In this document: positions 1-32,840 of the stretch, piece after piece
Layout of the letters: every line of letters begins with the position of its first letter
How positions within the stretch are numbered: position 1 is the first letter of the stretch
From: a virus
DNA length: 32,840 bases
Reading direction: 5' to 3' (one strand)
IMG/VR virus record: IMGVR_UViG_3300042893_000773
Span: 1-32,840 of that record
Notes under the pieces: model-generated
The model's input: only the letters and a program-made list of their open reading frames with translations
Told to the model about the DNA's origin: nothing
The model's database searches: none
Made by a program: the position numbers and the translations under genes

Positions 1-260
1 AGACCTCTGCTGTTCTTGCTGCTTATATGGATCAGTCAATCAGTACTGACACATTCTATAACCCTGCTCACTTCCCTGATAGAAAAGTCCCAACTACTCT
101 TATCGCAAAGAACTTGATGCTTGCTCATAAGTGGGGAATTAAGACTCTCTATTACAGCTTGATTAACAAGAAGGGTTCTAAAGAAGAGGAAGATGAAGCA
201 CCACTAGAAGTTATTGACTTCTTTGAAGATGATGGTGATTGCGAAAGCTGTAAATTATAA
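1..260 (+). CDS. nrdA: Ribonucleotide reductase class Ia large subunit, C-terminal end (partial)
   Basis: The reading frame is open from base 3 and ends at TAA 258-260, so only the last ~85 residues of the protein are in the window. The visible part has the signature end of class Ia reductase alpha chains: TSAVLAAYMDQSIS, then KTLYY, an acidic linker, and the C-terminal redox tail DCESCKL. In this family the tail cysteines re-reduce the active-site disulfide and are served by thioredoxin or glutaredoxin; a glutaredoxin gene lies just downstream. The tail pair here is spaced CxxC, closer than the CxxxxC of the E. coli enzyme. The stop overlaps the next start by one base (TAATG), showing an operon. 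The enzyme makes deoxynucleotides for phage replication together with NrdB. Confidence 0.93.
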   Translation, partial: TSAVLAAYMDQSISTDTFYNPAHFPDRKVPTTLIAKNLMLAHKWGIKTLYYSLINKKGSKEEEDEAPLEVIDFFEDDGDCESCKL

Positions 261-880
261 TGTTAGAAACAATTTGCGATATTTTAAAGGATGCCTATGC
301 TCGTAACTGGATTACTAGCCGCGACGGCAACATCAGTATTCGCCATCATGACCGTGACCACTTCTATATCACACCTAGTGGTGTAAGAAAGCAGACACTA
401 CAGCCCGATCAATTCAAAAAGATTGGGTTAAATGAGAACGGCTGGCAAGTTTTACCCTACACCGCTATCTCTAGTGAGCTACAGCCAAGCGGAGAGATTC
501 CCCTGCACTATGGCTTACTAAAAGCTTTAGGTCAGCACAGTGATGACATTCGTGTTGTAGTCCATGTTCACCCTACATACTGTGTTGCTGCAATGCACGC
601 CGGTATTAACTTGAATGAGCTTGTGATACACTTCCCTGAGTTGGGCAGGTACACTAGAGTCGCTCCAAATGTAGGCGATGTTCCTCCTATCAGTGAAGAA
701 CTTGCTACACAATGTCATACTAACTTAGGACTTGACAGTGAAGGCAATATTGCTTATGACATTGTAGGCATTAAGGGGCATGGTGTAGTTGCAATTGACA
801 CTACTCCCTGGCGAGCATATGAACATATTGAGCGTCTAGAACATATTTGTAAAATCGTATTAGCATCGGGGAATTATTAA
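260..880 (+). CDS. Class II aldolase/adducin-family protein
   Basis: This 206-residue protein has the length and motifs of class II aldolases such as fuculose-phosphate aldolase and methylthioribulose-phosphate dehydratase. Visible motifs are GNISI near residue 23, ITPSG near 37, PSGE with the likely catalytic Glu79, the zinc pair HVHP (His102, His104) and a third zinc ligand in GHG (His174). Family members are cytosolic zinc enzymes that cleave or dehydrate phosphorylated sugars; the substrate cannot be read from the sequence. It is wedged between nrdA and nrdB with a one-base overlap on the left and no gap on the right, so it is co-transcribed with nucleotide-synthesis genes. A role in sugar-phosphate salvage is inference. 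All catalytic ligands are kept, so it is probably active. Confidence 0.85.
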   Translation: MLETICDILKDAYARNWITSRDGNISIRHHDRDHFYITPSGVRKQTLQPDQFKKIGLNENGWQVLPYTAISSELQPSGEIPLHYGLLKALGQHSDDIRVVVHVHPTYCVAAMHAGINLNELVIHFPELGRYTRVAPNVGDVPPISEELATQCHTNLGLDSEGNIAYDIVGIKGHGVVAIDTTPWRAYEHIERLEHICKIVLASGNY

Positions 881-1981
881 ATGAGCAAGAGTCAATATAA
901 TCTAACTACAAAAACAGACTATCTTAACCGCAAGATGTTTCTTGACCCAGCAGGCCCTGTAACTATTCAACGATTTGAAGAAGTAAAGTATCAGAAGCTA
1001 CAAAAGATTGAACAATCAGCCCGTGGATTCTTTTGGGTTCCGGAAGAAGTTAATCTCTCTAAAGATGCTAATGATATGAAGGATGCAAGCGAAGCCGTTG
1101 CTCACATCTTTACTAGCAATGTTCTTAGACAGACTGCACTTGATAGCTTACAAGGCAGAGCACCAGCGCAAGTCTTTACTCCTGTCTGCTCTATACCTGA
1201 ACTTGAAGCTATTATGAGCAACTGGAGCTTCTTTGAAACAAATATTCACTCTCGTTCATACAGCCATATCATTCGCAACATCTATAATGTTCCTAAAGAA
1301 GTGTTCAACACAATTCATGACACTCAGGAAATCATCGATATGGCTTCTAGTGTAGGTGATTATTATGATAAGCTACATGCTCTTAATTGTAAGAAAGAAC
1401 TTGGAATAGCTGTAGCCGAACAAGAACATATCAATGCAATTTGGCTAGCTCTACATGCTTCTTACGCTCTTGAAGCTTTCCGCTTTATGGTATCGTTCGC
1501 TACAAGTCTCGCAATGGTCGAAAATAAGATGTTCATGGGTAATGGCAATATCATCAGTTTGATTCTACAAGACGAACTCTTGCACAAAGAGTGGACTGCT
1601 TGGATGATTAATCAGGTTATCAAAGAAGACCCTCGTTTTGCTAAGGCAAAGATTGACTGTGAACATGAAGTTCGTAAGATTTACGAAGATGTAATTCGTG
1701 AAGAAAAAGAGTGGGCTGCATATCTCTTTAAGAAGGGTCCAGTAATCGGTCTCAACGAAAAGATTATGATGGATTTCGTTGACTACAACTCCGTAGACGC
1801 TCTTAAGCAGATTGGTATTAAGTATTGGAATCCAGCGCCAAAGACTACTCCTATTCCTTGGTTCAACAAGCATATGGATACCAGTAAGAAGCAAACTGCA
1901 CTTCAAGAATCAGAATCAACCTCATATGTAATCGGAGTGATGAGTGATTCACTAGATTACGATGAACTACCGAATTTATAA
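881..1981 (+). CDS. nrdB: Ribonucleotide reductase class Ia small subunit
   Basis: This 366-residue protein is a full-length class Ia beta chain. The diiron ligands can be placed by family alignment: Asp88 in LDSLQGR, Glu119 and His123 in FETNIHSRSY, Glu198 in ALEAFRF, and Glu232 and His235 in DELLH. The radical tyrosine of the HSRSY motif is Tyr127, so the protein is a normal tyrosyl-radical subunit, not a tyrosine-less variant. It generates the radical that NrdA uses to reduce ribonucleotides. The ATG directly follows the stop of the aldolase gene. Twelve bases separate it from the glutaredoxin gene, which has its own strong AAGGAGA site. Confidence 0.96.
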   Translation: MSKSQYNLTTKTDYLNRKMFLDPAGPVTIQRFEEVKYQKLQKIEQSARGFFWVPEEVNLSKDANDMKDASEAVAHIFTSNVLRQTALDSLQGRAPAQVFTPVCSIPELEAIMSNWSFFETNIHSRSYSHIIRNIYNVPKEVFNTIHDTQEIIDMASSVGDYYDKLHALNCKKELGIAVAEQEHINAIWLALHASYALEAFRFMVSFATSLAMVENKMFMGNGNIISLILQDELLHKEWTAWMINQVIKEDPRFAKAKIDCEHEVRKIYEDVIREEKEWAAYLFKKGPVIGLNEKIMMDFVDYNSVDALKQIGIKYWNPAPKTTPIPWFNKHMDTSKKQTALQESESTSYVIGVMSDSLDYDELPNL

Positions 1982-1992
1982 GGAGAAAAATA

Positions 1993-2226
1993 ATGAGAGC
2001 AATTGTATGGTCAAAGGATCACTGCCCCTATTGTGTGCAGGCAAAGACACTTCTAGAACAGAAGGGTATTGAATACGAAGAAAAGAAGATTGGTGAAGGG
2101 TACACTAAGGAAGACTTGCTTGAAGCAGTTCCTAATGCACGTACCGTACCTCAGATTTTCCTCGACGGAGAACTCGTCGGTGGATTTACAGAACTTCGTG
2201 CTAAGTTTTTAGCAGAAGCAGCATAA
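1993..2226 (+). CDS. Glutaredoxin
   Basis: This 77-residue protein has a thioredoxin fold of glutaredoxin size. It carries the dithiol active site CPYC at residues 11-14, the TVPQIF cis-proline segment near residue 56, and GGFTEL near residue 65, which in the family helps bind glutathione. It is the likely electron donor to the reductase encoded just upstream, as in T4-type phages. A strong AAGGAGA ribosome site lies 6-8 bases before the ATG. The product is cytosolic and looks fully active. Confidence 0.93.
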   Translation: MRAIVWSKDHCPYCVQAKTLLEQKGIEYEEKKIGEGYTKEDLLEAVPNARTVPQIFLDGELVGGFTELRAKFLAEAA

Positions 2227-2239
2227 GAAAGAAAAAAAT

Positions 2240-2539
2240 ATGACAATTAAAGTTGGAGAAACCTATACATTCAAGCTCACGAGCGGTGAAGAAGTTGTAG
2301 GAAAAGTTACTGATATTCAAGATAATTATCTATCCTTAAAGGATCCAGTATCAGTTGCCCCCGGTCCCCAAGGATTGGGATTGATACAGAGCATGTTTAC
2401 CGCAGATCCAAAGGATCCTGCAAGACTAAATATTAATAACGTAACTATCTTTGCATTGACAGATGACAGTGTTAAGGTAAAGTATATTGAGGCTACTACT
2501 GGTTTAGTGGTCCCGGACAAGAAGTTAATTTTAGGATGA
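2240..2539 (+). CDS. Small protein with Sm-like/SH3-like barrel
   Basis: This 99-residue protein begins with a strand pattern typical of small Sm-like or SH3-like barrels (VGETYTFKLTSGEEVVGKV, then alternating hydrophobic strands). Its role is unknown. It sits 13 bases after glutaredoxin and 3 bases before the PAAR gene. Similar short proteins occur near structural genes of marine T4-type phages, so it may be a virion or chaperone component, but that is inference. The Shine-Dalgarno site is weak (AAGAAAGAAAA). No cysteines or catalytic motifs are visible. Confidence 0.6.
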   Translation: MTIKVGETYTFKLTSGEEVVGKVTDIQDNYLSLKDPVSVAPGPQGLGLIQSMFTADPKDPARLNINNVTIFALTDDSVKVKYIEATTGLVVPDKKLILG

Positions 2540-2542
2540 TAT

Positions 2543-2815
2543 ATGGGAAAACCACTAAGTAGAATAGGCGATATTAACACGGGCGGCGGAAAGATTATTA
2601 GAGGAGCAAAGACTGTCTTCGCTAACAATCGTCCGGTTGGACTGCACGTAAGTAAAATAACTCCTCACCCTGCCGGTGGTCCACATAAAGCATCGGTAAC
2701 CCTTACTGGAAGCCCAACTGTATTTGCTGAAGGTGTTCCGGTATTAAGAGTTGGGTCAAGCACCACATGCGGTCACCCGATAATACAGGGTAGCCCTACT
2801 GTATTTGTGAGTTAA
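2543..2815 (+). CDS. PAAR-motif protein (tail spike tip)
   Basis: This 90-residue protein is a single PAAR domain. It has several short repeats ending in GSPTVF/VPV blocks, with histidine and cysteine residues (TPHPAGGPH near residues 41-49, TTCGHP near 75-80) that in the family bind a metal at the needle tip. In T4-type phages the PAAR protein (gp5.4) sharpens the central spike below the baseplate and pierces the cell surface. A Sm-like gene lies 3 bases upstream and the 993-residue structural gene 7 bases downstream, which supports a baseplate role. Length and motif fit the family well. Confidence 0.85.
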   Translation: MGKPLSRIGDINTGGGKIIRGAKTVFANNRPVGLHVSKITPHPAGGPHKASVTLTGSPTVFAEGVPVLRVGSSTTCGHPIIQGSPTVFVS

Positions 2816-2822
2816 AAATAAT

Positions 2823-5804
2823 ATGGCTGATACTGGAACACAAAGTCCGCTTGGAATTAACGTAGTTGGTTCTTATCTACAAAATCAGGGTTTAACAATC
2901 AATCCTATAGCAGCATCTTATATGGGTGCTAGTAAAACAAATACCGATTACACTTTTGGCACATTAGTTAGCGGAACATGTTTAAGAATGCTCACTTGGG
3001 CAATCAATGATGCATATCTAAGAACTCTAGTGACATCTGGTGTTTATAATAATCTTATTGCAATAGGGTCAGCATCAATTCCTGCGTTAGGTAACTCAAA
3101 ACCAGCCTCATATGTTGCGATTGATCCAGCTGGTATATGGGCACGACCTGCAGATTCAGTGACCCCATCTATTTCAGAGAAGTACGGAATTCAGCAGGGT
3201 GTCTCCGGTGCATTGCCCGGACCTGCAACTTCTGGATATAGCATTACGAGTGCTACTAATCAGGGTCAGGAAGCAACCTGGTTGCCATATGATAGTTCCA
3301 ACCCGAATGCAGCCGTCACTCAATGGGGATATATTAGACTACATGCATTACAAGCATGGAATGAATTCAATTGGAATGGAGGAGAAGTATCAGCAGCTAA
3401 TCCGGAATATCCGGAGTTTTTGGCATCCTTTCTGTCTGCATTGTCGTTTGTAGAAAGTGTTAGCCAAACTGTTATGTCTAACCAAAATGCAAAAACGTTT
3501 TTGGACGGCACATTCAGTAACATGGACGATTTGATCAGTGCTGATGTATTTGGTGTAAATTTAGCAAATAAAGAATTTGGTCAGGATTTAGAAAATTTAG
3601 GAAAAATTCTTAACCTAAGTGATATTTCTTCTTTTGGATTACCCTCGTCTCTATTAAAAATATTAGGAGAAAACAACGCAGTAATACCAGATTTAGTATT
3701 AGCATTGTTGTCAGCAGGGTTAGAAAATACTGAATTGCAGCAACTAGTATCTGGAAAACTACAGTCCCCCACAAAAACACAAGAACGACAAATTTACAGC
3801 GCCTTCTTAATTATGGTTGGTGAAAACCTTAGCGATATAATAGCACCTCTACAATGTCAAATAGAGGGCTTAGAAAGCTTAGCAGATTTACTTGATGTAA
3901 AAAAACTATTCCCTAACAGCTATCAATCATTAACTGTTCCTAAGTACAACGGTGAATTAGGACTCCCCACTAATAGTAAAACATATTATCCTTTGTATAT
4001 CTTCGGAGGATTAAATCCAGCATTAACTAGTCCTGATATGGATACTTATGTAGGAGCGCAGACACCTAATAATGTTCCCTCAGCAGTTTCTAGTATTCAA
4101 TCAGTAGATAATACAGTAGCGTTAATCAAAGGATTTGGTTCGTATCTACGTGGCGTAATACCATTAGAACAAGCAGTTGCTGCCGGCGCGTTCTCATTTG
4201 CTATGCGCCAAATCAGAAACATTGATAGAGCAGACATTCAACAGTTCGCTAGAGCAGTCAAGTCCTTAGAAAGCACTATTGATTTTCCCCTTGTCAGTGG
4301 AACAAGTAAGCCGACTAGTCAAGAGGCAATCGACAGCTTACAACTAAAAGAAGCATTAGGTTCGGGACCATATGGCACTTATACTATGTCAGATTTCTTT
4401 GGTTCTATGTCCGGTCTTCCTTATCCATGGGAAAATCTATATAATAGAATGCTAGAGGCAGAAACTGATACATTAAAATCGATATATCGTGACCTATTTT
4501 TAGCAGTGTCATGGAAACCGGCTACTGTTAGTGTGCAGTATACCTCTTATGTAGTTGAATCTCCTCCAACTGTATTCACTACATATTATAATGTTACAGG
4601 TGTTACGCTTACTGATCTTGGTGGAGGATATGGTAGAGGCGGCGCAGCAGCACCTACTATTTCTATTAACGGTGGCAGTGGAGCAACTGCTACTGCTACT
4701 ATAGAAACTGATGATTTTCTTGTTGGATCAAATGGCGGCGGCTTGTTTGGTAGAGTGACCTCAGTAGAGCTAACCAGCTCAGGAACTGACACGACTACTC
4801 TGCCGACCGTAACAATAGAGGCCCCGCCTACATCAAACGGTGGCGGAACAAACACCGCAGCCGGTACAACCGGCTGGCCAAGTCCAATGAATGCAGTAGT
4901 ACAGAATTATATTGACTTAGCTAATGCAGAAATTTCATTAATTTCTCAGAATAATTTAGAAGTAACTCAGTTATTGAACACGTATTGGAATATATTAGGT
5001 GGTCAATTGGTTATTGAACAACGAGCTAGGTACACTGCATTGCCACCGGTAGCAGTACCTAAAGATTTATTTGCCTATCCATATCCATCGACTATCAATT
5101 CGTTTGTTGACTCTATTCCTACTATCGCACAAGATACTAAACCGCATATGTCTGCACAAACACTAGAAGCAATTTGTAATTTAGACACTTTGGGCGGACA
5201 AAGCGCGGTAGTTCAAATGAGACAAGAACGAAATCAAATTAGATTGATTTCTGCTGGAATTCCGTTAGATAATCATATTGCAGATACTATGTCTCTCATG
5301 GATGAGAAAACACTTACTACTAATGGAACTATTCCAGCGGCTATCAATAACCCAATTACAAGTCCTATTATTGATATAGTCAAAGAGGATCCGGGAACAT
5401 ACGGAAATGTTCTTGTAGGTGTAACCGGCTTTACTACCGCAAGTTGGCCTACAAATAAGCTTGGCAATCGTGTTATTACTCCTAGACCCAATGGCACGTA
5501 TTTCCCCTCTGACTCAACCTTGATTGGGGAATTTTTAACCACAAGAACAACGTCACCGGGAGACATAACTCCTATTTTAAATGGAGTTTCGGTTGCGGTG
5601 GTAGGACCCACAGTCCCTTCTTCACTAAATCCAATTGTTAGACCGGACAGAATTATCATTTCTACTCCGGAGCAATTAGCTACAGATATTCCTTTTGAAG
5701 TAGATTCAGACTATACCGGGAGTACTCTATACCCGGCAGTATATTCAGTAAACGAAGCTATTGAGCGTGTAATTGAATGTAACTGCGATTGTTGGATTAA
5801 TTAA
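2823..5804 (+). CDS. Large virion structural protein, probably baseplate or tail
   Basis: This 993-residue protein is the largest gene in the window. It has no recognisable enzyme motif. Residues ~590-665 hold two glycine/threonine-rich beta repeats of the kind often found in phage tail and baseplate proteins (pattern VTxVxLTxxGxGY...PTxxIxGGSGATAxA). Around residues 520-570 it has an aromatic segment (SDFFGSMSGLPYPWENLY). The last residues contain a small cysteine cluster (ECNCDCW). It follows the PAAR gene by 7 bases, so a role near the central spike is likely. There is no clear Shine-Dalgarno before the ATG. It could instead be a tail-fibre-attachment or head decoration protein; only the structural class is well supported. 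Confidence 0.7.
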   Translation: MADTGTQSPLGINVVGSYLQNQGLTINPIAASYMGASKTNTDYTFGTLVSGTCLRMLTWAINDAYLRTLVTSGVYNNLIAIGSASIPALGNSKPASYVAIDPAGIWARPADSVTPSISEKYGIQQGVSGALPGPATSGYSITSATNQGQEATWLPYDSSNPNAAVTQWGYIRLHALQAWNEFNWNGGEVSAANPEYPEFLASFLSALSFVESVSQTVMSNQNAKTFLDGTFSNMDDLISADVFGVNLANKEFGQDLENLGKILNLSDISSFGLPSSLLKILGENNAVIPDLVLALLSAGLENTELQQLVSGKLQSPTKTQERQIYSAFLIMVGENLSDIIAPLQCQIEGLESLADLLDVKKLFPNSYQSLTVPKYNGELGLPTNSKTYYPLYIFGGLNPALTSPDMDTYVGAQTPNNVPSAVSSIQSVDNTVALIKGFGSYLRGVIPLEQAVAAGAFSFAMRQIRNIDRADIQQFARAVKSLESTIDFPLVSGTSKPTSQEAIDSLQLKEALGSGPYGTYTMSDFFGSMSGLPYPWENLYNRMLEAETDTLKSIYRDLFLAVSWKPATVSVQYTSYVVESPPTVFTTYYNVTGVTLTDLGGGYGRGGAAAPTISINGGSGATATATIETDDFLVGSNGGGLFGRVTSVELTSSGTDTTTLPTVTIEAPPTSNGGGTNTAAGTTGWPSPMNAVVQNYIDLANAEISLISQNNLEVTQLLNTYWNILGGQLVIEQRARYTALPPVAVPKDLFAYPYPSTINSFVDSIPTIAQDTKPHMSAQTLEAICNLDTLGGQSAVVQMRQERNQIRLISAGIPLDNHIADTMSLMDEKTLTTNGTIPAAINNPITSPIIDIVKEDPGTYGNVLVGVTGFTTASWPTNKLGNRVITPRPNGTYFPSDSTLIGEFLTTRTTSPGDITPILNGVSVAVVGPTVPSSLNPIVRPDRIIISTPEQLATDIPFEVDSDYTGSTLYPAVYSVNEAIERVIECNCDCWIN

Positions 5805-5815
5805 CCCAAAACACA

Positions 5816-5844
5816 TTGCAAATCCCTGCAAAATATTCTATAAT
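5816..5844 (+). promoter_or_regulatory. Sigma70-type promoter for metK
   Basis: TTGCAA at 5816-5821 and a perfect TATAAT at 5839-5844 are separated by 17 bases. Transcription would start about 5851, giving a ~13-base leader that includes the AAAGGA ribosome site before the metK ATG at 5864. The promoter sits in the only gap between the structural gene and metK. Confidence 0.8.
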
Positions 5845-5863
5845 TCTTAATAAAGGAAATAAT

Positions 5864-6961
5864 ATGTCATACCTGTTTACCAGTGAATCAGTATCCGAAG
5901 GTCACCCAGATAAAATAGCCGACGCCATCAGTGATGGTGTATTAGATATGGTTATGAGTAATTTGGATCCAGCATTACGATGTGCGTGTGAAACGTTAGT
6001 AACAACTAATAAAGTAATTGTTGCTGGCGAGTTTAAAGGCGAAATTGATCCGCTAGATTTAGACTACATAATTCGTAAAGTGATCAAAAATGTTGGGTAC
6101 GAACAGGAAGGATTTCATTGGCAAACCGCTGACATAATCAATTTGATGCACGGACAAAGTCCAGACATTGCATTAGGTACTGATAATTTCGGTGCAGGTG
6201 ATCAAGGATTGATGTTTGGTTATGCAGTCAACGAAACAGAAAACAACATGCCAGCAGCAATCTATTATAGTCATAAGATTGTAGAGACCCTAACTCATTT
6301 GAGAAAGAATGACGGTCAAATTTGGATGGGACCTGATAGCAAGAGTCAAGTAACCGTTGAATATAATGACGATGGTACAATCAACAGAATTGATAAGATT
6401 GTTTGCTCATCACAGCATCACCCTGACGTTGATATCAGCGAAGTTCGTAATGGTATTGAACAGATTATTCGTGCTGTTGTACCAACAGATTTGATTGACA
6501 AAGAAACTAAGTTCTTGATTAACCCTACAGGTAGGTTCGTGATCGGAGGACCAGACGGTGACACTGGACTTACTGGGCGTAAGATTATCGTTGATACATA
6601 TGGCGGCGCAGCACCACACGGCGGCGGCGCATTCAGCGGCAAGGATCCGACAAAGGTTGACCGCAGTGCTGCTTACATGGCTCGTTACATTGCTAATAAT
6701 ATTGTAGCAAGCGGCAAAGCAACTTGGGCACAGATTCAGCTTAGCTATGCAATCGGGGTTGAAGAACCAACTAGCTTCTACGTTGACAGTGATGGTGAAA
6801 GCAAAGACTTAGAAAAGTATATTCTAGAGAATGTAGATTTAACTCCTAAGGGTATTATTGAAAGATTTGACCTGTTTAGACCAATCTATAGTTCTACTAC
6901 TAACTATGGTCACTTTGGAAAATCGTATCTCCCTTGGGAAAAAGTTGATCTTTTTAGTTGA
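5864..6961 (+). CDS. metK: S-adenosylmethionine synthetase
   Basis: This 365-residue enzyme joins ATP and methionine to make S-adenosylmethionine. It carries the family signatures GHPDK (residues 13-17), GAGDQGLMFGYA near residue 115 and GGGAFSGKDPTKVDRS near residue 250. It is slightly shorter than E. coli MetK (384 residues). The start at 5864 was chosen over an in-frame codon at 5816 because AAAGGA lies just before it, the protein then begins like its family (SYLFTSESVSEGH), and the promoter covers the upstream region. In this phage, three radical SAM enzymes and a methyltransferase-like protein would use its product. The TGA stop lies inside the next promoter's -35 element. Confidence 0.97.
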   Translation: MSYLFTSESVSEGHPDKIADAISDGVLDMVMSNLDPALRCACETLVTTNKVIVAGEFKGEIDPLDLDYIIRKVIKNVGYEQEGFHWQTADIINLMHGQSPDIALGTDNFGAGDQGLMFGYAVNETENNMPAAIYYSHKIVETLTHLRKNDGQIWMGPDSKSQVTVEYNDDGTINRIDKIVCSSQHHPDVDISEVRNGIEQIIRAVVPTDLIDKETKFLINPTGRFVIGGPDGDTGLTGRKIIVDTYGGAAPHGGGAFSGKDPTKVDRSAAYMARYIANNIVASGKATWAQIQLSYAIGVEEPTSFYVDSDGESKDLEKYILENVDLTPKGIIERFDLFRPIYSSTTNYGHFGKSYLPWEKVDLFS

Positions 6962-6986
6962 CATGATTATCAAAAACTGATATTAT
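6958..6986 (+). promoter_or_regulatory. Sigma70-type promoter overlapping the metK stop codon
   Basis: TTGACA at 6958-6963 and TATTAT at 6981-6986 have a 17-base spacer and a TG one base before the -10. The metK TGA stop (6959-6961) is the middle of the -35 hexamer. A TAAATA late box follows at 6993-6998. Confidence 0.85.
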
Positions 6987-7021
6987 CAGTCATAAATAAA
7001 GAGCAACGAAAGGTTCTACTT

Positions 7022-7282
7022 ATGGCTACCCCTAAAACTGTTCTTATTGGTGATCGTGTTCGTTATGAGTCTGCTGCTGGTACTATCAGTGGTGAAGTAG
7101 TTAAGATTATGCGGGCTCCCAACGCAGCGGGCAAACTAATTGATTGGATTTACGTTGAATATCCTAACGAAAAGTCTCCTTGCAACTACTCTATTGCCCG
7201 GCTTGCTGATACTTATCTTGAAACGATGAAGTTTGTAGTCACTTTCCGCGACTACACTCATGAAGAATCCGCTGCCGCCTAA
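7022..7282 (+). CDS. Hypothetical protein, 86 aa
   Basis: This short protein is not recognised. It has a strand-rich N-terminal half (VLIGDRVRYESAAGTISGEVVKI) compatible with a small KOW/SH3-type barrel, followed by mixed helix and strand, with one cysteine and no signal or membrane segment. AAAGG lies 7-11 bases before the ATG. It is the first gene behind the promoter at 6958 and begins a run of small proteins, a pattern typical of early host-takeover genes; that role is inference from position only. Confidence 0.65.
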   Translation: MATPKTVLIGDRVRYESAAGTISGEVVKIMRAPNAAGKLIDWIYVEYPNEKSPCNYSIARLADTYLETMKFVVTFRDYTHEESAAA

Positions 7283-7306
7283 TATTCATTTTTTGGAAGA
7301 AAACGG

Positions 7307-7366
7307 TTGACATTGGTTACCCATTTTGCTATAGTAAATTATAAGCTGAGAAAACGGAGATATCAA
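7307..7366 (+). promoter_or_regulatory. Sigma70-type promoter with conserved leader (copy 1 of 3)
   Basis: TTGACA at 7307-7312, a 17-base spacer, and TATAGT at 7330-7335 preceded by TGC (extended -10). The leader ATTATAAGCTGAGAAAACGG and its GAGA extension runs to 7360, supplies the GGAG ribosome site, and recurs at 8235 and 19954. Confidence 0.9.
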
Positions 7367-7558
7367 ATGTTTCAAGTCGGTGATATGGTTCAAGGTTATA
7401 GCTATGATGCACATGGCAACGAAGTTCTGATTGTTGGCGCCTATATGGACACTACTAATGATCCTGAGGAAATGATTCAGGACATCATCGTTCGCACTGC
7501 TGATGGTCGCACTGTTTATCTTGATGAACAAGGTGCCCGCCCCTATCGTCCTCGCTAA
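7367..7558 (+). CDS. Hypothetical protein, 63 aa
   Basis: This small protein is unrecognised. It begins MFQVGDMVQGYSYDAHGNEV and looks like a compact beta-rich domain with acidic residues in the middle and a basic proline/arginine tail (RPYRPR). The start at 7367 was chosen over an in-frame upstream codon because the upstream stretch is the promoter and leader, and GGAG at 7356-7359 is spaced 7 bases from this ATG. It is first in a four-gene run ending at 8218. Confidence 0.7.
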   Translation: MFQVGDMVQGYSYDAHGNEVLIVGAYMDTTNDPEEMIQDIIVRTADGRTVYLDEQGARPYRPR

Positions 7559-7569
7559 GGAGATTGTCT

Positions 7570-7815
7570 ATGTGGACTCTTGCAAAAGTTCGTGATGGTT
7601 TTGCCGACCTCGGAAATGAAAAGTTTCATACCTTTGCTATCAAGTGTGACGGTGAAGTTATCGGTCAGCTTAAGTGGACGTATCGCCCCAAAAATGCAGG
7701 CGGCTACGCATGGCAGGGTAAGATTTTCAAGAGTAAGAAGCATTTTGGTATGGATGTTTCGTTCTTTGATAAGAATAAACAGAATGTTCTCAAGTGGTTT
7801 AAGGAGTATAAGTAA
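7570..7815 (+). CDS. Hypothetical protein, 81 aa
   Basis: This is an unrecognised, lysine- and aromatic-rich small protein (two WxxxK segments, C-terminal VLKWFKEYK). The ATG at 7570 was chosen over a TTG two codons upstream because AAGGAG at 7557-7562 is spaced 7 bases from it. Its stop overlaps the next start by one base (TAATG), so the two are translationally coupled. No catalytic motif, signal or membrane helix is visible. Confidence 0.7.
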   Translation: MWTLAKVRDGFADLGNEKFHTFAIKCDGEVIGQLKWTYRPKNAGGYAWQGKIFKSKKHFGMDVSFFDKNKQNVLKWFKEYK

Positions 7816-8015
7816 TGAGTTTTTGGTTGATTGTATACCTGTTCACGCAGGAAGGCGAGTTTGTTGCTAAAGATATATATGAGTCTGCTAACAAAGAGCA
7901 GTGCGTAGAGTTTGCCGGACAAGTGGCTAAGACCATCGTCAACAGCGATTTGCAGGCGCAGTTTTATTGCACTAGCGATGAAGACTATCGCATTCAGCGT
8001 GGACTTGACCAGTGA
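7815..8015 (+). CDS. Hypothetical small protein, FWLIV family paralog 1
   Basis: This 66-residue protein starts SFWLIVYLFTQEGEF and has two cysteines in a spacing shared with the next gene's product (one mid-protein, one near CTSDEDY). The two proteins align end to end, so they are a tandem duplication. The N-terminus is hydrophobic but too short for a clear membrane segment; a first beta strand is more likely. Its TGA stop overlaps the next GTG start (GTGA), so the paralogs are coupled. Function unknown. Confidence 0.7.
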   Translation: MSFWLIVYLFTQEGEFVAKDIYESANKEQCVEFAGQVAKTIVNSDLQAQFYCTSDEDYRIQRGLDQ

Positions 8016-8218
8016 AGTTTTGGCTCATTGTCTTCTTCCTCACTCCTGAGGGAGAGTATCTGTCTAAGCAAGAAATGCAACTTAGCAATAAGACTATGTG
8101 TGAATTGGTAGCTGAACAATATCCCGCTCAAGTTCGTGAAGGGCCCGTAAAGACTATCTGCGTATCCGATGACCACTATACAGGTAAAAAGCAAGATAAA
8201 AACGTACCGTTTGACTGA
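8012..8218 (+). CDS. Hypothetical small protein, FWLIV family paralog 2
   Basis: This 68-residue protein starts at GTG 8012, which overlaps the preceding stop by four bases. It begins KFWLIVFFLTPEGEYLSK and shares with its upstream neighbour the FWLIV strand, the EGE turn, an Asn-x-x-x-Cys segment and a final C-x-SDxxY block. A conserved cysteine pair in such a small protein suggests metal binding or a structural disulfide, but this is inference. No function is recognised. Confidence 0.68.
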   Translation: MKFWLIVFFLTPEGEYLSKQEMQLSNKTMCELVAEQYPAQVREGPVKTICVSDDHYTGKKQDKNVPFD

Positions 8219-8234
8219 TTAGGTCATTTTTCGG

Positions 8235-8294
8235 TTGACTCTTACCCAAAACTAGTGTAGTGTTAATTATAAGCTGTGAAAACGGAGATACGAA
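8235..8294 (+). promoter_or_regulatory. Sigma70-type promoter with conserved leader (copy 2 of 3)
   Basis: TTGACT at 8235-8240, a 17-base spacer and a weak -10 TAGTGT at 8258-8263. The leader TTAATTATAAGCTG..GAAAACGG, then AGATA, matches copies at 7307 and 19954 with one substitution. GGAG lies 7 bases before the ATG at 8295. AGGTCATTTTT directly precedes the -35 and also precedes the promoter at 20047. Confidence 0.78.
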
Positions 8295-8651
8295 ATGCAA
8301 GTTAAAGTTATCTATTTTGACCCTGCAACATCTGCAATGGACACTGTTGCTCTCGTGAATGTCCCCAAGCACCAGGTGGGCTTCAAAGAAGCGGATATAG
8401 ATGCATGTGAATATGCTTTTACTCGCACACAGAACATTTTTGGTTCATGGAGTATGGGACCGACTTTTGAAGACGGTGAGCATAACGAAGATTTCAGCGA
8501 AAACGTTGAAGTTATCATGCCGCTCATGACTGTCGGTGGTCGCAAGTATGGTCATCGTAGTTCAATGATTGGTGACCTCTTTGTTATCAACGGTAACATC
8601 TATGTATGTGACACATTTGGATTCAAACTTTATGAAAAAGAACTCGTTTAA
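8295..8651 (+). CDS. Hypothetical protein, 118 aa
   Basis: This protein is unrecognised. It is mostly beta strand, acidic in the middle (DGEHNEDFSENVEV), and ends with strand-turn-strand segments (FVINGNIYVCDTFGFKLYEKELV). There is no signal peptide or membrane helix. It is translated from the conserved promoter-leader at 8235 with GGAG seven bases upstream. The position among early-type promoters suggests an early protein, without further evidence on its role. Confidence 0.7.
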   Translation: MQVKVIYFDPATSAMDTVALVNVPKHQVGFKEADIDACEYAFTRTQNIFGSWSMGPTFEDGEHNEDFSENVEVIMPLMTVGGRKYGHRSSMIGDLFVINGNIYVCDTFGFKLYEKELV

Positions 8652-8664
8652 GGATAAATGTAAA

Positions 8665-8757
8665 ATGTATTGGATTCATAAGAATTTTGGTTTCCTTCAA
8701 CTCTCGTTCTATGCTGCAATCGGTGTGGGACTTTTAGTTTTAGGTTATCGTCCGTAA
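8665..8757 (+). CDS. Very small membrane protein, 30 aa
   Basis: A 30-codon frame starting at ATG 8665 encodes a basic/aromatic start (MYWIHKNFGF) followed by one hydrophobic helix (AAIGVGLLVLG) and a basic tail. AAGGA lies 10 bases before the ATG. An in-frame ATG at 8632 would add 11 lysine-rich residues but has no ribosome site and overlaps the preceding gene. Its shape is that of a single-pass membrane peptide. Function unknown; it is short, so the call is moderate. Confidence 0.5.
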   Translation: MYWIHKNFGFLQLSFYAAIGVGLLVLGYRP

Positions 8758-8793
8758 CAATATGATAATGAAAATCCTAAGTAATCCCGACAT

Positions 8794-8799
8794 TAAATA
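8794..8799 (+). promoter_or_regulatory. Late promoter box TAAATA
   Basis: TAAATA lies 6 bases before the ATG at 8806, and there is no Shine-Dalgarno site between. If it acts like a T4 late box, transcription starts at or next to the ATG. Confidence 0.6.
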
Positions 8800-8805
8800 C
8801 ACTTG

Positions 8806-10407
8806 ATGAGAATCAACGGTTTAATTTTTGGAGGGATGATAAACTCGGATGAGCCTTCTCGTCCGAGTGATATGCACGGAATTAATTTTAGTTCCGTGCG
8901 CCGCCATGCCGGTTCACACCGAATCGCTTCATTTCTTAGACAGAACGGAATTGATGTTGAAGTTATTGACTTCGCCCCAAGTTGGACGTTTGAAGAATTC
9001 AAAGAACTTATAAAATCACGAGTGAATGCTAACACTAAGTTTGTTGGTTTGGGTGCAATATTCAACATGAATACTGAAACCCTTTATTATTCTTTTACGT
9101 GGTTGAAGCAAACATATCCTGATATATTGATTGTTACTGGTTCTACAGAGTTTCATAATGTACACTTGATTCCTGCTGATTACATGGTAGTGGGTTACGG
9201 TGAACTTGCTATACTTGAAATCTTAAAAGGTACTGCAAAGTATAAAGAAGAAGTAATCGATAAAGAAGGAAATAAAAGAAGAACAGTTCACGCACTTCAC
9301 GACTATCCTGCTTATCCAATGCGAAATCTTTCTATCGATTATGAAAAGAGAGATTTCCTACAACCATTCGAAGCCGTAACTATGGAAACTAGCCGCGGAT
9401 GCAGATTTAAGTGTTCGTTTTGCACCTATCCGATTTTAGGAGTGAAAGATGACCACACTAGATGCACCGAAGATTTCCATGATAATTTGATGAGAAACTA
9501 TGATAGCTATGGGATTCACCGATATTCAATCGCAGATGAAACGTTTAACGACCACAGCGAAAAGATCATCAAGTATGCAGACGTTGTAGAGAAACTTCCT
9601 TTTAAACCAAATTTTGGTGGATATATTAGGGCAGACCTGTTGCACACAAGACCGCAAGATATAGAACATTTAGCTAGAATGCAGTTCAATGGGCAGTTTT
9701 ACGGAGTAGAATCATTTCATCGTCCTAGTGCATCTGCTGCCGGTAAAGGAATGGACCCAGCAAAAATTCAACAAGCTATTCTTGACACTAAAGATTATAT
9801 CATGAAACATAATGGTTATTACAGTGGCACTATTAGCCTTATTGCAGGATTGCCATACGAAACAGAAGAAACATTAAACGAAACTAAAAAGTGGTGTGAT
9901 GAACATTGGAAAACAAATCACCTAAGCTTTGCTCCGTTGTTTATCACTAGCACACATAATAATGTTAAACAAAGTACCTTATCCTCATCCTATGAAAAGC
10001 AAGGATATAGTTTAGTAGAGACAGATGAGATTATGCTAGATGAATCTCATCCTGATCTAAAGAGGATATTCCAAAGTAATAATGTTGTTCCTGAATTAAA
10101 ATATTACATTAAGTCATTTATGCGTAACTGCGCGCCTACTATGTTATTATATCATTGGAAAAGTAATACAGGCATGACCGAACGTGATGCAATTCTTTGG
10201 ATTGCAAATAATGTATGGGGCAAAGAAGACTACATGGACTTTGGCGTAGACCATTGGCGTATGGATGAATGGTATGTATACGGCAAAGATGATAAAGATA
10301 TGCTAGGGTCATACAGAGATTTGGGAGGAGTCAGACCACCTCTTCAATCAAAGATAGACTTCATTGAAGATTATAAAAAGAAGAAACTTAATTATGTTTC
10401 AACGTGA
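8806..10407 (+). CDS. B12-binding-type radical SAM protein
   Basis: This 533-residue protein has an N-terminal Rossmann-like region (residues ~1-165, with FVGLGAIFNMNTE and YMVVGYGELAILEILKG) of the cobalamin-binding type. A radical SAM core follows, whose CxxxCxxC cluster is Cys199, Cys203 and Cys206 (CRFKCSFC). These enzymes bind a 4Fe-4S cluster and split S-adenosylmethionine to start radical methylation or rearrangement; the substrate is unknown. The classical DxHxxG cobalamin motif is not obvious, so B12 binding may be lost. ATG 8806 is preferred over TTG 8803. The gene has a late box and no ribosome site. Confidence 0.85.
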   Translation: MRINGLIFGGMINSDEPSRPSDMHGINFSSVRRHAGSHRIASFLRQNGIDVEVIDFAPSWTFEEFKELIKSRVNANTKFVGLGAIFNMNTETLYYSFTWLKQTYPDILIVTGSTEFHNVHLIPADYMVVGYGELAILEILKGTAKYKEEVIDKEGNKRRTVHALHDYPAYPMRNLSIDYEKRDFLQPFEAVTMETSRGCRFKCSFCTYPILGVKDDHTRCTEDFHDNLMRNYDSYGIHRYSIADETFNDHSEKIIKYADVVEKLPFKPNFGGYIRADLLHTRPQDIEHLARMQFNGQFYGVESFHRPSASAAGKGMDPAKIQQAILDTKDYIMKHNGYYSGTISLIAGLPYETEETLNETKKWCDEHWKTNHLSFAPLFITSTHNNVKQSTLSSSYEKQGYSLVETDEIMLDESHPDLKRIFQSNNVVPELKYYIKSFMRNCAPTMLLYHWKSNTGMTERDAILWIANNVWGKEDYMDFGVDHWRMDEWYVYGKDDKDMLGSYRDLGGVRPPLQSKIDFIEDYKKKKLNYVST

Positions 10408-10434
10408 TAAGTATATAGATAGTGAGAGATACTG

Positions 10435-10587
10435 ATGGATTTGAATAATATGGGTTCCGGCAAAAAACTGATTCAACGGGTTATTGAGTCCGGTAATATA
10501 AAAAGAATGGGCTGGACAAGGCAGCAACAGCAAGAAGCTGCCAACAAACAAAAAAATTCACAAACACCAAACACGAGAAACAAGTGA
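10435..10587 (+). CDS. Hypothetical small basic protein, 50 aa
   Basis: A 50-codon frame starts at ATG 10435. It encodes a basic, glutamine-rich peptide (GSGKKLIQRVIESGNIKR, then WTRQQQQEAANKQK). It is supported by its fit: the TGA stop overlaps the GTG start of the next gene by four bases (GTGA), as other neighbours here do. GAGAG 9-13 bases upstream could act as a weak ribosome site. No function is recognised; it may be a nucleic-acid-binding peptide by charge alone. Confidence 0.5.
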   Translation: MDLNNMGSGKKLIQRVIESGNIKRMGWTRQQQQEAANKQKNSQTPNTRNK

Positions 10588-10838
10588 GCGACGACCGCAA
10601 CAAGAGGGCAAAGCGCCTTCAGCATACTGCAAACGTAATTAAAAAGCAAATGCGTATTGCTAAAGCATTTGGATTGACTCATCTGTTAAAGCAGCCGCAC
10701 AGGCTTGCGAAGCATCATGCACTAGATTGCGGCAATCCTAAATGTCAAGTGTGTCATTCAGAAAAGATTTTTAACAAGCCTACCCTACAAGAGAAACGTT
10801 TTGACCAAAGTTGCAAAACGGACAACCTAGACTCTTGA
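10584..10838 (+). CDS. Small protein with putative zinc-binding CxxxxCxxC motif
   Basis: This 84-residue, strongly basic protein starts at GTG 10584. It carries HALDCGNPKCQVCHSEK (residues ~46-62), a Cys/His cluster that probably binds zinc. Proteins with this HHA-x-x-CGNPxCxxC block recur as small proteins of unknown function in many tailed phages. The N-terminal half (RNKRAKRLQHTANVIKKQ) is helical and basic, so RNA or DNA binding is plausible but unproven. Its TGA stop is inside the -35 of the next promoter. Confidence 0.72.
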   Translation: MSDDRNKRAKRLQHTANVIKKQMRIAKAFGLTHLLKQPHRLAKHHALDCGNPKCQVCHSEKIFNKPTLQEKRFDQSCKTDNLDS

Positions 10839-10863
10839 CAACCCCCTAACTATCTGCTATAAC
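10835..10863 (+). promoter_or_regulatory. Sigma70-type promoter overlapping the preceding stop codon
   Basis: TTGACA at 10835-10840, a 17-base spacer and TATAAC at 10858-10863, with TGC before the -10. The stop codon TGA of the zinc-motif gene (10836-10838) is the core of the -35 hexamer. Confidence 0.9.
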
Positions 10864-10896
10864 TTAATCTTCGTAAAACACTAAGGAGACCTAAGT

Positions 10897-11073
10897 ATGG
10901 TTAAAATTATCGTTGCCTTTATCTCACTCTTTCTCATTTTCTTTTTTGGGATTGATATTTTTCGGAAAATGACCGGAAAAGAAAAAATTAGCTTGACAAA
11001 GTGGTTAGGCTATAGTACATTGTGTTCGTTGCTAGCGATTGTTGCTGCAACATTAATCGTTCTACTCTTTTAA
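10897..11073 (+). CDS. Small two-helix membrane protein, 58 aa
   Basis: A 58-codon frame starts at ATG 10897 with AAGGAG 8-13 bases upstream. It encodes two hydrophobic helices (residues ~3-19, rich in Phe/Ile/Leu, and ~40-58) joined by a short basic loop (RKMTGKEKISLTK). It is therefore a double-pass inner-membrane protein with both ends on the same side. It is first behind the 10835 promoter and 14 bases before the SPFH lipoprotein gene, so the two are likely expressed together and may act together at the envelope. Function unknown. Confidence 0.72.
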   Translation: MVKIIVAFISLFLIFFFGIDIFRKMTGKEKISLTKWLGYSTLCSLLAIVAATLIVLLF

Positions 11074-11087
11074 GGAAGTAAATTAAA

Positions 11088-11885
11088 ATGAATCGTATTG
11101 CTAAGATTGCCGTTCTCGCTGGTTTGATGGCCACGACTGCTGCTTGTACTCGTATTGAAACGGGTGAAGTCGGCGTTCGTCGCGGCTTTGATAAGCAAAT
11201 TCAAACTACTGAACTTCAACCTGGTTCAATCAACCAGACTCTGATCGGTGAAGTTCTTACTTTCCCGACTAAGGATGTTCAGGTTGATATCGCTGACTTG
11301 ACCCCTCTCGCTAGCGATAACTCAACTGTTGCCGACTTTGATATGGCAGTTATCTATTCAATCAATCCAACAAGTGCTGCTGAAATCTATATTGAAAAGA
11401 ATCGCGGATTTCACGCCGAAACTGAAGACGGCGACACTCTGTTGATGTATAACTACATTCGTCAGCTTGGTCGTAACGCTGCATACAAGGTTGCTCGTCG
11501 TTACGAGTCGTTGAAGATGGCTGACAACCGTGCTGAAATTGAACAGCTTATTCGTGCTGAAATCGTTGCTAGCCTCGCTGCTGAAAAGCTAGATGGTGCA
11601 ATTTCAATCTCACAGGTTCTTGTTCGTCAGGTTAAGCCTGCTGCGAATATCGTAGCATCAGCTAACCTTTTGGTCGAGGCACAAAATGCTGAAAAGCAGA
11701 AGCAGGTAGAAGTTCGTACTGCAAAGCTTGAAGCCGAGCGTATTGCTGCTCTTAATGCTAACGCAGGCGCTACTAAGTACATGGAAGCAACTGCTCTTGT
11801 GACGATTGCCGAAGCTGTTAAGGAAGGCAAGGTCAATACGATCATCGTCCCTTACGACTTCAAGGGTATCGTTAACGTAAAGTAA
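11088..11885 (+). CDS. SPFH/band-7 (prohibitin-like) lipoprotein
   Basis: This 265-residue protein begins with a signal peptide that ends in a lipobox-like TAAC (Cys20), so it is probably lipid-anchored outside the inner membrane. Residues ~25-170 match the band-7 fold (VGVRRGF, then LTFPTKDVQVDIADL and VIYSINP). They are followed by a long alpha-helical, Ala/Glu/Lys-rich segment (~185-245) typical of oligomerising SPFH proteins. Band-7 proteins scaffold membrane microdomains and regulate membrane proteases. AAGGAAG precedes the ATG, and a terminator follows. Phage copies may protect or remodel the membrane; that is inference. Confidence 0.88.
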   Translation: MNRIAKIAVLAGLMATTAACTRIETGEVGVRRGFDKQIQTTELQPGSINQTLIGEVLTFPTKDVQVDIADLTPLASDNSTVADFDMAVIYSINPTSAAEIYIEKNRGFHAETEDGDTLLMYNYIRQLGRNAAYKVARRYESLKMADNRAEIEQLIRAEIVASLAAEKLDGAISISQVLVRQVKPAANIVASANLLVEAQNAEKQKQVEVRTAKLEAERIAALNANAGATKYMEATALVTIAEAVKEGKVNTIIVPYDFKGIVNVK

Positions 11886-11890
11886 GTATA

Positions 11891-11930
11891 ATTGGGTAGG
11901 GGTATAGTGCTCCTACCCAATATTTTTTTA
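11891..11930 (+). terminator. Rho-independent terminator after the SPFH gene
   Basis: ATTGGGTAGG (11891-11900) pairs perfectly with CCTACCCAAT (11912-11921) around an 11-base loop. A run of seven T follows at 11923-11929. Confidence 0.88.
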
Positions 11931-11940
11931 GGAGAAACTA

Positions 11941-12480
11941 ATGATTGAACAATTACCCACAGTTGTTCCTGCTGTAACTTTTAAGACTCGTGTCCGTGAT
12001 GACTCCATCGAAGGCCCGAATCCATATCGTTGGCAGGACGTAACTTCATATGATTATTTCGCTGGTAAGCGAGTAATCCTATTTTCGCTTCCGGGCGCTT
12101 TTACCCCAACTTGCTCAACTTATCAGCTTCCGGGCTTTGAGCAGAACTTTGACCAGTTTAAGGCTTTGGGCATCGATGAAATCTACTGCATGTCAGTGAA
12201 TGATGCATTTGTCATGAATTGCTGGGCTAAGGATCAGAACATTCAGAACGTTAAGGTTATTCCAGACGGTTCTGGTGTGTTCACTTCACAGATGAACATG
12301 CTTGTTCAGAAGGACAATGTTGGCTTCGGAGTTCGTTCATGGCGCTATGCTGTTATTGTTGATAATGGCAAGATTGAACAGTGGTTCATTGAAGATGGCA
12401 TTGAGCATAACTGCGAAACTGATCCGTATGGCGAAACTTCGCCTGAAACAATCCTTGCATACTTGCAGGGTTCTAATTAA
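11941..12480 (+). CDS. Peroxiredoxin (Prx5-type redoxin)
   Basis: This 179-residue thioredoxin-fold protein has the peroxiredoxin active site PGAFTPTCS with peroxidatic Cys58, and the downstream segment MSVNDAFVMNCWAKDQ typical of the Prx5/AhpE-like group. Such enzymes reduce hydrogen peroxide and organic peroxides using glutathione/glutaredoxin or thioredoxin; a phage glutaredoxin is encoded at 1993. The protein is cytosolic. AGGAGA lies 5 bases before the ATG. It is bracketed by two terminators, so it may be transcribed by read-through or from an unseen promoter. Confidence 0.92.
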   Translation: MIEQLPTVVPAVTFKTRVRDDSIEGPNPYRWQDVTSYDYFAGKRVILFSLPGAFTPTCSTYQLPGFEQNFDQFKALGIDEIYCMSVNDAFVMNCWAKDQNIQNVKVIPDGSGVFTSQMNMLVQKDNVGFGVRSWRYAVIVDNGKIEQWFIEDGIEHNCETDPYGETSPETILAYLQGSN

Positions 12481-12482
12481 GG

Positions 12483-12509
12483 GAAACGGGGCAAGTCCCC
12501 GTTTCTTTA
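12483..12509 (+). terminator. Rho-independent terminator after the peroxiredoxin gene
   Basis: GAAACGGGG (12483-12491) pairs with CCCCGTTTC (12497-12505) around a 5-base loop, followed by a short T-rich tail (TTTAT). Confidence 0.85.
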
Positions 12510-12526
12510 TATGTATGTTAATCCGA

Positions 12527-12532
12527 TAAATA
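12527..12532 (+). promoter_or_regulatory. Late promoter box TAAATA
   Basis: GATAAATAC lies 18 bases before the ATG of the ATP-grasp gene. A GGA ribosome site (12541-12543) fits within the predicted short leader. Confidence 0.6.
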
Positions 12533-12550
12533 CTATAAACGGATTAACGA

Positions 12551-13444
12551 ATGTCAATACTAATATTGTCTAAAAAAGACGAGGACGAATACGAAAATCG
12601 TCGGCTCGTAGAAAGTCTTCGTGACTTAGGCATCCCTGCAACCATTTACCACCCAGATAACTTTGATGTTGTTGTGGGAAAAGGTACTGGTCATGGTGTC
12701 AAATACAATGGACAAGAGTTTGACATGCCTGATATCGTATTAGCCCGCACAGGCTCAGGCACCACAGAGTTCATCACTGCTATCGTTAGACAGTTTGAAG
12801 AAGAACATATCAAATGTATTAATTCTTCTGTGGGCGTAGAAATTGCAAAAGATAAAATGCGTAGCCATCAGCTACTAGCTAGTAAAGGAATGCCAGTACC
12901 TAATACAATGCTTGTTAGATTTCCCGTAGATGTAGATATTGCAGACAATCTTATTGGCTGGCCCTGTGTTGTTAAAATTATCAGTGGTAGCTATGGTGAA
13001 GGCATCTATCTGTGTGAGAATAAAACTGCATTTAAAAAGATGATGGAGTTCATCGGTAATCTCAATACGCCAAAGACATTGTTAGTTCAAGAATATATCG
13101 GTGAAAAGCCAGGCGAAGATTTGCGTGTATTAGTCATCGGTGGTAAAGTTATCGGTGCAATGAAAAGAATAGCTCCGCCCGGAGATTTCAGAGCAAACAT
13201 ATCTAACGGTGGATATGGCGAGCCGTTTGAAGTTAATGGTGAAATTGAATATCTCGCAAGAGAAACAGCGAGAATCTGTGGATTAGAAATTGCGGGTATT
13301 GACTTATTGTTTGACAAAGATGGATACAAGATATGCGAGGCTAACTCTGCCCCCGGCTTTGAAGGATTTGAAAAATACTGCGGAATAAATGTAGCAGAGC
13401 ATATTGCCGAATATATAAAGTATAAGACATCTTTGAAGCGGTGA
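12551..13444 (+). CDS. rimK: RimK-type ATP-grasp ligase
   Basis: This 297-residue protein matches RimK over its full length. It has a KDKMRSHQLLASKGMPVPNT segment (residues ~100-119), the glycine-rich ATP loop SGSYGEGI (~144-151), VQEYI...EDLRVLVIGGKVIGAMKR (~178-203), and the magnesium-binding EANSAPGFEG (~263-272). Cellular RimK adds glutamates to the C-terminus of ribosomal protein S6; relatives ligate glutamate to peptides or cofactors. In the phage it could modify the host ribosome or a phage protein; the target is not shown. It has its own late box, follows a terminator, and is 42 bases before a radical SAM gene. Confidence 0.88.
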   Translation: MSILILSKKDEDEYENRRLVESLRDLGIPATIYHPDNFDVVVGKGTGHGVKYNGQEFDMPDIVLARTGSGTTEFITAIVRQFEEEHIKCINSSVGVEIAKDKMRSHQLLASKGMPVPNTMLVRFPVDVDIADNLIGWPCVVKIISGSYGEGIYLCENKTAFKKMMEFIGNLNTPKTLLVQEYIGEKPGEDLRVLVIGGKVIGAMKRIAPPGDFRANISNGGYGEPFEVNGEIEYLARETARICGLEIAGIDLLFDKDGYKICEANSAPGFEGFEKYCGINVAEHIAEYIKYKTSLKR

Positions 13445-13481
13445 TAACTAAACCAATTTTTACAGCAGACATCCGACCGCA

Positions 13482-13487
13482 TAAATA
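13482..13487 (+). promoter_or_regulatory. Late promoter box TAAATA overlapping a start codon
   Basis: CATAAATA ends at the first base of ATG 13487 and lies 5 bases before an in-frame GTG at 13493. A late transcript starting ~6 bases downstream would exclude the ATG and begin near the GTG. Confidence 0.55.
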
Positions 13488-15403
13488 TGTTAGTGAAAAA
13501 TGTCTACCTATTTCAGCCAAATTATTCTTCGGCGTTGCCAAATGGTAAAATAACTTGTTGGCTACCATATGCTGTCGCAGTACTTTGGAGTCATGCTGAA
13601 CAAAATGATGTAGTCAAAAATAATTACAATTTAGCTGACATCTTTTTTAGTAGAATACCTGTTGCCCAAGTTATTGAAAGAATGGACAATCCTAAAATAG
13701 CAGCATTTAGTTGCTATACATGGAATTGGGAATATACGAAAGTTGTAGCCAAAGCGATAAAAGAACAGTATCCAGAATGTTTGATTCTTTTCGGAGGACC
13801 GCAGATACCAGAGGACCCAGAAAGAAAGTCATTTTTTGAAACCCACCCGTATGTGGATTCAGTCATAATTGGGGAAGGAGAAGAGGCTTTCCTTCAAATG
13901 CTACTAACTGTTCACGACAATGGTGCACCTGATAAAGTTATAAAATTTCCTAGAATGAAAGAGCTAGTAAGCCCAAGCCCGTATGCGTCTGGTATCTTTG
14001 AAAGACTAATAAGAGAAAATCCCAATGTTGAATGGAGCGCCACGTTAGAAACTAATAGGGGCTGTCCGTATGGATGCACGTTCTGTGATTGGGGTTCACT
14101 AACACAAAGTAAAGTTAAGTGCTTTAGTGAAGAACGGGTGTTTAGTGATATTGATTGGCTTAGCAAACATAATATACCCTACGTATTTTTATCGGATGCA
14201 AACTTTGGCATACTAGTAGAACGAGACATGCGGATAACAAAATACTTACGCAAAACTCAAAATCTTACTGGTCAACCAGGCACCGTATATGTTACTTGGG
14301 CTAAGTCATTTAAGAAGAAAGAAACTCTTGATATAATTAAAGAATTCTATAAGGGCACTGAGGTTAACGGTTTAATAATTTCGTTACAATCCATGAATGA
14401 ACAAACGCTAGTAGATATTAGACGTTCTAATTTTCAACTCAATGATATAGAAAACGTAGCAAAAGAATGTAACAAAATAGGACTTATTCCTATAGTTGAA
14501 CTTATACTGGGTCTCCCCGGAGAAACTAAAGAGTCTTGGAAAGATACTTATTATAAGATATTAAGTTTGGATGCTGAATTTAGTGGAAACCAAGCGCATT
14601 TACTAACAGTTTTAGAAAACTCAGAGATTAACAATTCTATGCAAAAGAAGATACATGGAATAAAGACTGTAACCGTAAATAGACCTTCGCCAAACGGACT
14701 TGCAGTTGATAATGAAATTATAGAAAAGGAAGAGATAGTATGCGCAACTAATACTATGCCGTTCGATGATCTAGTCGAAAGCTACATGTTCACCTATATT
14801 ATAAGTATGTTCCACAGCACTGGCTGGGCCAAAATCATAATATTTTATTTAACAAATAATAATATCATGCCACTCAGCCAAATTATTAGTAAATTGGAAA
14901 ATTGTTTAATTAATGGTGACGGTTATCTTTCAACTGAATATCATAGAGTGAAGTCATTTTTTGCAGCATTCTTAAGCAACGCGGAATACAAACAGGAACA
15001 CCAAGATTTAATTAACAAGTCTTACGCTATTCCTCTAGCGAGCCTATCAAATTTTTACTTAAATCATGAGACAATTATAGAAGAACTCCGAAATATATTT
15101 GATATTGAATATACCGGGCTTCCCAAAGATATTCATGACTCACTTTTTGACATACAATCTGCACTTATGTACTCACCTAAAAAAACATATCCATACAGTA
15201 TACCTGACCCATATGGCATATATGAGAGTGCGATGAACAATGAAGTGACTGGCTCTTCCTTACTAAATATAGAATATCTTCATGAGCCTATAATAGACAC
15301 CGATCCAGAAATATTATTCATGCGATTAATCATCGGTAAAAAATTAGGACGAAGCAATACACAAATTACGATAGAGAGAACAAATGAAAAAGATGTATAC
15401 TAA
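13487..15403 (+). CDS. B12-binding-type radical SAM protein
   Basis: This protein of up to 638 residues has an N-terminal Rossmann domain (residues ~1-170, with KIAAFSCYTWNWEY, LILFGGPQIP and SVIIGEGEEAF) like cobalamin-binding radical SAM enzymes. The radical SAM core carries CPYGCTFCDWGS; its cluster cysteines are residues 193, 197 and 200 from ATG 13487. ILGLPGETKESW near residue 343 is the usual late-core motif. The C-terminal ~230 residues are unassigned. The conventional ATG 13487 is given, but GTG 13493 fits the promoter geometry better. The gene follows rimK and overlaps the next gene by 20 bases. Substrate unknown; peptide or cofactor modification is inference. Confidence 0.86.
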   Translation: MLVKNVYLFQPNYSSALPNGKITCWLPYAVAVLWSHAEQNDVVKNNYNLADIFFSRIPVAQVIERMDNPKIAAFSCYTWNWEYTKVVAKAIKEQYPECLILFGGPQIPEDPERKSFFETHPYVDSVIIGEGEEAFLQMLLTVHDNGAPDKVIKFPRMKELVSPSPYASGIFERLIRENPNVEWSATLETNRGCPYGCTFCDWGSLTQSKVKCFSEERVFSDIDWLSKHNIPYVFLSDANFGILVERDMRITKYLRKTQNLTGQPGTVYVTWAKSFKKKETLDIIKEFYKGTEVNGLIISLQSMNEQTLVDIRRSNFQLNDIENVAKECNKIGLIPIVELILGLPGETKESWKDTYYKILSLDAEFSGNQAHLLTVLENSEINNSMQKKIHGIKTVTVNRPSPNGLAVDNEIIEKEEIVCATNTMPFDDLVESYMFTYIISMFHSTGWAKIIIFYLTNNNIMPLSQIISKLENCLINGDGYLSTEYHRVKSFFAAFLSNAEYKQEHQDLINKSYAIPLASLSNFYLNHETIIEELRNIFDIEYTGLPKDIHDSLFDIQSALMYSPKKTYPYSIPDPYGIYESAMNNEVTGSSLLNIEYLHEPIIDTDPEILFMRLIIGKKLGRSNTQITIERTNEKDVY

Positions 15404-15617
15404 TAAACCGATTATAATCACAGAAGACAATCCAACCACTATACCTGAAAAAGACGATAAAAAGAGAATCAAAAACCTTGAGGACGAGGTTCGTCAATTG
15501 AAGGAACAACTTCACAAAATGGCTTCCGCCCTGCAACTTAATAGCAGGCAGTTTCGTCGCACTACTACTGACATCAATAATCTTACAACGGCGATTCATA
15601 ACGTAAAAAGAGGTTGA
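15384..15617 (+). CDS. Small coiled-coil protein, 77 aa
   Basis: This charged protein has an extended N-terminus rich in Thr, Pro and Asp (NKPIIITEDNPTTIPEKDD), followed by a heptad-patterned helix (KRIKNLEDEVRQLKEQLHKM, residues ~27-46) that should form a coiled coil, and a basic tail ending NVKRG. It overlaps the end of the radical SAM gene by 20 bases, so the two are translationally coupled. It may be a partner or even a substrate of that enzyme, but there is no direct evidence. Its TGA stop is nested in the -35 of the next promoter. Confidence 0.7.
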   Translation: MKKMYTNKPIIITEDNPTTIPEKDDKKRIKNLEDEVRQLKEQLHKMASALQLNSRQFRRTTTDINNLTTAIHNVKRG

Positions 15618-15642
15618 CATCTGATTCATAGTTTGCTATAAG
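15614..15642 (+). promoter_or_regulatory. Sigma70-type promoter overlapping the preceding stop codon
   Basis: TTGACA at 15614-15619, a 17-base spacer and TATAAG at 15637-15642 with TGC before it. The next ATG is at 15649, 7 bases after the -10, so the transcript should start at the start codon. The -35 contains the TGA stop of the coiled-coil gene (15615-15617). Confidence 0.88.
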
Positions 15643-15648
15643 AAGACT

Positions 15649-15972
15649 ATGACAAAACGATACGCATATTTTTTCACCCGTCAAGATATCTTTAAGGAGT
15701 ATCAGCTTGTGCAGACTGCACACGTTGCGTACAAGTTAGGGTCCGCGTTGGGTAAAGATGCTGATGCAGATAATACATATTTTACCTGCGTCGGAGTTAG
15801 GAATCTTGAGGCACTTGTTGCGGTTGAAAAGATTCTGTTTGAGTTCGGGATTAAGTATGAACATTTCAGCGAACCCGATTTGAATGGTGGTGAAATGACT
15901 GCAATCGCAGTTCACCCCATTGATGAAGATAAGCGGGATATTCTTCTCGCATTTAACCTTTTGAAATTTTGA
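15649..15972 (+). CDS. PTH2-like (peptidyl-tRNA hydrolase type 2 fold) protein
   Basis: This 107-residue protein resembles the PTH2 fold. A first strand (YAYFFTRQD) is followed by a helix with QLVQTAHVA, the usual position of the conserved histidine. A central helix LEALVAVEKILFEFGIKY comes next, then EPDLNGGEMTAIAVHP in the place of the family's active-site loop. The lysines and the aspartate needed for catalysis cannot all be matched, so activity is uncertain. PTH2 enzymes free tRNA from stalled peptidyl-tRNA, which would suit a tRNA-rich phage, but this is inference. The gene has no Shine-Dalgarno site and appears leaderless behind a strong promoter. Confidence 0.5.
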   Translation: MTKRYAYFFTRQDIFKEYQLVQTAHVAYKLGSALGKDADADNTYFTCVGVRNLEALVAVEKILFEFGIKYEHFSEPDLNGGEMTAIAVHPIDEDKRDILLAFNLLKF

Positions 15973-15982
15973 GGATACACTA

Positions 15983-16285
15983 ATGAAAAATGCAATATAT
16001 CATAGTTGGAATTTTATCTTTGACTACAACAAAAGTCCATTGCGACATATACCCGAAGGCAATATTAGGCATATGGTATATCAAGTTTTGGGTTGGATGT
16101 GGGCTATCGCCTTCTCTATTGCGACCGGTACATATGCGCTTATGGGAGTGAATCTAATCGCTCATGCTGTCCTTATCGGTGCAGCAGCCTTAACGGTTGC
16201 GACATACACTACTGCAACAGTAAAACCAGAATTGTTTGTGCGTAAGTCAGGATGGGGTCGTAGTGCGACCGGAGAGCATGAGTAA
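15983..16285 (+). CDS. Small membrane protein, two transmembrane helices
   Basis: This 100-residue protein has a basic/aromatic N-terminal stretch and two adjacent hydrophobic helices (residues ~35-53, WMWAIAFSIATGTYALMG; ~55-75, LIAHAVLIGAAALTVATY), then a basic soluble tail. It is an inner-membrane protein. GAGG lies before the ATG. It begins a run of four short genes overlapping by 4-8 bases, three of which are membrane proteins, suggesting a coordinated set for the envelope. Function unknown. Confidence 0.72.
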   Translation: MKNAIYHSWNFIFDYNKSPLRHIPEGNIRHMVYQVLGWMWAIAFSIATGTYALMGVNLIAHAVLIGAAALTVATYTTATVKPELFVRKSGWGRSATGEHE

Positions 16286-16475
16286 GATGAACGTATTAAG
16301 GTCTGTTTGGGCACAATATGGCATCAGAAAAGGTGCTACGGTGTGTGAAGATGACCAAGGATACTTTGTTCGTTATGCTTACACCATGAAAACTGTCGGT
16401 GAAAGTAAACGATATAAAAGACTAAGTACCGCATATAAAAAAGCGGAACGATGGTGTAAAGGAAATGATGAATGA
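16278..16475 (+). CDS. Hypothetical protein, 65 aa
   Basis: This small basic protein (MSKMNVLRSVWAQYGIRKG, then a strand pair around GYFVRYAYTMKT and a lysine-rich helix KRYKRLSTAYKKAERW) is unrecognised. ATG 16278 was chosen because GGAGAG lies just upstream and it overlaps the preceding stop by 8 bases; an in-frame GTG at 16236 would lie deep in the preceding gene. Its TGA stop overlaps the next ATG by four bases. The fold looks like a short RNA- or DNA-binding domain by charge, which is only a guess. Confidence 0.65.
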   Translation: MSKMNVLRSVWAQYGIRKGATVCEDDQGYFVRYAYTMKTVGESKRYKRLSTAYKKAERWCKGNDE

Positions 16476-16555
16476 ATGATACGATGATTGGTTTACTGGG
16501 ATATGCAGGACTTATCGTATGCCTATTAGTAATAGTAGGATTGTTCCGTAAATGA
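16472..16555 (+). CDS. Single-pass membrane microprotein, 27 aa
   Basis: A 27-codon frame starting ATG 16472 overlaps the preceding stop by four bases (ATGA). It encodes one transmembrane helix (MIGLLGYAGLIVCLLVIVGLF) ended by Arg-Lys. Its own stop overlaps the next ATG by four bases in the same way. GGA lies 8 bases before the start. The double overlap and the clean helix make it likely to be a real gene despite its size. Function unknown. Confidence 0.6.
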   Translation: MNDTMIGLLGYAGLIVCLLVIVGLFRK

Positions 16556-16752
16556 TGTTTCTACTTATTTTTCTGATTGCTATTGCGGTTGGATTTACTC
16601 TGTTTGCATTACTGCGCGGACTTACCGCGTTTTCACAAGAACAAACAACTGAATCTCGCACACAGCAAACTCAAATGATGTTTTCAAGAGTTAAGTGGCA
16701 AGCAATTGCCGTAATATTGGTAGTAGTTGCTGCCGCAGTTTTTTCTAATTAA
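16552..16752 (+). CDS. HIG1-like twin-transmembrane protein
   Basis: This 66-residue protein has two transmembrane helices (residues ~3-22 and ~49-64) joined by a loop containing LRGLTAFSQEQ and a Gln/Thr/Arg-rich stretch, then MFSRVKWQAIAVILV. The layout and the loop resemble the twin-transmembrane HIG1-domain proteins common in alphaproteobacteria, where the second helix follows an RxxxQ block. In mitochondria HIG1 proteins associate with respiratory supercomplexes. A phage copy could act on the host respiratory chain; this is inference. The match is by eye. Confidence 0.6.
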   Translation: MMFLLIFLIAIAVGFTLFALLRGLTAFSQEQTTESRTQQTQMMFSRVKWQAIAVILVVVAAAVFSN

Positions 16753-16763
16753 GGAATATAGTA

Positions 16764-17825
16764 ATGGCATATTTTTTGAAGAACGGTACTAGCTTTCGTG
16801 TTTCCAGCAAGGAAGCAATGGACCTACACGAGAAGCTTCCTGCAGGCAACTACACCGTTGCTGTAGACCCGATGGGTAACCTCTATCTTGAATCTATCGA
16901 TGATTTTGAAATCCCATCTAAGATGTATGGTAATACCCTGCGTCATACTGACCGCATTATCAACTCGTTTTGGAAGCGCCCGCAACAGACTGGTGTTCTG
17001 TTGAACGGTGAAAAGGGTTCGGGTAAGACTTTGCTTGCTAAGAACATCAGCGTTGAACTTGCGAAGGAGGGCGTTCCTACTATCGTAATCAATCGTGATT
17101 GGACTGGCGATGGTTTCTTCAAGCTGTTACAGGACATTGACCAGCCGTGTGTCGTTCTCTTTGATGAATTTGAAAAGGTCTATGACCACGAGAAGCAGGA
17201 AGAAATCCTCACACTGCTTGATGGTGTGTTCGGTTCAAAGAAGCTTTACATCTTGACAGTGAATGACAAGTGGCGTGTTGACTCGCACATGCGTAATCGT
17301 CCTGGTCGTATCTTCTATCTGCTAGACTTCAAGGGTTTGGATCAGGTGTTCATTCGTGAATACTGTGAAGACAACCTCGTTAACAAGCAATACATTGACC
17401 AAATTTGTTCATTGACTAGTTTGTTCGGTGAGTTCAACTTTGATATGCTTAAGGCACTTGTTGAAGAAATGAATCGCTACGACGAGACTCCGACCGAAGC
17501 ACTTGAAATGCTCAACGCTAAGCCTGAATACGATGAGGGTGCTAAGTACGAGATTAAGTTGGTTGATGGTGGTAAGGAAATCAAGTCTGTTAGTCCTGAA
17601 ATTTGGCGCGGCAACCCGCTAGCTATGAAGGGTGTCAACATTGAATATGATCCTGATCCAAATGATGATGACTCTGATTGGGTTGACCTTCGTTTTGCCC
17701 CTGAGCATCTTATCAATCTGAACAGTCAGGAAGGTAAGTTCATCTTTGAAAGCAAGGGTGCCCGACTGATCCTTACACGAGCGAAAGAGAAGGCACTGTT
17801 TGACTACAGCCACCTCGCTCTTTAA
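16764..17825 (+). CDS. AAA+ ATPase
   Basis: This 353-residue protein has an AAA+ core: Walker A GEKGSGKT near residues 82-89, Walker B VVLFDEFEK near 128-136, a sensor-type asparagine in ILTVNDKW near 170, and an arginine-rich stretch (HMRNRPGR) just after it. A helical lid follows (~residues 195-250). The first ~75 residues and the last ~90 are unique and may give specificity. It could be an unfoldase, loader or remodelling ATPase; nothing identifies the target. AAGGA precedes the ATG. The 3' end overlaps the next gene by 26 bases. Confidence 0.88.
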   Translation: MAYFLKNGTSFRVSSKEAMDLHEKLPAGNYTVAVDPMGNLYLESIDDFEIPSKMYGNTLRHTDRIINSFWKRPQQTGVLLNGEKGSGKTLLAKNISVELAKEGVPTIVINRDWTGDGFFKLLQDIDQPCVVLFDEFEKVYDHEKQEEILTLLDGVFGSKKLYILTVNDKWRVDSHMRNRPGRIFYLLDFKGLDQVFIREYCEDNLVNKQYIDQICSLTSLFGEFNFDMLKALVEEMNRYDETPTEALEMLNAKPEYDEGAKYEIKLVDGGKEIKSVSPEIWRGNPLAMKGVNIEYDPDPNDDDSDWVDLRFAPEHLINLNSQEGKFIFESKGARLILTRAKEKALFDYSHLAL

Positions 17826-18501
17826 TTTCGCATTTGATGTAGACGGTACGCTGACTCCTAGTAGACAGCGTATCGCTCCATCGTTTGAGGAATGGTTCCT
17901 TTCATTCTGCCAAACTAATAATGTCTATCTTGTGTCCGGAAGCGACTACGAGAAGACGCTAGAGCAGCTTGGCGAAGAGATATGTAATACTGTCAAAGGT
18001 GTCTATAGCTGCTGCGGAAACGCTCTCTATGTGAGCGGAGAACTACAGTATGTCAACGACTTTGCATTGACTATCGAACAACATGAATATCTTGAAAGCC
18101 TATTGCAGTTGAGTTCCTTCCCAAAGCGGACGGGTAACCATATTGAAATGCGCCCCGGTTCTTGTAATTTCAGTATTATTGGACGCAACGCAGACATGAA
18201 TGAACGTTCTGAATATTTGGAATACGATACTCGTGTAGATGAACGAAATTTTTACGCATTCCTTATCCGCGAAAATTTCCCAATGCTAGAGGCTACAGTC
18301 GCGGGCGAAACAGGAATAGATATTCATCCTGTAGGAAAAGATAAGAGTCAGATAGCAGAACATATATCTCCCTTTGTATTCTTTGGAGATAAGATATACC
18401 CCGGTGGAAATGATTATACCATTGCCCAACATGCAACTAAGTATTATAATGTTTCAACTTGGGAAGAGACATTTGAAATTTTAAAAAAGGAGTATAGATA
18501 A
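17800..18501 (+). CDS. Phosphomannomutase-like HAD-family phosphatase
   Basis: This 233-residue protein matches the eukaryotic-type phosphomannomutase branch of the HAD superfamily. It has the nucleophile motif FDVDGTLT (Asp13, Asp15), then VSGSDYEKTLEQLG near residue 48, HIEMRPG..NFS near 116-125 and the magnesium-binding GGNDYT near 204. The enzyme converts mannose-6-phosphate to mannose-1-phosphate, precursor of GDP-mannose. The TTG start at 17800 is used because GAGAAGG precedes it and no ATG lies before the catalytic motif. It overlaps the AAA+ gene by 26 bases. Mannose activation for a phage glycan is inferred from glycosyltransferase genes downstream. Confidence 0.82.
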   Translation: MTTATSLFNFAFDVDGTLTPSRQRIAPSFEEWFLSFCQTNNVYLVSGSDYEKTLEQLGEEICNTVKGVYSCCGNALYVSGELQYVNDFALTIEQHEYLESLLQLSSFPKRTGNHIEMRPGSCNFSIIGRNADMNERSEYLEYDTRVDERNFYAFLIRENFPMLEATVAGETGIDIHPVGKDKSQIAEHISPFVFFGDKIYPGGNDYTIAQHATKYYNVSTWEETFEILKKEYR

Positions 18502-18917
18502 TGTTAGAATGTTTAATTTTAGGCGATAGTATCGCAGTAGGTACTAAGATGTTTGCACCTAAGGAATGCGTATCGTATTCCAAGGGTGGTTATAACACAT
18601 GGCAGTGGAATAAGAAGTGGGGTAACACTCCATTGAATTCTGAAATAGTTGTAATTAGTCTTGGTACCAATGACCATAAAGGTGTTAAGACTGAAAAGGA
18701 ACTTCGCAAGATGCGGGAACGAGTTCGCTCAAACCGAGTAATATGGGTTATGCCCCCTTGCAATCCAAAGTTCTGCAAATCAAATATCAATGTAATCGTC
18801 ACTAAGTTGGCTAATGAATACGGTGATCAAGTCATTGGTACCAAACACGTTCAGCCAGATGGGGTTCACCCTAGCTGGAAGGGCTATAAAGAAATTGTAA
18901 AGAAAGCAAAATTATGA
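18501..18917 (+). CDS. SGNH/GDSL-family hydrolase
   Basis: This 138-residue protein is a compact SGNH hydrolase with all four blocks visible: GDS at residues 8-10 (Ser10 nucleophile), a glycine turn (SKGGYNTW, ~29), GTND near residue 55, and the catalytic DGVHPSWKG near residue 120. Such enzymes remove acetyl or acyl esters from sugars, peptidoglycan or lipids. It lacks a signal peptide, so it acts in the cytosol, is virion-packaged, or is released by lysis. It is coupled to both neighbours (TAATG before, ATGA after). Confidence 0.82.
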   Translation: MLECLILGDSIAVGTKMFAPKECVSYSKGGYNTWQWNKKWGNTPLNSEIVVISLGTNDHKGVKTEKELRKMRERVRSNRVIWVMPPCNPKFCKSNINVIVTKLANEYGDQVIGTKHVQPDGVHPSWKGYKEIVKKAKL

Positions 18918-19375
18918 ATTCACTAGTACAACCTAGCAATTGGGTTACTACTGTAACCATCAGCTTGCCTGACTATGCATCGCAGTTGGTAAACAGACTT
19001 GAATCTGTTATGAAAGATACTAGTCTTTCTACTGTAGAAGCACATTCTTGTGCCCTTGCTGCTTCTTTAGCAGTAGGATACGGTGAATTGGCTCTTGAAA
19101 TTTCAATGAGCGATGAGCTTAGAGGAAATGATATCCGCGAAGAAGTGGCTGCGGCTGTAATAGATATGACTTTTAGCAATATCAGCGGAGACCTCTTAAT
19201 CACTGACCTCAAGATTACTCCCTATGCCTTAGCTGTTTCTATGATTCTCAAAGATGAACTTAGTATTGAGGTTATTAGGAGTGGGTTGATAGAGTTTGGT
19301 TACACCAATGAACAACTTGTGGATATTGCTAAGATAGCAGGTTTAATCCCTGCTATTGGTAAGTGCCTTATTTAA
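18914..19375 (+). CDS. AhpD-like fold protein lacking the redox cysteines
   Basis: This 153-residue all-helical protein resembles AhpD-type alkylhydroperoxidases. It has an AHSCALAASLAVGYGEL helix in the first half, an AAAVIDMTFSNI helix in the middle, and a C-terminal half (YALAVSMILKDELS..., then GYTNEQLVDIAKIAGLIPAIGKCL) that lines up with the active-site region. Where AhpD has its catalytic CxxC, this protein has KDEL, so peroxidase chemistry is probably lost. It may be a binding or regulatory relic. The family match is by eye and moderate. It overlaps the preceding stop by four bases and the convergent gene on the other strand by eight. Confidence 0.5.
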   Translation: MNSLVQPSNWVTTVTISLPDYASQLVNRLESVMKDTSLSTVEAHSCALAASLAVGYGELALEISMSDELRGNDIREEVAAAVIDMTFSNISGDLLITDLKITPYALAVSMILKDELSIEVIRSGLIEFGYTNEQLVDIAKIAGLIPAIGKCLI

Positions 19376-19928
19376 TACCGATTAGCATAAATCTCGTATA
19401 CCCGTTATCATCGCTATATCTAATCTCCTTCTCCCCGGAGTAAAGATACTTTGATAACGGGTATTTTAGTGTCAGGTCTTCCAACGACTCATTAGAGTTG
19501 ACACACTTCCAAACATCATCGTCCGCTGTCTGTACGTCACTTGATTGAATACACACCATAGTGCCGTACTCAAGATTCTCAAACCAATCATTGCCCTTCA
19601 TATGCTCCGGTGAGCAGTTGATTACAAGGTCGTAGCCTGCTAAATTTACACCATTTGCGTCCGCTATAATGTTCTCAACCTTATAATCCTTACCGATTCG
19701 CCATGCTTCGGTAAGCTTGTCAGCAATCTCTTTTGTCTCCGGGTCAATGTCTACGCCCAAAATGTATTGATATCTATCCGCGTTTCGTGTTAGAAGCATA
19801 AATGAAAGCACGTTGTACCAGCTACCTAAGATAGCAATCTTGATGTTAGCATGGACAAAGCGTTCAAGTTCTTTGCAAAGCCAGACTTTGCTTTGGATTT
19901 GACCGTGAGAGAAGGAATCGTAATTCAT
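19368..19928 (-). CDS. SAM-dependent methyltransferase-like protein
   Basis: This 186-residue protein has a Rossmann-type arrangement of a class I methyltransferase: motif I as IAILGSWYNVLSFML near residue 32, the acidic ribose-binding GVDIDP near residue 58, an IIADANGV turn near 86, and a motif IV-like DLVINCSPEHM near 101. The glycine motif is not canonical, so substrate and activity are uncertain. A TAAATA box ends 4 bases before its start on the minus strand with no ribosome site. It is convergent with the AhpD-like gene, overlapping it by eight bases. MetK could feed it. Confidence 0.62.
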   Translation of the reverse strand: MNYDSFSHGQIQSKVWLCKELERFVHANIKIAILGSWYNVLSFMLLTRNADRYQYILGVDIDPETKEIADKLTEAWRIGKDYKVENIIADANGVNLAGYDLVINCSPEHMKGNDWFENLEYGTMVCIQSSDVQTADDDVWKCVNSNESLEDLTLKYPLSKYLYSGEKEIRYSDDNGYTRFMLIGIK

Positions 19929-19932
19929 CTTC

Positions 19933-19938
19933 TATTTA
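19933..19938 (-). promoter_or_regulatory. Late promoter box TAAATA (minus strand)
   Basis: On the minus strand TAAATA is followed by GAAG and then the ATG of the methyltransferase-like gene, a 4-base gap that predicts a leaderless mRNA. Confidence 0.58.
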
Positions 19939-19953
19939 GAGGTGAATTAGGGG

Positions 19954-20010
19954 TTGACATAGAAAGCTAACGGTGCTATAGTTAATTATAAGCTGAGAAA
20001 ACGGAGCTCG
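19954..20010 (+). promoter_or_regulatory. Sigma70-type promoter with conserved leader (copy 3 of 3, no gene)
   Basis: TTGACA at 19954-19959, a 17-base spacer and TATAGT at 19977-19982 with TGC before it. The leader to 20006 matches the copies at 7307 and 8235 (TTAATTATAAGCTGAGAAAA, then CGGAG), but no start codon follows. Instead there is an 18-base perfect palindrome at 20012-20029. Confidence 0.88.
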
Positions 20011-20011
20011 T

Positions 20012-20029
20012 TCAGAAATTAATTTCTGA
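20012..20029. repeat. 18-base perfect palindrome
   Basis: TCAGAAATT at 20012-20020 is followed directly by its reverse complement AATTTCTGA. Seven T follow at 20039-20045, nine bases after the palindrome. It could be a hairpin near the 3' end of a short RNA or a protein-binding site. Confidence 0.7.
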
Positions 20030-20046
20030 CTAAGGTCATTTTTTTC

Positions 20047-20075
20047 TTGACAACAGTTTTGAAATGATATATAAG
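20047..20075 (+). promoter_or_regulatory. Sigma70-type promoter upstream of the tRNA region
   Basis: TTGACA at 20047-20052, a 17-base spacer and TATAAG at 20070-20075. It is the second strong promoter within 100 bases and precedes the 47-residue gene, the structured region and the first tRNAs. Confidence 0.82.
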
Positions 20076-20146
20076 AGTATATGTAATGCAGATTTGACGA
20101 AAAGTTGAAAAACTACCCGTTAAAATGCACTATTATTAACCAGGAC

Positions 20147-20152
20147 TAAATA
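20147..20152 (+). promoter_or_regulatory. Late promoter box TAAATA
   Basis: TAAATA lies 8 bases before ATG 20161. There is no Shine-Dalgarno site between them. Confidence 0.5.
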
Positions 20153-20160
20153 AACTTACT

Positions 20161-20304
20161 ATGAATACTACTTGTAACATATCGCTGAAACAGCATATAC
20201 TCTGGGGACAATTATTGGCTCCGATGGGTGCAGTTGCGGCAGTATATATTACAAGCAATCGCGGCGACTTTACACCATCAGTGGAACAAGAGCCCGGCGG
20301 ATAA
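20161..20304 (+). CDS. Hypothetical small protein, 47 aa
   Basis: A 47-codon frame starts at ATG 20161. The peptide has one moderately hydrophobic segment (ILWGQLLAPMGAVAAVYI, residues ~13-30) that could span the membrane, and an acidic tail ending EQEPGG. It has a late box 8 bases upstream, no ribosome site, and is followed by a terminator at 20333, which supports it as a transcribed unit. Function unknown. Confidence 0.5.
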   Translation: MNTTCNISLKQHILWGQLLAPMGAVAAVYITSNRGDFTPSVEQEPGG

Positions 20305-20332
20305 GTAGACATAGTTAAACTAGTTTATTTAG

Positions 20333-20361
20333 ACCCCGGGAACTCAAGTTCTTGGGGTTTT
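20333..20361 (+). terminator. Rho-independent terminator
   Basis: ACCCCGGGAAC (20333-20343) folds onto GTTCTTGGGGT (20348-20358) with tetraloop TCAA and two G-T pairs, followed by TTTT (20358-20361). Confidence 0.87.
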
Positions 20362-20636
20362 CCATTTAGAAGTGCAAGTCGGAACGAGGCTGCAAAGCAC
20401 TATAAAAAATGAACGGGCGGTGGTAATGATGGATTCACTTTGCGGTGATGAAAAAACTATCAGATGAGGACATTACGATCCTCTCAAGCGGTCAATCCTG
20501 AAATGCCAGGAAACATAGATCGCTTATCAACAAAAGGCTAACCATTCATTATTTGAGAACATTCACTGTTAAAAAATGCACCGGCTTTGTAAACCGACTG
20601 GCACCTTTGAGTGTCCTCTAATAATGAATGATATAT
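20362..20636 (+). ncRNA. Structured gene-free region, candidate stable RNA
   Basis: These 275 bases hold no convincing gene but many nested stems: AGTGC/GCACT (20371-20375 with 20397-20401), GAGGA/TCCTC (20466-20470, 20479-20483), AAGCGGTC/GATCGCTT (20486-20493, 20518-20525) enclosing TCCTG/CAGGA (20496-20500, 20507-20511), and an 11-base stem CATTCATTATT/AATAATGAATG (20543-20553, 20620-20630). It lies between a terminator and the first tRNA. T4 encodes stable RNAs of unknown function (RNA C and D) in its tRNA cluster, which is a precedent, not an identification. Confidence 0.5.
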
Positions 20637-20712
20637 TGCCCGATAGATCAATTGGTAGATCGACTGACTCTGACTCAGTAGGTTCTAGGTTCGAGCCCTA
20701 GTCGGGCATCCA
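20637..20712 (+). tRNA. tRNA-Gln (anticodon CTG)
   Basis: Acceptor TGCCCGA pairs with TCGGGCA; anticodon stem ACTGA/TCAGT holds loop CTCTGAC with anticodon CTG, reading CAG. CCA is encoded. The discriminator base is T rather than the G usual for bacterial glutamine tRNA. Confidence 0.93.
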
Positions 20713-20718
20713 AAATAT

Positions 20719-20747
20719 TTGACATTGCTCTATAGAGCATATATAAT
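20719..20747 (+). promoter_or_regulatory. Consensus sigma70-type promoter for tRNA-Gln (TTG)
   Basis: TTGACA at 20719-20724, a 17-base spacer and TATAAT at 20742-20747: a perfect consensus between two tRNA genes. The spacer contains the 12-base palindrome GCTCTATAGAGC (20727-20738), a possible operator. Confidence 0.93.
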
Positions 20748-20763
20748 ACACGTATATTGATGC

Positions 20764-20837
20764 TGCCCCATCCTCTAATGGTAAGAGAGCGGACTTTGAC
20801 TCCGTCAATCGAGGTTCGAGTCCTCGTGGGGCATCCA
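20764..20837 (+). tRNA. tRNA-Gln (anticodon TTG)
   Basis: Acceptor TGCCCCA pairs with TGGGGCA; anticodon loop CTTTGAC gives TTG, reading CAA. CCA is encoded. The discriminator is T, as in the neighbouring tRNA-Gln. Confidence 0.93.
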
Positions 20838-20857
20838 AAGAGAGTAAGGCTGCTTGC

Positions 20858-21613
20858 ATGTTACAACATACTTTTCCTATTTTTTATGGCAATAGAATTG
20901 CTCTAGTAGAGAACACTACTTTTCACTTTTATGGCAGTGATTCCAAAGAAAAGTTTTTCACCAATCGAGCAAGATTAGGTGAATCTTGGAAATACTACGA
21001 TTCGCTAGTTCAGCTTACATATAAGTCTGACAATTATGGTTTCAGAAATCATCATTCTTTAGATGTTATTCAACACGCCCCCTATATCGTGACAATAGGC
21101 TGTTCACATACTATGGGTACTGGGATTCATCATGAAGATACGTATTCTTGTCATCTTGAAAATTTAGCAGGAATTCCCGTCTACAATATGGGATTAGGAG
21201 GTTCCTCTAACGAAGTTAGCTTTTTAAACCTAGTTTGGTTACTTACTAATTTCAATCCTCCAAAAACAATTGTATTTCAACAAACAGGAATGTCTAGATT
21301 TCCATTGATATCCCAAAATAAAACGATATCATTTGAAGGGCCGTGGTCTGCAAAAGACAATAATGATTTACGTGATTTTATGATTTTATCCGACACATTC
21401 GGATACAATAATACAAAGTTTCTACTGTTAGAAATTATGTTACGACAATTGACTACTAAGCACGGAGTAAACTTATATGCTATTCCTGATCAAATATCTG
21501 TACTACGTGCCAACACTTCATGCAGTGAACTAGCAAGAGATCTAGTGCATAGCGGTAAAGACTTTAATGAATTTTTAGCCAAATATATTTGGTCAAATAT
21601 TTCTAATAAATAG
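20858..21613 (+). CDS. SGNH hydrolase-like protein
   Basis: This 251-residue protein has the start of an SGNH hydrolase: TIGCSHTMGTGI near residue 76, with the likely nucleophile serine in GCS, and GLGGSSNEVS near residue 108 supplying the glycine and asparagine blocks. The C-terminal catalytic Asp/His block is not clear. Related proteins are at 30545 and 32180. No signal peptide is seen. It starts 20 bases after tRNA-Gln; AAGG precedes the ATG. Its stop codon is part of a TAAATA box in front of tRNA-Thr. A glycan-ester hydrolase role is inference. Confidence 0.62.
   Translation: MLQHTFPIFYGNRIALVENTTFHFYGSDSKEKFFTNRARLGESWKYYDSLVQLTYKSDNYGFRNHHSLDVIQHAPYIVTIGCSHTMGTGIHHEDTYSCHLENLAGIPVYNMGLGGSSNEVSFLNLVWLLTNFNPPKTIVFQQTGMSRFPLISQNKTISFEGPWSAKDNNDLRDFMILSDTFGYNNTKFLLLEIMLRQLTTKHGVNLYAIPDQISVLRANTSCSELARDLVHSGKDFNEFLAKYIWSNISNK
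21607..21612 (+). promoter_or_regulatory. Late promoter box TAAATA before tRNA-Thr
   Basis: AATAAATAGCATGA lies 7 bases before the 5' end of tRNA-Thr and overlaps the stop codon of the preceding gene. AATAAATAGCAT recurs at 25379 in front of a protein gene. Confidence 0.45.
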
Positions 21614-21619
21614 CATGAC

Positions 21620-21695
21620 GCTGTTGTAGCTCAGTGGTAGTAGCACTTCATTGGTAATGAAGAGGTCGAGAGTTCAATCCTCTCCAACAGCACCA
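21620..21695 (+). tRNA. tRNA-Thr (anticodon GGT)
   Basis: Acceptor GCTGTTG/CAACAGC; anticodon stem CTTCA/TGAAG with loop TTGGTAA gives GGT, reading ACC/ACT. CCA is encoded. Its last 22 bases are also the 3' coding end of the minus-strand gene 21674-22759. Confidence 0.95.
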
Positions 21696-22759
21696 TACTT
21701 GCCCCAAAGTTTTTCATAAACTTCTACAGAATGGTCATCACTCACTTTTTGAAGTGAGTGATTCCAAATCAAATCTTCTATGTATGGGTTTACTTTGTTG
21801 TTATACGTGTCTGCTAAATCAGTAAATACTTTTTTATTGTTAATCACGGATTTAGTGAGTTTGTCTCTATGCAGATCTTTGTTGCTTAATAAATGCAACA
21901 CATTGTCAACGCACATTCTAATTACATCTTCTTCTGGTCCTACTAATGTTTCATATGGATGTTTTACTGCATACTGAAAGGTATCAAATCCTAAGGAATG
22001 CAAATATTCATACGTTTTTTTGTAGCCTATTAGCACGAAGGGATGAAAATTATTAATTGTTTTCCAAGTTTTTTCTGTGATAAACCAGTAATACTCAGGA
22101 TGAAATGTAGTTTCAGTAACTAAACTAACAGCCGTTTTAGCATACATTTCGGCTGTAGGGCTAAACGCAATTGGATAAAAATTAGTAGTGCCCGTTCCAA
22201 AGTTTGGTGAGACATCATCAATTTTTCTAACAGTATCGGTTATAAATCTTTGATACGCATCATCAGACATATTAGGCAAATAACAACGCACTGCATCTTC
22301 TAGATGAGACCCGTAATGCAATGACCATTCGCACTTAGCGAGTTCATTTCGCTGGTACAAATCGTATAATGTAAATATTCGTTGTTTTTTATAAGGAGTT
22401 CCTATTTTAAACAATATTTTGTCATTGTCTAGATTAGGACCAAACTCAGGATTCTCTGATTTATGTACTCTACACAGCAAAGAATCATATAATACGGTAT
22501 TTACAGTGGTCCAATGATTGGGTTCGCTGTAACTATAAACATCTAACAGTAGCACAACATTGTCTTGATTAGGAGTAACTCCTAGTATTTCTAGTGCAGT
22601 TAGGATTTTTTCATGCGGCCATATTTCCCATACCGCAGATAGTATTATTTTGTTATCTTTGTCACTGATTAATGCTTTCACCCTTTCAATGCCTTTAGGA
22701 ATTGTAAATTCATGATAGAGGTTAAAATACGGGATTAAGTCTACGTAGTAAATATTCAT
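21674..22759 (-). CDS. Putative glycosyltransferase-like protein
   Basis: This 361-residue protein has no firm family match. Residues ~215-255 (SLVTETTFHP..YWFITEKTWKTINNFHPFVLIG) carry the T-E-K-x-hydrophobic-hPF pattern seen in fucosyltransferase/exostosin-like glycosyltransferases found in phage genomes. There it forms part of the sugar-nucleotide site. A glycosyltransferase role is therefore likely but not certain. A TAAATA box lies 5 bases before the ATG on the minus strand, with no ribosome site. Its last codons run antisense through the tRNA-Thr gene. Confidence 0.48.
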   Translation of the reverse strand: MNIYYVDLIPYFNLYHEFTIPKGIERVKALISDKDNKIILSAVWEIWPHEKILTALEILGVTPNQDNVVLLLDVYSYSEPNHWTTVNTVLYDSLLCRVHKSENPEFGPNLDNDKILFKIGTPYKKQRIFTLYDLYQRNELAKCEWSLHYGSHLEDAVRCYLPNMSDDAYQRFITDTVRKIDDVSPNFGTGTTNFYPIAFSPTAEMYAKTAVSLVTETTFHPEYYWFITEKTWKTINNFHPFVLIGYKKTYEYLHSLGFDTFQYAVKHPYETLVGPEEDVIRMCVDNVLHLLSNKDLHRDKLTKSVINNKKVFTDLADTYNNKVNPYIEDLIWNHSLQKVSDDHSVEVYEKLWGKYGAVGED

Positions 22760-22764
22760 GCTAT

Positions 22765-22770
22765 TATTTA
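22765..22770 (-). promoter_or_regulatory. Late promoter box TAAATA (minus strand)
   Basis: GATAAATA on the minus strand, 5 bases (ATAGC) before the ATG at 22759. It lies back to back with tRNA-Arg, which starts at 22773. Confidence 0.6.
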
Positions 22771-22772
22771 TC

Positions 22773-22849
22773 GGACCCTTAGTTCAGCTGGATAGAGCGT
22801 CTGTCTTCGAAACAGAATGTCGGGGGTTCGAATCCCTCAGGGTCCACCA
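22773..22849 (+). tRNA. tRNA-Arg (anticodon TCG)
   Basis: Acceptor GGACCCT/AGGGTCC; anticodon stem TCTGT/ACAGA with loop CTTCGAA gives TCG, reading CGA. CCA is encoded. First of five tandem tRNAs. Confidence 0.95.
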
Positions 22850-22856
22850 AGTTAAT

Positions 22857-22933
22857 GCCCGCGTAGCTCAGCTGGATAGAGCATCAGATTACGAATCTGA
22901 GGGTCGGAGGTTCGAATCCTTCCGCGGGCACCA
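22857..22933 (+). tRNA. tRNA-Arg (anticodon ACG)
   Basis: Acceptor GCCCGCG/CGCGGGC; stem TCAGA/TCTGA with loop TTACGAA gives ACG. After A-to-I editing it would read CGT, CGC and CGA. CCA is encoded. Confidence 0.95.
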
Positions 22934-22940
22934 ATTTCAT

Positions 22941-23014
22941 GTACGCTAAGTGTTACGGTAGCACGACTGGTTCCAACCCAGTTAGCGTGGGTTCGACTCC
23001 TACAGCGTATGCCA
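22941..23014 (+). tRNA. tRNA-Trp (anticodon CCA)
   Basis: Acceptor GTACGCT pairs with AGCGTAT (a G-T pair at the first position), discriminator G as usual for tRNA-Trp. Stem ACTGG/CCAGT with loop TTCCAAC gives anticodon CCA, reading TGG. CCA end encoded. Confidence 0.92.
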
Positions 23015-23020
23015 GTTTAT

Positions 23021-23098
23021 GGTGATTGTAGCTCAGTTGGTTAGAGCGTCGGTTTGTGGTACCGAATGTCGCGGGTTCGAGTCCCGTCTTTCACCCCA
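23021..23098 (+). tRNA. tRNA-His (anticodon GTG)
   Basis: The extra 5' G and discriminator C typical of tRNA-His are both present, with stem TCGGT/ACCGA and loop TTGTGGT giving anticodon GTG. The acceptor GTGATTG against CTTTCAC has two adjacent T-T mismatches (pairs 5 and 6). Confidence 0.9.
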
Positions 23099-23105
23099 GT
23101 TTCAT

Positions 23106-23180
23106 GCACCCTTAGCTCAGCGGTAGAGCATTTCCTTGACATGGAAAAGGTCACTGGTTCAAACCCAGTAGGGTGTACCA
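23106..23180 (+). tRNA. tRNA-Val (anticodon GAC)
   Basis: Acceptor GCACCCT/AGGGTGT (one G-T pair); stem TTTCC/GGAAA with loop TTGACAT gives GAC, reading GTC/GTT. CCA is encoded. Last of the five tandem tRNAs. Confidence 0.95.
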
Positions 23181-23191
23181 TTATTACTAGG

Positions 23192-23220
23192 TTGACAAGC
23201 TGCTTGATATATAGTATACT
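23192..23220 (+). promoter_or_regulatory. Sigma70-type promoter
   Basis: TTGACA at 23192-23197, a 17-base spacer and TATACT at 23215-23220. It drives the 63-residue gene at 23249. The spacer start includes CAAGCTGCTTG, a short inverted repeat. Confidence 0.87.
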
Positions 23221-23248
23221 AGTATATGCACAAAGAGATAGACATTGT

Positions 23249-23440
23249 ATGAAAGAACATGAACCACATTATCACGAAGATAAGAAGACCGGACTGTTAG
23301 TTCGGTGTATGAATTCGTGTTCAAATTTGATTACTGATTATAGATTTTGGATTGGCGTAACTATCAGCTATCCATTAGAACACTTTCTCTGGGAACATGT
23401 CTGGCCCTTCAAGCTAGTAATGCATTTTCTCGGACTTTAA
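23249..23440 (+). CDS. Hypothetical protein, 63 aa
   Basis: This short protein begins MKEHEPHYHEDKKTGLLVRC and continues with a more hydrophobic, aromatic half (FWIGVTISYPLEHFLWEHVWPF) that may form one membrane-associated helix. The N-terminal His/Glu-rich stretch could bind a metal, but this is only a composition remark. The ATG at 23249 is chosen because the longer in-frame reading upstream runs through tRNA genes and the promoter. AAAGAGA 14-20 bases upstream is a distant, weak ribosome site. Confidence 0.6.
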   Translation: MKEHEPHYHEDKKTGLLVRCMNSCSNLITDYRFWIGVTISYPLEHFLWEHVWPFKLVMHFLGL

Positions 23441-23578
23441 CTTATGGCGGCGAGTGATACCCACTGCAATAGTGACGAACAACCGTTACCGCTGCCCTCC
23501 AATCTTATGCGTCCGCATACATGGACTACCTTCCGAAAGTAGCCCCAGTATAGAAAAAAAGCGGGCGCGCCATTTCAA
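23441..23578 (+). ncRNA. Structured gene-free region, candidate stable RNA
   Basis: These 138 bases contain short stems CACT/AGTG (23462-23465, 23471-23474) inside GGCGGCG/CGCTGCC, then TATGC/GCATA (23506-23510, 23515-23519) and CTA..CTT/AAG..TAG at about 23525-23542. A 32-codon frame at 23444-23542 has no ribosome site and is not called as a gene. It lies directly before tRNA-Ser. Evidence for a specific RNA is weaker than for the other structured gaps. Confidence 0.3.
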
Positions 23579-23666
23579 GGAGTCGTGCTAGAGTGGCCGA
23601 TTAGACTATCTTGGAAAGGTAGCGTACCGAAAGGTACCGTGAGTTCGAATCTCACCGACTCCACCA
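23579..23666 (+). tRNA. tRNA-Ser (anticodon GGA)
   Basis: Acceptor GGAGTCG/CGACTCC, long variable arm (GTACCGAAAGGTAC) typical of serine tRNA, stem CTATC/GGTAG with loop TTGGAAA giving GGA, reading TCC/TCT. CCA is encoded. Confidence 0.94.
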
Positions 23667-23673
23667 AACCCAA

Positions 23674-23750
23674 CGGGGTATAGCGCAGCCTGGTAGCGCA
23701 CTTGTCTGGGGGACAAGTGGTCGTCGGTTCAAATCCGGCTACCCCGACCA
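23674..23750 (+). tRNA. tRNA-Pro (anticodon GGG)
   Basis: Acceptor CGGGGTA/TACCCCG; stem CTTGT/ACAAG with loop CTGGGGG gives GGG, reading CCC/CCT. CCA is encoded. Confidence 0.94.
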
Positions 23751-23756
23751 ATTCAA

Positions 23757-23835
23757 CGGGAATTAGGAAAGTCTGGTTTAATCCGCCTGGTTTGGGGCCA
23801 GGAGATCGTAGGTTCGAATCCTACATTCCCGACCA
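23757..23835 (+). tRNA. tRNA-Pro (anticodon TGG)
   Basis: Acceptor CGGGAAT/ATTCCCG; stem CCTGG/CCAGG with loop TTTGGGG gives TGG, reading CCA and other CCN codons. The D arm is short-paired (GGA/TCC). CCA is encoded. Confidence 0.92.
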
Positions 23836-23862
23836 GTTTATAGAGTACCCTCATATGCTGAA

Positions 23863-23868
23863 TAAATA
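23863..23868 (+). promoter_or_regulatory. Late promoter box TAAATA
   Basis: AATAAATACT lies 7 bases before the ATG at 23876. There is no ribosome site between them. Confidence 0.58.
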
Positions 23869-23875
23869 CTCGTGT

Positions 23876-25213
23876 ATGACTAAAGAGCATAATTTAAATT
23901 CTAATCCAACATTCTGTATGTTAGGTCTTCTACACACTTATGTCTCCCCGAACGGCAATGTTATGCCCTGTTGTGTAGGCGATATGTCAAAAGAATCTTT
24001 AGGAAACATCAATGAAGTTTCTGACTGGAACTCAGTGTGGAACGGAGAACGGTATAAAGAATTTAGAAAGAATATGGTTCAAGGGGAGAAAAATCCCGCT
24101 TGTTCTTTTTGTTATGACACAGAAAAGTTCAGTAAGTCTAGTGCTAGAACAATAGCCAATGCAAACTATTCTAAAAACTATGATGAGTACATGGATAAAC
24201 TTCTCCCGTCAGGAGAGTTGAAAACTAATAAACTAAAATATCTTGATTTTAGGTTCACTAATAAATGCAATCAAGCATGTATTACTTGCAATCATGATTT
24301 AAGTTCTAGTTGGTTTGATTTGATGAACAAGTTAGGTTATCCGATTGTAGGAACAAAATTTATTGAGCCACAGGATAAAACTCTAGCATATAAGTTGATA
24401 GATGATAATATAGAAAGTGTTGAAACTATATACTTTGCAGGCGGCGAGCCACTGTTATCAGAATATCACTGGTACACGCTTGATAGACTAATAGAAAATA
24501 ACAGATGTAAAGAGGTAGAATTAAGATACTCCTCTAATTGCAGCACACTTCGCTATAAAGATAAACATATACTAGACTACTGGAAACAGTTTAAGTCTGT
24601 TGTTGTAATAGCAAGCGTAGACGAAGTACACGACAGATTCAATTACATACGCTGGCCCGGTGATTGGGAAACTATATCAGAAAATCTTAAGAAGATTCAA
24701 GAGTCATTTGAGCAACTACGCAACGAGGATGAAATGACTCACCTGCTAGTATATTCGCCGGTGATAAGTTCTCTCAATGTTCATCGCTTGAAAGAAATGA
24801 TGCAAGAAATTATAGATAAGCAAGCGTATCAGTTTTCTATGGCACAGGACAAAAACGCAATTTTTGAATATTTCCTATTTTGTAATTTGTTAAGAAATCC
24901 AAATCATCTTAGTATTATTAACATGCCACAAGAACATTGGGAAATGGTTGAACTATCATTGGACGAGTTTCAAGTTTGGTATTGCGATACTATTATTGCT
25001 AACACAGAGTATTATGTAGTAAAAACTGAAATGCTCAACGAAGGAATCAACAAAATAAAAGAACTGCGAAAAATGAATCAGCAGGATATGGAATTTTTTG
25101 TTCAACCTACAGAAGACCATTTGAAGCATATGCGAGAATATTCTAATATGGATAGAGTCAGAGGAACCGATTTCATGAAGACGTTTCCTGAGCTTGGTTG
25201 GCTATACAAATAA
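23876..25213 (+). CDS. Radical SAM protein with N-terminal SPASM/twitch-like cluster domain
   Basis: This 445-residue protein starts with a SPASM/twitch-like block: SPNGNVMPCC near residue 25, LGNINEV..WNSVWNGERYKEFRKNM, then NPACSFC near 77, probably holding an auxiliary iron-sulfur cluster. The radical SAM core follows with CNQACITC (Cys131, Cys135, Cys138) and the GGEP motif near residue 190. The auxiliary domain is usually C-terminal, so the order here is reversed. The start at 23876 fits the late box; the in-frame reading further upstream crosses two tRNA-Pro genes and is false. Substrate unknown; peptide modification is typical of the family. Confidence 0.85.
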   Translation: MTKEHNLNSNPTFCMLGLLHTYVSPNGNVMPCCVGDMSKESLGNINEVSDWNSVWNGERYKEFRKNMVQGEKNPACSFCYDTEKFSKSSARTIANANYSKNYDEYMDKLLPSGELKTNKLKYLDFRFTNKCNQACITCNHDLSSSWFDLMNKLGYPIVGTKFIEPQDKTLAYKLIDDNIESVETIYFAGGEPLLSEYHWYTLDRLIENNRCKEVELRYSSNCSTLRYKDKHILDYWKQFKSVVVIASVDEVHDRFNYIRWPGDWETISENLKKIQESFEQLRNEDEMTHLLVYSPVISSLNVHRLKEMMQEIIDKQAYQFSMAQDKNAIFEYFLFCNLLRNPNHLSIINMPQEHWEMVELSLDEFQVWYCDTIIANTEYYVVKTEMLNEGINKIKELRKMNQQDMEFFVQPTEDHLKHMREYSNMDRVRGTDFMKTFPELGWLYK

Positions 25214-25222
25214 TAAAATTTT

Positions 25223-25298
25223 GGGGCTTTAGCTCAGCTGGGAGAGCATCTGTCTGGCAGACAGAAGGTCACGGGTTCAATCCCCGTAGGCTCCACCA
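25223..25298 (+). tRNA. tRNA-Ala (anticodon GGC)
   Basis: Acceptor GGGGCTT pairs with AGGCTCC (two G-T pairs); stem TCTGT/ACAGA with loop CTGGCAG gives GGC, reading GCC/GCT. CCA is encoded. Confidence 0.93.
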
Positions 25299-25304
25299 AA
25301 ATAT

Positions 25305-25379
25305 GGCCCGGTCGTCTAGTGGCTAGGACACTGCCCTTTCAAGGCAGAGAAGCGGGGTCGGAACCCGTTCGGGCTACCA
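25305..25379 (+). tRNA. tRNA-Glu (anticodon TTC)
   Basis: Acceptor GGCCCGG/TCGGGCT; stem CTGCC/GGCAG with loop CTTTCAA gives TTC, reading GAA/GAG. The T loop reads GTCGGAA instead of a TTCRANN loop, so positions 54 and 58 are both changed. CCA is encoded. Confidence 0.9.
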
Positions 25380-25380
25380 A

Positions 25381-25386
25381 TAAATA
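25381..25386 (+). promoter_or_regulatory. Late promoter box TAAATA
   Basis: AATAAATAGCAT starts one base after tRNA-Glu. It is 19 bases before the ATG at 25406, with AGGAGG between them, so this unit has a normal leader. Confidence 0.58.
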
Positions 25387-25405
25387 GCATAGGAGGAATT
25401 ATTCT

Positions 25406-25753
25406 ATGTTTAAAAAAGTATCTTTAGTAGCACTGTTATTGTTAACCAGTTGTAATCCCGCGCCTCAGAAAGGTGCCGATGGATATAGGTTTGGTGAAAA
25501 GCAATATGAAAAATCTACAGTGCAAATTAAAATTGTCACTTATAAATCACAAGCTGATTTACAGAAAGTACTAGGTAATAGAGCAGATGTTGCATCTAAA
25601 GATGTCATAGCGTTTAGTGAACTTAAGCCACCGTTTGATACATGTACGATACATATGGTTGATCCCAAAGTTGAGTATCAGCCTGAATTTGTAGGTCACG
25701 AAATGCTACACTGTTTTTATGGACAGTGGCATAAGAACAATAAAACAACATAA
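25406..25753 (+). CDS. Lipoprotein with HEXXH zinc-protease motif
   Basis: This 115-residue protein starts with a lipoprotein signal (MFKKVSLVALLLLTSC; lipobox Cys16), so it is exported and lipid-anchored. Near its end it has VGHEMLHCFYGQWH, an HEXXH zinc site (His98, Glu99, His102) with a further histidine at 109 that could be the third ligand. This is the pattern of a minimal zincin metallopeptidase. Target and activity are unknown; acting on envelope proteins or peptidoglycan peptides is inference. AGGAGG lies ten bases before the ATG. It lies between tRNA-Glu and tRNA-Asp. Confidence 0.72.
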   Translation: MFKKVSLVALLLLTSCNPAPQKGADGYRFGEKQYEKSTVQIKIVTYKSQADLQKVLGNRADVASKDVIAFSELKPPFDTCTIHMVDPKVEYQPEFVGHEMLHCFYGQWHKNNKTT

Positions 25754-25760
25754 ATTCATT

Positions 25761-25837
25761 GGTCTGTTAGCTCAGTTGGTTAGAGCGTTGGCCTGTCACG
25801 CCAAAGGTCACGGGTTCAAGTCCCGTACAGATCGCCA
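25761..25837 (+). tRNA. tRNA-Asp (anticodon GTC)
   Basis: Acceptor GGTCTGT/ACAGATC, discriminator G as expected for aspartate; stem TTGGC/GCCAA with loop CTGTCAC gives GTC. CCA is encoded. Confidence 0.95.
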
Positions 25838-25844
25838 TTTAAAT

Positions 25845-25920
25845 GCTCCTGTAGCTCAGTTGGTAGAGCACCTGATTGAAGATCAGGGTGTCGGCGGTTC
25901 GAACCCGTCTGGGAGCACCA
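25845..25920 (+). tRNA. tRNA-Phe (anticodon GAA)
   Basis: Acceptor GCTCCTG pairs with TGGGAGC (two G-T pairs); stem CCTGA/TCAGG with loop TTGAAGA gives GAA. CCA is encoded. Confidence 0.95.
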
Positions 25921-26056
25921 AATTTTACTCGTGTGTGTACGGTGACCATATGTGACCCTGTTTCATTCTCAAACCAAACAGGAGTGTACCTGATGTCCGT
26001 AGCAGTACTATTGAGTTAGTATCGGTAACTAAATTTGAGACACTAGTTACGGCGAG
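25921..26056 (+). ncRNA. Structured gene-free region, candidate stable RNA
   Basis: No gene is seen. Three hairpins follow one another: CCTGTTT/AAACAGG (25957-25963, 25976-25982), TACTA/TAGTA (26006-26010, 26017-26021) and GTAACTA/TAGTTAC (26025-26031, 26044-26050). All are perfect. The region starts directly after tRNA-Phe CCA and ends at the next late box. Confidence 0.42.
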
Positions 26057-26062
26057 TAAATA
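26057..26062 (+). promoter_or_regulatory. Late promoter box TAAATA
   Basis: AGTAAATACATT lies 4 bases before the ATG at 26067. There is no ribosome site, so a leaderless start is predicted. Confidence 0.6.
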
Positions 26063-26066
26063 CATT

Positions 26067-26594
26067 ATGTTTGATGATGAAGTAACAATACTTGATGATG
26101 TGTTGAGCATTGAGGACTGTGATAGCTTAATTGCCTACTACACAAGTTCTCTGCTAGAAACCGATCACGGATATAACTATCCGTTCAAAGCGATTGTCCC
26201 TCATTATACACGCAAACCGGTAGATGATTTCATTAGAGAGAAAGTTTCACTCATAATGAAACATGTACCTGAGAATTTAATGGTGCAACGTGCCCACATT
26301 GAATGCAGACAAAATGAGCATATGGCTCATCGTGATATGCAAGCAGGTGAATGGGGATTATGCACAAGTGTTCTCTATCTAAATGATAATTTTGATGGGG
26401 GACAAACTTTTATTACTAGGTCTAACGGAGAAAAAGTTGAAGTTCAACCTAAGCCCGGAAGAGTTGTAGCATACAATGGTCATAAACTTGAGCATGGTGT
26501 TACACAAGTTAGTAATGGATTAAGATATACGTTGCCTATATGGTATACGATTAGACCACAAGACTTACCTAACAGTTTGCTTTGGTGGTTATAA
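26067..26594 (+). CDS. 2-oxoglutarate/Fe(II) oxygenase (prolyl 4-hydroxylase-like)
   Basis: This 175-residue protein has the jelly-roll oxygenase signature: HxD at His88 and Asp90 (AHRD), then VLYLNDNFDGGQTFI, a distal His143 in LEHGV, and Arg153 in GLRYTLPIWYT to hold 2-oxoglutarate. Such enzymes hydroxylate protein prolines, sugars, lipids or nucleic-acid bases; the GGxTxF strand is typical of the prolyl-hydroxylase-like group common in marine phages. It is cytosolic. It lies between tRNA-Phe and tRNA-Leu, preceded by its own late box, and carries all catalytic residues. Confidence 0.9.
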   Translation: MFDDEVTILDDVLSIEDCDSLIAYYTSSLLETDHGYNYPFKAIVPHYTRKPVDDFIREKVSLIMKHVPENLMVQRAHIECRQNEHMAHRDMQAGEWGLCTSVLYLNDNFDGGQTFITRSNGEKVEVQPKPGRVVAYNGHKLEHGVTQVSNGLRYTLPIWYTIRPQDLPNSLLWWL

Positions 26595-26599
26595 AGATT

Positions 26600-26685
26600 G
26601 CGGATGTGGCGGAATTGGTAGACGCCCCAGTTTTAGGTACTGGTATCGTAATGGTGTGGGGGTTCGAGTCCCTTCATCCGCACCA
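26600..26685 (+). tRNA. tRNA-Leu (anticodon TAG)
   Basis: Acceptor GCGGATG/CATCCGC; stem CCAGT/ACTGG with loop TTTAGGT gives TAG, reading CTA. The variable arm is long as expected for leucine. CCA is encoded. Confidence 0.94.
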
Positions 26686-26873
26686 AATTTCAGAAATCGG
26701 AAGAAGTCATCGGTCTAGAACGATGCTTCAAGGCACACTATGAGGGTCTATAAACAAGTACCTGAACTGCTGAACCGACACTACTAAGCAGTTCCGGCTG
26801 CTGAACCATGTTACATAGGGGATCATGATATCCGCCAGCTATCGTACATGTAAACAAACCGGATCAATTTACT
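26686..26873 (+). ncRNA. Structured gene-free region, candidate stable RNA
   Basis: No gene is visible in these 188 bases between two tRNA-Leu genes. Strong stems are GAAG(T)CATCG/CGATGCTTC (26703-26712, 26721-26729; one bulged base) and the perfect GAACTGCT/AGCAGTTC (26764-26771, 26787-26794). Weaker pairing follows around GGAT/ATCC near 26820. A co-transcribed, processed stable RNA is plausible. Confidence 0.45.
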
Positions 26874-26959
26874 GCCCCGATGGTGGAATCGGTAGACGCG
26901 GAAGATTCAAAATCTTTTGCCCTTAGGGCGTGGGGGTTCAAGTCCCTCTCGGGGCACCA
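26874..26959 (+). tRNA. tRNA-Leu (anticodon CAA)
   Basis: Acceptor GCCCCGA/TCGGGGC; stem GAAGA/TCTTT with loop TTCAAAA gives CAA, reading TTG. Long variable arm (GCCCTTAGGGC). CCA is encoded. Confidence 0.95.
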
Positions 26960-26982
26960 GTGAGTTGACTAAGACGAATTAC

Positions 26983-27495
26983 TTATAATGTGTCTTCACT
27001 GAAGAAAATAACAATTGACTTGTAAATTTTGTCTTTCGGAACTTGGAAAGAATATACAAGTTCAGCATTTTCAATTGCACAACCAAGAAATACCGGTTCA
27101 TCTGCTGAATGACTTTCAATTAAGGTACAATCTTCTGGATGATAACCGTTTGGATAGTCAGGTAGTCTAGGTGAATTTAACGGCGCAGAATAAGCACTGA
27201 CAGTTGACCCTATTTCTTCTAAAGGAAGTACAATACAACTATTAGGCGTTGTTCCCTGATAGTATTCATTTCCTCCTTGCGTTTCGAGGTATAATACATT
27301 TATTATTGATAAATTTAGTCCCGCAAGAACATTAGCTGTTATGGGTAACTCTGCCCCTGTTACCATGAAGTAATAAATATCAGTCCAAGCTTCTGCTGAC
27401 GGCACGGCTATTATACGAAGTTCCAAGTGTGACTTGAGTTCTTCAATACATGCAGTAAAGTCTACGTTGGTTAAGGGTGTAATAATGTTGTTCAT
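26983..27495 (-). CDS. Hypothetical protein, 170 aa
   Basis: This protein is not recognised. It is beta-rich and soluble, with a late segment EPVFLGCAIENAELVYSFQVPK followed by a final strand. That order of strands loosely recalls the closing half of cupin or 2OG-oxygenase-like barrels, but no metal ligands line up, so no function is assigned. The start at 27495 is chosen over an in-frame codon at 27552 because a minus-strand TAAATA box lies 5 bases before it (27501-27506). It lies between tRNA-Leu and tRNA-Thr, transcribed against them. Confidence 0.6.
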   Translation of the reverse strand: MNNIITPLTNVDFTACIEELKSHLELRIIAVPSAEAWTDIYYFMVTGAELPITANVLAGLNLSIINVLYLETQGGNEYYQGTTPNSCIVLPLEEIGSTVSAYSAPLNSPRLPDYPNGYHPEDCTLIESHSADEPVFLGCAIENAELVYSFQVPKDKIYKSIVIFFSEDTL

Positions 27496-27500
27496 GATAT

Positions 27501-27506
27501 TATTTA
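27501..27506 (-). promoter_or_regulatory. Late promoter box TAAATA (minus strand)
   Basis: GATAAATA on the minus strand is followed by ATATC and the ATG at 27495. The layout is almost the same as at 22765 (GATAAATA, ATAGC, ATG). Confidence 0.6.
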
Positions 27507-27557
27507 TCAATAAAGATATTTTTTTTAATTTTACAGGGTAGCCCAGCGTCACTTCTT

Positions 27558-27631
27558 GCTGATATAGTATAGTGGTATTACTACGGATTCGTAACCCGTT
27601 GACAGGAGTTCAATTCTTCTTATCAGCACCA
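27558..27631 (+). tRNA. tRNA-Thr (anticodon CGT)
   Basis: Acceptor GCTGATA/TATCAGC; anticodon stem ACGGA/CCCGT (one A-C mismatch next to the loop) with loop TTCGTAA gives CGT, reading ACG. CCA is encoded. Confidence 0.9.
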
Positions 27632-27637
27632 AATTAC

Positions 27638-27643
27638 TAAATA
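27638..27643 (+). promoter_or_regulatory. Late promoter box TAAATA
   Basis: ACTAAATAGT lies 17 bases before the ATG at 27661 and six bases after tRNA-Thr. GGAG (27651-27654) sits in the predicted leader. Confidence 0.55.
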
Positions 27644-27660
27644 GTAGTTTGGAGATTACT

Positions 27661-28317
27661 ATGTTTAGAACACTTATACTATCAGCAGCATTATTATTTT
27701 CTTTCCCTGCATATGCACAGGTTCAGAAAGAAACAACAGGTTCATTAGGTGGAACAGTTATCAATGATGATAACATTGTTCTTACTGGAGCCTTCAAGCA
27801 TGTTACTGACACCGGCCCTAGAGAATACTCATTTGAAAGTGATATTCTTTATAAGAGTGCTAACGGCGTAACTTCTAGAGAGCAGATTAACGCATTTGCT
27901 AAAGTCAATCAGGACATTCATCCTAAGCACTATCTACAAGTTGGTGCAAGATATAGACACGATCCAAGAACATTTTCAGAAGATCAAGCAGTATATAGCA
28001 TCGGTCACGGTTTCAGACTCGTAAAGACTGATAAAACTAAAATATCAAATGAACTTAGCGTTGGCTTCAAGCACGGTACAGGTGGATACAGCGATGTAGT
28101 AGTTCGTGAAAGTGTATGGATTAGTCACAACCTTAGTAAAACAGTTTCAGTTTCAAATAAGTTTATGATTGAAGAAGGTTCTAGAACCTTCATTCAGAAC
28201 AAAGCTGAAATCAAATACAAGTTAAGTGAGAAAACTAGTTTCTCAATTCAAGACTTGTACACAAAAGATTGGCGTGAAGACAACACCGTATCTTTTGCAT
28301 TCACATTTAAAATCTAA
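27661..28317 (+). CDS. Outer-membrane beta-barrel protein (DUF481/YdiY-like)
   Basis: This 218-residue protein begins with a signal peptide (MFRTLILSAALLFSFPAYAQ, cleavage after AYA). The rest is a series of amphipathic strands with Tyr/Phe girdles (YSFESDILYKS, YLQVGARYRHD, ELSVGFKHG, SFAFTFKI), as in the DUF481 salt-induced outer-membrane family. It should insert in the host outer membrane. A phage-encoded barrel could block receptor access for other phages or change permeability; this is inference. The start at 27661 fits GGAG six bases upstream and gives an intact signal. Confidence 0.7.
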   Translation: MFRTLILSAALLFSFPAYAQVQKETTGSLGGTVINDDNIVLTGAFKHVTDTGPREYSFESDILYKSANGVTSREQINAFAKVNQDIHPKHYLQVGARYRHDPRTFSEDQAVYSIGHGFRLVKTDKTKISNELSVGFKHGTGGYSDVVVRESVWISHNLSKTVSVSNKFMIEEGSRTFIQNKAEIKYKLSEKTSFSIQDLYTKDWREDNTVSFAFTFKI

Positions 28318-28318
28318 T

Positions 28319-28412
28319 ACTCCCTTAGTTTAGCGGTAAAACACCTGGCTTATATCCAGCATCGTCTCCAGATTAGAGAGCGTCACAGGTTCGAATCCTG
28401 TAGGGAGTACCA
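28319..28412 (+). tRNA. tRNA with anticodon TAT (Ile, AUA) and an unusually long variable arm
   Basis: Acceptor ACTCCCT/AGGGAGT; anticodon stem CTGG/CCAG (28345-28348, 28356-28359) with loop CTTATAT gives TAT, reading ATA. The variable region is about 24 bases (28361-28384) and can pair CG.CTC with GAGCG. Isoleucine tRNAs normally have a 4-5 base variable loop, so identity is uncertain. T arm is normal (TTCGAAT) and CCA is encoded. Confidence 0.75.
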
Positions 28413-28416
28413 ATAT

Positions 28417-28502
28417 GCCCAGGTGGTGGAATGGTAGACACGCAACGTTGAGGTCGTTGTGGGCGAAAGCCCGTGAAAGTTCGAGTCTTTTCTTGGGCAC
28501 CA
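28417..28502 (+). tRNA. tRNA-Leu (anticodon GAG)
   Basis: Acceptor GCCCAGG/CTTGGGC; stem CAACG/CGTTG with loop TTGAGGT gives GAG, reading CTC/CTT. Long variable arm (GGGCGAAAGCCC). CCA is encoded. Confidence 0.94.
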
Positions 28503-28514
28503 AAAATTATATAG

Positions 28515-28520
28515 TAAATA
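28515..28520 (+). promoter_or_regulatory. Late promoter box TAAATA
   Basis: AGTAAATATAGAT lies 5 bases before the ATG at 28526, with no ribosome site, predicting a leaderless start. Confidence 0.58.
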
Positions 28521-28525
28521 TAGAT

Positions 28526-29284
28526 ATGAATACGCTAGTCGCCATATTAACATCAGATAAAATTGACAAGCTTGAACGCTGCATCAAATCCGTATTACAA
28601 CAAACACCACTAAGTGATATTGTTGTGATCATAAACACTGCGGATACACAATACGCAACGTCTGCTCAACACACTTGTAAAAAATATGGTATTAGATATG
28701 AGGTTACCATATCTAACGGTACTCCCGCAATGGGTAAAAACTCTGTTCTCGATTTCTTTCTCAATACAGAATATGATTACCTCACGCAAATAGATGGTGA
28801 TGATTATCTTACTCCAAATGCCATCGATAAGATTCATAGTATAATACAAAACAATCCTAATATAGATATTCTTGGTCTTACTAACAATCCTATGACATAT
28901 CAAGGTAAACAGTATATGGTACAAGAGTTTTTTGAAAGTTCTGATATCTACTCATTCGCAGGAATAGACGGTAGAGAAGCACTTAATTTGATTGCATTGG
29001 GAAAGTTTATGGTAAACCATCTTCCGTGGAATAGAATTTTATTGTATTCTAGACAATGTGCCGAATCGTTTCGATTTGATGAAACATTCTTAGGAGCGGA
29101 AGATATAGTAGCATCCTATGAATTATATTATAACTCAACTTTAAAATATCTTTTTACACATGAACATCTTTACATGTACGATTTAGAACCAAACGGCAAT
29201 TTCAATACGTTTCTAGCAAATTCTACCGAAGTAAAGAAGATTCATATGAAACTTAGGACTGTGGTAAATGCATCTAAAATATAA
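28526..29284 (+). CDS. Family 2-type glycosyltransferase
   Basis: This 252-residue protein is a GT-A fold glycosyltransferase. It opens with TLVAILTSDKIDKLERCIKSVLQQ (the family 2 start), has the metal and sugar-nucleotide motif DGDDYL near residue 92, and an acidic GAEDIVASYE near residue 190, the usual place of the catalytic base. It transfers a sugar from a nucleotide donor; acceptor and sugar cannot be read. The start at 28526 is chosen because the in-frame reading upstream crosses tRNA-Leu. It overlaps the next gene by 17 bases and begins a four-gene operon. Confidence 0.85.
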   Translation: MNTLVAILTSDKIDKLERCIKSVLQQTPLSDIVVIINTADTQYATSAQHTCKKYGIRYEVTISNGTPAMGKNSVLDFFLNTEYDYLTQIDGDDYLTPNAIDKIHSIIQNNPNIDILGLTNNPMTYQGKQYMVQEFFESSDIYSFAGIDGREALNLIALGKFMVNHLPWNRILLYSRQCAESFRFDETFLGAEDIVASYELYYNSTLKYLFTHEHLYMYDLEPNGNFNTFLANSTEVKKIHMKLRTVVNASKI

Positions 29285-29921
29285 AATTGACTTACTTAGG
29301 ACATACAAAGTATTTAAAAAGTTGCGCAAAAATCCTACAAATACAATTTTTGTTTTTGAAATACTGCACTCAACAAATTCGCCTTCTCTTAAGTGGACAT
29401 ACTCTAAATTACTTCAAACTTCTTATGGTGGTAGAACGGCATATGATTCAGAAGAAATTTCTAGTTACTTTGGCACATTAGCTGAAAGGCCAAACAGTTC
29501 TGTTGGTAAAGAATGTCATAATTTATTTCCCAACCAAGAGATTCTGCTTAAAATAAGTAGAAGAAAAAATAAAAATAATGATTGGATTGAGGCTAAACAT
29601 CCATACAACTGGATGGCAAGAAGATACAGAGACACGCACGACACATGGCATACACTTACCGGTTATCCTGCTAATGATATCGGAGAAATGAGGCTTGCGA
29701 TGTTTTCGTTTGCACAAACAAAATCTATTGGTTGGTTTTTAGTAAGTTTTGCTATCTTGTTGAAGTATGGTGTTACCAAACGCAATGTGATGTTGATGTT
29801 GACTGCATATCAAAACGGTAAACAAGCTAAATTTCTTCTCGCTGAAAACTATGATGAATTATTCAGCGAAAATTTAGAAGCCGCACGAGCAAGATTGAAC
29901 ATAAATGCGCAAACTCTTTAA
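29268..29921 (+). CDS. Coq4-like protein
   Basis: This 217-residue protein carries HDTWHTLTGYPANDIGE at residues 124-140, the HDxxHx(11)E zinc motif of Coq4, with His124, Asp125, His128 and Glu140 all present. Residues ~110-122 (YNWMARRYRDT) and the downstream helix EMRLAMFSFAQT also fit Coq4, which acts in ubiquinone biosynthesis at the membrane in mitochondria and some alphaproteobacteria. The N-terminal ~100 residues are less clearly matched. It overlaps the glycosyltransferase gene by 17 bases and the next gene by 17. Role in phage infection is unknown; support of host quinone synthesis is inference. Confidence 0.68.
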   Translation: MHLKYKIDLLRTYKVFKKLRKNPTNTIFVFEILHSTNSPSLKWTYSKLLQTSYGGRTAYDSEEISSYFGTLAERPNSSVGKECHNLFPNQEILLKISRRKNKNNDWIEAKHPYNWMARRYRDTHDTWHTLTGYPANDIGEMRLAMFSFAQTKSIGWFLVSFAILLKYGVTKRNVMLMLTAYQNGKQAKFLLAENYDELFSENLEAARARLNINAQTL

Positions 29922-30534
29922 AATTGATAGTAGTTATCCTCTAGAGGAATTGGCAGAGTTTTGTAAAAACGCTGATTTGGATTCTAGGGATGGAGCAAGA
30001 AACATGGAGTACAATGATTGGGAAAACAAACCTCATACTTTTCTATACCTGCTATACAAAGAAAAAAGATTTGACGGTGCATTGAATGGTTATGTAATTT
30101 GCAAAGAAAATGAGCAAATTATATGCGGTCAAGGATATTATCTATCCGAGATAGATAATATGATTTGCTGCGGTGTTCGTAGTTACACAATTCCTGGAAA
30201 AAATTGCGGAAATACTCACGGTGACATCAAGGATATGATCTATCATGAAGTAAGCGCATTAGGTGCGGCTGGATGCTTTTTATCATTCAATGAATACAAT
30301 TACGAAAACGTTGCTAGATATGTAAAAGTCAATGATCCTAGTAATTACCTAACGTCATATATAGATGATGACGGGCAATGGTGGTCTAGACCTGGCAGAA
30401 AAATACATCTCCATGAATCATATGGACCAATAAGATTAAAAGATACTAAGCAGTGGATAATCTATCACCTGTTTAGGCCGTCTGATAAAATATCTATACT
30501 GGAGCAATTGAAAAACTTGGACTGGTACGAGTGA
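29905..30534 (+). CDS. Hypothetical protein, 209 aa
   Basis: This protein is not firmly recognised. Its centre (GALNGYVICKENEQIICGQGYYLSEIDNMICCGVRSYTIPG, spanning residues ~57-97 in two pieces) has the strand order of a GNAT N-acetyltransferase, where a strand, an acceptor loop and an acetyl-CoA strand follow each other, but the acetyl-CoA loop motif is not clear. A later helix-rich part includes KDMIYHEVSALGAAG. There is no signal or membrane helix. It is third in the operon starting with the glycosyltransferase, overlapping the Coq4-like gene by 17 bases. Confidence 0.55.
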   Translation: MRKLFKIDSSYPLEELAEFCKNADLDSRDGARNMEYNDWENKPHTFLYLLYKEKRFDGALNGYVICKENEQIICGQGYYLSEIDNMICCGVRSYTIPGKNCGNTHGDIKDMIYHEVSALGAAGCFLSFNEYNYENVARYVKVNDPSNYLTSYIDDDGQWWSRPGRKIHLHESYGPIRLKDTKQWIIYHLFRPSDKISILEQLKNLDWYE

Positions 30535-30544
30535 AGGATTACAG

Positions 30545-31294
30545 ATGTTAGTATTATTCGGTGATAGTTTTACTGCTGAGTGGCCCAGCGACCCCAAAAA
30601 TGCCACTCATTCGACTTGGTTTAAAATGCTAGCCGATAGGTTAGGAATAGAATATAAAACATACGGTGAGCGTGGTACTTCGTTTGAGTATTCAACCTTA
30701 AAATTTTTTGAATATTTAACCGGGGACGATTATGATCCAAACGATCAGATCATATTTGTTTTAACAGACAGCTATCGAAGTCCGGTTGTTGCAGAAGAAT
30801 TTGTTCCGATGTGGGCAGCATTCACATTTTCTAAAGTGTTTCCTGAGTATTTTGAAGCTGCCCCGCGACAAATGATAGCTAACCTATCTGAATCGAATGA
30901 ACATTATAATAGATTTAAGAATTTTTACAAAGATTGGTTTTTACTAAAAAATCAAGATTTAATTTCGGCGCAACGGTACATGCTATTACATACATTACAT
31001 AGCCTGCCTAATAACACGGTATCAATTAGTGTAGACGTGGATGAAGCATCTATCGCAAAACATTTCCCCAAACATGCTAATTTTTCGTTGATTGAAGTTA
31101 GTGGCAACGAATTTTCTGACGGCACATTGTGGGATTTTATAACAAAATATGGTCCCGATGATTTTAGACTGAATCATCTACACGAAAAAAATCATCATGT
31201 CTTAACGGATGCAGTATATGCATATCTAACTGATGATAATTTTTTAGATTTCAGTACATCTTCTTTCCATAAAAATTTGTTTTCCGTAAAATAG
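30545..31294 (+). CDS. SGNH hydrolase-like protein
   Basis: This 249-residue protein begins MLVLFGDSFTAEW, an SGNH/GDSL block I with Ser8 as likely nucleophile, then GERGTSFEYS (residues ~41-50) as block II and VLTDSYRSP near 77. A C-terminal DDFRLNHLHEKNHH may supply the catalytic Asp/His. It is related to the products at 20858 and 32180. No signal peptide is present. AAGGA lies before the ATG, ten bases after the preceding gene. Ester hydrolysis on sugars is the family norm; substrate unknown. Confidence 0.65.
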   Translation: MLVLFGDSFTAEWPSDPKNATHSTWFKMLADRLGIEYKTYGERGTSFEYSTLKFFEYLTGDDYDPNDQIIFVLTDSYRSPVVAEEFVPMWAAFTFSKVFPEYFEAAPRQMIANLSESNEHYNRFKNFYKDWFLLKNQDLISAQRYMLLHTLHSLPNNTVSISVDVDEASIAKHFPKHANFSLIEVSGNEFSDGTLWDFITKYGPDDFRLNHLHEKNHHVLTDAVYAYLTDDNFLDFSTSSFHKNLFSVK

Positions 31295-31361
31295 AACAAC
31301 AACATATTTATAGATTTCGGTTGCGTTAAGTACGATTATAGTGTATATATTAAAGACAGTC

Positions 31362-31367
31362 TAAATA
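31362..31367 (+). promoter_or_regulatory. Late promoter box TAAATA
   Basis: TCTAAATATT lies 21 bases before the ATG at 31389, with AAAGGAG in the predicted leader. A weaker sigma70-like pair, TTGCGT (31321) and TATATA (31344) with a 17-base spacer, precedes it. Confidence 0.5.
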
Positions 31368-31388
31368 TTTTTAAAAAAGGAGCATAAC

Positions 31389-31955
31389 ATGGCAGTACTA
31401 GCCTTAGACGTATCGGGTATCCCAAGAACGTGGGTCTCCCACGACGAAGCAATTTCGTATCATGCAAAGAACTTGGTTGCCTGGACTCTAGGCGACGTTA
31501 TTGCTAGATATAGAGGCGGCTATCAAGATGATGGTACGCAGAGTTATATCGAAACTCCCAGCATCATTGCTGTTAAGGGTGAAGGTTTTAACTTCAAAAA
31601 GCACAACAAAGTTATCTTGACTAACAAGACGCTGTTTGCCCGTGACCGTAACATGTGCGGATACTGCGGTGTTCAAATAGGCAATCATAGTAAGTTAAGT
31701 CGAGACCACATTGTACCTAGGTACCACGGTGGTATTGACGAATGGACTAACGTTGTTACTGCTTGCATCCCTTGCAATCAAAAGAAGGGTTGTAAGAGTT
31801 TGAAGGAATCTCGTATGGAACTGTTGTACATTCCGTACGCACCCAACCACTACGAAAACATGATTCTCCAAAACCGCAGCATTCTTGCTGACCAAATGGA
31901 GTATCTGTTGAGCGGTGTGCCCAAACACAGTAGAATTGTTCAATTAGCGGCTTGA
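31389..31955 (+). CDS. HNH endonuclease
   Basis: This 188-residue protein has an HNH nuclease core: a CxxC zinc pair at Cys90 and Cys93 (CGYC), the DHIVPRYHGG motif with Asp106-His107, WTNVVTAC with the central Asn, and a second CxxC (ACIPCNQKK). The DNA-cutting, metal-binding fold is complete. The N-terminal ~75 residues and the C-terminal helix (NHYENMILQNRSILADQMEYL) are conserved additions. Such genes occur in T4-type phages as homing or recombination nucleases. AAGGAG precedes the ATG. Its TGA stop is nested in the promoter of the following tRNAs. Confidence 0.9.
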   Translation: MAVLALDVSGIPRTWVSHDEAISYHAKNLVAWTLGDVIARYRGGYQDDGTQSYIETPSIIAVKGEGFNFKKHNKVILTNKTLFARDRNMCGYCGVQIGNHSKLSRDHIVPRYHGGIDEWTNVVTACIPCNQKKGCKSLKESRMELLYIPYAPNHYENMILQNRSILADQMEYLLSGVPKHSRIVQLAA

Positions 31956-31980
31956 CATTTATTTGTCAAGCTGCTATAAC
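31952..31980 (+). promoter_or_regulatory. Sigma70-type promoter for tRNA-Asn and tRNA-Thr
   Basis: TTGACA at 31952-31957, a 17-base spacer and TATAAC at 31975-31980 with TGC before it. The HNH gene's TGA stop (31953-31955) is inside the -35. CTTGACA..TGTCAAG (31951-31957, 31964-31970) forms a 7-base inverted repeat over the -35. Confidence 0.9.
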
Positions 31981-31985
31981 AAGAT

Positions 31986-31991
31986 TAAATA
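31986..31991 (+). promoter_or_regulatory. Possible late promoter box TAAATA before tRNA-Asn
   Basis: ATTAAATAGT lies 15 bases before tRNA-Asn, directly after the sigma70-type promoter. The tRNA pair may therefore have both early and late promoters. Confidence 0.4.
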
Positions 31992-32006
31992 GTTTATAGA
32001 GTTTAT

Positions 32007-32081
32007 TCCCTAATGGCGCAGCGGTAGCGCAGTTGACTGTTAATCAATTGGTCGGTGGTTCGAATCCATCTTAGGGAGCCA
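32007..32081 (+). tRNA. tRNA-Asn (anticodon GTT)
   Basis: Acceptor TCCCTAA/TTAGGGA with discriminator G; stem GTTGA/TCAAT with loop CTGTTAA gives GTT. CCA is encoded. Confidence 0.95.
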
Positions 32082-32087
32082 AAATTC

Positions 32088-32163
<76 letters not shown>

Positions 32164-32179
32164 TTCTTAAGGTCGTGAC

Positions 32180-32840
32180 ATGAAGTTGTTTGCTAGTGGA
32201 TGTTCGTTTACGTGGGGCGGAGAGTTAATTAAAACTCTCCATGATGAACACGGTTCTTTACTTGACGAACATAATCAGTCTGATATAAACAAACATCGTC
32301 TAAACATAACATGGCCTAAGCATCTATCAGATAAGCTTGGTTGCACTGAATTTCACAATCATAGCATAGGCTGCGGCTCTAATGCACGTATCGTTAGAAA
32401 AACTCTTGACTTCTTTGTTCCTAAAGTATTAACCGGCGAAGACATGTCTGATTGGACTGTAGCCATTCAATGGTCGGAACCTAGTAGATTTGAATTCTTT
32501 GACAATAATACTAATGATTGGGCTGTTGCAAAGCACGATGTTGTGATATTTCGCAGCGCAGACAGGGAACTTAGCGACACCGAACAAGAAGATATTATCC
32601 GAACACATTATGCGTATAGCACTGATGCAGCCGTAGGTCAGCAGTTCTTCACTCAAATATCTGCATTAGGTAACTTTTTTAAAGCACATGGTATCAAGTA
32701 TGTGTTTACGATAATACATGAAGGGTTTACAAATCCATTAAGTGAGTCACAACTAAGGTACTCTAACACTAATTTTAACTGGTATAACAACGATATTATG
32801 CAATGTTCAATTGACAAGATGAAGGTAGAACCATGTGAAA
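32180..32840 (+). CDS. SGNH hydrolase-like protein (partial, runs off the window)
   Basis: The frame from ATG 32180 stays open to the end, giving at least 220 residues. It begins MKLFASGCSFTWGGEL, with a GCS nucleophile block, followed by NHSIGCGSNARI near residue 57 as the glycine/asparagine block. This layout matches the products at 20858 and 30545, so it is a third member of the same family. The C-terminal catalytic block is not in the window. AAGG lies 7 bases before the ATG, just after tRNA-Thr. Confidence 0.7.
   Translation, partial: MKLFASGCSFTWGGELIKTLHDEHGSLLDEHNQSDINKHRLNITWPKHLSDKLGCTEFHNHSIGCGSNARIVRKTLDFFVPKVLTGEDMSDWTVAIQWSEPSRFEFFDNNTNDWAVAKHDVVIFRSADRELSDTEQEDIIRTHYAYSTDAAVGQQFFTQISALGNFFKAHGIKYVFTIIHEGFTNPLSESQLRYSNTNFNWYNNDIMQCSIDKMKVEPCE

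Follow-up and report, generated by a model that had tools for sequence, protein, structure and literature searches.

A long-armed, virus-borne tRNA-Ile(UAU) family predicted to decode AUA without lysidine

RESULTS

A complete tRNA-Ile(UAU) gene with a hairpin in its variable arm

The DNA analysed here, subsequently named the window, is a stretch of 32,840 nt from a virus (IMG/VR record IMGVR_UViG_3300042893_000773, positions 1 to 32,840) that carries 22 tRNA genes, a tRNA-Leu(GAG) among them. The tRNA gene under study, whose parts are listed in Table 1, is called tRNA-Ile(tat) by ARAGORN and matches Rfam RF00005 over 28319-28409 with 60.3 bits (cut-off 29). Its cloverleaf is complete: the acceptor stem (7 bp) and the T stem (5 bp) pair perfectly, the D stem has 4 bp, the discriminator is A73 and CCA is encoded. 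The anticodon stem consists of 4 bp beneath a C27-C43 mismatch and closes a 7-nt loop, CTTATAT, in which U33 and A37 are present. A TAT anticodon and a long variable region had been read from the letters in a first-pass annotation; both were borne out, the latter at exactly the length and position given there. The variable region folds into the hairpin TCTC-CAGATTA-GAGA, lengthened by two C-G pairs around a bulged G. The folding energy of the single sequence is unremarkable (z -0.83 versus shuffles), so that comparative evidence is needed for this hairpin. The gene was found in six other IMG/VR contigs, identical or with one T-loop base changed, and in three of the six the downstream sequence differs from that of the window. 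The gene is thus not a read error, and the sequencing error in the variable region that the annotation had allowed for can be set aside.

Table 1. Parts of the long-armed tRNA gene and its neighbour, in window coordinates
Feature	Position	Strand	Evidence
tRNA-Ile(UAU) gene, long variable arm, CCA encoded	28319..28412	+	ARAGORN, Rfam, cloverleaf, model R2 (106.3 bits)
Acceptor stem, 5' strand, pairs with 28402-28408	28319..28325	+	
D arm GTTTAGCGGTAAAAC, short 7-nt loop	28328..28342	+	
Anticodon arm, 4 bp with C27-C43 mismatch on top	28344..28360	+	
Anticodon TAT (UAU)	28351..28353	+	ARAGORN, cloverleaf
Variable region, 24 nt	28361..28384	+	
Variable-arm hairpin: stem 28365-28368 with 28376-28379, loop CAGATTA 28369-28375	28365..28379	+	folding, covariation
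T arm	28385..28401	+	
Acceptor stem, 3' strand, and discriminator A73 (28409)	28402..28409	+	
Neighbouring tRNA-Leu(GAG), ordinary class II	28417..28502	+	ARAGORN, Rfam

Other genes of the window include one for a protein with a Coq4 (ubiquinone biosynthesis) domain (29268-29921, Pfam PF05019), here in a phage, and one for a 503-aa SPASM/radical SAM protein amid the tRNA genes (23702-25213), of which only three other viral contigs have a counterpart. The product of 12551-13444 has a PHROG match annotated as ribosomal protein S6 glutaminyl transferase.

The gene belongs to a large viral family with a conserved, covarying arm

We collected 105 distinct long-armed tRNA-Ile(TAT) genes from three scans of IMG/VR and from loci fetched for other reasons; nearly all come from uncultivated viruses and a few from Lactobacillus phages of the Herelleviridae. 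The patterns of the first two scans required parts of the anticodon arm, and the first of them also AGATTA. The third was defined by GGTAAAAC for the D arm, TTATA together with two stem bases beside it, and a T loop, and left the variable arm unspecified; every new long TAT tRNA that it returned (∼60 sequences) had AGAT in the variable arm. Across the collection a YAGAT loop (YAGAU in the RNA) is present in 104 of 105 members and reads CAGATTA in 84, the sole exception being phage 3-521 with CGGACAG. The window gene has both features that define the family, the UAU anticodon and a variable hairpin with a YAGAU loop (CAGATTA). It scores 106.3 bits with the family covariance model R2, of whose training set it is a part, while other phage tRNAs reach at most 52 bits. 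This large family apparently has not been described before: our search, which covered the open-access literature, found no prior description.

In an alignment of 34 diverse representatives RNAalifold recovered the variable stem unprompted. Pairing is kept in 99.3% of the cells of this stem compared with 64.8% in shuffles, double changes occupy 39 cells compared with 10.3 and are found in all four pairs, and the covariation score is 0.815 against 0.135 for shuffles and at most 0.21 for slid controls. Across the family the acceptor and T stems are free to vary, with compensatory changes, and a 7-bp acceptor stem together with a 5-bp T stem was seen in 40 of 41 sequences. On this comparative evidence the variable arm is an old covarying element common to more than 100 distinct viral tRNAs, and a hairpin that is conserved and covaries speaks for an arm that is retained, not an intron. 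The first-pass annotation had offered 'an isoleucine tRNA with an insertion' as one reading; its second half is too weak a description of such an arm.

One pair of the anticodon stem, nearly always the top one, is open in 78 of the 105 members. As the other 27 have 5 bp, the open pair is not family-defining; it is shared with the tRNAs with 4-bp anticodon stems for which an extended superwobble hypothesis has been put forward (PMC13092985), a paper in whose text a search found no mention of UAU or of phage. We also considered the C27-C43 mismatch as a defining trait and rejected it: the early patterns had required C43, and in the third scan some members turned out to have a normal C-G pair there. 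Of the 105 members, 100 have C or U at position 38.

We further picked relatives of the window phage by a structural protein alone, ignoring their tRNA content. Six of these records yielded a TAT tRNA (G003/L190, G024/L167, G424, G427, G430 and G439, with the same tRNA in G003 and G430), and all six have the long arm with the loop CAGATTA. The L190-type tRNAs (including that of G430) and the L167 tRNA have D arms and anticodon stems clearly unlike those of the window gene, yet they keep the loop, which thus persists through change of the body. Other viruses carry class I TAT tRNAs (93 distinct short sequences of ∼73-78 nt). These share the UAU anticodon with the family, but their variable loop is short and lacks the AGAU hairpin loop, and position 38 is mostly A. 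Long and short TAT tRNAs apparently occur together in only one examined locus, L443, where the short gene is doubtful. Among the tRNAs of the viral loci examined, which are a sample, we saw the hairpin on no other isotype. Trp(cca) tRNAs of 85-89 nt and Lys(ctt/ttt) tRNAs of 85-86 nt (L022, L023, L062, L069, L080, L099), too long for their anticodons by ordinary standards, have variable hairpins as well, so odd variable arms in these viruses are not limited to isoleucine.

Distribution of the family

The phages ENFP1, Lpa804, LpeD and 3-521 (Lactobacillus Herelleviridae) carry a tRNA-Ile(TAT) of 91-93 nt with the same type of hairpin; in Lpa804 and LpeD, both of them isolated phages, it is unannotated. 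A similar match in phage Semele spans 97% of another family member, and in 50,697 phage records matches over most of the length came from Lactobacillus phages only. The pattern of the main subfamily gave a single match in 84,980 bacterial and archaeal species genomes, on a 14.8-kb MAG contig with a phage terminase, and no bacterial chromosomal copy was found in this search. A search with model R2 of 398 Bacillota genomes, the set in which the second subfamily was sought in bacteria, brought up no further family-like sequence, and plasmids yielded no member. The family therefore looks virus-borne, mostly in uncultivated viruses. A structural protein of the window had no match among the 50,697 phage records that could have hinted at the host.

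Phages of this group carry many tRNAs; one virus contig (record G002, the contig of L397, 478840 bases) has 62 tRNA matches. ARAGORN also reports tRNAs with a cta anticodon, labelled Pyl, in L446 and L452/L453 (records G005 and G002), which could read the stop codon UAG. Genes for HNH endonucleases, possible movers of tRNA genes, adjoin the long-armed tRNA in LpeD and 3-521 (L017 2229-2849; L018 2121-2777), and one lies in the tRNA cluster of the window (31389-31955).

The tRNA body resembles bacterial tRNA-Ile2(CAU)

The best cellular matches to model R2 in the 398 Bacillota genomes were 72-nt tRNAs with CTCATAA loops (59-64 bits). In four genomes the remaining CAT tRNAs were clearly fMet, with an open 1-72 pair, and elongator Met, with a TTCATAC loop, which leaves the CTCATAA tRNAs as tRNA-Ile2 by elimination. 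These are identical to family members at up to 51 of 59 body positions (36-39 for the window gene), and most of them share with the family a pyrimidine-pyrimidine mismatch at 27-43. Further common traits are the 7-nt D loop, the anticodon stem, A73, A37 and AUA as the target, whereas bacterial tRNA-Ile2(CAU), the lysidine tRNA, has C34 and a 5-nt variable loop where the viral family has U34, hence no lysidine site, and a hairpin arm.

Isotype was also assessed with a home-made profile test that ignores the anticodon; it was trained on the tRNAs found in the viral loci and has a leave-one-out accuracy of 63-100% depending on isotype. Of 94 members scored, 59 were nearest to the CTCATAA group, and the family means were +5.0 bits for this group, -20 for Leu, -31 for Tyr and -40 for Ser. 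The window gene alone scored about equally with Val (3.3 bits) and CAT (2.8 bits); being ambiguous by itself, it takes its isotype call from the family. The window gene has the long, hairpin-forming arm of a class II tRNA and lacks a body of the Leu, Ser or Tyr type. A D arm taken from tRNA-Gly(UCC) was considered too, as 13 Gly tRNAs have the same D arm, yet Gly bodies score -36. From these similarities, rather than from a tree, we infer that the body descends from, or was shaped like, bacterial tRNA-Ile2(CAU).

ATA is read as isoleucine over evolutionary time

In the window ATA accounts for 141 of 561 isoleucine codons (a quarter), or 18 per 1000 codons. A 638-aa protein lacking a PHROG match (13487-15403) has 35 ATA codons, a quarter of those counted. 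We scored the amino acids favoured at 40 ATA sites of the window with ATA masked in both query and subject, and obtained 32.8 bits for Ile, 31.7 for Val, 15.9 for Leu and 12.5 for Met. As controls, ATT and ATC sites ranked Ile first and Leu codons gave Leu; on ATG, the codon of a single-codon amino acid, the method is uncheckable. Judged by this scoring, ATA is isoleucine over evolutionary time. The isoleucine half of the reading 'isoleucine tRNA with an insertion' is favoured by the Ile2-like body and by ATA sites that look like Ile or Val. Its alternative, a class II tRNA that reads ATA as another amino acid, found no support: we rejected Leu, Ser and Tyr identities on the body scores and the ATA sites together. 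Conservation of Ile is lower at ATA sites (0.36) than at ATT and ATC sites (0.59-0.65), which leaves room for a few percent of another amino acid at ATA; lower conservation is common for rare codons.

DISCUSSION

In bacteria AUA is normally read by a CAU tRNA modified with lysidine. A plain UAU anticodon runs the risk of poor charging and of misreading AUG, and a tRNA-Ile with U34 is charged poorly by IleRS of the E. coli type. As the first-pass annotation had remarked, UAU is uncommon in bacteria: only 17 bacterial genomes have tRNA-Ile(UAU) in place of tRNA-Ile2(CAU) according to tRNAscan-SE 2.0 (PMC8450103). A few bacteria (Bifidobacterium, Mycoplasma, Neorickettsia) have a tRNA-Ile3(UAU) that resembles the family in that UAU reads AUA without lysidine (PMC8450103), as the class I viral tRNA-Ile(UAU) do. 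The same holds for tRNA-Ile3(UAU) of Lactobacillus plantarum, and recognition of UAU tRNA-Ile by IleRS has been studied in lactic acid bacteria, according to papers cited in PMC9976931. Allo-tRNAs likewise combine a long arm with, in some members, a UAU anticodon, which is common there (PMC7609411); their arms are 8/4 or 9/3 and they are recognized by SerRS, whereas the 7/5 arms and A73 of the family rule out an allo-tRNA identity.

We give a probability of about 0.7 to the following reading: the window gene encodes a virus-borne, class-II-shaped tRNA-Ile(UAU) with an Ile2-like body, which is predicted to be charged with isoleucine and to decode AUA without lysidine, the hairpin enabling the use of U34. 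Such a tRNA would be a phage derivative of tRNA-Ile2 in which U34 has taken the place of C34, and the hairpin with the conserved YAGAU loop that of the short variable loop. Isoleucine would be loaded by the IleRS of the host, and AUA would be read during phage translation independently of lysidine from the host's TilS. The hairpin may be what makes a U34 tRNA-Ile functional in an ordinary host bacterium, either by aiding charging by IleRS or by blocking the misreading of AUG. We infer charging with isoleucine, independence of lysidine in vivo and this job of the hairpin from the comparisons above. Since the hairpin is tied to the UAU anticodon and not to the other tRNAs of these phages, making a U34 tRNA-Ile work is its most likely job. 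As a tentative proposal, one that we would not yet bet on, the YAGAU arm could be a new identity or decoding element of tRNA that lets the host IleRS charge a U34 tRNA or stops it from reading AUG.

Besides the ambiguous isotype score of the window gene alone and the lower conservation of ATA sites, two observations count against the preferred reading. An Ile2-like CAU tRNA seemingly also occurs in some phages with the long UAU tRNA, which would then be redundant, and the long family has C or U at position 38 where A is commonest in class I viral UAU tRNAs.

An IleRS-type domain (PF00133) was absent from all 28 viral records searched, and these also held no convincing TilS, so that charging would fall to the host. 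Five of the 28 gave weak matches to PP-loop ATPases (16-20 bits, below the PF01171 cut-off; L439-L442 among the loci), four of them in records whose long-armed tRNA belongs to the main family, the fifth in the record of L167, with its variant body. A phage-encoded IleRS and, with sub-threshold matches only, a phage-encoded TilS were accordingly rejected as candidates. These counts also bear on the possibility that the hairpin is a binding site for a phage or host protein, for example an enzyme modifying U34, and is read neither by IleRS nor by the ribosome. Conservation is far higher in the loop sequence than in the covarying stem, as might be expected of a protein site, but neither the IleRS-type domain nor the few weak PP-loop matches provide a partner gene common to the records, and we regard this possibility as unlikely, at around one chance in a handful.

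It is also improbable, somewhat more so, that the arm shields the tRNA from being cut or modified by a host defence, which would make it an anti-defence tRNA that also decodes AUA. No nuclease with bacterial tRNA-Ile(UAU) as its target is known to us, and this counts against a shield. So does the fact that, of the many tRNAs in the examined loci, the UAU tRNA alone has the arm, and a conserved loop could as easily be a target as a shield. The idea gains from the many tRNAs in phages of this group and from reports that phage tRNAs escape anticodon nucleases (PMC10264068) as well as tRNA damage linked to retrons (PMC11555353) and that Septu cleaves the variable loop of tRNA-Tyr (PMC13096335).

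Charging by LeuRS, which would place leucine at AUA, is modelled on the nematode nev-tRNA-Ile(UAU). That tRNA also has UAU and an added variable arm and is charged by LeuRS in vitro, with leucine only (PMC4300185), but it is eukaryotic and its arm is Leu-like. The long arm and A73 of the window tRNA would suit LeuRS, and Leu is slightly more frequent opposite ATA (0.115) than opposite ATT and ATC (0.075 and 0.088). The body, by contrast, is Ile2-like and scores -20 bits as Leu for the family and -27 for the window gene where true Leu tRNAs average +16, the arm is wholly unlike that of the adjoining tRNA-Leu(GAG), and the ATA sites prefer Ile to Leu (32.8 versus 15.9 bits); we therefore consider charging with leucine very unlikely. 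The chance that the window tRNA is decayed, or owes its odd length to a chance insertion or an assembly error, is negligible despite the C27-C43 mismatch, because near-identical copies in independent contigs and compensatory stem changes among relatives rule out a sequencing error or pseudogene, the acceptor and T stems and the Rfam score are those of an intact gene, and a 27-43 mismatch is common to 74 of 105 relatives and has its pyrimidine counterpart in bacterial tRNA-Ile2.

For phage annotation, the tRNA-Ile(UAU) described here adds a family that is now labelled plain tRNA-Ile or overlooked. That a large viral family has kept UAU, with one and the same hairpin loop in nearly all members, suggests a second way of solving the AUA problem, one open to test, and with it a dedicated viral tRNA design for a codon that bacteria handle by a special modification. 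If this is true, a variable-arm element would be added to the biology of tRNA-Ile, and the family may provide a tool for AUA decoding independent of TilS.

Follow-up and report, generated by a model that had tools for sequence, protein, structure and literature searches.

The enzymatic role of COQ4 in coenzyme Q synthesis was resolved in eukaryotes only around 2024. Animal COQ4, which carries an HDxxHx11E motif, decarboxylates a CoQ precursor at C1 in vitro in a Zn-dependent reaction, the metal being Zn2+ (PMC7615680), and the human protein has been described as an oxidative decarboxylase acting at C1 (PMC11495197). Among prokaryotes, structures exist for two cyanobacterial members of the family, Alr8543 (PDB 6e12) and a Nostoc punctiforme protein (3msq). 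In the open literature that we searched, we found neither a role for bacterial Coq4 relatives nor biochemistry on bacterial or viral members. Phage genes that bear on quinone-dependent electron transport have been described before, namely ubiG in Baltic Sea viruses (PMC9301287) and plastoquinone-related genes in cyanomyoviruses, which lie in the same insertion region as the coq4 genes of T4-type phages described below (PMC2984593). The enzymes and steps that these genes encode differ from Coq4.

The window analysed here, a 32,840-nucleotide stretch of viral DNA, lies at 99.997% identity within G001, a 105,180-base IMG/VR phage contig that is itself a fragment and that encodes a portal, a major head protein, a head maturation protease, a baseplate wedge, a tail fibre and a ribonucleotide reductase. 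Its portal is ∼50% identical to the portals of the large phages Atu_ph07, PA5oct-like Pseudomonas phages and Phosso, and we describe the window phage as jumbo-like. An earlier note, made from the letters of the window alone, had proposed that the phage encodes a 217-residue Coq4-like protein with the zinc motif HDxxHx(11)E intact at residues 124–140. The open reading frame runs intact from ATG to TAA (Table 1), direct reading of residues 124–140 gives HDTWHTLTGYPANDIGE and confirms the motif, and the portal, head and baseplate genes of G001 bear out that the gene is carried by a phage.

Table 1. Features of the window that bear on the viral Coq4 protein and its candidate partners
Feature	Position	Strand	Evidence
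B12-binding/radical-SAM protein	8806..10407	+	PF04055 E 4.6e-8; PF02310 E 1.2e-5 (below cut-off)
GT2-type glycosyltransferase, upstream partner, 17-nt overlap with coq4	28526..29284	+	PF00535 E 3.8e-6
Viral Coq4-family protein, 217 aa	29268..29921	+	PF05019 E 2e-14; AlphaFold mean pLDDT 90.5; Foldseek; tree
Metal-site motif HDxxHx(11)E, codons 124–140 (H124, D125, H128, E140)	29637..29687	+	Direct reading
GNAT-like acyltransferase-fold partner, downstream, 209 aa, 17-nt overlap with coq4	29905..30534	+	AlphaFold; Foldseek

The earlier note had named a profile search and a structure prediction as checks on this assignment, and both place the protein within Coq4. The Pfam Coq4 profile matches the window protein at 53.9 bits over profile positions 26–219 of 221, against a curated cut-off of 22.9 bits, and viral relatives score 44.8–78.7 bits. 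A single-query phmmer search of PDB sequences returned only the cyanobacterial Coq4-family proteins 6e12 (E 1.9e-7) and 3msq (E 6.5e-7). A profile search reaches these two at 7e-38 and 3e-33, though these matches are not independent, since fragments of both proteins are part of the profile alignment. The NCBIfam search gave no match, and the PHROGs search gave a marginal match alone (E 0.18). Given 44 aligned homologues, viral as well as cellular, AlphaFold modelled the protein as all helical, and Foldseek against the PDB aligned the model with 6e12 (TM 0.73) and 3msq (TM 0.68) at E 1e-7 to 1e-6; these were the only structures at E ≤ 1e-3, and apart from them nothing in the PDB fell below E 2, nor did anything among the predicted viral proteins of BFVD fall below E 0.7. 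The best fold match, Alr8543, was solved with oleic acid and Mg. Both cyanobacterial proteins share the all-helical fold and the metal-site motif with viral Coq4, but are only 15–22% identical to it.

The motif itself is highly specific in these genomes. In a six-frame translation of the whole window, HD..H.{11}E occurs in the Coq4 protein alone, and among the 556 open reading frames of 29 viral loci it is carried only by the 29 Coq4 frames. The profile, PDB sequence and fold matches show that the motif did not arise by chance. With the metal ligands and the phylogeny pointing the same way, it is close to certain that the window gene encodes a true Coq4-family protein.

Three scans of IMG/VR recovered coq4 on 63 contigs, one of 360 kb and one of 150 kb among them, which together encode ∼34 distinct proteins. 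Patterns built from viral copies alone gave no hit in a genome scan, and a fourth IMG/VR scan, built mainly on a cellular-type profile, returned only contigs already known and added no lineage. All IMG/VR scans relied on short conserved peptide patterns, by which divergent viral Coq4s could be missed. The H, D, H and E ligands are conserved in every viral copy across the 91 viral locus records checked. Among close viral relatives dN/dS is 0.09–0.13, and the proteins are thus maintained under purifying selection. In maximum-likelihood trees the viral Coq4s form one clade (support 100/100, and 100* in another tree), nested within a clade of proteobacterial HP-type Coq4s (support 100/99 and 95/89). 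The enclosing Pseudomonadota proteins, from Novosphingobium, Sphingomonas, a Caulobacterales MAG, a Cupriavidus plasmid and others, share HP..W..RR.RD.HD.WH.L[TS]GY, and HP-type and viral proteins have in common the block HP..W..RR.RD.HD.WH.L[TS]GY...GE.....FS..Q.

By structure alignment the HP-type proteins are 31–38% identical to the window protein. Many of them have 12 residues between the last H and the E, in contrast to the 11 of the viral copies, and they are encoded by stand-alone genes, whereas viral coq4 lies either in a phage cassette or in the gap between gp17 and gp18. No conserved operon surrounds the cellular HP-type genes; in several sphingomonads the neighbours are what we take, from reading of the sequences, to be dnaN and recF. 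The most economical reading of the trees is a single transfer from this Pseudomonadota clade into phages, followed by spread among phages. Several independent viral acquisitions are unsupported, as all viral copies fall in one clade and the scan with the cellular-type profile added none; since sampling was by short peptide patterns, further acquisitions may exist. The gene sits on a phage contig, is of cellular origin by the tree, is intact and has a dN/dS of ∼0.1, all of which are features sought in a phage auxiliary gene, and coq4 appears to circulate among large myoviruses in this capacity, as an auxiliary metabolic gene.

Whether this amounts to a new type of metabolic gene, as the earlier note had it, depends on the level considered: a quinone-pathway gene, ubiG, had already been reported in phages, but Coq4 apparently had not. 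A tblastn search of 50,697 phage records found no Coq4 relative, and with BFVD and PHROGs likewise giving no match, the protein appears to be new among catalogued viruses. Our search of the open literature returned nothing of substance linking Coq4 with viruses or phages, though a published table of auxiliary genes may already mention it. The viral proteins form a real branch of an established enzyme family, one that had apparently not been described.

The gene says less about the host than was first thought. It had been taken to support an alphaproteobacterial host, on the view that Coq4 is known from mitochondria and some alphaproteobacteria. This range is too narrow, as cyanobacteria and a betaproteobacterium (Cupriavidus) also carry the family. 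Within the class it is rare: a Coq4 of any kind is encoded in just 27 of the 289 alphaproteobacterial genomes sampled (33 of 398 for Pseudomonadota), sometimes in multiple copies. Being rare in the class and present outside it, Coq4 is a poor pointer to an alphaproteobacterial host, so that this part of the claim is weak; the nearest cellular relatives of the viral proteins are nonetheless Pseudomonadota, alphaproteobacteria among them. In one phage of the gp17–gp18 group (L014) the terminase is 54–56% identical to cyanophage terminases. Nothing indicates a cyanobacterial host, however, as the 13 records of coq4 phages examined contain no Photo_RC (psbA-type) gene.

In the window, coq4 is the middle gene of three. 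The upstream glycosyltransferase had been called cotranscribed with coq4; the 17-nt overlap with this GT2-type gene stands, and it is from this overlap that co-transcription is inferred. The glycosyltransferase frame as listed, from 28415, runs through a tRNA-Leu (gag) gene at 28417–28502, and its start is probably the ATG given in Table 1, which is preferred because it agrees with relatives. The same read-through artefact is found in the 360-kb phage L059: MPRWWNGRHATLRSL. The downstream partner matches nothing in Pfam, NCBIfam or the phage records, and its fold was assigned from an AlphaFold model (pLDDT 92.6) for which Foldseek ranks GNAT acetyltransferases first (E 2.2e-6, prob 1.00); its counterparts at other loci are 38–59% identical to it. 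The order GT2–coq4–GNAT-fold occurs at 11 of 29 representative viral loci, the window included; the phages that carry it are as different as the T4-type G004, the jumbo-like phage of the window and the one of 360 kb. In the window and nine other loci measured, the frames overlap by 11–23 nt upstream and 4–23 nt downstream of coq4; locus L005 has an extra open reading frame between coq4 and the GNAT gene. A gene for a B12-binding/radical-SAM protein lies near coq4 in most of the other cassette loci (L004, L005, L010, L012, L013, L016 and L059) and 20 kb from it in the window, where the closest NCBIfam model to the product is rSAM_ladder_B12, below cut-off.

The window phage encodes an S-adenosylmethionine synthetase and several radical-SAM proteins (window 5858–6961, 8806–10407, 13487–15403 and 23702–25213; G001 68185–69699). 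The radical-SAM set of the window comprises two B12-binding proteins and one of the twitch-domain type, the latter above cut-off, and one of the B12-binding proteins resembles KedN5-type C-methyltransferases below the model cut-off. One more radical-SAM-related frame lies on G001 outside the window. It is as if the phage synthetase supplied the co-substrate to the phage's own radical-SAM proteins. The synthetase gene metK is preceded by a frame for a 993-aa protein with no Pfam match (2823–5804), perhaps virion-associated, and before that frame lies a small protein (2543–2815) that we take, from its motif pattern, to be PAAR-like. There are 22 tRNA genes between 20637 and 32163, singly or in small groups amid metabolic genes, and the tRNA-Asn stretch at 32002–32081 is 100% identical over ∼80 bases in otherwise diverged phages.

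Most other loci show a different setting. At 17 of the 29, coq4 stands alone in T4-type phages between the genes for the large terminase (gp17) and the tail sheath (gp18), and at one (L035) it lies in neither setting. The gp17–gp18 site falls within the g15–g18 region of cyanomyoviruses, which is hypervariable and rich in host-adaptation genes, plastoquinone-related ones included (PMC2984593). The 128-kb T4-type contig G008, whose coq4 occupies this gap, has an unusual accessory set (L260–L263) of CHASE2, guanylate/adenylate cyclase domains, beta-ketoacyl synthase, GHMP kinase and a SIS-domain gene. In another coq4-bearing T4-type phage, a fatty-acid desaturase (PF00487 E 4.5e-8) is encoded shortly upstream of the structural module (L265, 9933–10655).

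With ligands and fold conserved, the viral protein likely carries out a metal-dependent reaction on a lipid-like molecule, and viral Coq4 is probably a metal-dependent enzyme that acts on a membrane lipid. Expressed in the infected cell, it would bind a divalent metal at H124, D125, H128 and E140 near a lipid-binding pocket, and would strip the carboxyl group, possibly substituting a hydroxyl, from a prenylated aromatic acid held in the membrane. A ubiquinone precursor of the host would be the likeliest candidate, in which case the phage could relieve the C1 step and thereby keep up the quinone pool and the proton-motive force of the infected cell. Taken whole, our best explanation is that the gene entered phages in one transfer from Pseudomonadota, is kept as an auxiliary gene, and encodes a decarboxylase of what is likely a ubiquinone precursor; we hold this tentatively, at a little short of an even chance.

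The least secure part is the pathway. The earlier note placed the protein in ubiquinone synthesis and host respiration, a role transferred from eukaryotic COQ4 to a bacterial family that is patchy, multi-copy and partly found in catabolic clusters, and we regard action in ubiquinone synthesis as possible though somewhat doubtful. Eukaryotic COQ4 (human, yeast) resembles viral Coq4 in Pfam family name and in the HDxxHx(11)E motif, but it is mitochondrial and part of the COQ metabolon, whereas none of the three quinone-synthesis families sought beside viral coq4 turned up: in 13 coq4 phage records, mostly fragments, UbiE, UbiH/FAD_binding_3 and UbiA gave nothing above cut-off. Phages commonly carry just one gene of a pathway as an auxiliary gene, and the lack of these Ubi partners therefore does not refute a ubiquinone role. 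Among 60 Sphingomonadaceae genomes, 57 have no UbiD above cut-off and 30 have a Coq4 above cut-off, while 29 match neither. Thus Coq4 is not simply the bacterial substitute for UbiD, and the C1 decarboxylase of those 29 genomes is not explained by either family; UbiD and HP-type Coq4 also occur together in 12 of 19 HP-type genomes. A Sphingopyxis plasmid carries a Coq4 paralogue amid a P450, acyl-CoA dehydrogenases and an acyl-CoA synthetase, a catabolic-type cluster. Taken together, the patchy and multi-copy bacterial distribution, the co-occurrence with UbiD, the catabolic cluster and the missing Ubi genes count against simply carrying over the ubiquinone role, but stop short of refuting it. 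Since the bacterial family is of this kind and is missing from many Sphingomonadaceae without UbiD, the Coq4 name does not fix the substrate.

These observations bear on the foremost alternative, in which viral Coq4 is the decarboxylase or hydroxylase of a pathway other than ubiquinone, working with the glycosyltransferase, the GNAT-fold protein and often the B12/radical-SAM protein in making or decorating a lipid, a glycan or a small aromatic, with envelope change, signalling or an antimicrobial metabolite as the outcome. The recurrence of the gene order at 11 of 29 loci across such different phages suggests another pathway, as do the overlapping frames, the paralogue in the P450/acyl-CoA cluster and the several paralogues within single genomes. 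However, the 17 stand-alone loci have no adjoining partners and G008 has none anywhere in its 128 kb, so that Coq4 must work without the cassette there, and neighbours in a phage accessory island need not belong to one pathway. We consider this alternative unlikely overall. Its more specific form, that the cassette, often beside the B12/radical-SAM gene, is a biosynthetic phage pathway new to cultured phages, one that produces or alters an aromatic metabolite, a glycan or a lipid of the membrane in the infected cell, with Coq4 as the decarboxylase/hydroxylase acting on a non-ubiquinone substrate, is somewhat less likely again.

Viral Coq4 could instead be a non-catalytic scaffold that binds lipid or quinone and engages the host quinone-synthesis enzymes or the membrane, stabilising or redirecting them. 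This would fit the fatty acid bound in 6e12 and the long-standing proposal, from older work on yeast Coq4, that the protein organises the CoQ-synthesis complex (PMC11495197), but a pure scaffold would have no use for metal ligands that are conserved in all viral copies, and we judge it improbable. That the Coq4 fold was recruited to serve in the virion or its assembly is a still poorer account: this would explain why coq4 keeps a fixed place among the late structural genes at 17 of 29 loci, but in window-type phages, the T4-type G004 included, coq4 is far from the structural module, the enzyme ligands are conserved, and g15–g18 is a known insertion site of host-related genes in T4-type cyanophages (PMC2984593), all of which make such a role very improbable. 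Finally, the idea that the motif arose by chance in an unrelated protein, or that contaminating bacterial DNA was mis-binned as viral, is favoured only by the absence of Coq4 from PHROGs, BFVD and the phage records and can be dismissed, given the agreement of profile (the Pfam match of Table 1), fold and tree, the phage structural genes on G001 and, in related phages, the position of coq4 directly between terminase and tail sheath.

Under the preferred reading, a decarboxylase of a host ubiquinone precursor, phages that infect non-photosynthetic bacteria would supplement one membrane quinone step of host respiration, and viral Coq4 would be to them what photosynthesis genes are to cyanophages. 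If viral Coq4 does not act in ubiquinone synthesis, the family name would mislead the annotation of many bacterial members. Compact, with its metal site intact, and found either solo or in a three-gene cassette, the viral protein is a tractable system for the prokaryotic branch of the family, and phages may, through it, tune the membrane quinone or lipid chemistry of their hosts in a previously undescribed way.
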